Positions 1 to 64,000 of a DNA stretch of 64,000 nucleotides are shown here, piece by piece. Every line of letters starts with the position of its first letter. Position 1 is the stretch's first letter. The DNA lies in the NCBI RefSeq assembly GCF_001632365.1, contig NW_024468542.1, forward strand, positions 99,035 to 163,034, read 5' to 3'. The notes below the pieces were generated by a model, which did no database searches, was not told the DNA's origin, and saw only the letters and a program-made list of their open reading frames with translations. A program made the position numbers and the translations under genes. Source of the stretch: Laetiporus sulphureus 93-53. Its lineage: Eukaryota > Basidiomycota > Agaricomycetes > Polyporales > Laetiporaceae.

Positions 1-2800
1 GCCCATCGAACGAATGGTAAGACTGCTACGATTAACAGGATTTATCCTGTCTCGGAGTCAAGAATATCAGGGTGGCCCATTCGATTGTCCACTTCCTTCC
101 TCTAGTACTACTAGCAGGCTATCCTCGTTCCCCAGCACTCGGGATGCCAAACCGGCGATTGCACTTTGTGCAGGTATTGTGGGTCTTCATTTGTGTATGA
201 CTCTTCCTTTCCCATGCTGACTCGCTTGCTTCGCGCTACCGATTCCTGCGCATGAAGCATGACCGGCATGACCGCTAGGGGCAATCCACGTCGTTGTTCG
301 CTCGAAGAACTCGCTCGCGAAAGTGCTTTGCGCTCATGGCTGGAATGAACCCGCGCCCAGAGACAGATCGGTTGACTCAGGGTTGCAGATGACCGGATTC
401 GTTGCTGATCTCGTCTATAGCAACTACGTGTTCATACTTCTGACTTAATTGCAGACATTTTCTGTTTGCATAAGCAATCTCGTAGCGCAAGCGAAAAGGC
501 GGTAAGCATTTGCATTTCCGCGTACTGGCCTGCACTTATTCGAGATACAGCGAAGCGCTCGACACCGTGGCATCGTACTACTTACAAGATCGAACAAGTA
601 GAGTCGGACATGCACGAGGCGCATTGCGCGCATGTAGCTAGCGGTAGCAGAGTTGTTATCTGTTGCGGCTGGTTACCTCTTGCGGTGCGTCTTGTGCTGT
701 AGTTGCCCGGCGAGGTGAGTAACATTTAGTAGTCTGATTACATCGGCCAGAAATGTGACCAAATTTCTTGTGGGACATCAATGTCTGAACTCTCGGAACT
801 GGTTGCGATGCAGAGCACGTATCATTTTCCGCTAGTGTTGCACGTGTCTACTTTCCTGCACTCGGTACTGGGCGTTGCCCAGACATCCCCAGACATCTCG
901 TCCTTGATGCCGTTGTCGCGCCCATCAATCGTCGCGTACTATGTGGTGGATCACATGTCAGCCGTCGCTAACGTGTATGATCTCCGTCGGTTCATTTCGA
1001 GCGTACGGATCCCCTCTCTNNNNNNNNNNNNNNNNNNNNNNNNNNNNNNNNNNNNNNNNNNNNNNNNNNNNNNNNNNNNNNNNNNNNNNNNNNNNNNNNN
1101 NNNNNNNNNNNNNNNNNNNTGGAGAGAAAATGAAATCGCATCGCGGCTATCACCCTGGACCTCGGCCTTGCGGACTATTCGCCGCGTCTACTTGGCGATC
1201 ACAAAATGGTTCCTGTTGGCCGTGCACTGCTTTGCTTTGGGTGTTATTCTGACATTCGAGTCTCAAAGTAGACTCTCCAACTTCGAGGCCTCTTCAAGAG
1301 CTGTCCGATGTAGCAAAGCTCTGGCAGACTACCTGAAATGGGTGTCGCATCCGAACTTTATTCGATTCGAACTCTATCATAGTCTTCACTTTTGGAAGAT
1401 TGTCCGCGCGACTCCCGGAACCTATCAATCGTACGTGCAGGTTTTCCTCCAATACCGTGAGTATCCTCTGTCGTCTGACTGTAGCTCATCCTACGTGACT
1501 CATGCTGCAATCGCAGCGCGTAAGCAGACTCTGCCGTGGTCGCATCTCCGGCGGCGATCCTTGCAACTTGGCTTTCTTTGCGCTATGTGTCACCCTAAGC
1601 CAGAGAACTACAATGAACGCATGTTCCCCCGTTTCTCCGTTCCTGTTGCATATGCCTGATGAAAATCCGCTCTCCAGGTTTGTAGATGGCGAGCAAGATG
1701 GCCTTTTGCTCTGAAATTGGCCTTCTCTCCAGTGTGCCTCCTCTGCCTCAGTGATTCTGGACAGTGGTGTCATCATGGGCCATCCATATCACTGTTACGA
1801 CGACCTATCACAACATGTTGGCGCGCATTTGACTGGTTTCTGCTTTGCAATACACATTCCGGTGTATGTGAAGGTATTGGCTTGTGAGAACGTACTGTGC
1901 AATACCCTCGGACGGTCCTGTATCGCAGCCATATGACTGATGTGGCATGCAAGAAGCACACGAGCACATGCGAAAGCTCTACAAATTATATCGAGATAAT
2001 TTACCGGGACGTTGCACCCTCCTGTGCTAAAATCTGCGTCCATATCGTCTGGTGGGTAGAGGAGTTATTTGGCTTAGATGATGAGACCGTCAGTGCGTTC
2101 TTTTGGATTTAAGGCTTCACATCGCCCGGTGCGCATTCGCAACCATTCTATGATAACCGGCGAATGCTCGCACTAACCAGGATCTGGTCTGCCCAGCCCA
2201 TCGGTAGCGATGAGCGGCTCCCACAAGTTCGGGACCCGGGACGAGCAGAACAGCTGCTCGCCAACACGCCATGTCATCGATATCGGTGCGCAGTAAGATT
2301 CCAGGCGCCAAGATCCTGTCACGCACGATGCATTCTTTGCATGAAGCGCCTGTTATCTTTAACATGTGGTGACTATGGGTGCCGGTGGATGCCCGCCGAA
2401 GTTGGTCAATTTTCTGGAATGCATCCGCGCTGGCCCACGCGAGACTGCTTTCCGCACCAGTAGGAACGCGAAGATGGAAACAACGGATCTACAGCCCTCC
2501 CTTTCGTTCGCGATATCCATACATCCGTTCTGGTAAAGCTCGCAATATATTCTCGCACGTTATACAACTACAAGAGCACTAGCGTTTCATCATTCGCTAA
2601 TGAAAGGTACATTCTGTCAACTGCTTTTTGTTTTCCCACATATTTTGCGAATGCAACGGCAAAGGAGAATAGACGATTTAAATGCAAACATACTCGAACA
2701 ACTCTGATGGGGCCCAGCCGACGTCAGCAGCGATCATGCTCCAGATGAGCCGCCGACGAGCAGGTACGCTGAGCAGACCTAAAGAAAGAAGGCGACTTAG
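1..2800. other. Gene-poor region, no supported gene
   Basis: I see no protein family, signal peptide or consistent exon chain here on either strand. The longest open frame (781-1659, +) runs through the N gap and does not look like coding sequence. The assembly is interrupted at 1020-1119. Confidence 0.5.
1020..1119. other. Assembly gap (100 N)
   Basis: Exactly 100 consecutive N, the usual placeholder for a gap of unknown size. Any feature crossing it is unreliable. Confidence 0.99.
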
Positions 2801-2853
2801 AATTTCTCCCTCTGGATAGGTTTTATAGAAAAATGTACCATAAACTCAATCAT

Positions 2854-4888
2854 CTAGTACGTTGTACCGATGTCACCGTACTTGATGTTCGAATAGATGA
2901 CATTGGAACTCGGGTAGTCGGACTCGACGGTCGCAGGGACTCCGGACGAGGTCGAGCATGGGCCACGCGCCACACCAGGGTCAGAGGTGGATTCGTCCGT
3001 GGGGTAGTCACTGTCGAGCCAGAGCATGTCCACGGTGTAGTCGTCCCAGAGCGAGAGGACGAGAACCATACCGGCCTCGAACGCCTCGCTCAGCTGTGCG
3101 AGCCCGCCCAGCGTCTCAAACTCATCTGTGTCGCCGAACGCAGTCTTTTGTGCCACGCAGTAGTCGTCCGTGATTGAGTTGTAGGCGGACATGCCGGAGA
3201 TGTCCGACTAGGTACCGGAGTGAGTCAATTGAGCACGGAAAGGAGAAGGGTGCACGTACGTATGAGTTCTCAATGACGACGTCGTTCTGCACGTAGAGGC
3301 GGCGGATCTCAGAGAGCGTGCCAGTCGAAGTGCCGTCCGAGGTGATGAACTGGGTGACGACTGTGAACGGGGAGGTCGTGTCTATGGTCATTCCTTCACC
3401 ATAGAAGGTGGTGTTGCCCATGCGGTACGGATTGAAGTCACAGCCGTCTGTCCATTGTTTATAGCATGAGTCAGAATTGTTGCATAATAACCGGTAGCAG
3501 ACGGACTGACCGTGGTCGCAGTACGAGTCGTAGCGTGTCCTGCGAAATGTTCGAATCAGCGATAGCAAAAGACAAGTCACCGCTAGACTTACGCAGTCGT
3601 ATTACCGCACTCATCCGCAGTCGTGCAGATCGCCGGTTCCGTGTTGCTGCAGACGTGCGGAGTGAGGGCCGTCGCATAGGCGTTCGCCTCCCAAATATCC
3701 AACTCCATGCAGCAAGAGCCCATGTCACCGGTGCCGGTGTTCGCGTTGTTGGTCGAGGGAGTCCATCCAGCGACGTTTGCCTGCAGTGGAATTAGATGGC
3801 GAGCACACGCGCGAGTCAGTAGAACACACCAGGCCGCCGATGAACTTAAGATCCTGAGGGCATTGGGTGTCACAGTATCCTGAATTAATACACGTCAACA
3901 ACTGTTCTTTGCGTAATAACGAAAGAAGGGGGCACTCGCCTGCTCCATACTTCGCGCCGGCCTGTAATCAAGATCATACATAAAGGCGAAAAATAATAAA
4001 GGTAAGAGGAGATCAGAGAGCCAGTCAGCATGCCACATTCGCCCGCATGTGATTGAAGTCACAAACGTTGTTGTTTGAGTACCTGGAGGAAGCAGTTAGC
4101 AAGCTATGTCACGACCATCTCGAACAAAGGCGTACTCGGATACACCACCATCGGCATACATCTATTATGAATGACGTTACGAGAAAAGTGTGAGAGTCAT
4201 ACAAACCAACGAAGGGTAATATAAACTTACCTGAGAGAAATACAGAGCACCGTTGAGGCCGCAAGGTAAGTTGGATACGTCAACAGTGAAAGTAAATTCC
4301 TGGTTCCTGAGGTCGAAGGTCTGATACGTGCTCTCATTCTGCACGTAGGTTGGCACGGGTTACAGTTGATTTGCTTGTCCACTCCAAGCACTAGACAATT
4401 TGCATACCTCGAGGAGGTAGAGACGTGAGCCCACATTGCTGCCGGTGACGAAATCGAGGGTGAGCGCATCACCGCTCGAAGTCACACCGTATGTGCCTGT
4501 CTACCGCTGTTAGACGGATCGAACGCTGAGAAGAGTGACGCACCCTGGTAATCGGCGCCATCAAGGTAGCAGTCCTCCGCGCAAGACGTCGGGGTGTCGC
4601 AAATGGAAGTGTCCCATTCATTGCCCGTGTAGCAATTCGTGCCGCTGTAAAGCGAGAAGGTCAAATATATCATACTGGGACGCTCCAACAAGCTCGCTCC
4701 CACCTCGAGTCGTGCACCCAGCGCCAGTTGGCGTCGAGCGTCACGCTCCGCGACAGCGTCGTGCATCCGCTCGAGGTGCACTGCTGAATCGTGAGCGATG
4801 GGTGCGTCTCCGTCGTGAGTGTGCCCGCCTGCTGGGCGTGCACAACGGCGACGAGGGAGAACAAAAGAAGGCTAGCGGCGCGATGCAT
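2854..4888 (-). CDS. GH7 cellobiohydrolase (Cel7), no CBM1
   Basis: Secreted glycoside hydrolase family 7 enzyme that releases cellobiose from the reducing ends of cellulose chains. My model has 12 exons: 4888-4704, 4644-4544, 4496-4408, 4338-4231, 4161-4136, 4082-4067, 3961-3940, 3879-3830, 3780-3593, 3539-3511, 3447-3260 and 3207-2854, giving 451 aa in one consistent frame. A signal peptide ends near VHA|QQAGT. Family landmarks follow in order: [61 protein letters not shown], the catalytic ELDIWEAN (E-x-D-x-x-E intact), [11 protein letters not shown], and a C-terminus of [12 protein letters not shown]. The stop falls where other family members continue into a linker and CBM1, so this is a catalytic-domain-only enzyme of normal domain length. 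The intron after 3940 uses a GC donor (GCGAGT). Exons 5-7 are only 26, 16 and 22 bp. Confidence 0.95.
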
Positions 4889-4947
4889 CCTCAGTGGTCG
4901 AGTACACTGGGCAGGGCAGCTTGTCGATTGAGGGAGAATGCTGCAGG

Positions 4948-4956
4948 CTTATATAC
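4948..4956 (-). promoter_or_regulatory. TATA box of the GH7 gene
   Basis: GTATATAAG on the minus strand, 60 bp upstream of the GH7 start codon. This is the usual place for a strongly expressed fungal secreted-hydrolase gene. Confidence 0.6.
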
Positions 4957-4989
4957 CTGCTCTCTGCCTCGGCAAGTGCTCTAACCGCA

Positions 4990-7900
4990 CACATGACACT
5001 TCGCTGAAAGAAGATGGGGGGGCGCACAGACTCTGGCCTCGACGTCCCAAGAGCCCGCGAGGGTGGCATCTAGACCGCTCATGAAATTCGAATAGCTACC
5101 GCTGGACGTGGTTGAAGTCGCGTAAGGTGCCCTTGACCCATCAGAAGGAGGCAGTGAGGACCAGATTCCCACATTGCGAAGCGGATGTTGCGCGAAGCCG
5201 TACCCTATTCAGCCTAGGAACCACTCAGAAAGCAGGTGATCTTAACATCAGACCGGTTACCGCGCGAAGTCCATGAAGTGCAGGTCATGTTGGCGGGGCT
5301 AGAGCGAGGGTTAATGAAGCGACTCGCTCCCGAGACCGAAGAAAAACCGCCAGCGACGACGGTACCTTCGAATGCCCGACACCACCGACGGGGAACCCTG
5401 CGTCATTGGTCGCCGTCGAACGTAACCTAGAAATCGATGGATTCTGATGTACTGATTCGTTCACCGAGGTGCTGGTGTCTGCCTTGTGCCAAGCAGACTG
5501 AGGGTACTTAAAGCCAACCAACAGACTCGATGGAGCCAGCTGAGCATGAAGACTGATCCGTTAGTTGTCTATGCTTCACGACAGAGCTGACACTCAACAG
5601 AGGTTATCTTCGGCCCGTCGATCTAAGCCCGAGACTCGTGGGACAGCGTTTCTACTACAGGGGTGGACAAGGACATCGTTTCATTTGAGGGAGGCGCGAA
5701 GACCGGCGTGCTTCTGTTCAAAGAAGTGTCCATGGTATCTGAGTCATAAGGATCAATGCAAGGCCAGACAGATAGAAAAGATCAATCCGCCGTGAACGGG
5801 TTCTGTTGCATACGGAATGGGAATTTATGCCATCTGTAGTACATGCGCTTGAAGACAATCTGTCCACATGCAAAAGAGGGAGTACTTAGCGTATTCGCTT
5901 CTGATCCAGATATTGGTGAAGGACATGCACATCTCGCACGCATGCTCACCTCGCACATGCCTTCGGGAGCGCGTGAAATGGGTTCGTGTCTTCGCAAAGG
6001 CATTTCCTCCGTCGCCACCGTGACGACGATCAGCTGGCTTGACTTTCCGAAGTCTTTCCGATCAAGGTGGTCGTCCCTGGCACCTACATGCGTCGTCCTC
6101 CACTATGATGCTGCATAATTATAATTGAGGTTGTGCCACCTACGCTTCTCATATGGTTTAGGACATACGATTGAGCGACCGCGAATTGTCATGTGATCAC
6201 TCGGCTCGCGCTCACCGATTCACCTAATCACCTTGTCCAACGTGGGCACGACCATCGCCCGTGAGATGTCCTAGTGCCCTTGACTCGCTTATTCCGCGTC
6301 TGAACGCACGTTCTTGGACTTCTATCGAAAGCGCACCATCGGATTTTAAAATCATGTTGCACGCAGAATGCTCTAGGTCATCTGCGTCGTTGCAGTAAAC
6401 ACGACGTCTTCCCATCGCCAGTGACGCGGCTGATGCCCCGATATTCAATCCTTCCCGTGTTCTGCATTGCTGGGACACCTGATAATCGTGGGCTGCTGCG
6501 TATCTTTGTACTGCGACCCTGGAATATATAATGGCCTATATCCATTTTCTTATGAAGAAATGTATGAGCTCGCCATACGTATGAAGGGAGGACAAGTTAC
6601 CTGCTCGTCGGTGCCGAACCGCAGCTCAGGCCCGCGAGCCTGAGAATCGATCTGCCTGAGGCACCTCGTATCCGTTAACTGAGGATGACATCACCATATT
6701 GGTCCCACTGGCGATTGAGGTCCTGACCAGCCTCGTGACGAATCGAGGGCAGCGATCAGGGAACAATGCTTAATCTGCTGTATTCATCTCGCAATACGGA
6801 TGCGAGCTTTCTCCGATCTTGCGCCGAACACCACCTTCTACTACTTCTGCCGCCGTAGTGTCAATTCTGTTGGGTCAATGCATCCCCTCGTTGATGGCGG
6901 AGATCACCGCCAGGATTGATGAGACATTTCGGCACTGACACACTCCCATTGGTTCTTTCGGGGATGTTCTTTGCAGGTTGCTTCGCAATACATAAGTGCA
7001 GTTGATCCGGCCAATTGAAGATCAAGAGAACAACTGATTGGAGCCTGGGCAAACGGCCGAAGACCGTTCAGACGGTACGTTGAGACACGTTCAACCTGCG
7101 TATAGCAAACAATGTGCGCAAACGCTGTCGTCTCCAGTTCCGCCCAACGGATACCACACGTAATTCGTTGCACGGATATGTGTACGTCCGCTGCGTCTCT
7201 GGACGTTCTTTTTTAGGCATGTTGGCGATATGTGCCTTTCAAGGACTACAGGGACGTGAACTGGCAGGAGCAGGAATACGACACAAATTTGGCTGCAATC
7301 GGGACGACAGCTGGGAGCGATGACCGCTTGGATTGGTGAGCAGGATTGGTATGTGTCTCGTGGACAATTCGTCATGACGTTCTACCACGAACATCCTCTT
7401 GTTCTTCAGGTGTTTTGCGAGTATGAGGATTCATCCATCACAGCGGTCACTTCCACTTGAACTTCTCGTTCACATTGACATACCCGGTCATCCCGCTGCA
7501 TGTGCCTTGCTCATCTTCCTGGCTGCTATGTGATGCTAAAGCTCGCGCTTGCGCGTGTCGAGCGGAGCCGGTCGCTTCACCTGGCATTGCCTCGGCAGCT
7601 TTCTGCGTCCGCACTGTTCTGATATTCTGAGCCGTTGGTCTTCTGCCAACCCATCGGGCTCTTGGCAAGGCTATGTTTGTCATCTTGAATAGTTCCGAGA
7701 GAACCGTTAGCCAAATGAACTAAACGGTGATCCAGGAGAAACCACGGAGTATCCCTCGCACCCGAAGCATCCCGCCCTAGACCACATGGGGTCAGATGGC
7801 CACGGACGGATATTGTTGTCAGTTGCACGAACATAGCAAAAGCGGCAGAGCTGACCTGCGGACAAGCGCTTGATCTCGGCCTGCAGAGATTCAGATTCAC

Positions 7901-8690
7901 ACTGTCGGCCTCATGCTGAGCTATGGATTTCTTGGCCTGATACGACTGATTATGTGAGCATCTCGAAGGTCTGTGAAGTATAACATACCACCGACATGTA
8001 TCACTTCGTGACAGGACAATCATCAGAGTACAGTAAAAGAGGAGAGCGAGTACTCCCAATGCATAAACGATAATGGCATCCCTACAAACCGACATCGAGT
8101 TTAGGTGGCACAGGCGAGCGCAGATGTCGACATTGACGAAGTCTGTCAGATAGTACTGCCGGGAGAGTGTAAACATCTCGTCACTCGTCTTAAGCTGACA
8201 TCAAGGTTGGCTGGATGGATTGACGCACAAGAGCGGTCGAGTGTAGGTGACAATCTAACGAGGGTAGTAAAGGCAGGAGATCGCTTACTGCACTACGCAT
8301 TGTCAACCTTATATCATTATCTCCATGAAGTCAGTATCTGATGTGTTGACGCCAGCAAATGACGACATACCCGCGAGCACGAAATCGTGCACCCTGATTA
8401 CTTGGTATCTTCGCAGGGTCATACCAAGATGCATAGACATAGACGTTCCCCATGTCTGGTATGCGGTGATATTGATATAGCTGGCGTTGATCTCATTGGG
8501 CAGTATAATACTGGCGAGGCATTTGTGAATCAGTTGACGTAGACAACAAATTTGATCACAGACGCACAGACCGTCTCATATTTCATCGGCCCCCCCCCCC
8601 GGGAAAGGTTTCTGCAAGGATTAAGTGAGAGCGAAGATGAGTACAACTGCACTGTGCTCGCTTGAACTGCCTTCAGATCAACTGCCGAAG
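4990..8690. other. Gene-poor region upstream of GH7
   Basis: No recognisable gene. The part next to 4956 must hold the GH7 regulatory region. A 199-codon open frame at 7577-8176 (-) shows no family features, and I could not build a spliced model around it. A run of 13 C lies near 8591. Confidence 0.4.
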
Positions 8691-8996
8691 TCCTAGACCC
8701 AATGGCTTCTAGCCAGCCTGTATAAATCGAAGTATTCTTCCAGCATATCTGTGAAGCAGCTGTTCCGCGCTCGCGACACGAGAAAACAACGTTCCCGGTG
8801 AAACGAACCCCACTTGAAACATGATAAAGTCTTGTTTATGCTATGTGAATATGAAAATTGTATACAAAAAGGCCAACGTCTGAGAGTTTGGAAAAGAAAC
8901 AAGTGTGGCGCGCGCCACAACCGCATCGCGTTGTCTAGGATAATCACATGACCACGAAGTTGGACGACGGGCAGCGTCGCCGGCAGCTGCGATTCT

Positions 8997-9645
8997 CACC
9001 GCAGACATAAAGCGATTTGCGCATGTGGCAAATGCTTAGCAAATGTCGACAGGTTTTTTGCCTTTGTGATTTCAATATGCTATGGTTCCTTCCCACATTC
9101 CATATCAAGTATTTGCATATAATATGTTAGAGGCAGAAATTTAAAATCATATATTTAAGAAATGACACCATTTTCAAACTCACCAAATACATTTAGAATT
9201 TGAGCGCTGTTGAATGTAATCGTACATTTTTGAACTCCAAACCATCACATTTTTAAAATATCCAGTAGCAGAATGAAGGTGTAATTACGGTGAATGACTT
9301 TCATTCTAGTAACCTTGGTTAGAATGACTTCAGTAGGGAAGTAGAATGTAGGCATAATTACACCTTCATCTGCTACTGGATATTTTATACATGTCATAGT
9401 TTGAAATTCAAAAATGTATGATTACATTCAACAGCACTCAAATTCTAAATGTATTTGGTGAGTTTGAAAATGGTGTCATTTCTGAAAATATATGATTTTA
9501 AATTTCTGCCTCTAACATATTATATGCAAATACTTGATATGGAATGTGGGAAGGAACCATAGCATATTGAAATCACAAAGGCAAAAAACCTGTCGACATT
9601 TGCTAAGCATTTGCCACATGCGCAAATCGCTTCATGTCTGCGGTG
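8997..9645. mobile_element. Foldback MITE-like element in repeat unit A
   Basis: Two arms of about 290 bp (8997-9287 and 9354-9645) are inverted copies of each other with only scattered mismatches. They are separated by a loop of about 66 bp that contains its own short inverted repeat. The outer ends read CACCGCAGACAT and its complement. TCT occurs immediately outside both ends (8994-8996, 9646-9648). Unit B has an unoccupied equivalent of this site (GCTGCGATTCT at about 12269), so this is a recent insertion with a probable 3-bp target duplication, as in PIF/Harbinger-type MITEs. It encodes no protein. Confidence 0.85.
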
Positions 9646-9983
9646 TCTCATCGTATCACACGGCCTTCTCTTTTTTCGCGATATCAAGTTCCTTCTGAAG
9701 TGACGATACAACTGCTAGCATTCTGCATATCGCTCTCGCATGTCGTTGGCAACACAGCTTTTCACCAATAACAAAGGCCCCCATCTGAAGGCCCTACGAG
9801 ACTCGAGATGTACCCTCCGAGAACGCATAGCGAACTGCTCCTGTAGAATGCATGGGTTGGGCATTTAATTTAAAGGTGATGATTTAATGATTTACCGCAT
9901 AACAAAATACGATAGAAACAATTTGACCAACTTCTTTGCATAGCACAAGTTTGCAATACTCTCTGAGATCTTTCCCGTATACC

Positions 9984-11465
9984 TCATTCACCCATCGCCC
10001 CCAGTAGCTGGTTCAAGGTGTTCCCTTTTGCTTCATCTGCCTCACCCAATATCTTCCCCGCTGCGGCCTCGGAGTTATCGAACGGTCGGGTAGTTATCGA
10101 CAGGCCCACATCCCTATTCTCCTGCTTTGCAGCTGTGTCGGAGATGCTGCTTGAGTTCCTCGCCGCCAATTCATGACGTATGCTTGTGGATAAGTATCTT
10201 CGTTTATCAGATGTATTGTCATCCTGCGATCGTGTGCGAGAAGGTAAATGAAGGGGGGAGGCTGATGGTAGCCTCAATGGATGGTGACTGCCGCTGCATA
10301 TTGGCGTCGGCGTCGCTTGTACGTGGCCCGTGCTCTTCTCGTGGCCAGAGTCCGCTGCAGTTGGTGTGTGGCTTGCGCGTTTGGCTATCGCTTCCTTCAT
10401 CGAGCCAAGCCAGTTGAGCGCAGCTGTTGCTTTCAGAGCCAGCACTGTCTGGCCGGCCTGATGCTGGTGCGGCCTGTCGCTTCTCTTGTCCAAGCAGCGA
10501 AATGGTGTTGTGGCGCGCGGCCACGGGGTTCGTTGAAACGAGATATGGCTCATCTGCCGTCGTGCACGTGAAGCGCTGATTGTAAGTAGACAGTTCGAAG
10601 AATGTGGGTCGATGAGTATCTCACCATTCTAGTGCGCGGCCGCCCATCGTCAATATATGTGCTCGGGTCAGCAATTCCAGGGTCTGTATCACTTTCCAAC
10701 ACCATAGACACCACATTGTTTGGTCCCAAAGGTGAGAACAGGATTGATTCGGGCTCTGGCCCGAATAGCGTGACCGGCTTCTCCTCATCATCCAGGTTGA
10801 GTGGCTGTAACTAAACGGAGGTCAGCACATTCATCTTGAACCTCGGACATGAAATCACCGACAGTATATCATTGTCCTGTGCCGCATCAATCATGATTCC
10901 ATCTCCGCATACTGTCCCACCTCCTTCAAGCTGACTCAGTTTCATCTCGCCCAGGATTGGGGAGAGTAACTCAGGCAAGGAAGCAGCTTGCTCGTTGCCT
11001 TGTTCGCGGGTCTGCGTAATACAAGGTAAGCACACAAATTGTCGCGGACATAGCCGGTCAGGCTGACTTACAGTTTGACCGTTCTTGGCCGTTTCAACTT
11101 GTGTGTTTGCGTAGGGAGCAACCTTCATGAGTGTGTTGTCGATAGTTGGTAAACCATCTAACCACGTATTTCGCGGCAGTCGTGTCGCAGTCCCGCTACC
11201 CTTAACATTGCGCAGATTCACTGGTGCGGACGGAGGCTCGGGTGGCAAAGTAGCATTGCGGTGAATATATGGGGTACTACCTGCTGTCGAGTTTTGGGGA
11301 CGACGGCGAGACAAAGATTGTATAAGTACACGTCGTGCCGCTTTTCGTCCTTCGCCGAGCGGCTGGTGATACGCGGTGTGAGCCAGATACGTGGGCCATT
11401 GAGTGGAGTGTGAGGTGTGGCAGCAGACGAGTGGCGAGGTGAGAGGAAGAGCGCGACTTGAACAT
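9984..11465 (-). pseudogene. Repeat-borne hypothetical protein, unit A copy
   Basis: Last block (10553-9984) is fully open and similar to unit E. The first block is frameshifted after MAHVSG relative to E. Probably inactive as a full-length gene. Confidence 0.4.
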
Positions 11466-11978
11466 GGGCGTCTAGTTCACCACGGCTTGGCTGCCCACAG
11501 TGCTCCCGGAATGGCCCACCCGCGTGGGCCTGTGCTGATGGATTTCTCCCGTGATGTCGCTAGCGTCGCTCTGTAAACCTTAGTAGTGTGTTAGTGTTCC
11601 TCTTTTTATCTCGCATGCGTCCTCAGAGCCACCCGTTGTTCGTGCGCCTTTTCCCCCCATCTCTGACTCATGATTTGTCCTGTTGCAGTGGCATGCGCCA
11701 CAGACATCGCCTCAGTCGAGACCCGCCTGTAGGTTCTTATTATCTGTGGATTTTTATGAGTGGCTGTGGGGCCTTTTCCGTCTTCTCCGTCACCAGATAA
11801 GAAGTCCGAGGAGAACACCTTTCAGTCGCTGAATTGAAAGATTGTATGGGCTAGAGTGAGGCGAGACCACAATGTGACGCGGCCTACATTTTCGAATCCC
11901 ATCTTTCACTGCAAGGCTCGTGAACATCTGAACATATCGTTTAACTGCATGGGTGAGACGACCATCGTCGCGGACCTC

Positions 11979-14745
11979 CCTTTTTCGCCGAGGCGCCACA
12001 CGAGAAAACACAGTTTCCGATAAAATGGAAGCCACCTGAAACATTATAAAGTCTCGTCTATGCTGTATGGGTATGAAAACTACCACGTTTGCGTGTACAA
12101 ACAGCCAAGATCCGAGAGTTTGGAATAGAAACGACTCGTGTGGCGCGCGCCACAACCGCATCGCGTTGAGTCTATGAGAATCACATGACCGCGAATAGCG
12201 TTGCTCTCAAAGCGCCGAAGTTTTGCGCGCTCATATTGGATGGCCTACCGCTGGCAGTGCTGCGATTCTCTTTCATACGGTCTCCTCTAGCTTTAGCTTC
12301 GCGGTATCGAATTCCTCCCGAAATCACGATATAGCTGCTGGTATTCTTCGTCTCGTTATCGCACACTGTCGACAGCCCTGCTTTTTCCAATAATGAAGGC
12401 CACATCTGAAGGCCCTACGAGACTCGAGATGTACCCTCCCCGAAACACACAGCGAACGGCTATTGTACGATGTCTGGGCTGAACACCCAACTGCGAGGTC
12501 AAGATCCAATGATGAAAATATGAAGTTCTTTTGCATAGCACAAGTTTTAATACTTTCTGGGACCTTTTTCGTGCATCTCTTTTCTCCCCGGTTCTCCTCT
12601 CCCTCGTCGGTAGAATAAAAGACCACTGACTCGCACTTGACATCAGTACACATTGCCCTGTGCCTTCAGAAGCTCGTCTAAGCCGTGCCCTTGTGCTTGA
12701 TTTTGCTCGCCCAGTATCTTCGCCGCGGCGGCGTCGAAGAAGTCATCGAACGCTCGCGTAGTTCTCGACCGGCTCACGACCTTGTTTTTTTCGCTCTGCA
12801 GCTGGACTGGGGATGCTGCTCGAGTTCCTCCCCGCCAATTCGTGATGCACTCGTGTGGACAAGTATCTCCCGTTATCCGACGCGCTGTCGTCCTGCGATC
12901 GCTTGCGAGAAGATAGGTGGAGGGGGGAGCTTGATGGTAGCCTCGAGGGATGACGGTCGCCCTTACGCATTGCCGTTGGTGTCACTTGCACGTGGCTCGT
13001 GCTCTTGTTGTGGCCAATGTCCATTGTAGCTGGTGCGTGGTCTACGCGCCTCGCTATTGCTTCCTTCATTGGGCCAAACCGAGTGAACGCAGTCGTTGCC
13101 TTCGTGACCTGGTGAGCGATCTTCGGCGCCGTCTGACTGGCCTGATGCTGGTGTGTTCCATCGCCCCTCCTGTTCAAGACTGTGGCGCTCGACCGCGAGG
13201 TCCACCGAGGTAAGGTGTCACTTATCTGATAATGTGCACATGGTGGCACTGATTGTAAGAGACAGCTCGATTAGACCTGAGCGGATGAATTTCTCACCAT
13301 TGAAATAAGAGGCCGCCTATTGTCTATATGTGTACGTGGATAGGTCATGGAAGGCCCTGATTCATTGTCCAAGGCCAAAGAGACCACATTGTATGGTCTC
13401 AAAGGCGAGAATAGGATCGATTCAGGCTCTGGCCCGAATGGATCCGCCAGCTCCTCCTCCTCGTCATCCGAATTGAGTGGCTGCAACTATACGAAGGTCA
13501 GTGTGTTCATTGCGATTCCCTGGCACGAACTCACCGACAGTGCCTCGCTCTCTTCAGTCACAGCAATCATAATCCCGTCACCGCGCACTGTTCTGCCTCC
13601 TTCAAGTTGACTCAGTTTCATCTCCACCAGAATGGGGGAGAGCAGCTCAGCCGGAGGAATGGCTTGCTGATCGCCTTGTTCACGGGTCTGCATAACGGAA
13701 GGTAAGCACACAAACTGTCACGGACTTAGCTGGTCAGGCTGACTCACAGTCTGATCATTCTTGGCCGTTCGGTTTTGTGTGTTTGCATAGGGAGCAACGT
13801 TCATGAGTGTGTTGTCGATAGTTGGTAAACCACCTGCCCACGTGTTTCGTGGTAGGCGTGTCGCAATCCCGCCGCCTTTAACGTTGCGTAGATTTGCCGG
13901 TGCAGAAAGGTTCGGGTGGCAAAGTAGTGTTGCGGCGAATATATGGGGTACTGCCTGCTGTCGAGTTTTCGGGACGATGGCGAGACAAAGACTGCATAGG
14001 TACGCGTCGTGCCGCTTTTCGTCCATCGCCGAGCAGCTGGTAATATGCGACATGAGCTCCAGATACATAGGCCATTGAGTGGAGTGTGAGGTGTGGCAGG
14101 AGAAGAGTGGCGAAGTGAGAGGAAGAGCGCGATTTGAACATGGGCGTCTAGTTCACCGCGGCTTGTTGTGCCCACAGTGCCCCCGGAATGGCCCGCCCGC
14201 GTGGACCTCTGATGACGGGTTTCTCCCGCGATGTCGCTAGCATCACGCTGTAAGCTGTGGCAGCATGTTGTTGTTCCTCTTTTATCGGACGTAATAGCTA
14301 ATTACGATTTTGTAGAATCTTGAGCCCATTTGATGAATGTCCCTCCCTATCATCATGTCTCTCTCTCCTATACGTCCTCAGAGCCACCTGTTGTCCATGC
14401 GGCCTTTTTTCTCCTCTGTGATTCATGGCTTATCTCGTTGGTGTGCTGCAGTGGCGTGCGCCACAGACATCGCCGCAGTCGAGACTTGCCTGTAAGTCCT
14501 TATCGTCTGTGGATTGTTTGTGAGTGGCTATGAGCCCTTCCCCCCTTTTTTCCATCAGAAGTTCGAGGAGAGCACCCCTCAATCGCTCGATCCCTCGTGG
14601 AATTGGAAGATTGTGTGCATTAAGTGAGATGGGGTCACAATGTGGCGCAGTCCATGTTTCCGAGTCCCATCTCTCATCACAATGCTCGTTAGCGCTGAAC
14701 ATACGGTTAGACTGCATTGGTGAGATGCAAACCGCCGCAGAGCTG
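11979..14745 (-). repeat. Tandem repeat unit B (array 1), gene-bearing
   Basis: Second unit, same orientation as A, about 2767 bp. Blocks on the minus strand: first block from about 14141, frameshifted after the PPEP stretch relative to unit E; LLSPILVEMKLSQLEGG block near 13710-13560; FGPEPESILFSPLRP block 13486-13300; C-terminal block 13249-12743. The copy has lost the intact reading frame in the first block and at the C-terminus. Array similarity fades at about 14770. Confidence 0.75.
12743..14141 (-). pseudogene. Repeat-borne hypothetical protein, unit B copy
   Basis: First block frameshifted after PPEP. Last block open for about 165 codons (to RKKQGREPVENYASVR) but shifted before the conserved TRAFDDFFEAA end. 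Confidence 0.4.
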
Positions 14746-14779
14746 CGTCTCATGCCACGTCTTTCAGCGTGCAGGCAGT

Positions 14780-16100
14780 TTGTTCGCATTTTTTTCAAGT
14801 GGTGGGACGCCTGGGACGCCCTTCGCGAGCCTTATAGATCACTTTGATCTGTATATATGTTCGCAGTATATGTGTGTTTCCCTGCGAATTAGTGTTGCAC
14901 TTAATCCCGCACGCACACACGGACGACGTGTTGCGTGGGATGGTCCCTGTTTCATTCAAAATTCCGGGGCGTAAATGTCCTGCATCTCTAATCGATGCAG
15001 CTTTTAGTCCATTCTGCGGGTTTTACAGTCACTATAGTCATCTGCGCCGCTCACCTGCCGAGTTCTGGCGCGGTTTCACAGCCTAATTGGCAGCTGTTGC
15101 TGGGGCACTACACGGTGTCTCAGTCTCTAAGAGGATGATACTGAGTGTTGTCATAAGAAACAAGGAGAAAATCATAAAAAGCTTGATTGATCGGGTTGCT
15201 GAGTGGCTCTTGAGCACTCCGCGACGCCACCCAAGAAATGCAAAGTTTATGCCGCATTAGCTATGGAATAACAAAAATGCACGGCTCTTTATATCAATTC
15301 TTTCGTTCCTTTATACTTTCACGAAGTTGAGCTGAGCTAACGAAGAGTTTATTGGATATGATGCCATGCCACAACCGCGTCGCTCGGCCACAATCATGTC
15401 GCGTTGAGTCATGTGATCGCGACTCAAAGCGTTGGTCATCCGCTTTGCCATGAAACGGACCTTCGTACGTAGACACAGGAAGAGATATCTCGAACCATTG
15501 GTGAAAGAAGGATATCGGAAGCCTGCGCAAGAGCACAGCGGACTTCGATAGCCATAACCGGTCAAAAGTACGTCGTCAAACAGATGACGCATCGGCATGA
15601 ACACTCGAGCTCATCCAAAGCCTGAGCATCGCAGATTGAGAAGTAAAGTATATCAATGCTGTTCCTTGCGTGTCAGCATGCGGTCCGCTACAATGCCCAT
15701 CGATATAATTGTATGACCGTGATTACCTTGCAGCATCTACCGTTGCACTTGCGAAAATGCATGTAGTCTTCATGTCTTACATTGAGCGTATTGAAACATT
15801 GCACGATACATCACCGGGTATACAGTCATTAAAATCATACTGCGGCCCTTTAAATGCAGGACAGGTCATTAAGTGAAAGTGAAAAATCCGCCACATCAAG
15901 CTTAAAATGCTATCTCTCCAGCCTGCGCATCGTCAGGGAACTGTATTCATGTCAGCAAGATGTCAGTGACATGACAAAGAAAACTCGACAGCAACAAACC
16001 TATCGAAGAAACGTTCGGCGTCCACCACGTCTGCACCGGCGTACAAGGAGTATAATACACAGGCAACAACACCACTGGCATCCAGTGTGTGACCGAAGCT
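14780..16100. other. Intergenic region, no supported gene
   Basis: Nothing recognisable. A short stretch at about 15360-15440 (CCACAACCGCGTCGC, TTGAGTCATGTGATCGCG) resembles part of the array-1 unit and may be a decayed fragment. Confidence 0.4.
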
Positions 16101-16112
16101 TGCGAAGGTGAC

Positions 16113-16628
16113 CTAGCCTTTTGTGTTGTTGAGGCCAATTGAGGCGGACGCGAGGGAGGTATCGTTACTTGACTGCGTGCAGGATGTACCGACGCCATAA
16201 TGTTGGTGTGACTCACTTTGCAGAACGTTCGCTGCAAACATTAGCGCATTCGCTGTGTTAGCCTAGTCAGAGTGCCACGAATAAACTCACCAATGCGAAG
16301 TCCCACAGTCTCTCTGATGTTTCCAGATACCACGAACCTCCCGCGTAGCTAGCGTCCGCGACCCTACGCCACAATGAAAGGTCAGGAGATGAACATTCGA
16401 TGATGCTTAGACGTACTGTCGATGAATGGCGTCACATTCTAACTTATCGTGGTCGATCAACTCGTCCCGCAAGAGAGCTATGATATTCAAGGCTTCGGAA
16501 TGAAGAAGCCGCGCTCTTCGATACTTCTTCTCTTGCGATTTGAATGGGCTGCTCGAGTGAAAGGATCCATCACTGTCGACTCTGATTATGATGTCGTGAA
16601 TTGTGCTGGCAACGAGGGGCGAAGGCAT
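16113..16628 (-). CDS. Hypothetical protein, three exons
   Basis: Not recognised. Exons 16628-16417, 16363-16291 and 16262-16113 join in frame (phases 2 and 0) with GT-AG introns of 53 and 28 bp; the second is short for an intron. The product would be 144 aa: a polar N-terminal half rich in K, R and E (LHSEALNIIALLRDEL), then YAGGSWYLETSERLWDFAL. There is no signal peptide or membrane span. It lies 1.2 kb from the first UstYa gene and could belong to the same cluster, but nothing in it says so. The very short second intron lowers confidence. Confidence 0.3.
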
Positions 16629-16679
16629 GATAGCCAGATGAGAAGGGAGGTGGAAGGAGTTGTCAGAAACTTCGCTCTA

Positions 16680-17810
16680 TAAGCAAGCCCCCAGCAGCCG
16701 CAACACTGACATTTTCGTCGTTGTGGACAGAAAAGGCAAGGGCGGGTCGTGCATCGCCTCAGATCTCAGGCACAGCAATTGCACCCAAAACGCGTTTCCA
16801 GGAGAGAGAGCGCGACGTCAATGCATTCGCTGTACGCTAGCTTGTAGAACGAACGTCCAGAAGCACCAAAGTGGAAGCTAGATGTTGTCAAACACAGTTT
16901 CACCGGTTCAGGTCGAAAAAGACCGTTAAGCAAGTCAGAATTATGGAGAGATATCGAGGACGTCAAGGCGCACAGCACAGCGAATGTTAATCAAAGACAG
17001 TGCAAGGTCTAACACGCGCAAGCAGTACCGGTTCGATGAGTCTAAGAACAGTGAGAAGGCTGTAGAGTTGAAACAGAGTTTCCAGCTGAGACTTGTGGTC
17101 GTTGCTTCGCTCAGAGCTAGTCAGGACTCAGGACTCAGTAGACGGAGATAGCCCCTTCAGACCTGCGCATAGTAACGTGATGACAATCCGCAGATGCCCG
17201 GATCATGCTTGAACGTACAAATTTTCCCAGATTATCCGAAAGTGTCAGGGAGATACTTTGTAGTGGCTGTGCTGACAGCGAGATGCTTGCACTTGTGACA
17301 GGTTCTAATGCGCACACTTTTGGAAACCTACAGCACAAGGCCGGTGAAGAAACCATAAAATCCGTGCATCACGGATACAATGGGCCTAAGGAGGTTGCGA
17401 CTCACTCGAAGCTTGTATTCGTGACAGATGGCGAAGGTCGGACAGATCAGCATAGTAACAACTTCAAGGTTCGTAAACATCAATATTAGCCACTATCCAA
17501 CGCCACCGACGCGTCAGTCACATGGTGGAGCGCGTCGCGTCTGACGCGACTGGTCACTGGAGAGCACGAACCACGGCTTATCAACGTCTTAAACCTATTA
17601 GTACTAAGCTTGAGGCACTTCTACTATAATTTTTGAAACGCAAGAGCGCATGGTGCGAGTTCCTCATTTCAGTCATGACAGCCATCGCGTTTGTATTGAC
17701 GATTTGCTTCCATCCAAGATAACACAAGGTTCAATTGATAGTATCTGACCTTTGAGTGCATTCTGTCTTTTCATGATCTACGTGAGCCTGATTAAATTGA
17801 TAGGATGACT
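16680..17810. other. Intergenic region, no supported gene
   Basis: I see no conserved domain or repeat. It includes the 3' region downstream of the UstYa gene at 17816. Confidence 0.4.
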
Positions 17811-17815
17811 AGAAA

Positions 17816-18529
17816 CTATGTAACATGCACTTCTGACAAACCGTGCTCATTGCGAAATTCCTCCCACTCAAGCCAGTTCTGCTCCACCGCCCGATAGACC
17901 GGTTTCCAACCCAGGCATGTATGGAACCCGCCCGTCCTTTCAGTTGTCCAATTCCGCGCTACGAAGTCCCCCCGCTCGAGAGTCACATCCGCCGAGCACA
18001 GCGTCCATTGCCTCAGGTAGTTGAAGCAGTGATGAATGTGCCCCTGATGTACAGGAGGCAAGCTGTTCCAACCGTCCTCGAGTGCAGAGCGTATGCTGCG
18101 CAGACAATGGAGCTGGTGGCACATGGGTACTGCGAACATGCGCTTTTCTGGCCCGAGCCGGACGTGATTGTCGCCTACGAGTGGCGCCGTCCATAGCCAC
18201 TCCTCGTACGCCTCTGGGGCCGTCAAGGAATAGTGCACGCTGTCCTCAACGAGGAGTTTGGTTGGTCCTGCGTCGACCGGGAACAACTCTGGATAGTCAC
18301 TGCCGATCCATGCTTCAAGGCTGTTAGTTGTATCGAAGGCTCACTACAAACGGTACTCACAGTGAGCCTCCATCGGCTCTGCATGCGTCCATCTCGGTGT
18401 CCTACGCAGACGCTTGGCGGCCCTCATCGTGTCCACAACATCCTTCAACGTGCTGTTGCAGATGGCAGACGCGACAATCAGGAGGCAGAGTACGCAAGAC
18501 AAAGTCCACGGGCTTGTCTGACCCGACAT
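17816..18529 (-). CDS. UstYa-family (DUF3328) oxidase, intact motifs
   Basis: UstYa-family proteins are small single-pass membrane oxidases. In fungal dikaritin RiPP pathways they cyclise or otherwise oxidise core peptides. The model has two exons, 18529-18357 and 18320-17816, phase 2, giving 225 aa. A hydrophobic anchor (WTLSCVLCLLIVASAIC) lies near the N-terminus. The lumenal domain carries WIGSDYPE, then CHQLHCLRSIR and GHIHHCFNYLRQ. These are the two HxxHC motifs that define the family, both complete. LCSADVTLE and a Trp-rich C-terminus (GWKPVYRAVEQNWLEW) also match. A start 14 codons upstream (18571) is possible. The gene is divergent from the acetyltransferase at 18803 and shares its upstream region. 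Oxidase of the nearby repeat precursor is an inference from position. Confidence 0.85.
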
Positions 18530-18802
18530 GATGGGGGAAGAAAGAAAGATGCGCAAGTCGGCGGGTTCCAAGAAGGTCAGTAGTCATGTCATATAAAATG
18601 GATGTGGTTATTCCTATCAGAGCGCCCTTCTTTGATGGAGCGGCTCTGCAGAACACGATGCGCCACATGGATTGCAGACTTCTGATCTTGATGCCGCGTG
18701 CACAGCTTGTCCCGGCAGCGAAGGCCGCCTTACTAATGAGCACATATAACGGATGCGTATTATTTGGCTCATCGCCTCACTCGATCCTAGTCAAACGGTA
18801 CC

Positions 18803-19854
18803 ATGTCATCGCTGACAATTACGCGCGTCGAACAACCCTCGCGTGAGCTCTGCTCTTCGTTCTGGCGATGCAGGCCAGACTGACTGTCCTCAGCAAAACT
18901 CATCGATGACTCCGTTAATCTATTCGTCGCCCTCATGAAGTCTGGTAAGGCAAGTATTCGTCTGAATGACAACGTGACTGAGGTCTGCCAGATCCCGCAA
19001 TCGAGAGTCTCTGCGGGGGAGACGTCAGCCTGGCGGGTCCGATGGCCAGAGCGATGCTCAATGCAGGCGTACTCGCGGGGGAGTACTATGCAGCGCTCGA
19101 CGAGAACGGCGAGCTGGCGGGTTTCACGCTCTGGATGCCACCCGGCCAGGAGATGTTCAGCACGTAAGTACTATTTTCCCGAGCGCTTCGGAAGCCAAAC
19201 ACCTTGTGCACAGGCAGGAACAACGCGACCTTGGCTTGACGGACTTCATGGCAAGGCTGCCGCCGGAAGGCAAAGAGTATTACAAGGACACCGTGCGTAC
19301 AGCCTTCTCAAATACGTCGGTTCTACATAGGGCTGCTGACCACGACCTCTGCAGTACCTGGCGGAGTTCCCAGGCTTTGTGAGCAGCTGTATCGGGCCAA
19401 CGGTGAGCATGGCTGTGTCCTTCATGCTAGGGTCGACTGTTCGGCGCTCATCTCTTGATGTCCAGGGTAAGGTGGATTCGTGGTGGCTTCATATGGCGAT
19501 GGTCCGGCAAGAAAGACAACAGCAAGGGATCGCGCGGTCACTTATTGGGCTTGTTCGGGACAAGGTGCTGCATTGTTCCGATCTTCCTGCATTAGGGTCC
19601 GTCTGCTGACGAATAGCTATTGTAACAGGCCAAGGAGAAAGGCGAGACGCTCGCGTGTAGCACAACGACACTGACGAATGCGAGTGCCGTAATTGTGGCC
19701 TTCTGGCATCCCACAATTTCTCATGCAATGCTGTTTTCAGGCATTGGTGTACAAGGCTCTCGGGTTCGATCTGAAGGGCGAGCGGAACATGCCTTCACCG
19801 TGGGGAGATTGGCCGCTCTACGTCTTTGCCCTAGATACGAAGTCTTCTGATTGA
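18803..19854 (+). CDS. GNAT-family N-acetyltransferase
   Basis: Eight exons: 18803-18842, 18894-18944, 18983-19163, 19214-19292, 19355-19402, 19466-19564, 19629-19688 and 19741-19854, giving 223 aa in one frame. The N-terminal half contains AGEYYAALDENGELAGFTLW, a typical beta-strand pair of the fold. The acetyl-CoA binding motif A is HMAMVRQERQQQGIARSL (Q/R-x-x-G-x-A), followed by motif B around ALVYKALGF. No signal peptide is present, so a cytosolic enzyme is expected. The exon 7 donor is either GTAATT, as used here, or a GC donor 9 bp earlier; both keep the frame. It is divergent from the UstYa gene at 17816-18529. Substrate is unknown; a tailoring or self-protection role in the cluster is inference. 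Confidence 0.8.
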
Positions 19855-19879
19855 TGAAACTTTGCCCGAAGCTTCTGTA

Positions 19880-20400
19880 TGTATATTATTCTGGCTCGGG
19901 GCGCCTGGAGCAGGTTTCGAGGCTCGAGAGATAGTCGGAGATAGCTCGAGTGAGCTGAGTATGAGGACTGGGCTGTGTTGTTAGACAGCGTGATTGGGAA
20001 TGATGCGCGAGCTCGCCGATGCAAGTAGTCTGCGTGATGGGCGCAGAAAGGGCAAATTCAAAGGTGGAAATGGAAACGCCACAAGGTCGCAGCGCCGGCG
20101 CTTGTAATCGACCTTGTCTGATGGCGATGTCCACCATCCAGACAACTGCACAACTTGAAGGAAATCAAACTTCTGATTTTCGACTCTGAATATCAACGAT
20201 TCCTTACGAATGGAGCATGGGCATCTTGCTTGAAATTCGATAGTTCATACTGCTATCAACATCATGGTTCTTCCTCGCATCGCTTTCCTGCCATCTTCCT
20301 CCGCACCGCCTCCGACCACAAGGTTCCTCAACCCTGTCGAGGACTTCTTCTTCTTCCAGGCTGTAGCTACCGTGTGCAAATTGCGCAGGGTTCAAGGACA
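19880..20400. other. Intergenic region between acetyltransferase and membrane protein
   Basis: No gene seen. It should contain the promoter of the plus-strand gene at 20403. Confidence 0.4.
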
Positions 20401-20402
20401 TT

Positions 20403-21408
20403 ATGCACGACCGTAGTGAGGAAGTGATCGCACTGTTGGACGCAGGGTCTCGAGAGGAGGACGACACGCCGGAGAAAGGTGGGCGACAGTTCGCTATGGA
20501 TAGCTCGTCGTCGTCGAGGCTGACAACGTTCGCCAGCATCCCATGCACGGAGCCAGTCGCAAACCATTATCTCCTCTCTACTTCATGGGACAACTGGCAT
20601 CCTCGTGCTCTTCATTGTTCTCGACCTGATCGCCTTTCTGTATGTGTTCCGCTCCGTCCTAGCTTTGTCCGGGCCTTCCACGGATGAATTCGAGTTTCGA
20701 AATCCGTACATTGGGTTGGACGAGCTGTATGCATCGGGACGAGTGAATGCGTCGCGGTACGATCCCATCGTCAACGTGCCTCGCGTAGCGGCACAGGTCA
20801 GCAGCACCGAGCCTAACAAGGTCGGCGTCGAGGACGAGCATCGGTACCTGAGCAATTTCGGTACCATGACTCCATTGGATCGCCATCTCCAGGTCTCAAG
20901 CACGGTACGTACACCAGCTCGGTTCTGTCTGGCTAAGCTTACACGTCCTCGCCGTCCTCGCAGATACACACCATTCTTCAGTTCCGAACGATGGACTATG
21001 GCATGGAAAGCTGTGCGTTGGCTCTTCGTCTTCCCTCTCCAGAGGACAGCGAGTCCCTCCAGCTCGCGGAAGGCGCTAGAGACGTGCATCTCGACGTCTG
21101 CGCGCTCGATGTCTCACGTCAGCTCAAACCGCGCTCACTGTCATGGGCGACCCGCCCGCGCTGTCAAACACACGTGGGCACTCTCGTTGCCGGACCGGGC
21201 GAGGAGGTGCGGTTCCCCGAATTTCCGTGCAGCTGGGGATCCCTCCACACGTATGAGATTTCCTGCAGCGCAGACTCTCCCGATTGTCTAGTGGACGTGT
21301 GGGCAACCAGGAACGGGACTTGGGGTGAGTTATTGATTCGTTTGTCTGCACTTAGGAGACCCTGATCTTGTTCCAGGAATATTCATGTATCAGTACCAGA
21401 CCGTCTAA
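20403..21408 (+). CDS. Single-pass membrane protein, unknown function
   Basis: Exons 20403-20478, 20537-20904, 20964-21324 and 21377-21408 give 278 aa. A short acidic cytosolic N-terminus (SEEVIALLDAGSREEDD) is followed by one strong membrane span (GILVLFIVLDLIAFLYVF). The outer domain contains NPYIGLDELY, NVPRVAAQVSSTEP, DYGMESCALALRLP, LDVCALDVS, PEFPCSWGSLHTYEISC, and ends TWGIFMYQYQTV. Several paired Cys suggest disulfides in the secretory pathway. I recall similar architecture in many Agaricomycete hypothetical proteins but cannot name a characterised member. Its topology (short tail in, domain out) is the same as the UstYa proteins on both sides, so both would act in the same compartment. 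Confidence 0.75.
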
Positions 21409-21419
21409 CAGACTCCGCT

Positions 21420-22890
21420 CACCAGGAGAGAGTCTGCGTTGTCAACTAGAGTTCATTGATGTTACTATTCATTTTGCCAATTCCGTGATGACAAAGCAGC
21501 GAACTGGTCGGATTGTACATTGTAAGAGATCAGCTGCGCTACGGAAGAATCACGACCTCGTAGTGCCAAAGTGAGTGATTTATATTGGACTAGTCAAGAT
21601 CTCCCCTCGGAACTGAATTTCCTCTCAATCTATCAAGGAAGCAGTGTTCGCAGGAGGCCCCGGCGCAGTCTTGCGCGCTCAGGGCTCGATTTCGGAGTGC
21701 CCTCCGACAGCCTTCTTCCGGGCGGTCCATTGCTCTGCCCCATTCAGTCATTTGACTAATTCCCTAGTCAATCAAGACTCATTGGATCCATCTGGCGTGC
21801 TGACCTGACAAGTCATAATTCGAAATTAACGGAAGGTGCAACTGTCTGTTCCCAATGGTTACGCAAAGGATATCGCTACTTGCATAAAGCTTGCAGACAT
21901 CGTGAGTACTCCGTTCATGCTCTTATAATTCGAACGTGATGCTGAATGATGTCGCAAGTGCACAATCACCCATGCTAATCATATCGTGTTGCCTCGATTC
22001 ACCTGGTATCAGGTCTAGTGCAAAAAAAGTAGGTGACATATGGCTCGCATCCTATTGAGAGAATGGTGCCATCAGCTTCGAATTTTCGGGCCGCCTTCGA
22101 GACTGAATCAGTACCGAGCGCTGGGAAGACGGGTGATCGTCGGTTCGCATCAGTCAGTGGGATTTGATGTTCGTGTGTGTGTCATGCTCCACTTAGGTAC
22201 TGTTCTGACAGCATAGCCATAGGAGATGTGTTCGCACCGGTGTGTACATCGTTGGCTAGAACACAGCCTCTACTGAATTTGCATTTCTCTCGCGGTCCGG
22301 CGACTTTGGATGCGCCCTGGGTGTCGGTGAAGTTCTGAAACAAAGAAGAAATGAACGGAAGATCTTTCGATGGTGATTGTATTTTTGACCTTCCGCTTAG
22401 GTTGGTGATCAACGAATCAAGATGTGGATTTTCCTCCTCGCTTCGATGTTCTACTCCCGATGTCCCGTTTTCTGAATTCAGACAAACAAAGAGCGATGTA
22501 TACCACACTCTCAGAGGCACAGAACAGTGGTTTCTACCCATTACTATCAATGGGGTCACAGTACAAACATATTACGGAAATGATACATTCACAAGTGGGA
22601 CCGGGGGTGACATCTTATCAAGACACAGGTACACGGCTAGAACCCAACAGTCAAACCGAAACATGCCCGCAAATACAATCCGAAGCGTCCGGACTTCTCT
22701 CAACGACAACTTTGAATTCGGGGGGTGCTCAACGGCAGTAGCAACACAAACATGATGATGATTCTGGAACCTCCACTAATGGGTTCCCTCTTCGGGCATA
22801 TGCGCATGTAACGCGGACATACGCACGTCCGTCTGGGATAATGATGAGTGATATTCAATTTCTATTGCTCGTTCTCGACGAACCTATGAT
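21420..22890. other. Intergenic region, no supported gene
   Basis: Open frames at 22351-22755 (+) show no family features, start context or splice partners. This stretch separates the membrane protein from the 3' end of the repeat precursor. Confidence 0.4.
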
Positions 22891-22905
22891 CAATGGGTCC
22901 AACAA

Positions 22906-23471
22906 CTAAGCAGGAGACAGGAATACTGCATCAGTAGGCGATACTGGATGTGCTGCGGGAGGATGATGAGCCGTACACCCCCTGATTTTAGAGGCGTGCA
23001 CTTGCCTTCGTCACGCCGCTCGCGGGGACGCAGGAAGACAGCATCTACAGGCGACGTCTCTTCTGCGAGAAAAAATGAGCCAAATATTGATTACGACGGT
23101 ATTTCGGACTTGCCTGCGGCACGTCTCTCTGCGGGGCGTAAGAAGATGGCGTCCGTGGGCGATGCCCTTCTCTCGACTGAGAGGGATAAGGGGTTGAGGA
23201 CCAGACTCTGACGACGATCTCGCAAAACCGACTCACCAGTGGCGGGTGCTAGGAATACTGCATCGATAGGCGATACTCCTCGAGCAACTATCACAAGGGA
23301 CATGCCGGTGAGCAGCGTTGAATGATTACTGCCTTCTGACGTACCTTGTGCACGCCTGGCGGGACGAAGGAAAATTGCATCCGTAGGAGCGGCAGCTCGC
23401 TCCTCTACAGGAATTGCATAGACAGCAGAAAGAGCACAGGCGACAGCGAAGAGAGCGGTAAATACTTTCAT
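22906..23471 (-). CDS. Secreted five-repeat peptide precursor (RiPP-like)
   Basis: Five exons, 23471-23345, 23287-23237, 23176-23114, 23062-23006 and 22952-22906, encode 114 aa. Exon 1 has a signal peptide (MKVFTALFAVACALSAVYA). Every exon then carries one copy of a core: APTDAIFLRP, SPIDAVFLAP, SPTDAIFLRP, SPVDAVFLRP, SPTDAVFLSP. P-x-D-A-(I/V)-F-L-x-P is invariant. An RR pair lies between each successive copy, suiting Kex2-type cleavage. All four introns are phase 1, so each internal exon (51, 63, 57 bp) is a symmetric module; introns 3 and 4 use GC donors (GCAAGT). The gene lies between two UstYa-family genes. This is the build of a dikaritin RiPP precursor, although the cores have no Tyr. 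An unmodified secreted Kex2 peptide is the alternative. I know no described family with this core. Confidence 0.85.
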
Positions 23472-23520
23472 TTTGACCGAAGGGGGGGGGACGTTGTGCT
23501 CACTCGTCCTACCGCTTAGG

Positions 23521-23530
23521 TCTATATACC
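23521..23530 (-). promoter_or_regulatory. TATA box of the repeat precursor
   Basis: GGTATATAGA on the minus strand, 50 bp upstream of the precursor start codon at 23471. Confidence 0.5.
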
Positions 23531-23539
23531 CTCACGCAG

Positions 23540-24570
23540 TGGCTGAAACTCTTCGAAGCCTCTATGGATATACATATACAGTCATGCTGTTCTGTATTGC
23601 AGTGCAGCCGAACGCCCGCGCATCGTTGACTGAATCTTCGCCCGGTCCCGCACGGCAACTACTATCAGCGGCCAACTAGCGCACTCCGTTTCCTGATCAT
23701 GATGGGTTCCGCGCGCGCGCGCGATTCTCGCAGAAGAAGCACATGCTGAATGGAAGTTGGCTGTTATCTGATGCATGATGCGTGAGTTCTGCTCTCTTCC
23801 GAAACGGGCAATTATCATCAGTGCATGTGGAACGTGCGTGTTCGTTTCACCGCTCCTTCACTTTCATGTCCTCGTCTGCCAATTACGCTGCCGTATCCGG
23901 ATCCTTTATGAGCGTTGCGACGTAGGCTTGGCGGACGCAGTGCCACAAGCCTTTGCCAGCATGCGCCACAATGGACGACACGATCGCGCCATCATTCTAG
24001 AGCAGCTCTATCTTCGGTGAGTTGTACCCGTCCATCAGAAGGTGTCCAATGTACAGCCCATACTTACGCTATAACTGATGTCATTTATGAATAGTCGTTG
24101 TACTAGGGCGCGCTTGTGCCGTATTGGAGAACTCTGCGTTTCCGGCACGTTAGCTCTCGGGACGCCGGGACTGCCATCAACGGCGGCTGTCGGTCGCTCC
24201 TCGTGGAATAGTTGACAGTACACGGCACGTTTGATAGGATAGGATCTCTAGGTATGTGCGCGGCACTAGCATCTCGAGTGTTAGTCGTTTTGCCTTCACG
24301 GCGATGTACTTTGCAGGAATAGATCAAACGTTAAATTGCCGATGATGTCCTTTCATCGAACGCTCTGCGCAGCCGAAGAAGTGAAACTTGGTGGAATGTC
24401 CGCTTACAGAATAGCGTAATCCGGTTACTGGCGACTTGAGGCTCGTTTTGCAAGCCACTACGAGCGAACCTTGATCTTTACACTCGGGCGACCCTATTCA
24501 GCAGCAGCATCTTCGAGAAGGCAAGGCTACTATATTTCAATGGACAAGATGGTTTAATCACGGATGTATT
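23540..24570. other. Intergenic region, no supported gene
   Basis: No gene recognised. A short (GC)n tract lies at about 23709-23721. Confidence 0.4.
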
Positions 24571-24582
24571 ATCTTGTGCACG

Positions 24583-25283
24583 TCAGAGCCCTCCGGACAT
24601 GGATTCCTGCGCCTCTCGCCACTGAGCGTATTCCAGCTGGTTCCTCTCAATCTCCTTGTACACCGCTCCCCAATCCCTGCATTCATATGTCCCATACAAG
24701 TCGATGGGCGCGGTATTCGACGGCGCAAGGAATGGCTCTAGCTGTAGATCTCCACGACACAACACCATCTGCTTCACGTAGTTCAGGCAATGCCTCGCCA
24801 GCTCCGACCGGGCGCTCTCATCGTCCTTGTCGCGGTCGAACAGGAGCTCTTCGCGGATGACGTTCAGGCAGCGCAGCTGGTGGAACATGGAGACGGTGAA
24901 CGGCTGACGATGGGGCCCGAGGTGGAGGAGCCCGGACTCGCCGGGGACGATAGAGGACCACTCGGCGATGCCGTCGGGAGTGTCGAGTTGGAAATGCATC
25001 GAGTTGTCGGAAGCCATGAGGACGTTGGGGATTTCGATGGGCCAAGCTTCTGGATAGTCATCTCCGAGGTATGCTACGGCATTGGAGCTAATAGTGAGTT
25101 ACGTGTCATTGCACGCATGTTGTCGCCTTAAAGGGCCTGCTTACTGTATTCTCTCGTGACCTCCCACATAAGTGTCTTGAGCCATATCGTCGCGCAAACC
25201 TTCACAATGAGGCTGAAGCCTACAAGCGCGAAGCTGAGAGTCGTCGGTGAGGCATGTAGGCGCTTTACGAAAGAGCTGTGCAT
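24583..25283 (-). CDS. UstYa-family (DUF3328) protein, altered HxxHC motifs
   Basis: Two exons, 25283-25145 and 25073-24583, phase 1, give 209 aa. The N-terminus has a membrane anchor (LSFALVGFSLIVKVCATIWL). The outer domain has YLGDDYPEAWP, FHQLRCLNVIREEL, ARHCLNYVKQMVLCRGD and a C-terminal GAVYKEIERNQLEYAQW, all in family order. Both signature motifs are altered. The first is HQLRC where HQLHC is expected, and the second is LARHC where HxxHC is expected, so each has lost one of its two histidines. The reading frame is otherwise clean, which argues for a diverged, perhaps non-catalytic or partner, subunit rather than a dead gene. UstYa proteins are often encoded in pairs. The gene lies 1.1 kb upstream of the precursor promoter on the same strand. 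Confidence 0.8.
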
Positions 25284-25289
25284 CCGTCG

Positions 25290-26300
25290 CTATCGAATTA
25301 GGAGACCGGCTTGCGATAGCGAGACTATTGCTAGTGAGTATTTGAGTGCTGAAGAATCATGAAAGACTCGCCCTTATGCTCTAAGAAAACAGGCTTGCTC
25401 GTTCACAGCCATCATCATGCATGGACAAGGTTCTGCCGACTGCATCGCAATCGCGGCCCCTCGGCGCCAGAGCGCCAGAAGAAAATGTAGAGAAAATGCA
25501 CGGCGAATCGGCGAAAACACGTCCCTGATATCATCCTGCTTCGACTCCCACGTCCTTTCAAACTAGGAAATTCCAAATTCCAATCCTGCGGCTCGGGTTA
25601 GCCGACTTGCTTCATTCCATCAGTACGCGCCGGAGCGAAGCGCTCCATCTCCGCATCATGACATAGCAGCATGGCTCTGGAGCCGACGGAATGAAGGAAG
25701 CATGTGGTCCATATCCGGAGGACAGCACTCAATTTGTGCATCGACTTTCCAGCATTCCCCGCCGCTACTAACGGTGTGCGAGTAAGCAGCGCCGCTGACA
25801 CAGAGGGTGCCGCTCATCGTGATTTGCTTCCGCGAGCGAACGATCCCGTACACATACTGCTGCCGTCCATTGCGAAACGTAATGCATACACCGCAGCAGC
25901 AGCTCCGACCTCCGAGATCAGCAGGACAGGCCAAGGCCGAACCACGATGCATGGGCAGTAAGGCTCGGCCTGCGCTAGCGCGGGCTCTTCTGTCAAAGAG
26001 CATATGGGGTATCCCCGTTTGACACCTCTACACATGAGAGGGAAACTTTTCCCGATGACTTGAGGTCGCTGCCAGTGCATAGCCGAGGCCCGAGGCTGTC
26101 TATGAGTTACGACTGTGCCCGTCAGGCACGACCACCATCCTCCACTACGTCCATCAGACAGCAGGGCGACGACGCACACGCACTGTTTGTTTCGTCGATC
26201 GTTTGGATAGCAGGGAACTGTACATAATCCATTGATAGCCGTCGCGCCCCGGGCCTGATCTGTTCCCCTCCCTTCCCCTCCTCCCATCCTGTGAGTATCG
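25290..26300. repeat. Intergenic DNA with copies at 28.3-28.7 kb and 55.2-55.65 kb
   Basis: No gene. The segment 25390-25700 is similar in direct orientation to about 28330-28660 (GACAAGGTTCTGC, GCATCGCAATCGC, TTCATTCCATCAGTA are shared). The segment 25750-26300 is similar in inverted orientation to about 55200-55650 (GCAGCAGCAGCTC, GATCAGCAGGACAG shared). It is therefore the 5' flank of a duplicated block carrying the 7-TM gene. Confidence 0.7.
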
Positions 26301-26309
26301 ACAACCGCG

Positions 26310-27568
26310 ATGTCCACCAAGGTCTTCGAGCATGCCTTTTACATCGGTGGCCAGATGAGCGCCATCCTCTACGGTGCGTCCTCCAATCAATTGCCCAGGA
26401 CACACAAAGACCTGATGCAGATGCCACCGATCCTAATCACCGACAGGCGTCGATCTCGTCATGTACTTCACGACGATGCAAGCGCTGCTAACAAAGTCTG
26501 ACGCGCGGCGGAGCGACCGGTTCTTCACGGTGTACAGCACGATCATGCTGCTCCTGCTCACGATCGACGTGTCGACCAACGCCGTGTGGGGCGAGCAGAT
26601 GTGGATAACGTTCCGTGACGAGCCCGGCGGTGTGCCCGAGTTCATCGCGACGCAGACTGCGGTGTGGTACGAGACGCTATCGTCGACGTCCGTCGTCGCG
26701 CTGATTTTCATGAGTGATGCGCTACTGGTGAGTGGCTGGGCTCTGATGCGAGTCACGGATCAACGATGAATGGCTGTCGCAGATCTACCGCTGTTTCATC
26801 CTCTGGGGATCCCGCTTGGTCATCATCGTCCTGCCAATTCTCGTCTACCTAGCCGCCTTCGGTGCGTCCCCACCCTTCCCAATCTCACGCCCACTCACGC
26901 CTCTCCAGCCCTCGCCATCTGCGAGCTCGTCTCCGCAGGTGTCCCGGGCGGAGACTTCTTCGCAGGCAAGTCCGTCAACTTTGGCGTGCCCTACTATGCG
27001 CTCTCAATCGCGCTCAACATCTGCCTCACGCTGCTCATCTGCGGGCGCCTCGTCTACCTCTCGCGCTTCGTGCGCGCCGCGATGGGCAGGGAGAGCGCGC
27101 AGCTCTACACGGGGCTCGCGTCGCTCATGATCGAGAGCGCAGCGCCGTACAGCATGCTCGGTATCATGTTCCTCGTGCCGTATGCGCGCGGGAGCGACGT
27201 CAGCATCGCGTTCGGGCAGGTGTGGGCGAAGCTCACGGTGAGTGCCCTCGTGTGCTTGTTCGTGAAGCGGGATGGGGTCTGATGCGGACACGTACCTGCA
27301 GTGTCTCTCGCCGCAGCTTATCGTCCTCCGCGTTGCGACGCGTCGCGCGTGGGACCGCACGACGATCAGCCAGGCACAGAGCATGCAGTTCGCGACGGGG
27401 GCGACGTCGACCGTGCAGCCGTCGACGGGCACGTCCAAGTCGGATAAGGAGGACGAGTTGTTGCCCATTACGTTCTCGACCGTCGGCGGGAACGGTGCAG
27501 CGCTGTTGAGCCCCGTCTCGGATCAGGGCTCTGGAAAGTGGAGCAGGAGCGGTGTTGGTGAGGTGTAG
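26310..27568 (+). CDS. Seven-transmembrane protein, copy 1
   Basis: Exons 26310-26373, 26447-26727, 26783-26861, 26909-27237 and 27302-27568 give 339 aa. I count seven hydrophobic spans: around MSAILYGVDLVMYF, VYSTIMLLLLTIDVS, SSTSVVALIFMSDALL, VIIVLPILVYLAAFALAI, YALSIALNICLTLLICG, SAAPYSMLGIMFLV and a last span near the fourth splice junction. A polar Ser/Thr-rich tail ends in SGVGEV. This is a type of membrane protein commonly seen in multiple copies in Agaricomycetes; its function is not known. It lies next to the second UstYa gene but has an inverted near-copy at 54-55 kb, so it moved with a duplicated block. Cluster membership is doubtful. Confidence 0.8.
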
Positions 27569-27649
27569 GGCGGATGGGGTCGAGGAGGATTTGTCGCTCG
27601 CTTGTTTCTTTGCTTGCTTGAGGTACCCAGACATCTTACTGTAGGCCTG

Positions 27650-28020
27650 TTGTACTCAGTATTCTTGATGATATCCTGCTATGATCGATATGCCTATATA
27701 ACAATTTGAATGCACCCAGAGTGAGCAAAATATACACTTCGATGTTGTACATAGTAGTATCCTTCGTCGATCAAGAACACGCGAGGATCCGCAAGTAGAC
27801 GAATTATATGGTACGCAGGTTCGCCACGAGCGATAGCGGGTGTGAAAGAGGCGGAGAGGTGGAGGGCGCTGGGAGGCGAAGCGTTCATGAGAGGAGGACA
27901 AATATTGGGCGAGACGACGGGCATAACGCCTATGAGTTGGTGGGGGCGCTTTCAAGAGGACCCTTGATAATCCCTATGGGAGGCCAGTCTGCTGTCCGGA
28001 TATGAGTAGATACTTCTGAA
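27650..28020. repeat. 3' flank of the duplicated 7-TM block
   Basis: Non-coding. Its core (CCTTCGTC-ATCAAGAACrCGCGAG and AATAGCGGGTrTGAA) recurs at about 28780-28870 in direct orientation and at about 53685-53830 in inverted orientation. This marks one edge of the duplicated segments. Confidence 0.65.
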
Positions 28021-28029
28021 GCCCGCAAG

Positions 28030-28257
28030 GTTGTGGATAGTTATATCCTAGGTACGCTACGGCATTGGAACGAATAGTAAGTTACGTCTAACAGCACGGA
28101 TGATGTCGCCTTGAAAAACGAACCCGCTTACTATATTCTCTCCTTACCTCCCACGTAAGTGTCTTGAGCCATATCATCGCGCAAACCTTCACGATGCGAG
28201 AGAAAAGCTGAGGGTCGTCGGTGAGGCGTGTAGGCGCTTCACGAAAGAGCCGTGCAT
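28030..28257 (-). pseudogene. UstYa-family 5' gene fragment
   Basis: Duplicate of the first exon, intron and first codons of the second exon of the UstYa-like gene at 24583-25283. It starts at an equivalent ATG (28257, reading MHGSFVKRLHASPTTLSF). About 13 bp are missing inside the membrane-span codons, which shifts the frame to a stop. Similarity continues through the intron and ends shortly after the position of the exon 2 start; the oxidase domain is absent. It is a non-functional relic of a roughly 700-bp direct duplication (about 25.05-25.75 kb to 28.03-28.7 kb). Confidence 0.75.
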
Positions 28258-28259
28258 CT

Positions 28260-28950
28260 GTGGCTATCGAATCAGGGGCAACAGTGACTATTGAGCATGC
28301 GCGACTCACCCTTACGCGACGCTGTAACGGAACAGGCTCGCTCGCTCGCAGCCATCCTCATGCAAGGACAAGGTTCTGCGGACTGCATCGCAATCGCCGC
28401 CCTCGGCGCCAGAGCATGCATCATATGTAGAGAAACCCATGGCCACGTCGAATCGGCGAAAAACACGTCCCTGATATCATCTGCCTCTACTCGGGCCCCC
28501 ATCCTTTCAAACCAGCAAATTGTAAATTCTAATCCTGCGGCTGGGATCAGCTGACTTACTTCATTCCATCAGTAAAACGCGCCGGAGTTGAAGCGAACCA
28601 TCCACATCGTGGAGGCTCTGGAACCGAACGGAATGAAGTAAGCATGTGGTCCATATATCCAGAGGACAGCAATGTAGTTTGTGATTTGTGCCTTGAATGC
28701 ATGCACATGATGCCCCGATCGTAGTCACTGACAGGCGTCGATCTCGTCGTATGATATACACTTTAGAGTTGTACGTAGCAGTATCCTTCGTCCATCAAGA
28801 ACGCGCGAGGGTTCGCAAGTATACGAATAGTATGGTAGGGAGCTCGCCAGCGAGCAATAGCGGGTATGAAGGCTCCTGAGAGTCCATAGGTAGACAACTA
28901 TACTTGCGTTAAAATGATGGCTTGCGCAGAGTCCACGGGTGCGTCTACTG
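28260..28950. repeat. Direct duplicate of the 25.3-25.8 kb flank
   Basis: No gene. It continues the duplication that includes the UstYa fragment, then passes into another copy of the 7-TM 3' flank near 28740-28880. Confidence 0.6.
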
Positions 28951-28957
28951 CCAGAGA

Positions 28958-30156
28958 TCACAGGTAGCGGTCCGTCACCAACGCGTGCCGGCCCCGGATG
29001 TTCATGAACGAATACTAGAAGAACCGCTCCGTCAGCCACACACCAACTCACCGCTCGCCCACTCACCTCGCTCAGATCCGGCCTCACGCCCTTGATCAGG
29101 TTCACGTACACGAGATTCGGCTCGGCGAAGAATGGGCGCAGGCCCGCAGCCTCGAGGCTCTCCCACCACGAGTTGAACCGGGCGAACGTGTGGTACCCAC
29201 TGTCCGGGCGCGCGTGGAGCTCGATCTGCAGCTGGCCGATGGGGAGGACGGGCTGCGGAGGTGGGGGAGGAGGGCCGTGTGGGTGCCGTGGAGGGGGAGG
29301 GAGAGCTGAGGCGTTGGCCCGGGTGACGTGGTCGATGAAAGTAGACAGCGCAGCAAATTCCGCGCCCTCGATGTCGATCTGCGGGAGTTGGATTAGCGAT
29401 ACACAGGCGAGCAGCACGCGACACGCACCTTGAGCACGTCGATGAACTCGTGCCCGTTCATCTGCATGAGGCTCGCAAGCGACCACACCTGCGTGCCGTC
29501 CGCCCACACGCCGTCCTGCGGCCCCAGTGCCCACGGCGCAAAGTGCGCCCTCGCCCTCAGCTCCTCGTCCTGCTCGATCTCCGGCCCAAACGCGCGCACG
29601 CTAAAGTCGTATCCCCACACCTGGCATCCGGGCACGGCGCGCAGGAGCGCAGCCTCGAAGGAAGACTCGTTGTTCACCCCGAAAGAGTAGACGACGCATG
29701 AGGGCTGCGCTGCGAGCCGGGCGAGCCCGCAGAGCCACTTGCCGCCGTCGCCGAGGGTGCCGACGCGGTCGACGCGGTGCGGGCACTGGAAGGCGGGGAT
29801 GTAGAAGTCCCAGAGGGTGTAGAAATCGTCGCGTAGTGGGAACCTGGTAGTGTACGGGAACTTAGGGTCAGCGTTAATGCGGGCGCGTAAGAAGATAAGA
29901 AAGCGCACGCCTCTACGCGCTCGGGTGTGGGCCCCCACTTGCGCACCATCATCTGACGCTCACGCAGGACCTGTTCGTAGCGTGCCTCCTCCTCCATGAC
30001 TGCCCAGCGTGTTGCATCGACGCCCCTGCCTCTGCTGAAGGAGCCGCCGTGGCCATTTGGGGGGCCTGGCGGGAAGAAGCAAAAGACGAGGAGAACGCTG
30101 ATGACTGTGAGGGCGGTGAGCAGCGGATGGCGGTAGAGGAAATGCTTTGGCGTCAT
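28958..30156 (-). CDS. METTL24-like membrane-anchored methyltransferase
   Basis: Four exons, 30156-29917, 29860-29429, 29378-29067 and 29014-28958, give 346 aa. A type II anchor (LLTALTVISVLLVFCFF) lies at about residues 12-28. The body contains YIPAFQCPHRVDRVG, GDGGKWLCGL, PSCVVYSFGVN, ESSFE, LKIDIEGAE and a C-terminal YSFMNIRGRHAL. This order matches the Methyltransf_22 / METTL24 group; GDGGKW and the IDIEGAE stretch correspond to cofactor-binding regions of SAM methyltransferases. The predicted topology puts the enzyme in the secretory lumen, where UstYa proteins and Kex2 act. A tailoring role for the nearby precursor is therefore possible, but this family is widespread in fungi and unlinked function is equally possible. 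A Pro-rich insert (PPPPPRHPHGPPPPPP region) is unusual. Confidence 0.85.
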
Positions 30157-30169
30157 TCTGGCTGCCTAG

Positions 30170-31160
30170 CGGGGTATGCAAGCGAAGGATGGAGGCCTGT
30201 TGAAGTCGGAGAGGTTGAGAACGGTGGGCTAGGGGAAATGTTAATGAGAGGAGTTGGGCGAGACGACAGGGGTAACGACGATGACTTGGCGGGGGCCCCG
30301 TTTCATGTCAGCCATGCTCGTCGTCTGCAGCGACAGCTCCGCTCACCGAGCGCTGTTTCTAGAACCCCAGTTGCGCAGCGCAAAATCCCCGGGAGACACT
30401 CGTGGTTTGCTCGAACCCTCTGAGTCGGTCTCTCGGGTATTCATGATTTTGATGTCTATCAGGTTATCAACCATGCCAGGATTGACGGCGACACGACGCG
30501 CTCAACGGAAAAAATAATGAACACTGGATTCATCCTTTCGGAATGTGACGTGAAGGCGGGGACCACCTCATCTGCGCTTCGGTGAGCTACGCGATCACTA
30601 GCACCCCTGAAAGAAGTCCAGCCGGCTTGTAATATTATTGACATACGCGATGATCAGCGTAGAACAATCGCACGCCTCACTGCCCTGCCTCTTCGCTTCA
30701 TGTTTCGCCTCTTCGCTGCTCAACGCTTGCTAGCCGACTGCTAGAGCGACTACCCAGAATCGCTGCTCGTAGCAAGTTGTCCTGTCGAGACGGCACCGTT
30801 CAATCTGTAGACGCCAGCAACCAGATCTTTGCTTTCTTAAAGTTCCTGCAAGCCGGAGAATGCATATACGTTTTCCTAATCTTGCCATGCTCGGAGAATG
30901 TGAAGGCGATGATTTGTGCTTGTGGCCACTCTACCAGCCTCTCTTCCAGGCTTTATGATGAACTTGTCTTTCATCACCCACCCAGAGCTTTCGCCTCGAA
31001 GAGACTCAAAAAAGCGTGAAACGTCGCCCTCCTCAGCCTCTTTATTATCGCCATCCGAGAGGCAGCGGATCGTCGAAATAAGTTTTCGCTCCTGAGTAAC
31101 AAGGCGAATTGCCCTCTCAATCGCAGGCGAAAAGGATAGCAACATAAGACACATCAAGAT
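30170..31160. repeat. Intergenic DNA with a direct repeat flanking a gene fragment
   Basis: No gene. The stretch 30720-30890 (CTTGCTAGCCGACTGCTA, ACTACCCAGAAyCGyTGCTCG) recurs at about 31360-31530. The stretch near 31104-31160 (GAATTGCCCTCTCAATCGCA) recurs near 31652-31710. The two copies bracket the methyltransferase fragment. Confidence 0.65.
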
Positions 31161-31166
31161 AGGTTC

Positions 31167-31337
31167 GAAAGAGTAGACGACACACGAGGGCTGCGCGGCG
31201 AGCCGGGCGAGTCCGCAGACCCACTTGCCGCCGTCGGCGAGGGTGCCGACGCGCTCGACGCGGTGCGGGCACTGGAAGGCCGGGATGTAGAAGCCCCAGA
31301 GGATGTAGAGGACGCTGCGCGACGGAAACCTGGCAGT
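31167..31337 (-). pseudogene. Methyltransferase gene fragment
   Basis: About 170 bp that copies the start of exon 2 of the METTL24-like gene (YIPAFQCPHRVERVG, ADGGKWVCGLARLAAQPSCVVYSF). It ends abruptly at TCTTTC, exactly where the parent continues with GVN. No other exons are present. The sequence differs only slightly from the parent, so the copy is fairly recent. Confidence 0.8.
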
Positions 31338-31774
31338 GGATGGCATACTTCTACACTGCTCAACGCTTGCTAGCCGACTGCTATAACGATTACCCAGAAC
31401 CGTTGCTCGCAGCAACTTCTCCCTTCGGGATGGCACCGTCCAACATGTAGACACCGGCAATCAGGCTTTTACTCCCTCAAAGTCCCTGCAGACCAGAGAG
31501 TGCACATCCGTCTTCCTAATGTTCAGAGACTCTGGAGAGCGTGAAGCGTCTTGCCCTTCTCAACCAGCAGATCATCGACCGCGCGGCTGGGTACCCGTGC
31601 AAGACAATTTCTGCAACTCAGCTTGCAAAGTATCTATATCTCCCTGTTGGCGAATTGCCCTCTCAATCGCAGGTGAAAAGAGTAGCTACATAAGACACAT
31701 CGAGATAGTTTCAAAAACAAGTCCACAGATTCCAGTCAGAAACTAACAACGACCGACTCCCCATCAATCTGCCT

Positions 31775-33487
31775 TCAGACATCAAACTGGAAGTCCTCTT
31801 CCAACCCATCAAGAGCGTCCCCACCAAACTCGATCAACGCGTCCTCCTCTGCTATGGCTTTTGTCACCCCGCCAACCATACCAGCCGGCGCAGCAGCGGA
31901 AGCAGCCTTCATCCTGCCCAACCCGCCTTCTGTCCTGCTTCTTGATGCCTCGCCTGCAGCCTTTGTAGCCGGTACCAAGCGACCAGTGACGCTCTTGCTT
32001 TGCGTGGCTGTTCCTGTGGACCTTGTCGACCTCGCTGGTACGTTACCGACCGCAGCCCTACCAGAAGGTGTCGCAACGGCTGGCCTTCTAGCCGCTACTG
32101 TACTCGACTTTGTCGCACTCGAAGGAATCACTCGAGCAGCGGGCACCGCAGGCTTCCTCGCACCAGTCACGCTGCGTGCTGCCGACGCCGCAGTAGAGCG
32201 CGTGAGCCGGCTGGTCGTGCTCGTGGCAGTGCGAGTGGACGTCGTAGGCGCTGGCTTGGCAGCGCCGGCGCCGGCGCCGATGGCGGATCTGCTTGTGCTA
32301 GTGGAAGTGGCGGATGCGGAACGCGTCGGGATGGTGGTCGTCTTGGTCGTTCGCGAGGGCGCGCGGGTGGGTGGACCGCTGGTCGCTGATGGCGCGGAGG
32401 AGATGGCGGAGGGTGGGCGCGTGGGTGGCTGGGGTGTAGATGTGGGTGGCTGGGGTGTAGGTGTGGTCGTGGCATTGGACTCTGCTACGCTTGATGGAGA
32501 GAAGAAGATATCATCCTCGTCATCTGTACATAATAGTTTATCGATATGAGATGTGACTCATGAGTAGACCACTGACGTACCGAGCTCAGGAAGTTCGAGC
32601 CTTTCCCATTTAGACGGATCCGCGACGAACCCGCTCGCGAGCCATACCTCTTCCGAATCGATCTCGATCTCGATGTCCGCAGCATAGTACGCATCCACGG
32701 AGTCGTCGAACTTGGGGCAGTAAGCCATTTCCAGTAGGGTCTTACCAACCACACTGTAATCGGGCATCTCGAACGGGGGCTCGTACGGCGGGACTGCACA
32801 CGAACAATCATGAAGCGCACCCGCAGAACCTATTTGCGCCAAGGCACTCACTGATCGCCGTCGGGGGCATGTACTCGATCTCATCATAGTCCTCCTCCTG
32901 CACCTCGACCTTCTCTTCCTCGGCCTCCGCCTCCGCGACGCTCACATCCCCATCGCTCACATCCCAGTGGTTCCCCGTCGTGATCGGCGTCTTGAAGCAG
33001 TTGCCCACCAGACTCGGCCGCGGCGCGCGCAGGCTCTTCCGCGCGGACGACGGGCGGAGAAGCGCCCCGGGACTGATGGCGGGCTTCGCTGGGGTGTCGT
33101 CGGCGTCGAGGAGGGACAGCTTGGCGAGCTTCCCTGTTTTGGGAGCCGGGCTTTCGAAGGGCACGGCGGGCGCGACGCGGTTGGGGAAGGGCGTCTTGTC
33201 GCCGAGCGGGCGAGCGATGCGCACCATGGGCTTGATACTGTTGCTCAAGGCCTTATGGCTCTCTACAATGGGGTCCTGTGAGAGAGAAGCTAATGCGATA
33301 GAGCAGTCAACTCACGGACGGTCAGCGGCCGACGGGGGGTTTGCAAGCTCTTGCCCTTTGCATTGACTGTCATGCTGAGGCCGTAGACGTTTTCTTGAGG
33401 ACCATTCTTGCCTTTCAGGCCTCTGGCTGGGGTCTTGAATGACGGACCATCTCCATGGTTCAGATCGAGTGGGCGTGAGCTCAGCAT
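31775..33487 (-). CDS. Securin-like protein (Cut2/Pds1 type), candidate
   Basis: Four exons, 33487-33320, 33275-32852, 32793-32581 and 32523-31775, give 517 aa. Most of it is predicted to be disordered. The N-terminus carries FKTPARGLKGKNG, QENVYGL and TPRRPLT. Next come VRIARPLGDKTPFPNR, several basic patches, an acidic stretch (EEEKVEVQEEDYDEIEYMPP) and a compact segment PPYEPPFEMPDYSVVG. The C-terminal third is Ser/Thr/Ala/Arg-rich and ends in an acidic tail (LDGLEEDFQFDV). Short degron-like N-terminus, the RPLGDKTPFPNR element and an acidic middle resemble fungal securins, which inhibit separase until anaphase. Securins are poorly conserved, so this is a candidate only; another cell-cycle scaffold is possible. 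Confidence 0.45.
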
Positions 33488-33499
33488 TGCTGGGCGAAG

Positions 33500-34720
33500 A
33501 GAGCAGTGAGGCCGTGAACAGGAAAACGTGTGGGATCACCGCCAGACACAGTCGGGGGCGATACCAAAACAATGTATATTCTCCAGGAATCAAAAGTAGT
33601 TTTTCGTTCGTCGTGATTTGGTTTCAGAGTACAACGAATGAACAGATCAGAGAGAGTCCAGCATCAATATTGACCTACAAAAAAACAAGTCGAAGACAAG
33701 TTCGACTTCGGGCGCTTGAGAAGAACGCGGCCAGCACGTGATCGCGCTATGGGCGGCTATTAATTGCGGCCACCGCAACCATTCAGTTGGGCAAACCCAT
33801 TCAGTTGGCCCCTCCCAGGCTTTCATTTCGAGGACTGCACCCGTCGATACTTCATTCACTCACGTAAATTTTATTTAGCGGGTAAAATATCGCGCCGAGG
33901 TGCGCTGAATACTTTTACACGGTGAAACGACTTCTATTAATAATGATGTTGGGCAGATCGAGGTTCTGATCAATTACTTTGCTTTCTGCCTGATCTTACT
34001 TTGATATACGAATAAGAAGACGGCCTCCCGCGAGTAACATCCTGCGATATCGCATATCTGTGCCACCCATGGAGGGATCCTCGGAATCCGCTCCATGCAA
34101 CATGTGCAGCGAGAAGAGGTCTGGGTGCAAAGCTGAGCGTCGGACTCTGCACGCTCAGGCTCGAACGCGTAAGGACAAGGGCGCGAGGTCCGCTTACTTC
34201 ATGCGAATGCACCCGGTTAAAATGAAGCTGAAGTCTCCGACGAGTCACGACGACTTGCGATATTTGTCCAGCTCGCCCACAGTTGCGCGACCCTGGCCTG
34301 GTGTCGAGAGAAGATCATATCCGAAATCCTCTGCGGTCGTTAGAGGATGCCGAAGGTCGGTTCTTCTCTGCCCTCGAAGGATATGGTGAGAGTGCGGGAA
34401 TAAAACATATCTATGATCTTATCCGTCTGCCACTCAAGAATCTGGCTCGCTACTGGGTTTTCCTCTGACATCTCGCTGCATGTGTTGACCTCCATTCGTG
34501 CTCGATCAGCGCGTAATTGGAGGCATGGGCACTATCCCCACCGCTCACGGCGTGTTGTGCAAATCACGTCCGGCTTTGTACCATGTAGTAACAAACCTCA
34601 ACGATTGCCCAGATGTATGTGACCTCTTTTCCAGTGACCCTGTGCAGCCACTGACAATTTTGCGCGATATAGGATGACTTATCTCCTGATGAACTGAACG
34701 TACTATGGTATAAATATGTA
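33500..34720. other. Intergenic region, no supported gene
   Basis: It must hold the promoter of the securin-like gene. I recognise nothing else. Confidence 0.4.
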
Positions 34721-34779
34721 AATGAGAATGGGGCAATCAGTCGTACGCGTTTACTGGCTTGACTGCATGTTATATTCAC

Positions 34780-35392
34780 CTTGTCCTCAATTTAGCCTTC
34801 GATGATGCCGAATGCTCTCCGTCGCCTGGCTCTGACTCTGCATCCTGCAGCGTCTCCTCCCCATCCACCGATGCATCCTCCCCATCCACATACGCGTCCT
34901 CCTCGTTCATCGATACGTCTTCCCCGCCCCCCGACGCGTCGAGCGACATCCGAGCTCCCATCCCCAAGCCGCAAGATGCCACCACCTTCGACTTCCAACC
35001 CGCACCCATCATGTACTCCGTATCCACTGGAGAGCTGCTCGGCGTCCCCAAGCTCGCCGATCCCACTCACATCCCGCGCATGAGACGCATCTACACGGGC
35101 ACTGGCAAGCCCGCCGCCTGCGCGTTCTGCCGCAAGCGCAAAATCGCGTGCAGCCGCGCTTCCGCGGGCTCGGGCTCAGGCGACAGCTCGTGTTCGTAAG
35201 TATATAAATCTCTCTTTGTGGATGCGCGGGCGTGCTGATGGTGGGCGGCGGTGATGCAGGGCATGCGAGCAGCGCGAGCAGACGTGCGTCATGCCGGAAC
35301 CGCGCCGCAAAAAGCTGCAATTCCAGCAGGTCCACTGTGCGTGGGATGAGTCCCGGCATGCTGTGACCACACTTAAGGCTTCTTCGAAATGA
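34780..35392 (+). CDS. Short Zn(II)2Cys6 zinc-cluster protein
   Basis: The last two exons are clear: up to 35195, then 35260-35392 (phase 2 junction, stop at 35390). They encode CAFCRKRKIAC followed after 13 residues by CSACEQREQTC. This is the C-x2-C-x6-C pair of a binuclear zinc cluster with the usual basic residues, and the intron falls just inside the second half. The upstream part is Ser/Pro-rich (SSPSTDASSPSTYASS). The protein ends only about 35 residues after the cluster, so there is no fungal transcription-factor middle domain. The start is uncertain: no ATG opens the long frame, so either an unseen 5' exon exists (acceptor TTTAG at about 34797) or translation begins at 35011. Confidence 0.6.
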
Positions 35393-35746
35393 GGTATCAG
35401 TGCGATTTTATCTCTTATTACGTCTTGCTCTGCTTTCAGTGTGCTCTCGCAATCCCATCTGCATCTGCTTTGTCTGTGATCCCGCACGTCCGTACCTGCT
35501 GTGTGTCGCTTGCTTTATCGCTGTAGCTATTGCTGTCCATCGTATATACAAACGCATTCATTGTTCTCAGAGATGTAATCTATAACAACGTGTGCAGAAA
35601 CCCAAAAAAGGCGCGAAATGACTATATTACAGCAGATAGAATGCAGACGTGAAAACACCCCAAGATAGATACAATCACCATCAAAGCAGATCTTACATTT
35701 AGCAATAGAGCTTCGATTCGCAAGAAACAATGATCGACCATCACCT

Positions 35747-38087
<2,341 letters not shown>

Positions 38088-38099
38088 CTTGGCGATAGG

Positions 38100-39780
38100 T
38101 ATTGTGTTGGCTGCAGAAAAACATCAATAATTCGTTACTTTCGGCACGTAATGAGACGTCAATTACTGTGTTCTCGGCGCGGGAAAGTGTAACAGAGACG
38201 AAAGGTGTTGAGATGTAGGGGGAGGACAATGGTTCTCCGAGATCAATGCACAAGGATAGCTCGCAAAGGTTTGCGGGGAGCCACACGAGTCGTAACCGGG
38301 AGTTGTGACAAAGGTTACAATGTGGCGCGCGACAATATATGCGAAAACGCGTAAGGTTGTGGCTCCGCGATGCAGGCGAGGAGTTGCGCAGGTGTGCGGT
38401 GGAAAAGCGATAGGAGATGGGTGCGGATAGAGGGACGCTGTTAATCTACAAAGCAGAGCCTCCGCACGGTCGACGCTGGGCGCCTCTTTGACTCTGGCCA
38501 CGGCGCGGTTCGCATTGATCGTTAGTCAGCAAGGAGCCCATTTTGGGAGATTATCCTCTCACCGCCGGTTCACATATATGCGTCAAGTCTCCTGCTGTCC
38601 CGGCTCGTCGAGATTCAGCATTGTGCGGATGGATCCTCCCGCGCTTGCGCCTCGGTCTGGCGGGACACTGATGAACGGCGGCGGCGGCGAGGAAGACGAC
38701 TCAGAGACCAAGTGATGCGGGGATGACAAAACGAGGAGAGGAGAGTCTGTGGATCAGGCTACATACGGCTGGTCTATATATCTTTTACTCTGCGACGACA
38801 GTTAATCTACGCATCTCGTTTTATGTTATGGTGGCCAGCGACATGCAGGAGGCTTTTCAGATGCCCACTTGAAGTCCCCTGTGCATCGATTCTGAGAAAC
38901 GAAGCTCACATATTTTCGCGCCGAGAAGCTGCATTTTTACGTCTGTGATCACTGGCCACTACGGAGGGGTGATATTTTCTCTCAGAGTAAGCCAATAAAT
39001 ACCTCATTGATATCTCTCTTCGCTATGTGGTCATTGTGGTGTGTAAAATAATAATCTTCATCCGATAATTGACAGATCGTGTTTCATCCCCAACTTCTTC
39101 ACCTTTGCGTGTTTCTACTTGAAACGTTACTCGAGTCGGAAATCAAGCTGCGGATGGCTGTGTTGCGCTTGCCATCAATAATATGTCTGTCACCACGGGA
39201 GCGATTCGTCAAAGCAGCTGTGCTTTGCTTCAAAGCAACATCAAGATGCAGTTCTCTGCAGATTCTCTTCTAGACCCATCGAGAGCACGGATTCAATGTC
39301 GACGCAGGTTTATTGTTCTCGTCAAAAACACATCTTTGCAAACATCTGGTGCTACTGATCAACTAACTCGCAATATCCAGGGAGCGACGCTCAATGCTGT
39401 GCTCGTAGTGACCCAAGAAGCTATGAAGAAGCTATGCTACAAGCAAAACATCCATCAGATGGAGATATCTTGCGCTCGGCTTTCTGTTGCATCATCGCTG
39501 CGGCGTTTGATATCGGTTGCTCCTGTCAGAGTCTCCTCACATAAATAGCATGGACGGGCAATGGCAGCCCTTCAGCTCTCCCGCACTACCCTGCTCGAGC
39601 CCAAGAATCAGCACTGGTTGGTGAGTGTCGTGCTTTCCCTACTGCTAAACGGCCATAAGCTGAGTCCTCGGGCAGCTTGATTCCTGTTACGACCCTTCAC
39701 GCACTCCTTGTTGACGACCTCGAGACCTACGAGCCAAACCCACACTTCACAAAGCCTATCTAACGCTTCTTGCTAATACA
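38100..39780. other. Intergenic region, no supported gene
   Basis: It holds the CHK2-like promoter at the left and the promoter of the His-rich protein gene at the right. Open frames such as 38488-38715 (+) and 39183-39548 (+) show no family features. Confidence 0.4.
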
Positions 39781-39788
39781 TCTGCGCC

Positions 39789-40426
39789 ATGAGATCCTTC
39801 ACTATTGCCGTTCTTGCTCTGCTCGGGGCAGCTGCTCCCGTGATGTCCTTCGGGTGAGCAGGATTTCCGCCACGACTACTTCTCAAAGTATAACCGCTCA
39901 CTACCTGGTCTCCAGTTCCGGTCAGTCAAGCTACTCAGGCTACCAGCCCATGCACCGCGTCGGGGACGTCTACCACCCAATGTACCACCCGCAAGACGGC
40001 GCGTACCACGCGATGCATCCCTACCACGGACATGCACACCCGTCCACGGAGGACTACCACCACGGCATCCAACACATGCACAGACCGCTGCACGCCTACC
40101 GTCCGCACTATCACTACCACCTGCACCGGCCGTCATACTCGCATCTCGGCCACTATGGTCACCAGTACGTGATCGTCTGCACTCCGTTCTAGATTCCGTT
40201 CTAGATTCTGATGGGATGCTCATGGCCTTCCGTGATGTAGCCCGTACCATGCGAGGGAGGTGGAGATGAAGCGGACGGACAGCACATGCTCGAATAAGGC
40301 ATTGTTGCAGAGGCTGGCGACGGAGGCGGGGTTGGATCCTTCGACAGAGTGAGTATCTCTTGCTGGCTTACTGTGATGTGCCCCTCACAATGACGCTCTC
40401 ATGTCAGGATACAATGTACGAGCTAA
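39789..40426 (+). CDS. Secreted histidine- and tyrosine-rich protein
   Basis: Exons 39789-39853, 39916-40164, 40241-40348 and 40408-40426 give 146 aa. The signal peptide is MRSFTIAVLALLGAAAPVMS. The mature N-terminal two thirds hold about 20 His plus many Tyr, Pro and Met, in loose repeats such as YHPMYHP, YHAMHPYHGHAHP, HMHRPLHAYRPHYHYHLHRP and HLGHYGHH. The last third is different: MKRTDSTCSNKALLQRLATE and two Cys. The dense His/Met content in a secreted protein suggests metal (copper, zinc) binding or a pH-sensitive structural role. I do not recognise a named family. An alternative splice frame gives a Thr/Arg-rich sequence with stops, so the His-rich frame is preferred. Confidence 0.75.
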
Positions 40427-40439
40427 GCGGAGGTTGGCA

Positions 40440-41000
40440 TTGGCGTCGGCGTTGTGGATTTGAATTGTGAAGTCACTTGTACATGTATTCGTGTTGTCAG
40501 TTTCCTACCTGGAATGCGATGGTGTTTGGAGAGCTCAACTGCCAGTTCGCTCGTTGTTGAGCCAATCCAGGACAATGGTTTATGAAAGCTACATACGAGA
40601 GGCTTTAACTGCGTCGAGTTCTTGAGTGCATGAATTGCAAGTGATCTCCATGCGCATGCTCACGTTTACGAAGTATGCCGTACGAACTGTTCAGACTTCC
40701 ACAAGTGACGGATTGATCGGTCGATTCTGCAAGACTGACGGAGACGCTGTCATTTGAAGAACTCCCAGCCATACAGTGGCCGGCGATATAAACACTCGTT
40801 TAAGGGTAGCGCGGAGAACGCGCGCGATACAAGTGTCCGATCCAGACTAGATGGCCGAGTTTGATGGCGGGCACTGCTGCATCCGGCTTCTGGTGCCTAT
40901 AACTCATTTCCACCAATGTCTAGCACAGTTGGGAGAGCTTTGCGGTTGCAATATGCTTTACATCACAATTCTTCTTTCGTCTGCACCCCCAGCACTTTGA
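40440..41000. other. Intergenic region, no supported gene
   Basis: It lies between the convergent His-rich gene and glyoxalase gene B. No repeat or RNA gene is seen. Confidence 0.4.
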
Positions 41001-41005
41001 TCCTC

Positions 41006-42187
41006 TCATTGATCATCAGGACCGAGCACAAGGATCCGAGGGACGATCTCGATCCAATAGCTACAAACCACCATCAAAAGCTCGTCCATCTCCAAAGAGA
41101 AAGAACAACTCACCCATCAGGATCCAAGATGAACGCAATGGTCTTCATGGCCCCGTCTGTCAACCTCTTCTTGAACGGCACGCCGAGGCGCTCGAAGCGC
41201 TCGCAGGCGGCGGCGACGTCGGGCACGGTGATGGCGATGTGTCCGAAGCCCTTGCCGGGGTCGCTGTTCCCGGATGCGTACCCCGCGAAGTTGGAGTCGG
41301 ACTCGGTGCCGTGGTTGTGGGTGAGCTCGAGTACACCTGAAGAGGACGGTCAGCACCCAAGGAAAGGGATGAATCGGGGAGATGAAAGGAAAGATAGGAG
41401 GTAAAGAGATAAAACAGAACTCATTGATGATAATACATGCGACTGTACCCTCATCACCTCAAGGGAAGGGAGCACGCGTGGATGGTTAGCCCATTTCGTA
41501 CGTCGGGCGTAACCCTACGTGGCTCAGACATTCATGGTGGGTTAGCACCGGATACCTATAAACGCAAGAAGAGGGACTGATGCGGGTCCGGACAAGAGTG
41601 ACCCTCCTCAAGCGGATCCAGCCTGGTTCCGTCCTCACATAATAAGCCCTCTCAGCGCCCATCCCTGATGAAACATTGGGATCCGGCTCAAACAAGTGTG
41701 CTTCCCATGCATACAGGAATATGGACGTCGCATATTTTGGGTCCATTGCTCTACGATCGATCCCGATCGACTCGCTTCTGCTCTGAATGTAGCCAAGGGG
41801 AACACACCTTCACGATTAAATCGAGAGTCCTTCTTCTCCTTGGCAGATTCTACACCACCCGAGTGGTCGAACGCGAGGAAATAGAGCGTGAAGCTGTCGA
41901 ACTTGTGGTCTGCGTGGTGTGTGAGCAGAGGAGAGTAACGTTGTATGGCACTAGAGGCGCACGGGAAAGCAGTTCCATGCCAAGCACCTGATCAAGCAGA
42001 GGGTATCAGTAAAAATTACATAGAACCTGATGGACCTTCGCACCTCGGTGTAGAACTTGACGGACACCTTGGGATCCTTGACACGGATCATCGTGTGGTT
42101 GAACTGCGAAGCATTGAGCATTTTCTGCGATTCACAAACACCGTGCACGCGCACCTTGAATCCTGCAGTCTCTGCGTTCGAAGCCAT
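41006..42187 (-). CDS. Glyoxalase I (lactoylglutathione lyase), copy B
   Basis: Exons 42187-42155, 42103-42044, 41987-41963, 41909-41856, 41336-41114 and 41060-41006 give 149 aa. It isomerises the methylglyoxal-glutathione hemithioacetal to S-lactoylglutathione. Landmarks: [70 protein letters not shown] and FILDPDGYWIEI. The metal ligands expected in the family (His in FNHT, Glu in LELTH, His in GHIA, Glu in YWIEI) are all present. Compared with copy A about 13 residues are missing before LELTH. There the gene has a 519-bp intron, ten times the normal size, so either a small exon was missed or part was lost by insertion. It is a tandem duplicate of copy A just upstream. Confidence 0.85.
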
Positions 42188-42563
42188 GATGAGCGCGTCT
42201 ATGGAATGAGGGTGTTGAGGAGAGGGAGAAGGGGGGCAAATCGCGGCGATCTTATTGGGATCGAGCTATATGTACCCCGGATGAGATATGATGTCAAGAT
42301 CTTATCGCCGATCGTATACACACGTCCGTGCGTCTTCGCGAAATGGCGCCAAGTTTCCTGCGAGAAAGGATACTCCTGCACTCTTTCTGAGTGCGTGCAC
42401 TCGCGCGAATATAGATCGCATTCGTGATAGAGTGCAATGACGATAGCAAAGACAAGGCCAATCCTCGACGACGATAGCTGCTACAACTTTGAGTCTACAG
42501 AAGATCTTCTCCGTATCATACACGTCCAGTTATCTTCTCTACGACTTTGTCAGCCGAGAATAC

Positions 42564-43366
42564 TCACGGAGAGTACCCCTTGATGATCTCAATCCAGTAG
42601 CTGCATGCGACACCCTGTCAGCTGGCCAGTCACGCCGGAGAAACACACCGCAATCACTCACCCATCGGGGTCGAGGATGAACGCGATGTGCTTCATCTTC
42701 CCGTCCGAGGGGCGCTTCTGAAACTTGACCCCAAGACGCTCAAAGCGCTCACAGGCCTCCTCGACGTCGGGCACGGCGATGGCGATGTGACCGAAGCCGC
42801 GGCCGGGCTCGCTGTTGCCGGACGCGTAGCCCTGGAAGTTGGGGTCTGACTCGGTGCCGTGGTTGTGCGTCAGCTCGAGCACACCCTCGCGCCCGAAACG
42901 CGTGACGTGGTCTGTGGTCTCGTTGCCGTGGTTGTAGGAGAGGAAGTAGAGCGTGAACGTTTCGAATTCAGCCTCTGTAATGTGATCAACCGATGCGGCA
43001 GTGAGAGATCGAGGGATTCGGGCTTACTGTCCGCGAGATCCATCCCGAGCACCTGAATAAGCATGCTGAGCGTCGGCGCTCGGGCATGTAACAGCAAAGG
43101 GCGGCATACCTCGGTGTAGAATTTCAGCGACACCTTCGGGTCCTTGACGCGCAGCATCGTATGGTTGAACTGAGAGGGTACGATGGTGAACCGCGAGCCC
43201 GCGATAACGCAACCACAGTCTGTCGAACCTTGTAGTTCGCGGTTTCTGCTGTGCGAGGCATTCTGGTCAGAAAGTTGCTGGAGAAGGACCTGGACGAGTT
43301 TGACAAAGGGCGTAGAGCGGATGCTAAGCAACGAGGAGCGAGATGGGGGCGAAAGGCAAGATACAT
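42564..43366 (-). CDS. Glyoxalase I (lactoylglutathione lyase), copy A
   Basis: Exons 43366-43229, 43169-43110, 43052-43028, 42974-42662 and 42600-42564 give 190 aa. Same fold landmarks as copy [57 protein letters not shown] and FILDPDGYWIEI, with all metal ligands present. The region missing in B ([13 protein letters not shown]) is present here. The frame is open to an upstream ATG that adds 35 residues rich in Arg, Ser and Leu and free of acidic residues ([18 protein letters not shown]). These resemble a mitochondrial presequence. The internal Met (MPRTAET, 43261) aligns with the start of copy B. Dual starts could send the enzyme to mitochondria and cytosol. Confidence 0.92.
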
Positions 43367-43576
43367 TATCTAATGCACACAGGTGCCTTGCTTGCGGACT
43401 CCGTTACGGAGGCCGCGGTGAGACAGTGGCGGCCGTGAGAGACGCGCTCGTCACGCATGACGCGTCAAAGCGCGTGATCGCGCAAACACGCGCATACAGA
43501 CGCGCCGTTTGACAAGGCACGTGCCTTATCATCCTTTCCTCCTGCCCTCATCATCCCCTCTGTTGTCCAACGGCGT

Positions 43577-46500
43577 ATGTCGTCCTCCTTGTTTTCCTCT
43601 TCCTCACCGCCGCACGCGGTTCCCATCAAGTTTAGGCGCAAGAGCGTATCTTCATCCGATGTCGAGCCCGACCTCTACGACCTCGGCAGCGTGTGCTCGT
43701 CCTCGCCAACACGCGCCGCGTCGCGTCTATACCCCCACTCCTATCGCTCATCCTTTGTCTACCCATCCTCCTCATCATATACGTCTCCGACCGACTGTTC
43801 ATCTTCTTCGTCCTCTCCAGCTGCACCCAGCTCGCCCGTCGAACAGGGCCTTGCTCACATCCGATATCAGTCCAGTCCCATTCACGCACATGAGCAACGC
43901 TATGGCTACCAGATCCGCGCACGCGACATGCGCGAGGAAGAAGCGATGTACTCACATTCATACGTAAAATCCGGATATGGATATGCGGCGAAGACGCCTG
44001 CAAGGTCGAGCTATTTTCGTCTGGGTTATGGGCACGGACAATCGCCTCGCTACGCCACGTCTACATCGTTCTTTTCATCGTTGAGCGAGGTTTCGGAGCC
44101 GGAGGAGCAGTCGTTGACGTCGGACATAGACGGCGCGTCTGAATACGAGGAGGAACGTCACAACGGTGAGTGAGTGTTCTGTTCCGTGATTGTTGAAAGG
44201 TGCTGGCTGGAAGAGAGTTTGCCGACGGTGTGGATGCGACGTGGGGGGTAAGGGGGGACTGACATGCGCCCGGCTGTGAGGATCGGCTGAACACCAAGGT
44301 TGCGTCTTCCAGATCGGGTGCCAGACCGCGCGTGATTCTTCCGTGACTGCCTGGCGTCTGTCTTCCACGGTCTCGTTTCCGAACAGACTGCCGCTTGTTC
44401 TCCCGTGAAAGCTGCGTTATTACGATCGTCGTTCACGCGTTGGCTTTGCGGAGTGTTCTCACTCCGCAGGCGGGGTAAGCTTCAGGCTCTCACGTTTAGC
44501 GTTTGTTGCGTCAGTTTAGGGGATGACTGGAGGAAGGGACGTGGTATCCATCAGATGGTCGGTCCGGCCCCGGAATTGCCCTGTGATCGATGACCCAGTG
44601 CCGAGGGGTGTTCGCCAGTACGCCTCGTGCCTGTCGGGTGCCACGACTGTTGTCTGGATAAGAGCGCCTGGGTTTGCATTCGCGGAGAGCGAGGGGAACG
44701 TGGGCATGAATGAGGGTTCTGTGCGCTGGCGAGATAGATGGATGTTGGTTCGCGGGCAAAGCTGCGATGTTGTGCTTGGATGGCCCGCGGGAAAGAAGGT
44801 GTTTCGAGCGCGGAAGGCGTCAAGTCCGCTAGCATTTAGGTCGTGCGGTTTATCCCCGCGTGAAGCTTGCTCTGTCTTGTCCTTGTGCTATCCCACGGCT
44901 CTGGAGTGTTGCTGATGGTCGTCGTTCTCTTCTCCCGCTCAGGAATCATTGGCGAGGACGATGACATGGCTCTTGGTGACGGCAATATCTTCTCGCATCA
45001 ACGGCGGGTGTCGTTCTCGACGTCCGCAGAGCGCGATCAGCCATTCATTCTTACACGTCAGCAGCCGACGGTGAGGATGACGAGCTGTCCTCCGATCAAA
45101 AGCAAGACATTAGGCACGCTGTCGTTGCCACGCGAAAGACGGAAAGGCAAAGGGCGCGCGGGTGGGGAAGGGAGGGAGAGAGAAGGAGGTGTGGATGAAT
45201 TGCGGTTGAGTGCCTCGTCGACGTCTCGGCGGTCATCGCCTTTATCGGCCGTCCGATCAAAGACGCCGTCTTCGGTGTTGCCTGTGCTACCCCTCTCCCC
45301 GACATCGCTAGCATCGTCGAGTCCTACGGATGGCTGTTCGTCGACCCCGACGAATTGCTCGCCCACTCCATTGGCCGTCAACGCTGACGTCTCGCCATCG
45401 CCGTCATCGTCGCAATCATCTTGTTCATCGTCGTGCTCCTCGGCATCGCCGTCAACCGCCCCTCCGTTAACTCCGCCGCCCATCGTTCATCATGTCATCC
45501 GTCCGTCTGCACTATTTGAACTGTTGAACCCTATGCCGGAACCGATGCTCCCATCGCAGATGGCAGTGGAGGAAAAGACACCTGCAGTTGTCCCGCATGC
45601 CCCTTCCGCATCATCGTCCCCTCGTACATCACCGCAACCGTCGGCCGACCCTGTTTCGATCAAAGAAGAGTCCTTGCACATTGATCAAGAACAGCCATCG
45701 TCTCAGCCAGTGAAGGCTGACGCCTCTGATGAGGGTGCATTGGCTGTCGAAGAAACTGAGGATAAGCATGTAGAGGCGTTGAGCCAGGTGCGTACATTGA
45801 TCCAGCCAATGTCGCCGACTAGCTGACAACGTATGTAGAGCGTTGCAGACTGTCCGCCGCCCATCCCTTCATCACCCCTGATCCCTCTCACCCCCAGCCG
45901 CCCCTCGACGCCTGCAGTCAACTTGTCGTTCTCTTCTCCGCTGCCATCACCGACACCCACGCCTGAATCAGCACGCTCGCGGTTACGAATGAAGAGCATG
46001 GGGTCTTCGCCCCTGTCGTCGCCACCGTCGTCTCCTCGTCCATTAACGCAGGAAGAGGACAGAGAGCTAACGCCGCGGTTACGATCGAAATCTCCTGCGT
46101 GTGAGTTGGAGCCGGGGCCGGAGCCGCAATTGAGTGCAAGCATTGACGTGGATCCTGTGTCTGATGTGTCTTCGACGGTTGCTTCTACTCCAGTAGTCCT
46201 CACGACCAACGACGTCGTCGTTACCATATCCAAAATGGACCTGTTCTCAGAGCTCAGCATGGTCATCGAGGAGACGAAGCAAGAGGAGACAGATTCATTC
46301 ATCAAAGCTAGTCCCTTACCTTCCCGCCCTCAATCACCTGCTCGCATTCTCGAGCAGACTGTCGCGTCGGAAGAGTCGCAGCTCTCCAGAAAACGAAGCA
46401 TGTCCGCTCCCGAGGCCGAACCTGAGGTCAAACGGGCGAAGACCGCATCCTCGCCGGAGCCAGCGCCTGCTGGACCGAGCACGAATCATGACAGTCCTAC

Positions 46501-47518
46501 CGAGAGGAAGGATGGCTCACCTCGCGTGCTCACTGCTTCGGGTTCTCGTGCTCTGGTGGACCTCGATGAGGACGCGAAGCCACCTCAGCCGAAAGCGTCC
46601 AAGCACCATGTAGCGCGGAAACGTCGAAAAGAGGACGAAGGCAGGCCCGTGAAGAAGCGTCGGCGAGTGGTGTTCTCGTCTGATGAGGAGTCGGACGAAG
46701 AGGATGCACGTTCGGTGAGCAAACCAAAAGTGCAGGAGAGGGCGAAGCAACAGGCGAGCGAGAAGGTGAAGGAGCAGACGAAGGAGAATAAATGCGAGCG
46801 GCAAAAGCACAGTACTTCCGGCTCAAAGAAGGCGGGAAAACGAGTGAAGCCGAAAGAGGATGAAGGTAGCGACGATGATGATGACCGTCATGCCCTCGTT
46901 GCAAAGAAGGCAACAAAGACGTCTTGTACCAAGGCGCAGTCCTCCGGATCGTCAAATAAGCAGCAAGCTAGCTCGAAACAGAAACGGCGCGAACCGTCTC
47001 CCAGCCTGATCGCATCTTTGCCTTTACCTCTATCGGAAATGCAAGGCATGCTCATCGAGGCGCTAGCTTCTTCTCGTGCGTCTTCCCTGCCTGCTTCATC
47101 GCTGTACAATTCGCTCGTCGCGGCTCGACCCACGCTGAAGGAAGCGCCAAGCACGAGACGCGATGGGCCGATGGACAAGAAGGAGTGGATGTCGAAGATC
47201 GAAGACGTACTTGAGGCCGGCCGTCTCTCGTGCGGAGTCTTTGAGAAGGTGGAAAGCAGAGGCAAGGTAAGCTCTGCCTCCGATGTAAGGCTTCACGTCA
47301 ATTCATCATCTCATTGTCTCTATCAGGACACTGCGGACCACACACTGGAAGCCCAGTGGTTTTATGTACCTGAAAACGACGAGGACCAGGAACGAGCGAT
47401 GCTCATCCGGAGCATGATGCCGCGCCCGGCGAAACGAACCGAGACGAAGAAATCAAAGCAGTACTATTGGCGCCCTCTGGGCAAGATTTCACGATGGGAC
47501 CCTGAGGATGATCTGTAG
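43577..47518 (+). CDS. Large disordered nuclear-type protein, conserved C-terminal segment
   Basis: Exons 43577-44165, 44943-45787, 45839-47266 and 47327-47518 give 1017 aa. Most of it is low-complexity Ser/Pro-rich sequence. Residues near 700-850 are Lys/Arg/Glu-rich with several nuclear-localisation-like clusters (ARKRRKEDEGRPVKKRRR) and acidic patches (SSDEESDEED). The last 190 residues look folded: LPLSEMQGMLIEALASSR, SLYNSLVAARPTL, WMSKIEDVLEAGRLSCGVF, then WFYVPENDEDQERAMLI and QYYWRPLGKI. The helix pattern suggests a winged-helix-like domain, but I cannot assign a family. Intron 1 is 777 bp, unusually long here. The first exon would end alone after two more codons, so two separate genes (43577-44173 and one starting near 44966) is an alternative. 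Confidence 0.65.
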
Positions 47519-47529
47519 CCCGCGTGGCT

Positions 47530-47990
47530 GCGGGACCTTTTTCTGCATTGCATTGTGTCATGACCTACGTTCTACGTTGCATAAGTTATGATTGTTCCGC
47601 GGATTTGATTTGCAGACCGGTTTATCAGGTGGTAGTAGTATAACGTCCGATGAACGCTACTGTAATGTCGTTTTGTGTCTGCGTTGAAGAATATAATTTA
47701 CCACTCAAATTTTAGACTGCAGACTGCCACGTCATTGATACGCGTCGAAAGTGTTGTCTAAACAGGTGCAGATATGCAAATGTGGTGAGCTCCTCCATCG
47801 AGCATCATAGTATTCGAAAACTCGACGTGAACAATATTCTACGCTATGTTCTCCACTGGCTAACTTAGCACCAAACTATCCAACTGGTGTCATGATCCAC
47901 AGCGCGTATCCCTTAGAAGTCTCCCTGGTGCGAACTGCCAGACGCACGGGGCATTCGAGTCCGTTACTAGCTGTATAAATAGACACAGTG
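47530..47990. other. Convergent intergenic region
   Basis: 3' regions of the plus-strand gene ending at 47518 and the minus-strand precursor ending at 48003. Nothing else is seen. Confidence 0.4.
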
Positions 47991-48002
47991 TGGTTTTACT
48001 CA

Positions 48003-49181
48003 CTAGTGGGGTCTGTGCGGCCTCGGAAGGCGAGACGCACCCATAGGCCTGTGCATACTCGGGTAGTAGCTGAGACGACCTGGTGCATGCATACCGGCCG
48101 AGTCGCGTGCGAAGACATCGACGAACTCCCTGGTCTTCTTCTTGTCCCTGCAGAAACTAATGAGAATGCACGAGGGCCAGTAGTCAGTGCGAACCCTTAC
48201 TCGAAGATGTCATGGACGACAGAGACGCCATCCTTCTCGAGGCCTTCCCAGTTGACTGCACCACTGCCCAATGGCACGGCGCGGGCAATGAGCTCGAGAA
48301 GCTCGCGCTTGCTCTTCTTGTCTCCATCACTGTAGAAGCATCATGAATCAATGGCTGGGCACTGATGAACGGGAGACGGGACGACATACTCGAAAATGTC
48401 CTTGACGACATTGACACCGTCATGTACCAGGCCTTCCCAGTTTACGGCGCCACTGCCACCTAGCGGGACTGAACGAGCCATCAAGTCATCCAGCTCGCGC
48501 TTGTGGCCATCACTTATGAAAGACTCATCAATGATCGTATCCAGGCCGTTGTCGTCAGCGGTGCTTACTCAAAGATGTCTTTGACGACGTGGACACCGTC
48601 AGTAACCAGGCCCTCCCAGTTTACGGCACCGCTGCCCGCCGGGACTGAGCGAGCCATTAGGTCATACAGCTCGCGCTTGTGGCCGTCCCTAGCAGACCGT
48701 TCTCGTTAGACGAGATGTATGTTGAATGGCACCGGTAAAACTCACTCGAAGATGTCCTCAGCGACGTGAACGCCATCGTGCACCAGGCCTTCCCAGTTGA
48801 CAGCGCCACTGCCCTGGGGAATGGAGCGAGCGTAGTATTCATATAGACCCCGCTTGCTTTTCTTCTTGTCCTTGTTCTTCTTGCTTTTGTGAGCGCTGGA
48901 TGTAACCCTCAATCAGCTAGTCGTGCATTGTCATAGACTGTCAGGACATACCTGGAAAGGGCCTTTGCAGCTTTGAAAGCATCCTCGGCGACACTGAACC
49001 AGCCAAATGCCTCGCTGCCATCTTGAGAAGCACGGGCAGCGAGCTCTTGTAGGAGTTCATCGCGTGCGACAAGATCGGAATAGCTGGATACCGCTCGACG
49101 CTCAAGGGTCAAAGGGACGGACAAAACGGGCGTGGCAGCAACCACCGAGACAACGAGAACGAGAACGGTGGAAGTACGCAT
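48003..49181 (-). CDS. Secreted repeat-exon precursor 2 (Kex2-type)
   Basis: Six exons, 49181-48952, 48895-48746, 48688-48569, 48512-48390, 48329-48201 and 48147-48003, give 298 aa. The signal peptide is about 21 residues (TSTVLVLVVSVVAATPVLS). Exons 2-5 each encode one copy of the same unit: a KR pair, ELxDLMARSVPxGSGAVNWEG, then LVxDGVxVVKDIFE. Exon 1 holds a diverged copy (LLQELAARASQDGSEAFGWF). Exon 6 is a short tail rich in Arg, Pro, Tyr and His. All five introns are phase 2 and cut the same codon (GA|G or GA|T), so each repeat is a symmetric module. Basic sites (SKR, HKR, HKR, SKR) precede each copy, suggesting Kex2 release of about 38-residue amphipathic peptides. I know no named family; fungal Kex2-processed repeat proteins such as Ustilago Rep1 are the nearest concept. 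Confidence 0.85.
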
Positions 49182-49211
49182 CGTGATCGAAATTGGAAGA
49201 GAGAGAAGGAG

Positions 49212-49359
49212 CTGAGGTTAAGTGTAGAAAAGTGAGAATAATTGCAAGAGTTGAAAGTCGAGTAAACGTGAATAGAAATGCGTAAAGATCGTTACAAAAA
49301 TCAAGCTGTATGAGCCGAAGTCAGAGGCTACGTTGATTGCCGTGGGACTCTCTACTCAC
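49212..49359 (-). promoter_or_regulatory. Probable 5' UTR intron of precursor 2
   Basis: On the minus strand a GTGAG donor at 49359 follows a leader segment that is identical over 20 nt to one upstream of precursor 3 (49355-49374 and 52023-52042). A CAG acceptor lies at 49214-49212, 31 bp before the start codon. A TATAAA at 49431-49440 lies about 60 bp further upstream. Confidence 0.5.
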
Positions 49360-49399
49360 CAACCAGTGCCGACTTTCGGAGGCTCGAACGGGGGAGGAG

Positions 49400-50820
49400 G
49401 AGCTGAGGGATGCGGTTTCCACAATCGACTCTTTATACTGGTTGAGAACGTGAGTACGCGGCTGCCACGGGCACAAAGTCGTGATATCAACGCCCAAGTT
49501 GCGCATTGCACTGGTTTGCAACTGTCTAGAACCTACCGAGGCTGTTTGATCATGACTTGATACTTTGCTGCGCGGCTAAGGACGGGCAGATGATTATTCG
49601 GCTGAAATCATGACACGCGGGCGAAAGCCCTGGCCGGGGACGAATTTGGCGCTCAGATGTTCCTCGATACTGGCGTTCTCTGAGAGCACGTCGTCGCCGG
49701 CATGTCACAATTTCCTTCGTCTAGCATGGCTGCATATTACTATGTGAACATTGTCAAGTCAGCAGACAAACACAAATCATCAGAACAAATTCCCATGATG
49801 TCAAGTTGTCAACCAGCCGAAACATCGACAGTGGTTAGTTATCGGACGCCGTCCCTGTATCATTGACGGGCTGTATGTCCATGGAACCGAAACCGATGCA
49901 TGTTGAACACCAATTCGTATCATGTACCGGACGCTGCATAGAGGTTACCGTTGCTCTCATCTGCAGTGTATATCAGATGGCGACTAAGAATAGTGATCGT
50001 GTGAGCTGGCATGTCAGATGGGGAAGCCACAAGACATCCCAGATCTCGACATCCAGCGACACGCGTGTGACGGCGCGCGAAAGCGAGCACAATCACCATC
50101 GTTTCAGGATGACCATGCTCTGAATGCATCTTTCGGATTTTATCACGCCGTAATCGAGCGCTCGTTTATAATTAGAAGTGAACGCACTGGCTGTATTCTT
50201 CGAGAAGATGTGTTTCACATTCATCGTGAATAGATGAAAACATCTGTCACAGAGTCAACTTGGAAGAGGCACGCCTTTTTAGATGCGTGAGGCCCAGTCC
50301 CCGTTCACGGCAGGCTGTACGACTTGCACCAGATCCTGCAGGCCGAAAAACACTATAAGACATTTGCTGGGGCAACATAGCATAACCACCACTGCGCTCT
50401 TCTGTCTAGCAACAATTGAACGAGGATTCACTGCATAAAGGATGGAGGATAAGAAGGAGTTAGCTGTCGACGAAGAGGGCTTGAAGTTGAACTTGACTCT
50501 TTGAGGCGGCTATGTCGAGGAACGGTCACATGGTGCCATTTGGCGCCGGAGCGTGTCGCCTGCCGCAGGCAGACAACAAAATACTTATCTCTTTCTTTTC
50601 AAAAGAAGAGAACCAGGACAATTATGAGGACAGAGTCAATCCAATTATCAGTATTTATGTTACCCGTAGGTTCTGTTTCGCATTGGTGGAAGTCAGGCGC
50701 TACAGTGGGGTCACTCAATCTTATCAGCCTTTATTATGAACGTCTCTCTACCACTGCACAAGGCGATCGATTGTTGTTGAACCTTGACACAACATCGGCT
50801 ACGCGACCGTACCACCCTTG
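49400..50820. other. Intergenic region between the two repeat precursors
   Basis: It contains the precursor 2 promoter (TATAAA at 49431-49440). The rest, including open frames at 50501-50974 (+), shows nothing recognisable. Confidence 0.4.
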
Positions 50821-50826
50821 CAACAT

Positions 50827-51870
50827 TCAAGCTTGCGACCAGTTGATGGGTGCCGGCGATGCCGGACGATTGGTCGGCCACTTGTTAATGTTAGAGAGAA
50901 CATTGAGAGTGGCAATCGCCGCGCTGCCATCGTCGTCTGCGCGGGCAAGAAGCTCCTCTAGCTCCCGAGCATGATGCGCACTATGAGGATGGCGCGTCAG
51001 AATTCGTTCCATTAGAGATATAAAACAGCTTACCGGTAGCTGTCGAATCGAGGAGAAGCATGTGTCGGCGTGTGGTACACTGCAGGACCGTGTTCCATGT
51101 ACAGGGTATTCTTGCGGGCGATCAGATCGGACAGATCGCGGCTCTTCTTATTGCTAGTCTTGTCTCTATATAGCGGAAGACCGTCAGCATTGCACAAGAC
51201 GAAATGGATTATGAGCAGCAACGCACTCGACGAAGTGACCGAGACCCTCCAACCCATCGCCTATGAGACTGAAGATGCCAAGCGCCTCACTGCCTTGCTG
51301 TGGAGGCGCAGCGGCGGCGCGAGCTGCGAGGTCATAAGCAATGGCGTAGTCACGAGCCGTGAGGTCACGCTTGCTGCTCGTCTTGGACCTGGAACGCCAA
51401 GTATGATTAGCTGATGAATTCGTTTCACAGGCAGCAGCTTACTCGATGAGATGTCCGAGCCCCTGCAGCCCATCACCTATGAGGCTGAAAATTCCAAAGG
51501 CCTCACTGCCTTGCTGGGGAGGCGCTGCAGTGGCGCGAGCTGCGAGGTCGTAAGCGATGGCATATTCACGAGCCGTGAGGTCACGCTTGCTGCTCGTCTT
51601 GGACCTAGAACACCAAGTATGATTAGCTGATGATTTCGTTTCACATGCAGCAGCTTACTCGATGAGATGTCCGAGGCCCTGCAGCCCATCACCGATGAGA
51701 CTGAAGATGCCAAGCGCCTCACTGCCCTGTTGGGGAGATGCTGCAACTGCACGTGCTGCAATGTCCTGCGCGATGCTGTATTCACGAGCCGACAGCGGTG
51801 CGGACATTGCGGGAGAAGCCATCAGGCAAAGAAGGGCGACAAGGGTGGAGAATGGAGCCTTGAACATCAT
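50827..51870 (-). CDS. Secreted repeat-exon precursor 3, paralogue of precursor 2
   Basis: Five exons, 51870-51659, 51604-51443, 51388-51227, 51165-51034 and 50980-50827, give 273 aa. The signal peptide is about 24 residues (FSTLVALLCLMASPAMSA). Exons 1-3 each carry one unit: TAREYAIAYDLAARA, a PPQQGSEALGIF stretch, then SLIGDGLQGLGHLIE. Exons 2 and 3 begin with SKTSSKR, a Kex2-type site. Exon 4 starts DKTSNKKSRDLSDLIARKN and then changes to a Tyr/His/Pro-rich spacer. Exon 5 carries a diverged copy (ARELEELLARADDDGSAA). All introns are phase 2 at GA|G-type junctions, as in precursor 2, and GSEA replaces GSGA at the same place in the unit. The two genes are tandem duplicates on the same strand with a common leader. 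Exons 2 and 3 and their introns are nearly identical, indicating recent internal duplication. Confidence 0.85.
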
Positions 51871-51906
51871 CTTGAACGAAGTACGAGAAGCGCAAAGATG
51901 CGGATG

Positions 51907-52027
51907 CTGGAGGTAGAGTAGAGTCGTAAGGAGTCGTTAAAACGTGATACTAGAACGAATGTGACAGAAGGACTACAAGTTATATTCATTAGTATGCTGT
52001 TCAAAAGGTCGGACGCTTCATGCTCAC
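51907..52027 (-). promoter_or_regulatory. Probable 5' UTR intron of precursor 3
   Basis: GTGAG donor at 52027 directly after the leader segment shared with precursor 2, and a CAG acceptor at 51909-51907. TATAAA lies upstream at 52101-52110. Same layout as precursor 2. Confidence 0.5.
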
Positions 52028-52119
52028 CAACCAGTGCCGACTTCTGAGGCTCGTGAGACTACCGCTGAGGAGCTGTAGATCGCTGTCGGCGAATGCTGCA
52101 TTTTATACCTCGAGGATGG

Positions 52120-53600
52120 CCGCCAAGGCCTGTCTCCTCTTAGCAGAACGTGTTACAACAGCGTTGTGTCCGACTATTGCAGTGCGCTACACAGCAGCCG
52201 AGGTGATGTACCAGTGCAAATCAAACGCTGAGCCAGGATGCTCGGGATGCTCGGCAGGGACATGCTTAGTATGAACGAACTCAATCGCATGGGCAGAGCA
52301 TGGGTGCAGGTGCGCCAAGCACCGAATGCTAGATCGATATTATCGCTTCTGGCATCTGTTGCGGCGGAAGCAGCAGCAGCGCACTGGGTTGTATTTTCCA
52401 TAGTGAAAGAAACATAGACGAGCAAGGAATGCCTCTCATAACAACTCACGCGGGTACCATTCCCCGAGAATCCCAATCATCGGCATTCGGAGGGCACAGC
52501 GTTTCAGAATTTGATGCGCCTCTGATACCGAAGACGCGGATCATTCTGGCCTAAACTCGGTGTTTCATGTGCAAGACGACGGAATGAGCCAGTCGGCCGC
52601 ACGCCGCTATCTGGCCATTCCTCTAGCACGAAGATTGTCTTTTTAGTTGCACTCTGAAAATTGAGGTCGCACGGCAAACCGTCAGGCTATGGACTGTACT
52701 GTCACTGTCCAGGCTGGTAAGAGAAGTCGCAAGAGATTGCAATGCCGTACACGCTCAAAATATCAATACTTGAGCATGCATTTGAGAAACATTGAGACAC
52801 GGCCTTCACGGTTGCCTTGTCCGTGATGAAGCAGCATGGGAGCAACCGACTGACACGTCTCATCATGCTCTGGGCGCGAACGCATCACCCCTTCTCCGGC
52901 ATCATCGCCTGGCAAAGATCGCTACGGTCGAGCATATTGCCGGAGGTGGGATATAACCAGTTCTTCTGTCCAGCGAAAAACCTCAGTATGTGTGACGGCA
53001 GAGCATAGATGAGAGCAAGCATCAGGCAAGGGGAAGCGCGCGCCTGGGAGCGTTGTTTAGCGCACTGCATCACGCTCATGTGACACGACGCGACGCGATT
53101 GTGGCAAAGCATTCGAGTCATTATCATACATTCCCGCATGCTCAATGATGACCATTTGACAGCCTGGTCAGCATAAGTAACGGCAAGATGTCGTGACAAT
53201 TATCAAATTCCGCACATATATATGAACAGCTGCCTAAGCGAAACTATTTCGACTTCGTCCCCTTCCTGTATTCTCACAGTGGCAGAGAGCACTCACGATA
53301 CAGGCGTCCCATACATGATATCTGCAGGCTAAATAAGAGGTTCTGCTACCATACAAGGCGAAAATCGATTTGCAGCATTTCACATCTCCAGGTATGCCAT
53401 CATTATTCTGTCTTATATGGGACTTTACACTGTGGATACTCCTTATTCTTACTATCAGGCAGAACATTATAAAATACATCCGTTCAAATTACGGGTAATC
53501 CCGAAGGTGTGACAAGTAATACTATCAGAGAAAACACACGAGACAAGGCTAACCATCGCGCAGGCGTCCTGAGGAGACTGTCCACGGTGCCAGCGAAATC
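52120..53600. other. Intergenic region, no supported gene
   Basis: Nothing recognisable on either strand. No signal peptide, domain or repeat is visible. Confidence 0.4.
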
Positions 53601-53649
53601 AAGCCACGTACTATGACCTTGTCACTTTGCATAAAGAAATCCAAGCACA

Positions 53650-53885
53650 ACCACGTAACTCGAGATTTTCGTGATGACTGAAGCCTTCATACCCGCTATT
53701 GCCCGCTGGCGAATTGTGTACCATACAATTCATATACTTGTGGATCCTCGCGCGTTCTTGACGGACGAAGGATGCTGCTACGTGCAACACCAAAGTGTAC
53801 ATTTTGCTGACTTTTGGTGCATTAATAGTATTGTCTAGGCATATCGATCATAGCAGGATATCACCAAGAGTACCGAGTACAACAG
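53650..53885. repeat. 3' flank of the inverted 7-TM duplicate
   Basis: Inverted counterpart of 27650-27850, with a further relative at 28740-28880. Confidence 0.65.
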
Positions 53886-53990
53886 CCTACAGTAATATAT
53901 CTGGTATCCCAAGCAAGCAAACAAACAGATGAGCGACAAATCCACCTCGATCTTCCGCCCTACACCTCACTGACACCATTCCTGCTCCAT

Positions 53991-55202
53991 TTAAACCGAG
54001 GCGAGGCTCAGCAGCGCCGCACCGCTCCCACCGACAGTCGAGAACGTAATGGGCAACGACTCGCCCTCCTTGTCCGACTTGGACGTGCTCGTCGACGGCT
54101 GCACGGTCGACGTCGCCTCCCTCGCAAACTGCAGGTTCTGTGCCTGGCTGATCGTCGTGCGATCCCACGCGCGGCTGGTCGCGACGCGGAGGACGATGAG
54201 CTGCGGCGAGAGGCACTGTAGGTACAGGTCTCAGTCAGACCCCACTTCATGAGCAGACACAGAAAGAGCACTCACCGTGAGCTTCGCCCACACCTGGCCA
54301 AACGCGATGTTGACATCGCTTTCGCGCGCATACAACACGAGGAACATGATACCGAGCGTGCTGTATGGCGCGGCGCTCTCGATCATGAGTACGGCGAGCC
54401 CCGTGTAGAGCTGCGCGCTCTCCCTGCCCACCGCAACGCGCACGAAGCGCGAGAAGTACACGAGGCGTGCGCAGATGAGCAGCGTCAGGCAGATGTTGAG
54501 CGCAATCGAGAGCGAGTAGTACGGCACGCCAAAGTGGACGGACTTGCCCGCGAAAAAATCCCCGCCGGGGACGCCGGCGGAGACGAGCTCGCAAATGGAG
54601 AGGGCTGGGAGAAAGGAGAAGCGTGAGTGGGCGTGAGATTGTGAAGAGTGGAAAAGTACCGAAGGCAGCTACGTAGATAAGAATAGGCAGAACGACGATG
54701 GTCAAGCGGGATCCCCAGAGGATGAAACAGAGGTAGATCTGCAGGAGCCATTCACAATTGATCCGTAACTCACATTGCAGCCCAGTCACTCACCAGCAGT
54801 GCATCGCTCATGAATATCAGCGCGACAACAGATGTCGACGACAGTTGCTCGTACCACACTGTGATGTGCGTCGCGATGAACTCGGGCACACCACCGGGCT
54901 CATCGCGGAACGTGATCCACATCTGCTCACCCCACACGGCGTTCGTCGACACGTCGACCGTAAGCAGGAGCAGCATGACCGTGCTGTACACCATAAAGAA
55001 CCGGTCACTCCGCCGCGCGTCAGACTTTGTTAGCAGCGCTCGCATCGTCGTGAAGTACATGATGAGATCGACGCCTGTTGGTGATAGAATCAGGGCATCA
55101 AGCTTTGTGCACCCTGCGCAGTCGAGTGGAGGACGCACCGTAGAGGATGGCGCTCATCTGGCCGCCGATATAAAAGGCATGCTCGGAGACCTTGGTCGAC
55201 AT
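53991..55202 (-). CDS. Seven-transmembrane protein, copy 2
   Basis: Exons 55202-55139, 55074-54794, 54738-54660, 54604-54276 and 54215-53991 give 325 aa. All splice sites and exon lengths match copy 1 at 26310-27568 except the last exon. That exon stops 14 codons earlier (a TAA in place of the copy 1 C-terminus). The protein differs from copy 1 by scattered substitutions, mostly conservative, so it is probably functional. The same seven spans are present. It sits in an inverted duplicate that includes about 450 bp of 5' flank and 250 bp of 3' flank, directly next to tandem array 2. Confidence 0.8.
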
Positions 55203-55792
55203 CGCGATTGTCGATACTCACAGGACGGGAGAAGGGGAAAGGAGGGGAACAGATGAGGCCCGGGGCGCGATTATCAATGAATTATGTACAGTTCTCCATT
55301 AGTTTGCTGTTCAAACGATCGAGGAAAGAAACAGTGCGCGTGCGTCACCGCCTTGCTGTCTGATGGACGTAGCGCGTTGTGCCTGGCGAACACAGGGGTA
55401 ACTGACAGACAGATGCAGATGCTCTCTGACAGGAAAGGCCCCGCCCCCCGCTAGCGCTGGCCGAGCCTCACTGCCCCTGCTGTCCTGCTGATCTCCGAAG
55501 TCAGAGCTGCTGCTGCGGTGAATTTGCATATGCATTACGTCCTGCAATCGACGGCAGCGGTATGTGTATGCGATCGATCGTTCGCGGAAGCAATATTGCG
55601 ATGCTGTGTCAGTGGCGCTGTTTACTATCATTGGCCCTCAGTTGCAACTTTTGAGTTCCTGTAGTCCGTGAATTTGTCTGATTGACTCCGAAACTATTCC
55701 AATAGATGGCTATGCTTCTAATATAACTTTGGCACTTTTTTCCACGCTGGATTTGTGAGATGTTCATGATACCGAGGCGCTGTAGGTTACCA

Positions 55793-57995
55793 AAGCCGCG
55801 GTCAACTAGGCGCCCATATTCAAGCCGTCCTCTCCCTCTCACCGAGTCGCCACTCTTCCGTTGCCACACCTCACACTCCACTCAATGACCCACGTATCTG
55901 AAACTCTCTGCGTGTATCACCATCCGCTCAGTGAAAGGCGAAAGGCGGAGCGACGCGTACCTATGCAGTCTTTGTCTCGTCGTCATCCCGAAAACTCGAC
56001 AGCAGGTAGCACCCCATATATTCGCTGCAACGCTACTATGCCACCCGAGCCTCCGTCCGCACCAGAGAATTCGGGTAACATTTGAGGTGGCGGGATTGCG
56101 ACACGACTACCGCAAAATACGTGGTCAGATGTTTTACCAACTATCAACAATACACTCATGAACGTCGCTCCCTGTGCAAGCAAACAAACCGAGACGGCCA
56201 CAAATGGTCAAACTGTTAGTCAGCCTTACCAATTACGTCCGTTACAGTTTGTGTGCTTACCGTGTTTTATGCAGACTCATGGACGAGGCGACGCGCAAGT
56301 CGCTTCCCCGTCTGAGCTACTCTCCCCAATCCTGGGGGAGATGAACTAAGTCAGCTTGATGGAGCTGGGACCATACGCGGAGATGGAATCATGATCGCTA
56401 TGGCGGAGGACAACAATGTGCTATCAGTGAGTCTGTGCCAGGGAATCACAACGAACACACTGACCTTCGTATAGTTGCATCCACTCAATTCGTCGGATGA
56501 CGATGAGGAGCTGGTGGATCCATTCGGGCCAGAGCCTGAATCGATCCTGTTCTCGCGTTTGGGACCATATAATGTGGTCTCTGTGGCCTTGGACAAAGAA
56601 TCAGAGCCTACCATGGCCTATCCACGTACATATATGGACAATAGGCGGTCTCTTACTTCAATGGTGAGAACGTCACCCACTCAGATTTAACCGGGCTGTC
56701 TCTTACAATCAGTGCCGCCGTGTGCACATTATCAGACAAGCGTCATCTCACCTCAGTGGATCTCGCGTTCGAGCGCCACCACCTTGAACAGGAGAGGCGA
56801 TGGAACGCACCAGAGTCAGGCCAGTCAGATGGCGACGAAGATCGCTCACCAGGCCACGAGGGCAAGGACTGCATTCACATGGCTTGGCCCAATGAAGGAA
56901 GCAATAGCGAAGCGCGTAGGCCACGCGCCAGCTGCAATGGACTTTGGCCACAACAAGAGCGCGGGCCACATGCAAAGGACACCGACGCCAATGCGCAAGG
57001 GAGACCGTCATCCCTTGAGGCTACCATCAAGCTCCCCCTCCATCTGTCTTCTCGCAAGCGATCGCAGGACAATAGCACGTCGGATAACGGGAGATACTTG
57101 TCCACACGAGTGCATCACGAATCGACGGGAAGGAACTCGAGCAGCATCCCCAGTCCAGCTGCAGAGCGAAAGAACAAAGTCGTGGGCTAGTTGAGAACTA
57201 CGCGAGCGTTCGATGACTTCTTGGACGCCGTAGCGGCGAAGATACTAGACGCGCAAAATCAGGCACAAGGGCACAGCTTGGACGAGCTTCTGGAGATGGG
57301 GAGCGATGCGTATCGATGCCGGCTATGAGTCAGTGGACTTTGATTCTAGCGAAGAGGAGGAGGGGAACCGGGGCGAAAACGAGATATACGGAAAAGGTGC
57401 CAGAAAGTGTTGAAACCTGTGCTATGCAAAGAACTTCACATTTTTGTCATTGGATCTTGAACGTTCAGCTCATGCATTCTACAAGAGCAGCTCGCTACGC
57501 GTTCTCGGATGGTGCATCTCGAGTCTGCCAAAGCAAACAATTGCGCGGCCTTCAGACGGTGCTTTTGTCCTTGGAGAAAGCAGTGCTGCCAACGATGTGC
57601 GAGAGCAATGAGCAGGTATATCGTGACTTTAGGAAGACTTTGGTATTGCGAAGAAAGAGGAGGCCCTGCCCTGCGACACTTGAAGAGAATCGCAGCTGCC
57701 AGCGGCGCTGCGGCAGCTATCTAACGAGCGCGAAGCGTCCGCGCTTCGTGAGAGCAGCGCTATTCGCGGTCATGTGATTATCCTAGACTCAACGCGACCC
57801 CGGTTGTGGCGTGCGAGGGCGCACGCCACACACATATCTACTCCAAACTCTCTGACCTTAGCCTTCTCGGATACACAAACGAGGAGATCATCATATTTAT
57901 ATCATATAAATAAAACATTGGAATGTTTCAGGTCGCCTCCGTTTCGCTGAAAACTTTTTTTTTTCTCGTGTGGCACCTCGGCGAAAAAAAGGGAA
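55793..57995 (+). repeat. Tandem repeat unit C (array 2), gene-bearing, decayed
   Basis: Opposite orientation to units A and B. It has the HPENSTAGSTPYI, LLSPILGEM, FGPEPESILFSRLGP and C-terminal blocks. The first block has an early stop (ENSGNI), the second is cut after GEM, and the C-terminal block is frameshifted and stops at 57190. Clearly a dead copy of the coding part. The unit begins abruptly about 140 bp after the 7-TM duplicate. Confidence 0.75.
55861..57190 (+). pseudogene. Repeat-borne hypothetical protein, unit C copy
   Basis: Stops in the first and second blocks and a frameshift in the last block. Non-functional copy. Confidence 0.5.
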
Positions 57996-60779
57996 GATCT
58001 GCGACGATCGTCGTCTCACCCACGCAGTCTAACGGCATGTTCAAATGTTCACGAGCCTTGCAATGAAAGATGGGACTCAGAAATGTAGGCCGCGTCAAAT
58101 TGTGGTCCCGCCTCATTTCAACCCATACAATATTCCAATTCTGCGAGGTATCGAGCGAGTGAGAGGCGTTCTCCTTGGACCTCTTATCTGGTGATGGAGA
58201 AGACTGGAAATGACCCATAACCACTCATAAAGATCCAGAGATGATAAGGACTTACAGGCAAGTCTCGACTGCGGCGATGTCTATGGCGCACGCCACTGCA
58301 GCACGTCAACGGGATAAACCATGAATAAGAGATGGGGGAAAAAGGCTGCATGGACAACGGGTGGCTGTGAGGACGTATGCGAGAGAAATATGATGATAGG
58401 CACGGACACTCGTTGAATGGGCTTAAGAATATTCTACAAGATTGTAATTAGCTATTATGTCCGAGCAAAGAGGAACACTAACACACTACCGCGGCTTACA
58501 GAGCGACGCTAGCGACATCACGGGAAAAATCTGTCAGCACAGGCCCACGCGGGCGGGCCATTCCGGGGGGCACTGTGGGCAGCCAAGCCGTGGTGAACTA
58601 GACGCCCATGTTCAAGTCGCGCTCTCCCTCTGCCACACCTCACACTCCGCTCAATGGCTCACATATCTGGAGCTCACGTCGCATATCACCAGCCGCTCGG
58701 CGAAGGACGAAAAGCGACACGACGCATACCTATGCAGCCTTTGTCTCGCCGTCGTCCCGAAAACTCGACAGCAGGTAGCACCCCATATATTCGCCGCAGC
58801 GGCGCTCTGCCACTCGATCCTCCGTCCGCAACAACGGATCTGCGGAATATTCGAGGTGGTGGGACTGCGACACGACCACCACGAAGAGTGTGGTCAGACG
58901 GTTTACCAGCTATCGACACCACACTCATGAACGTCGTTCCCTATGTAAACGCACAAACAGAGCCAGCCAACGACGGTCAAACTGTTAGTCAGCCAAACCA
59001 TCTTTGTCCGTTACTGTTTGTGTGCTTACCTTGAGTTATGCAGACCCGTGAACAAGGCGATCAGCAAGCCGTTCCTCTGCCCGAGCTCCTTTCCCCCATT
59101 CTGGCAGAGATGAAACTGGGTCAGCTTGAAGGAGGTGGAACAGTGCGTGGTGATGGGATCATGGTTGCTGTGATTGAAGAGCGCAATCCACTGTCGGTGA
59201 GTTTGTGCCAGAGGATCACAATGAACACACTGACCTTCATATAGTTGCAGCCACTCAGTTCGGATGACGAGGAGGAGGAGCTGGTGGATCCATTCGGGCC
59301 AGAGCCTGAATCAATCCTATTTTCACCTTTGAGACCACATAACGTGGTCTCTGTGGCCTTGGACAAGGTGCCAGAGCCTGCAGTGATCTATTCAAGTACA
59401 TATGCAGACAATAGGCGGCCTCTCACTTCAATGGTGAGAGAACCATTAGCTCACATTTAACCGAGTTGTATCCTTACAAACAGTGGCACCATGTGCACAT
59501 TGTCAGACAAGCGACGCCTCACCCCACTGGCCATCACGGTCGAGCGCCACCGTACTATCCAGCCACTTGAACTGGAGAGACGATGGAACACACCGGCATC
59601 AGGCCAGTCAGACGGCGACGAAGACCATTCATCAGGACCAGAAGGCGGCGACTGCATTCAGCCGGTTTGGCCCGATGAAGGAAGCGATAGCCAGGTGCAC
59701 GAGCCGCACACCAGCTGCAGCGCACTCCGGTCACACCAGGAGTATGGGCCACATGCAGGTGACACCGAGACCAATGCGCAAGGGTGACTGTCATCCTTTG
59801 AAGCTACCTTCAGGCTCCCCCCTTCGTCTATCCTCTCGCGCACGATTGCAGGACGACAGCGTGTCGGATAATCAGAGATACTTACCCAAAAACGTGCGTC
59901 ATGAATCGACGGCAACGGATTCGATCAGCATCTCCGGTACGGCAGCAGAGCGGAAGAAGAGGGTCGCGGACCGGTTGAGAACTACTCGAGCGTTCGATGA
60001 CTTCTTCGAGGCCGCAGCGAGGAAGATATTGGGCGAGGGAGATGAAGCATAAGGGAGCGCCTTGGACAAGCATCTGCAGGCGGGGAGTGATGCTTATCAA
60101 CGTCGGATGTGAGTCAATGATCCTTGACCTTACCGGAAAGTGAGAGGAGGATTGGGGCGAAAATCCGTTGTACGGGAAAGATCTCAGAAGGTATAGGAAC
60201 TGGTGCTATGCAAGGAAGTTAGATTCTTTCATATATTGGTCATTGGGTCTTGAATTTTGAATTTGGGTGTCCAACCGATGATTGGTACAAGAGCAGCTTG
60301 CTATTTGTTCTTGGAGGGCACAGCTCGAATCTCGTAGGACCAAAGCAAACAATTGCGCGGCCTTCAGACGGTGCCTTTTTTCTTGGTGGAAGCAGTGCTG
60401 CCAACCATGTGAAAGAGTGAAACGCAGAATGCGCGGATATATCGTGACTTTATGAGGACTTTGATATCGCGAAGAATGAGGAGGCCTGCGACACTTGACT
60501 CAGAATCGCAGCGCTGCCAGCGGCAACGAGCGCGCAAAGCGCTCCTTTAGAGCAGCGTTATTCGCGGTCATGTGATTATTCTGGACTCAACGCGACACGG
60601 TTGTGGCGCGTGCCACACGAATCTCTACTCTAAACTCTCAGACCGTAGCCTCTTTGTACATACAAATGTGGAAGACTCCGTATTCGTATAATATAAACAA
60701 GACTTGAAAACGTTTTAGGTGGCCACTGTTTCGCCGGAAACTGTGTGCTCTCGTGTGGCGCATCGGCAAAAAAGGAAGG
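57996..60779 (+). repeat. Tandem repeat unit D (array 2), gene-bearing
   Basis: About 2784 bp. The coding blocks are open: 58654-58980 with RPENSTAGSTPYI; 59041-59200 with LLSPILAEMKLGQLEGGG; 59245-59430 with FGPEPESILFSPLRP; 59483-60052, a 189-codon block ending KILGEGDEA. GT-AG introns of about 50-60 bp separate blocks 1-3. The join between blocks 3 and 4 does not keep frame in any copy I checked. Confidence 0.75.
58654..60052 (+). CDS. Repeat-borne hypothetical protein (unit D copy)
   Basis: Second-best copy of the array protein. All four blocks are open, including a 189-codon last block rich in Ser, His and Arg and ending in the conserved TRAFDDFFEAAARKILG. Differences from unit E are scattered amino-acid changes, with no stops inside blocks. 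The upstream start equivalent to MFKSRSS lies in another frame, so the start may be at 58654. Function unknown. Confidence 0.3.
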
Positions 60780-63609
60780 TCTGCGGCGATTGTCGTCCTA
60801 CCCATGCAGTCAAATTGTATGTTCAGATGCTAGCGAGCCTTGTGATGAGAGACGAGAGTCAGAAATATAGGCTGCATCAAATTGTGGCCCTGCCTCATTT
60901 CAACCCATACAATATTCCAATTCTGCGAGGGATCGAGCGAGTGAGAGGCGTTCTCCTCGGACTTCTTATCTGGTGATGGAGAAGACGAAAAAGGACCCAT
61001 AGCCACTCATAAAGATCCAGAGATGATAAGGACTTACAGGCAAGTCTCGACTGCGACGATGTCTGTGGCGCACGCCACTGCAGCACGTCAACGGGACAAA
61101 TCATGAGTCAGAGATGGGGGAAAAGGCTGCATGGACGACGGGTGGCTCTGAGGACGTATGCGAGAGAAATATGATGATAGGCACGGACACTCATTGAATG
61201 GGCTTAAGCATATTCTAAAAGATTGTAATTAGTTATTATGTCCGAGCAAAGAGGAGCACTAACACACTACCGCGGCTTACAGAGCGACGCTAGCGACATC
61301 ACGGGAAAAATAAAAATCTGTCAGCACAGACCCACGCGGGCGGGCCATTCCGGGGGCACTGTGGGCAGCCAAGCCGCGGTGAACTAGACGCCCATGTTCA
61401 AGTCGCGCTCTTCCTCTCACCTCGCCACTCTTCTCCTGCCATACTTCACACCCCACTCAATGGCCCACGTATCTGGAGCTCACGTCGCATATCACCAGCC
61501 GCTCGGCGAAGGACGAAAAGCAGCAAGACGTGTACCTATGCAGCCTTTGTCTCGCCGTCGTCCCGAAAACTCGACAGCAGGTAGCACCCCATATATTCGT
61601 CGCAATGCTACTTTGCCACCCGAACCTCCGTCCGCACCAACGAATCTGCGCAACGCTAAAGGTGGCGAGACTGCTACACGACTACCGCGGAATACGTGGT
61701 TAGATGGTTTACCAACAATCGACAATACACTCATGAATGCTGCTCTCTATGCAACCACACAAAATCAAACGGCCAAGAACGGTCAAACTGTTAGTCAGCC
61801 TGACCAGCTACGTCCGTGAAATTTTGTGTGCTTACCTTATGTAATGCAGACCCATGGGCAAGGCGACAAGCAAGCCACTCCCTTTCCCGAATTACTCTCC
61901 CCAATCTTGGGGGAGTTGGAACTGAGTCAGCTCGAAGGTGGTGGGACAGTACGCGGAGATGGTATCATGATTGCTGTGATTGAAGACAGTAATGCACTGT
62001 CGGTCAGTTTGCGCCTGAAGGTCACAATGAACACACTGACCTTCATATAGATGCGGCCGCTTAATTCGGATGACGATGACGAGGAGCCGGCAGACCCGTT
62101 CGGGCCAGAGCCTGAATCAATCCTGTTCTCACCTTTGGGACCAAAGAATGTGGTCTCTGTGGCCTTGAAAAGTGACTTAGATGCTGGGCTGGCCTACCGG
62201 AGCACGTATATTGATAATGGGCGGCCGTATACTAGAACGGTGAGATCCTCATTTTCCCAGATTCTCCGACTTGTCTACTTACAACCAGTGCTTTCTCATG
62301 CTCGACGACAGGCGAGCCACATCTCGTCTCAGCGAACCCCATGGCCGAGCGCCACAACACCAATACGCTGCTTGTATAAGAGAGGTGAGGGGGGACCGCA
62401 CCAGCATCAGGCCGGTCAGACAGCGCCGAAGACTGCTCAGCTGGCTATGAAAGCAACAGCTGCACTCAACTGGCTGGGCTCGATGAGCGAAGCGATAGCC
62501 AAACGTGCAAGCCACGCACCAACCGCAACAGACTCTGGCCACAAGAGGAGCACGGGCCACATGCCAGCGATGCCGACACCAAGATTCAAGGGTAGCGGCC
62601 ATCTCTTGAGGCTACCATCAGCCTCCCCCCTACATTTATTTTCTCGCACACGTTCGCAGGATGACAAGACAGCAGATAACCGGGCATGCTCATCCACAAG
62701 CGCACATCATCGATTGACGGCGAGGGACTCGAGCGGCATCTCCGATGCAGCTGCAGAGAAGAAGAAGAGGGTCGTGGGCCGGTTGAGAACTACCCGAGCG
62801 TTCGATGACTTCTTCGAGGCCGCAGCGGGAAAGATATTGGGCGATGGAGATGAAGCAGAAGGGGACGCCTTGGACCAGCTTCTGGAGGCGGTGGACGACG
62901 CTGGTAACTATCAGATATGATTTAGTAATCTTTGGGCCTACCAGGAAGCGAGAGAAGGACCAAGGCGAGAATGACATGTACGGGAAAGGTCTCGGAATAT
63001 ATTGTAACTTGCGCTATGCAAAGAAGTTGGCCAAATTGTTTTCTTTCATGTTTTGTTATGTAGTGAATCATTGAATCCTCACCTTTCATAATGGATGTCG
63101 AACCCATGCATTCTACAGGAGCAGTTCGCTATGTGTTCTCGCAGGGTGCATCTCGAGTCTCGTAGGGCCTTCAGGTGGGGCCTTTGTTATCGGAAAAAGT
63201 GGTGCTGTCGACGGTGTGCGATAGCGAGATCCACAATACCAGCAAACATTTCGGGATTTCGGGAGGAATTTGATATCGAAAAGAAAGAGAAGACCATACG
63301 ACAGTTGAAGAGAATCGCAGTACCGCCAGCAGCAGGCCGTCCGACGAGCGCTCAGCGCACAAAGCTTTCGGCGCTTTGAGAGCAGCACTATTCGCGGTCA
63401 TGTGATTATTTGGGGCTCAACGCGACACGGTCGTGGCGCGCGCCACACAAATCTCTATTCCAAACTCTCAGACCTCAGCCTCCTTGTACATACAAATGTG
63501 TATGCTTCCGTATTCGTATTATATAAACAAGGCTTGAGAACGTTTCAGGGTGGCCTCTATTTCGCCGAAAACTGTGTGCTCTCGTGTGGCGCATCGGCAA
63601 AAAGAGAAG
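60780..63609 (+). repeat. Tandem repeat unit E (array 2), best preserved
   Basis: About 2830 bp and the most intact unit. It ends with the start of a further unit (63610-64000) that runs out of the window. Two palindromic motifs, GGCGCGCGCC-like near 63435 and GGCGCACGCC-like near 61065, recur at equivalent places in the other units (8909, 12142, 60613; 14455, 58283, 63896). Confidence 0.75.
61394..62920 (+). CDS. Repeat-borne hypothetical protein (unit E copy)
   Basis: Not recognised. Best-preserved copy of the five. Putative exons: 61394 to about 61789 (MFKSRSSSHLATLLLP start, PLSRRRPENSTAGSTPYI, LPTIDNTLM), then 61850-62000 (LLSPILGELELSQLEGGGT, GDGIMIAVIE) and from 62051 (SDDDDEEPADPFGPEPESI). 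The last part continues open to a basic, Ser-rich region and a predicted helical C-terminus, RTTRAFDDFFEAAAGKILG. Here the frame stays open straight through the last putative intron, unlike the other copies. There is no signal peptide, membrane span, transposase or nuclease motif. The conserved blocks with open frames in several copies suggest a real protein once, perhaps carried by a mobile or subtelomeric repeat. Confidence 0.35.
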
Positions 63610-64000
63610 GTCTGCGACGATTGTCGTCCTACCCACGCAGTCTAATTTTATGTTCAGATGCTAACGAGCCTTGTGATGAGAGACGGGACTTGAAAACGTA
63701 GACTGTGCCACATTCCGATCCTATTCCACTTCAATGTACACAACCCTCCAGGTCCATGAGGGATCGAGCAACTGAGGGTGCTCTTCTCGAACTTCTGATC
63801 CGGCGACAGATAAAACGGGATCCGGCCTAGCACTCACAAAAAATTCACAGATGATAAGAATCTACGGGCAAGTCTCGACTGCAGCGATGTCTGTGGCGCA
63901 CGCCACTGCGGCACGCCATCGAGACTGTCACAGATTTTCGCCACAAAGTCCGCACGTGACTTTTCTCACACTACAGATCACGTGCTTCACCAATATCTCA

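What the first reader, a model, noticed from the sequence alone, without database searches (positions are those of the whole stretch)
17816..25283. Candidate basidiomycete UstYa-type RiPP cluster with a new core peptide family
A secreted precursor with five SPxDA(I/V)FLxP cores separated by RR sites lies between two UstYa/DUF3328 genes. A GNAT acetyltransferase and a single-pass membrane protein lie between them. UstYa proteins oxidatively modify Kex2-released repeat cores in ustiloxin, asperipin, phomopsin and victorin. Those cores normally supply Tyr; here the only aromatic residue is Phe, so the chemistry, if any, would differ (for example at Phe, Asp or Leu side chains).
Basis: partly seen in the sequence, partly recalled or inferred. 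Interest (0 to 1): 0.92.

Follow-up and report, generated by a model that had tools for sequence, protein, structure and literature searches.

The report
Mushroom peptide cluster with paired oxidases
A bracket fungus carries a gene for five near-identical secreted peptides, one per exon, between two copper-oxidase-type genes, one of which belongs to a mushroom branch that has lost half of its metal-binding histidines.

Summary
A five-exon minus-strand gene (22906-23471) encodes a secreted 114-aa precursor with one [SA]P[TIV]DA[IV]FL[RAS]P core per exon and RR in each of the four gaps. UstYa2 equals LAESUDRAFT_728090 of Laetiporus sulphureus 93-53; the precursor has no match in the protein collection. 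The cores look strongly constrained (pooled dN 0.19, dS 1.58).

New point: the two UstYa genes differ in kind. UstYa1 and its 38 listed relatives keep all four copper-motif histidines. UstYa2 and 119 listed relatives keep one histidine per motif; the other two positions are R/K (118 of 120) and never His. All four such genes found in this genome sit beside a canonical-type gene, and 6 of 8 named assemblies have both types on one contig.

Best reading: a dikaritin-like pathway whose Phe-centred peptides are oxidised by a canonical/half-site UstYa pair. Processing, oxidation and heterodimer are inferred. Lack of Tyr is not unprecedented: victorin joins Phe to Leu. Against: Agaricomycete KEP peptides measured so far were linear or minimally modified, and no precursor relative was found.

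The parts
17816..18529 (-). UstYa1, canonical DUF3328 type (HQLHC and HIHHC), 221 aa; exons 18529-18361 and 18312-17816
   Evidence: model; Pfam UstYa 52.4 bits on exon 2; 39 hits in the protein collection, its own copy included; motifs
18803..19854 (+). GNAT acetyltransferase, eight exons by hand model; part in the pathway unknown
   Evidence: script, last intron corrected by hand to a GC donor; Pfam Acetyltransf_1 24.9 bits, cut-off 20.7
20403..21408 (+). Single-pass membrane protein with But2 C-terminal domain; first intron is a hand guess; part in the pathway unknown
   Evidence: 33.5 bits, cut-off 24.2; only match of that family found in the genome, and a lower-bound search
22906..23471 (-). 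Precursor, 114 aa: signal peptide, five cores, RR in each of four gaps; exons 23471-23345, 23287-23237, 23176-23114, 23062-23006, 22952-22906, one core per exon, phase-1 introns
23521..23530 (-). TATA-like box (GGTATATAGA) about 50 nt before the precursor's ATG
   Evidence: read in the sequence; no promoter test
24583..25283 (-). UstYa2, half-site DUF3328 type (HQLRC and LARHC), 209 aa; exons 25283-25145 and 25073-24583
   Evidence: model; identical to LAESUDRAFT_728090 (P0041); Pfam UstYa 60.7 bits
29393..31460 (-). Two Methyltransf_22 frames (29393-29959 and 30876-31460), 4 to 6 kb beyond UstYa2; possible outer members only
   Evidence: 61 and 34 bits, cut-off 22.4; two of three matches found in the genome

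Best explanation
This is a dikaritin-like pathway. The precursor enters the secretory route; Kex2 cuts after the RR sites and Kex1 removes the basic residues, releasing five Phe-centred peptides that share P-x-D-A-[IV]-F-L-x-P. In the Golgi lumen UstYa1, a canonical DUF3328 copper enzyme, oxidises them, most likely by joining the Phe side chain to a nearby aliphatic carbon (Leu, Ile/Val or Thr), or else by desaturation or hydroxylation. UstYa2, which keeps the fold and the cysteines but one His per motif, works with UstYa1 as a non-catalytic or one-copper partner, probably in a heterodimer. Shown: gene anatomy, RR sites, constraint on the cores, two UstYa types and their closeness in genomes. 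Inferred: processing, oxidation, the residue modified, the heterodimer.
For: Five constrained cores: pooled dN 0.19, dS 1.58; four cores differ from core 3 at 8 residues against 24.4 (sd 2.2) under random base changes, as low in 0 of 20000. RR in all four gaps. UstYa genes on both sides. Canonical motifs in UstYa1 and 38 relatives, half-site in UstYa2 and 119 relatives, with the two further cysteines kept in both. Type B rows form one side of a branch when the motif columns are left out (SH-aLRT 98). All four type B genes found in the genome lie 0.25 to 6.5 kb from a canonical-type gene. Six of 8 named assemblies have both types on one contig. CctR needs Cu, its His/Cys motifs and a dimer (PMC12435403, main text). 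Victorin has a Phe-Leu link (PMC9233826, passage). A Tyr-type KEP also lies near a UstYa gene of this genome.
Against: No relative of the precursor was found in the protein collection or elsewhere in the genome, although relatives of both UstYa genes are widespread. Only 103 of 1680 Basidiomycota KEPs had a DUF3328 neighbour in the survey (PMC7329392, passage). Measured Agaricomycete KEP peptides are linear or minimally modified (PMC9769878). CctR was shown to be a homodimer, not a mixed pair. Two of 8 assemblies do not show both types on one contig. No tyrosinase or P450 was seen among the open frames tested nearby, but only long frames were tested. No transcript, no peptide data.
Confidence: 0.55

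Rival explanations
1. The precursor is an ordinary KEP: its peptides are secreted linear or nearly so, as signals or defence peptides, and the UstYa genes serve another substrate.
For: KEP peptides measured in Agaricomycetes were linear or minimally modified (PMC9769878, abstract and passages); 1577 of 1680 Basidiomycota KEPs have no DUF3328 neighbour (from 103 of 1680, PMC7329392); no Tyr in the cores.
Against: It lies between two UstYa genes about 6 kb apart, in a genome with some 18 UstYa genes in 38.6 Mb.
Confidence: 0.27
2. UstYa1 and UstYa2 act on the peptides one after the other as independent enzymes; UstYa2 is a one-copper or otherwise altered oxidase, not a partner subunit.
For: UstYa2 relatives keep H in 119 and H in 120 of 120 at the two remaining positions, more than a dead scaffold would need; several UstYa homologues are needed in phomopsin biosynthesis (PMC10512285, passage).
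Against: Alanine mutants of the conserved His and Cys killed CctR (PMC12435403); type B was never seen away from a canonical-type gene in this genome (4 of 4).
Confidence: 0.12
3. The five exons are a decayed or chance repeat and no such protein is made.
For: No annotated protein found; no transcript; two GC-AG introns.
Against: Repeats exceed shuffles; five open exons in one phase with near-saturated synonymous change and few amino-acid changes.
Confidence: 0.06

Closest known systems
Dikaritins (ustiloxin, phomopsin, asperipin-2a, victorin)
   Same: Signal peptide, repeated cores between dibasic sites, UstYa genes beside the precursor (PMC10512285 and PMC9233826, passages)
   Different: Core without Tyr (like victorin, unlike the others); one core per exon; one UstYa of half-site type; product unknown; basidiomycete
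KEX2-processed repeat proteins (KEPs) of Agaricomycetes
   Same: Secreted precursor with short repeats and RR sites
   Different: UstYa pair around it; not among the annotated proteins searched, while the large survey started from annotated proteins (PMC7329392, passage)
CctR, ApnU, AprY copper DUF3328 enzymes
   Same: UstYa1: membrane helix, two HxxHC motifs in adjacent helices (PMC12435403)
   Different: UstYa2 and its listed relatives lack two of four histidines; CctR is a homodimer

Membership tests
Dikaritin (KEP precursor plus UstYa) | Secreted precursor with repeated cores separated by KR/RR/KK | tested here: met
   five cores, RR in four gaps; signal peptide by hydropathy only
Dikaritin (KEP precursor plus UstYa) | DUF3328 gene with two HxxHC motifs beside the precursor | tested here: met
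   UstYa1 HQLHC and HIHHC; criterion from PMC12048977, passages
Dikaritin (KEP precursor plus UstYa) | Core residue for cross-linking (Tyr, or Phe as in victorin) | tested here: inconclusive
   no Tyr, one Phe per core; Phe precedent in PMC9233826
Dikaritin (KEP precursor plus UstYa) | Cyclised or otherwise oxidised product | not testable with these tools
   needs mass spectrometry
Copper DUF3328 enzyme, UstYa1 | All four His and both Cys of HxxHC(x)nHxxHC | tested here: met
   UstYa1 and 38 relatives, 39 of 39
Copper DUF3328 enzyme, UstYa2 | All four His and both Cys of HxxHC(x)nHxxHC | tested here: not met
   HQLRC and LARHC; two of four His missing, both Cys present; still over the UstYa Pfam cut-off
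Ascomycete alpha-pheromone type KEP | Series of XA/XP dipeptides right after each Kex2 site | tested here: not met
   residues after RR up to the next core: AQVARGV, A, AAEET, DEAHPV; criterion from PMC6339444, passages

The most novel reading that the evidence does not exclude
Agaricomycetes use an obligate UstYa heterodimer: a canonical two-copper subunit plus a conserved subunit that has lost one facing pair of histidines and kept the other, serving dedicated precursors, some built as one core per micro-exon and therefore easily missed by surveys of annotated proteins. Here the pair would put a Phe-centred cross-link on a new core family.
Probability: 0.4. Interest if true: 0.8.

Novelty: new variant of a known kind. 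Interest (0 to 1): 0.6.

Why it matters
Basidiomycete KEPs with a UstYa neighbour are a small group in the published survey (103 of 1680), and none of the papers I opened describes a characterised product of one. This locus is a compact, testable example with a new Tyr-free core. The half-site UstYa clade makes a sharp question testable: does a DUF3328 oxidase work as a mixed pair, and does one lost His pair mean one lost copper? The micro-exon precursor shows how such genes can escape surveys that start from annotated proteins.

Tried and rejected
Relatives of the precursor: a protein search gave 342 candidates and no hit at E up to 10. A weak match to Pfam DUF6798 (22.4 bits, cut-off 26.9) was dropped; that family gave 0 matches in the genome, so even the window's exons did not score alone. 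The core-like sequence on contigs C121 and C123 shows no repeats and was taken as chance.

Precursors beside the other UstYa genes: repeat scans of 15 fetched loci (L016-L030) found only the Tyr-type KEP on C30. A signal-peptide plus one-intron plus KR scan of 15 loci, 123 kb with some overlap, gave 5 places (0 in the window, where the five-exon precursor does not fit the one-intron rule); the best is a 50-aa single-core candidate on C55. A stricter signal rule did not list it, so it is a lead only. A C13 start had no clear splice or KR site. C31 gave only UstYa starts.

Solved relatives: none of note by sequence (best E 0.51, none up to 1) or by fold for UstYa1 (best E 2.5).

Full report
What is there. 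UstYa2 is identical over 209 aa to LAESUDRAFT_728090 of Laetiporus sulphureus 93-53, which names the organism and agrees with my splice; the contig length given there (411699) differs slightly from the one here (408626), so the assembly may be another version. Between them, also minus, lies a five-exon gene (22906-23471) for a 114-aa protein with a signal-like start and five ten-residue cores, one per exon. All four introns are phase 1, so exons can be duplicated without breaking the frame. Each of the four gaps between cores holds RR.

More than chance? In the window the core pattern occurs five times against 0.25 expected. Six of ten core positions never change in amino acid, yet five of these six use two to four codons. 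Pooled over the ten pairs of cores pS is 0.66 and pN 0.165 (dS 1.58, dN 0.19). Four cores differ from core 3 at 8 residues against 24.4 (sd 2.2) if the same numbers of base changes fell at random; 0 of 20000 trials were as low. The repeats were picked for being alike, which lowers pN, but that does not explain near-saturated synonymous sites. The peptide seems to have been held by selection for long.

Is the precursor known? The protein collection holds UstYa2 from public annotation but nothing that matches the precursor: 342 candidates, none at E up to 10. That search reaches only proteins of 0.55 to 1.75 times its length. In the genome only the window's own exons match. The large KEP survey started from annotated proteins (PMC7329392, passage), so such a gene could be missed. 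A full-text search for six core strings found 0 papers.

The two UstYa genes differ in kind. The family mark is HxxHC(x)nHxxHC. For CctR the authors measured two copper ions per monomer, alanine mutants of the conserved His and Cys lost activity, and the enzyme works as a dimer, a homodimer (PMC12435403, main text). In a joint alignment UstYa1 and the 38 other proteins listed for it have all four His and both Cys (39 of 39). UstYa2 and the 119 other proteins listed for it have, in order, H in 119, R or K in 118 and never H, C in 120, then never H (L in 91), H in 120 and C in 120 of 120. The search found 131; 11 were not listed and not examined, and the proteins were found by likeness to UstYa2, so they are not a random sample. 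The two further cysteines are also kept: 39 and 37 of 39 (two gaps) in type A, 120 and 119 of 120 in type B.

Tree. With the motif columns left out, the 35 type B rows form one side of a branch (SH-aLRT 98); the 40 type A rows do so with 77 (quick method, 80 rows: UstYa1, UstYa2, 36 of 38 type A relatives, 31 of 119 type B relatives, 11 frames of other UstYa genes of this genome). Relatives under 140 aa were dropped and most type B relatives were not used. The three canonical partners on C55, C31 and C13 have long branches and their place inside A is unsure. UstYa frames of C93, C79 and C30:202431 were not in the tree.

Pairing. The genome has 22 exon-level UstYa matches, about 18 genes by my grouping. 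Four are type B: in the window and on C55, C31 and C13. Each lies near a canonical-type gene, at 6.5, 0.25, 0.29 and 3.5 kb between matched stretches; for the C31 partner only the second motif was seen. A fifth gene, on C5, has other changes (RQLDC, QSGHC) and no second UstYa match on its contig. In Pleurotus ostreatoroseus the contig has 46860 bases and the tags are EIP86_004048 and EIP86_004051. Same contig is not the same as adjacent.

Structure. The models put the two motifs in two adjacent helices in both proteins (UstYa1, 164-aa database copy: helices 62-79 and 86-106, mean pLDDT 73; UstYa2: membrane helix 13-43, helices 108-124 and 137-152, mean pLDDT 82). In such a hairpin the equal residue sums (65+94 = 68+91 in UstYa1; 111+141 = 114+138 in UstYa2) suggest that the two lost positions face each other, as do the two kept ones. 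If so, type B has lost one metal site whole and kept the other.

How it most likely works. Secretion, Kex2 cutting at RR, Kex1 trimming, then oxidation in the Golgi by the UstYa pair. Lack of Tyr does not exclude cross-linking, since victorin joins a Phe side chain to Leu (PMC9233826, passage). Against this: peptides measured from Agaricomycete KEPs were linear or minimally modified (PMC9769878, abstract and passages), and only 103 of 1680 Basidiomycota KEPs have a DUF3328 neighbour, where the survey's author already suggested that cyclisation may be rare or may use other motifs (PMC7329392, passage).

Neighbours. The GNAT and the But2-domain membrane protein lie inside the pair; the But2 match is the only one found in the genome by a search whose counts are lower bounds. 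Two Methyltransf_22 frames lie 4 to 6 kb beyond UstYa2 and are two of three matches in the genome. Whether any of them belongs to the pathway is open. Other flanking genes were looked at only through long open frames, so short-exon genes were missed.

What is in print. HQLRC was in 0 papers, and DUF3328 together with heterodim- in 0, in a library of open-licence papers only; the two papers on ApnU and on victorin that I tried were not held. The half-site type may therefore be described elsewhere.

Noticed in passing
L022 about 7074-7530 (+), contig C30 about 205073-205530: A Tyr-type KEP with ten or so repeats such as VDDTPEIYKR and a signal-like start upstream lies about 2 to 4 kb from a UstYa gene (C30:202431-203128): a more classical dikaritin-like candidate in the same genome.
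   Followed up: partly
L019, contig C55 67432 to 67225 (-): A 50-aa candidate single-core precursor (signal-like start, phase-1 intron, KR, then GEYKGPTLALCF to the stop) about 0.9 kb from the C55 type B UstYa match. The same scan gave four other, poorer places.
   Followed up: partly
contig C5 981309-981596 (-), L027: A UstYa frame with both motifs changed in another way (RQLDC, QSGHC), outside the type B clade.
   Followed up: no
L018, contig C55 64888 (-): A secreted-looking 246-aa frame near the C55 UstYa pair whose start reads like an alpha/beta hydrolase (recalled; the domain search of it failed).
   Followed up: no
window 48237-48831 and 51242-51747: Two further stretches with three to four repeats of about 180-216 bases that read as repeats in frames of both strands; not examined.
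   Followed up: no
window 29393-31460 (-): Two neighbouring Methyltransf_22 frames, two of the three matches to that family found in the genome.
   Followed up: partly
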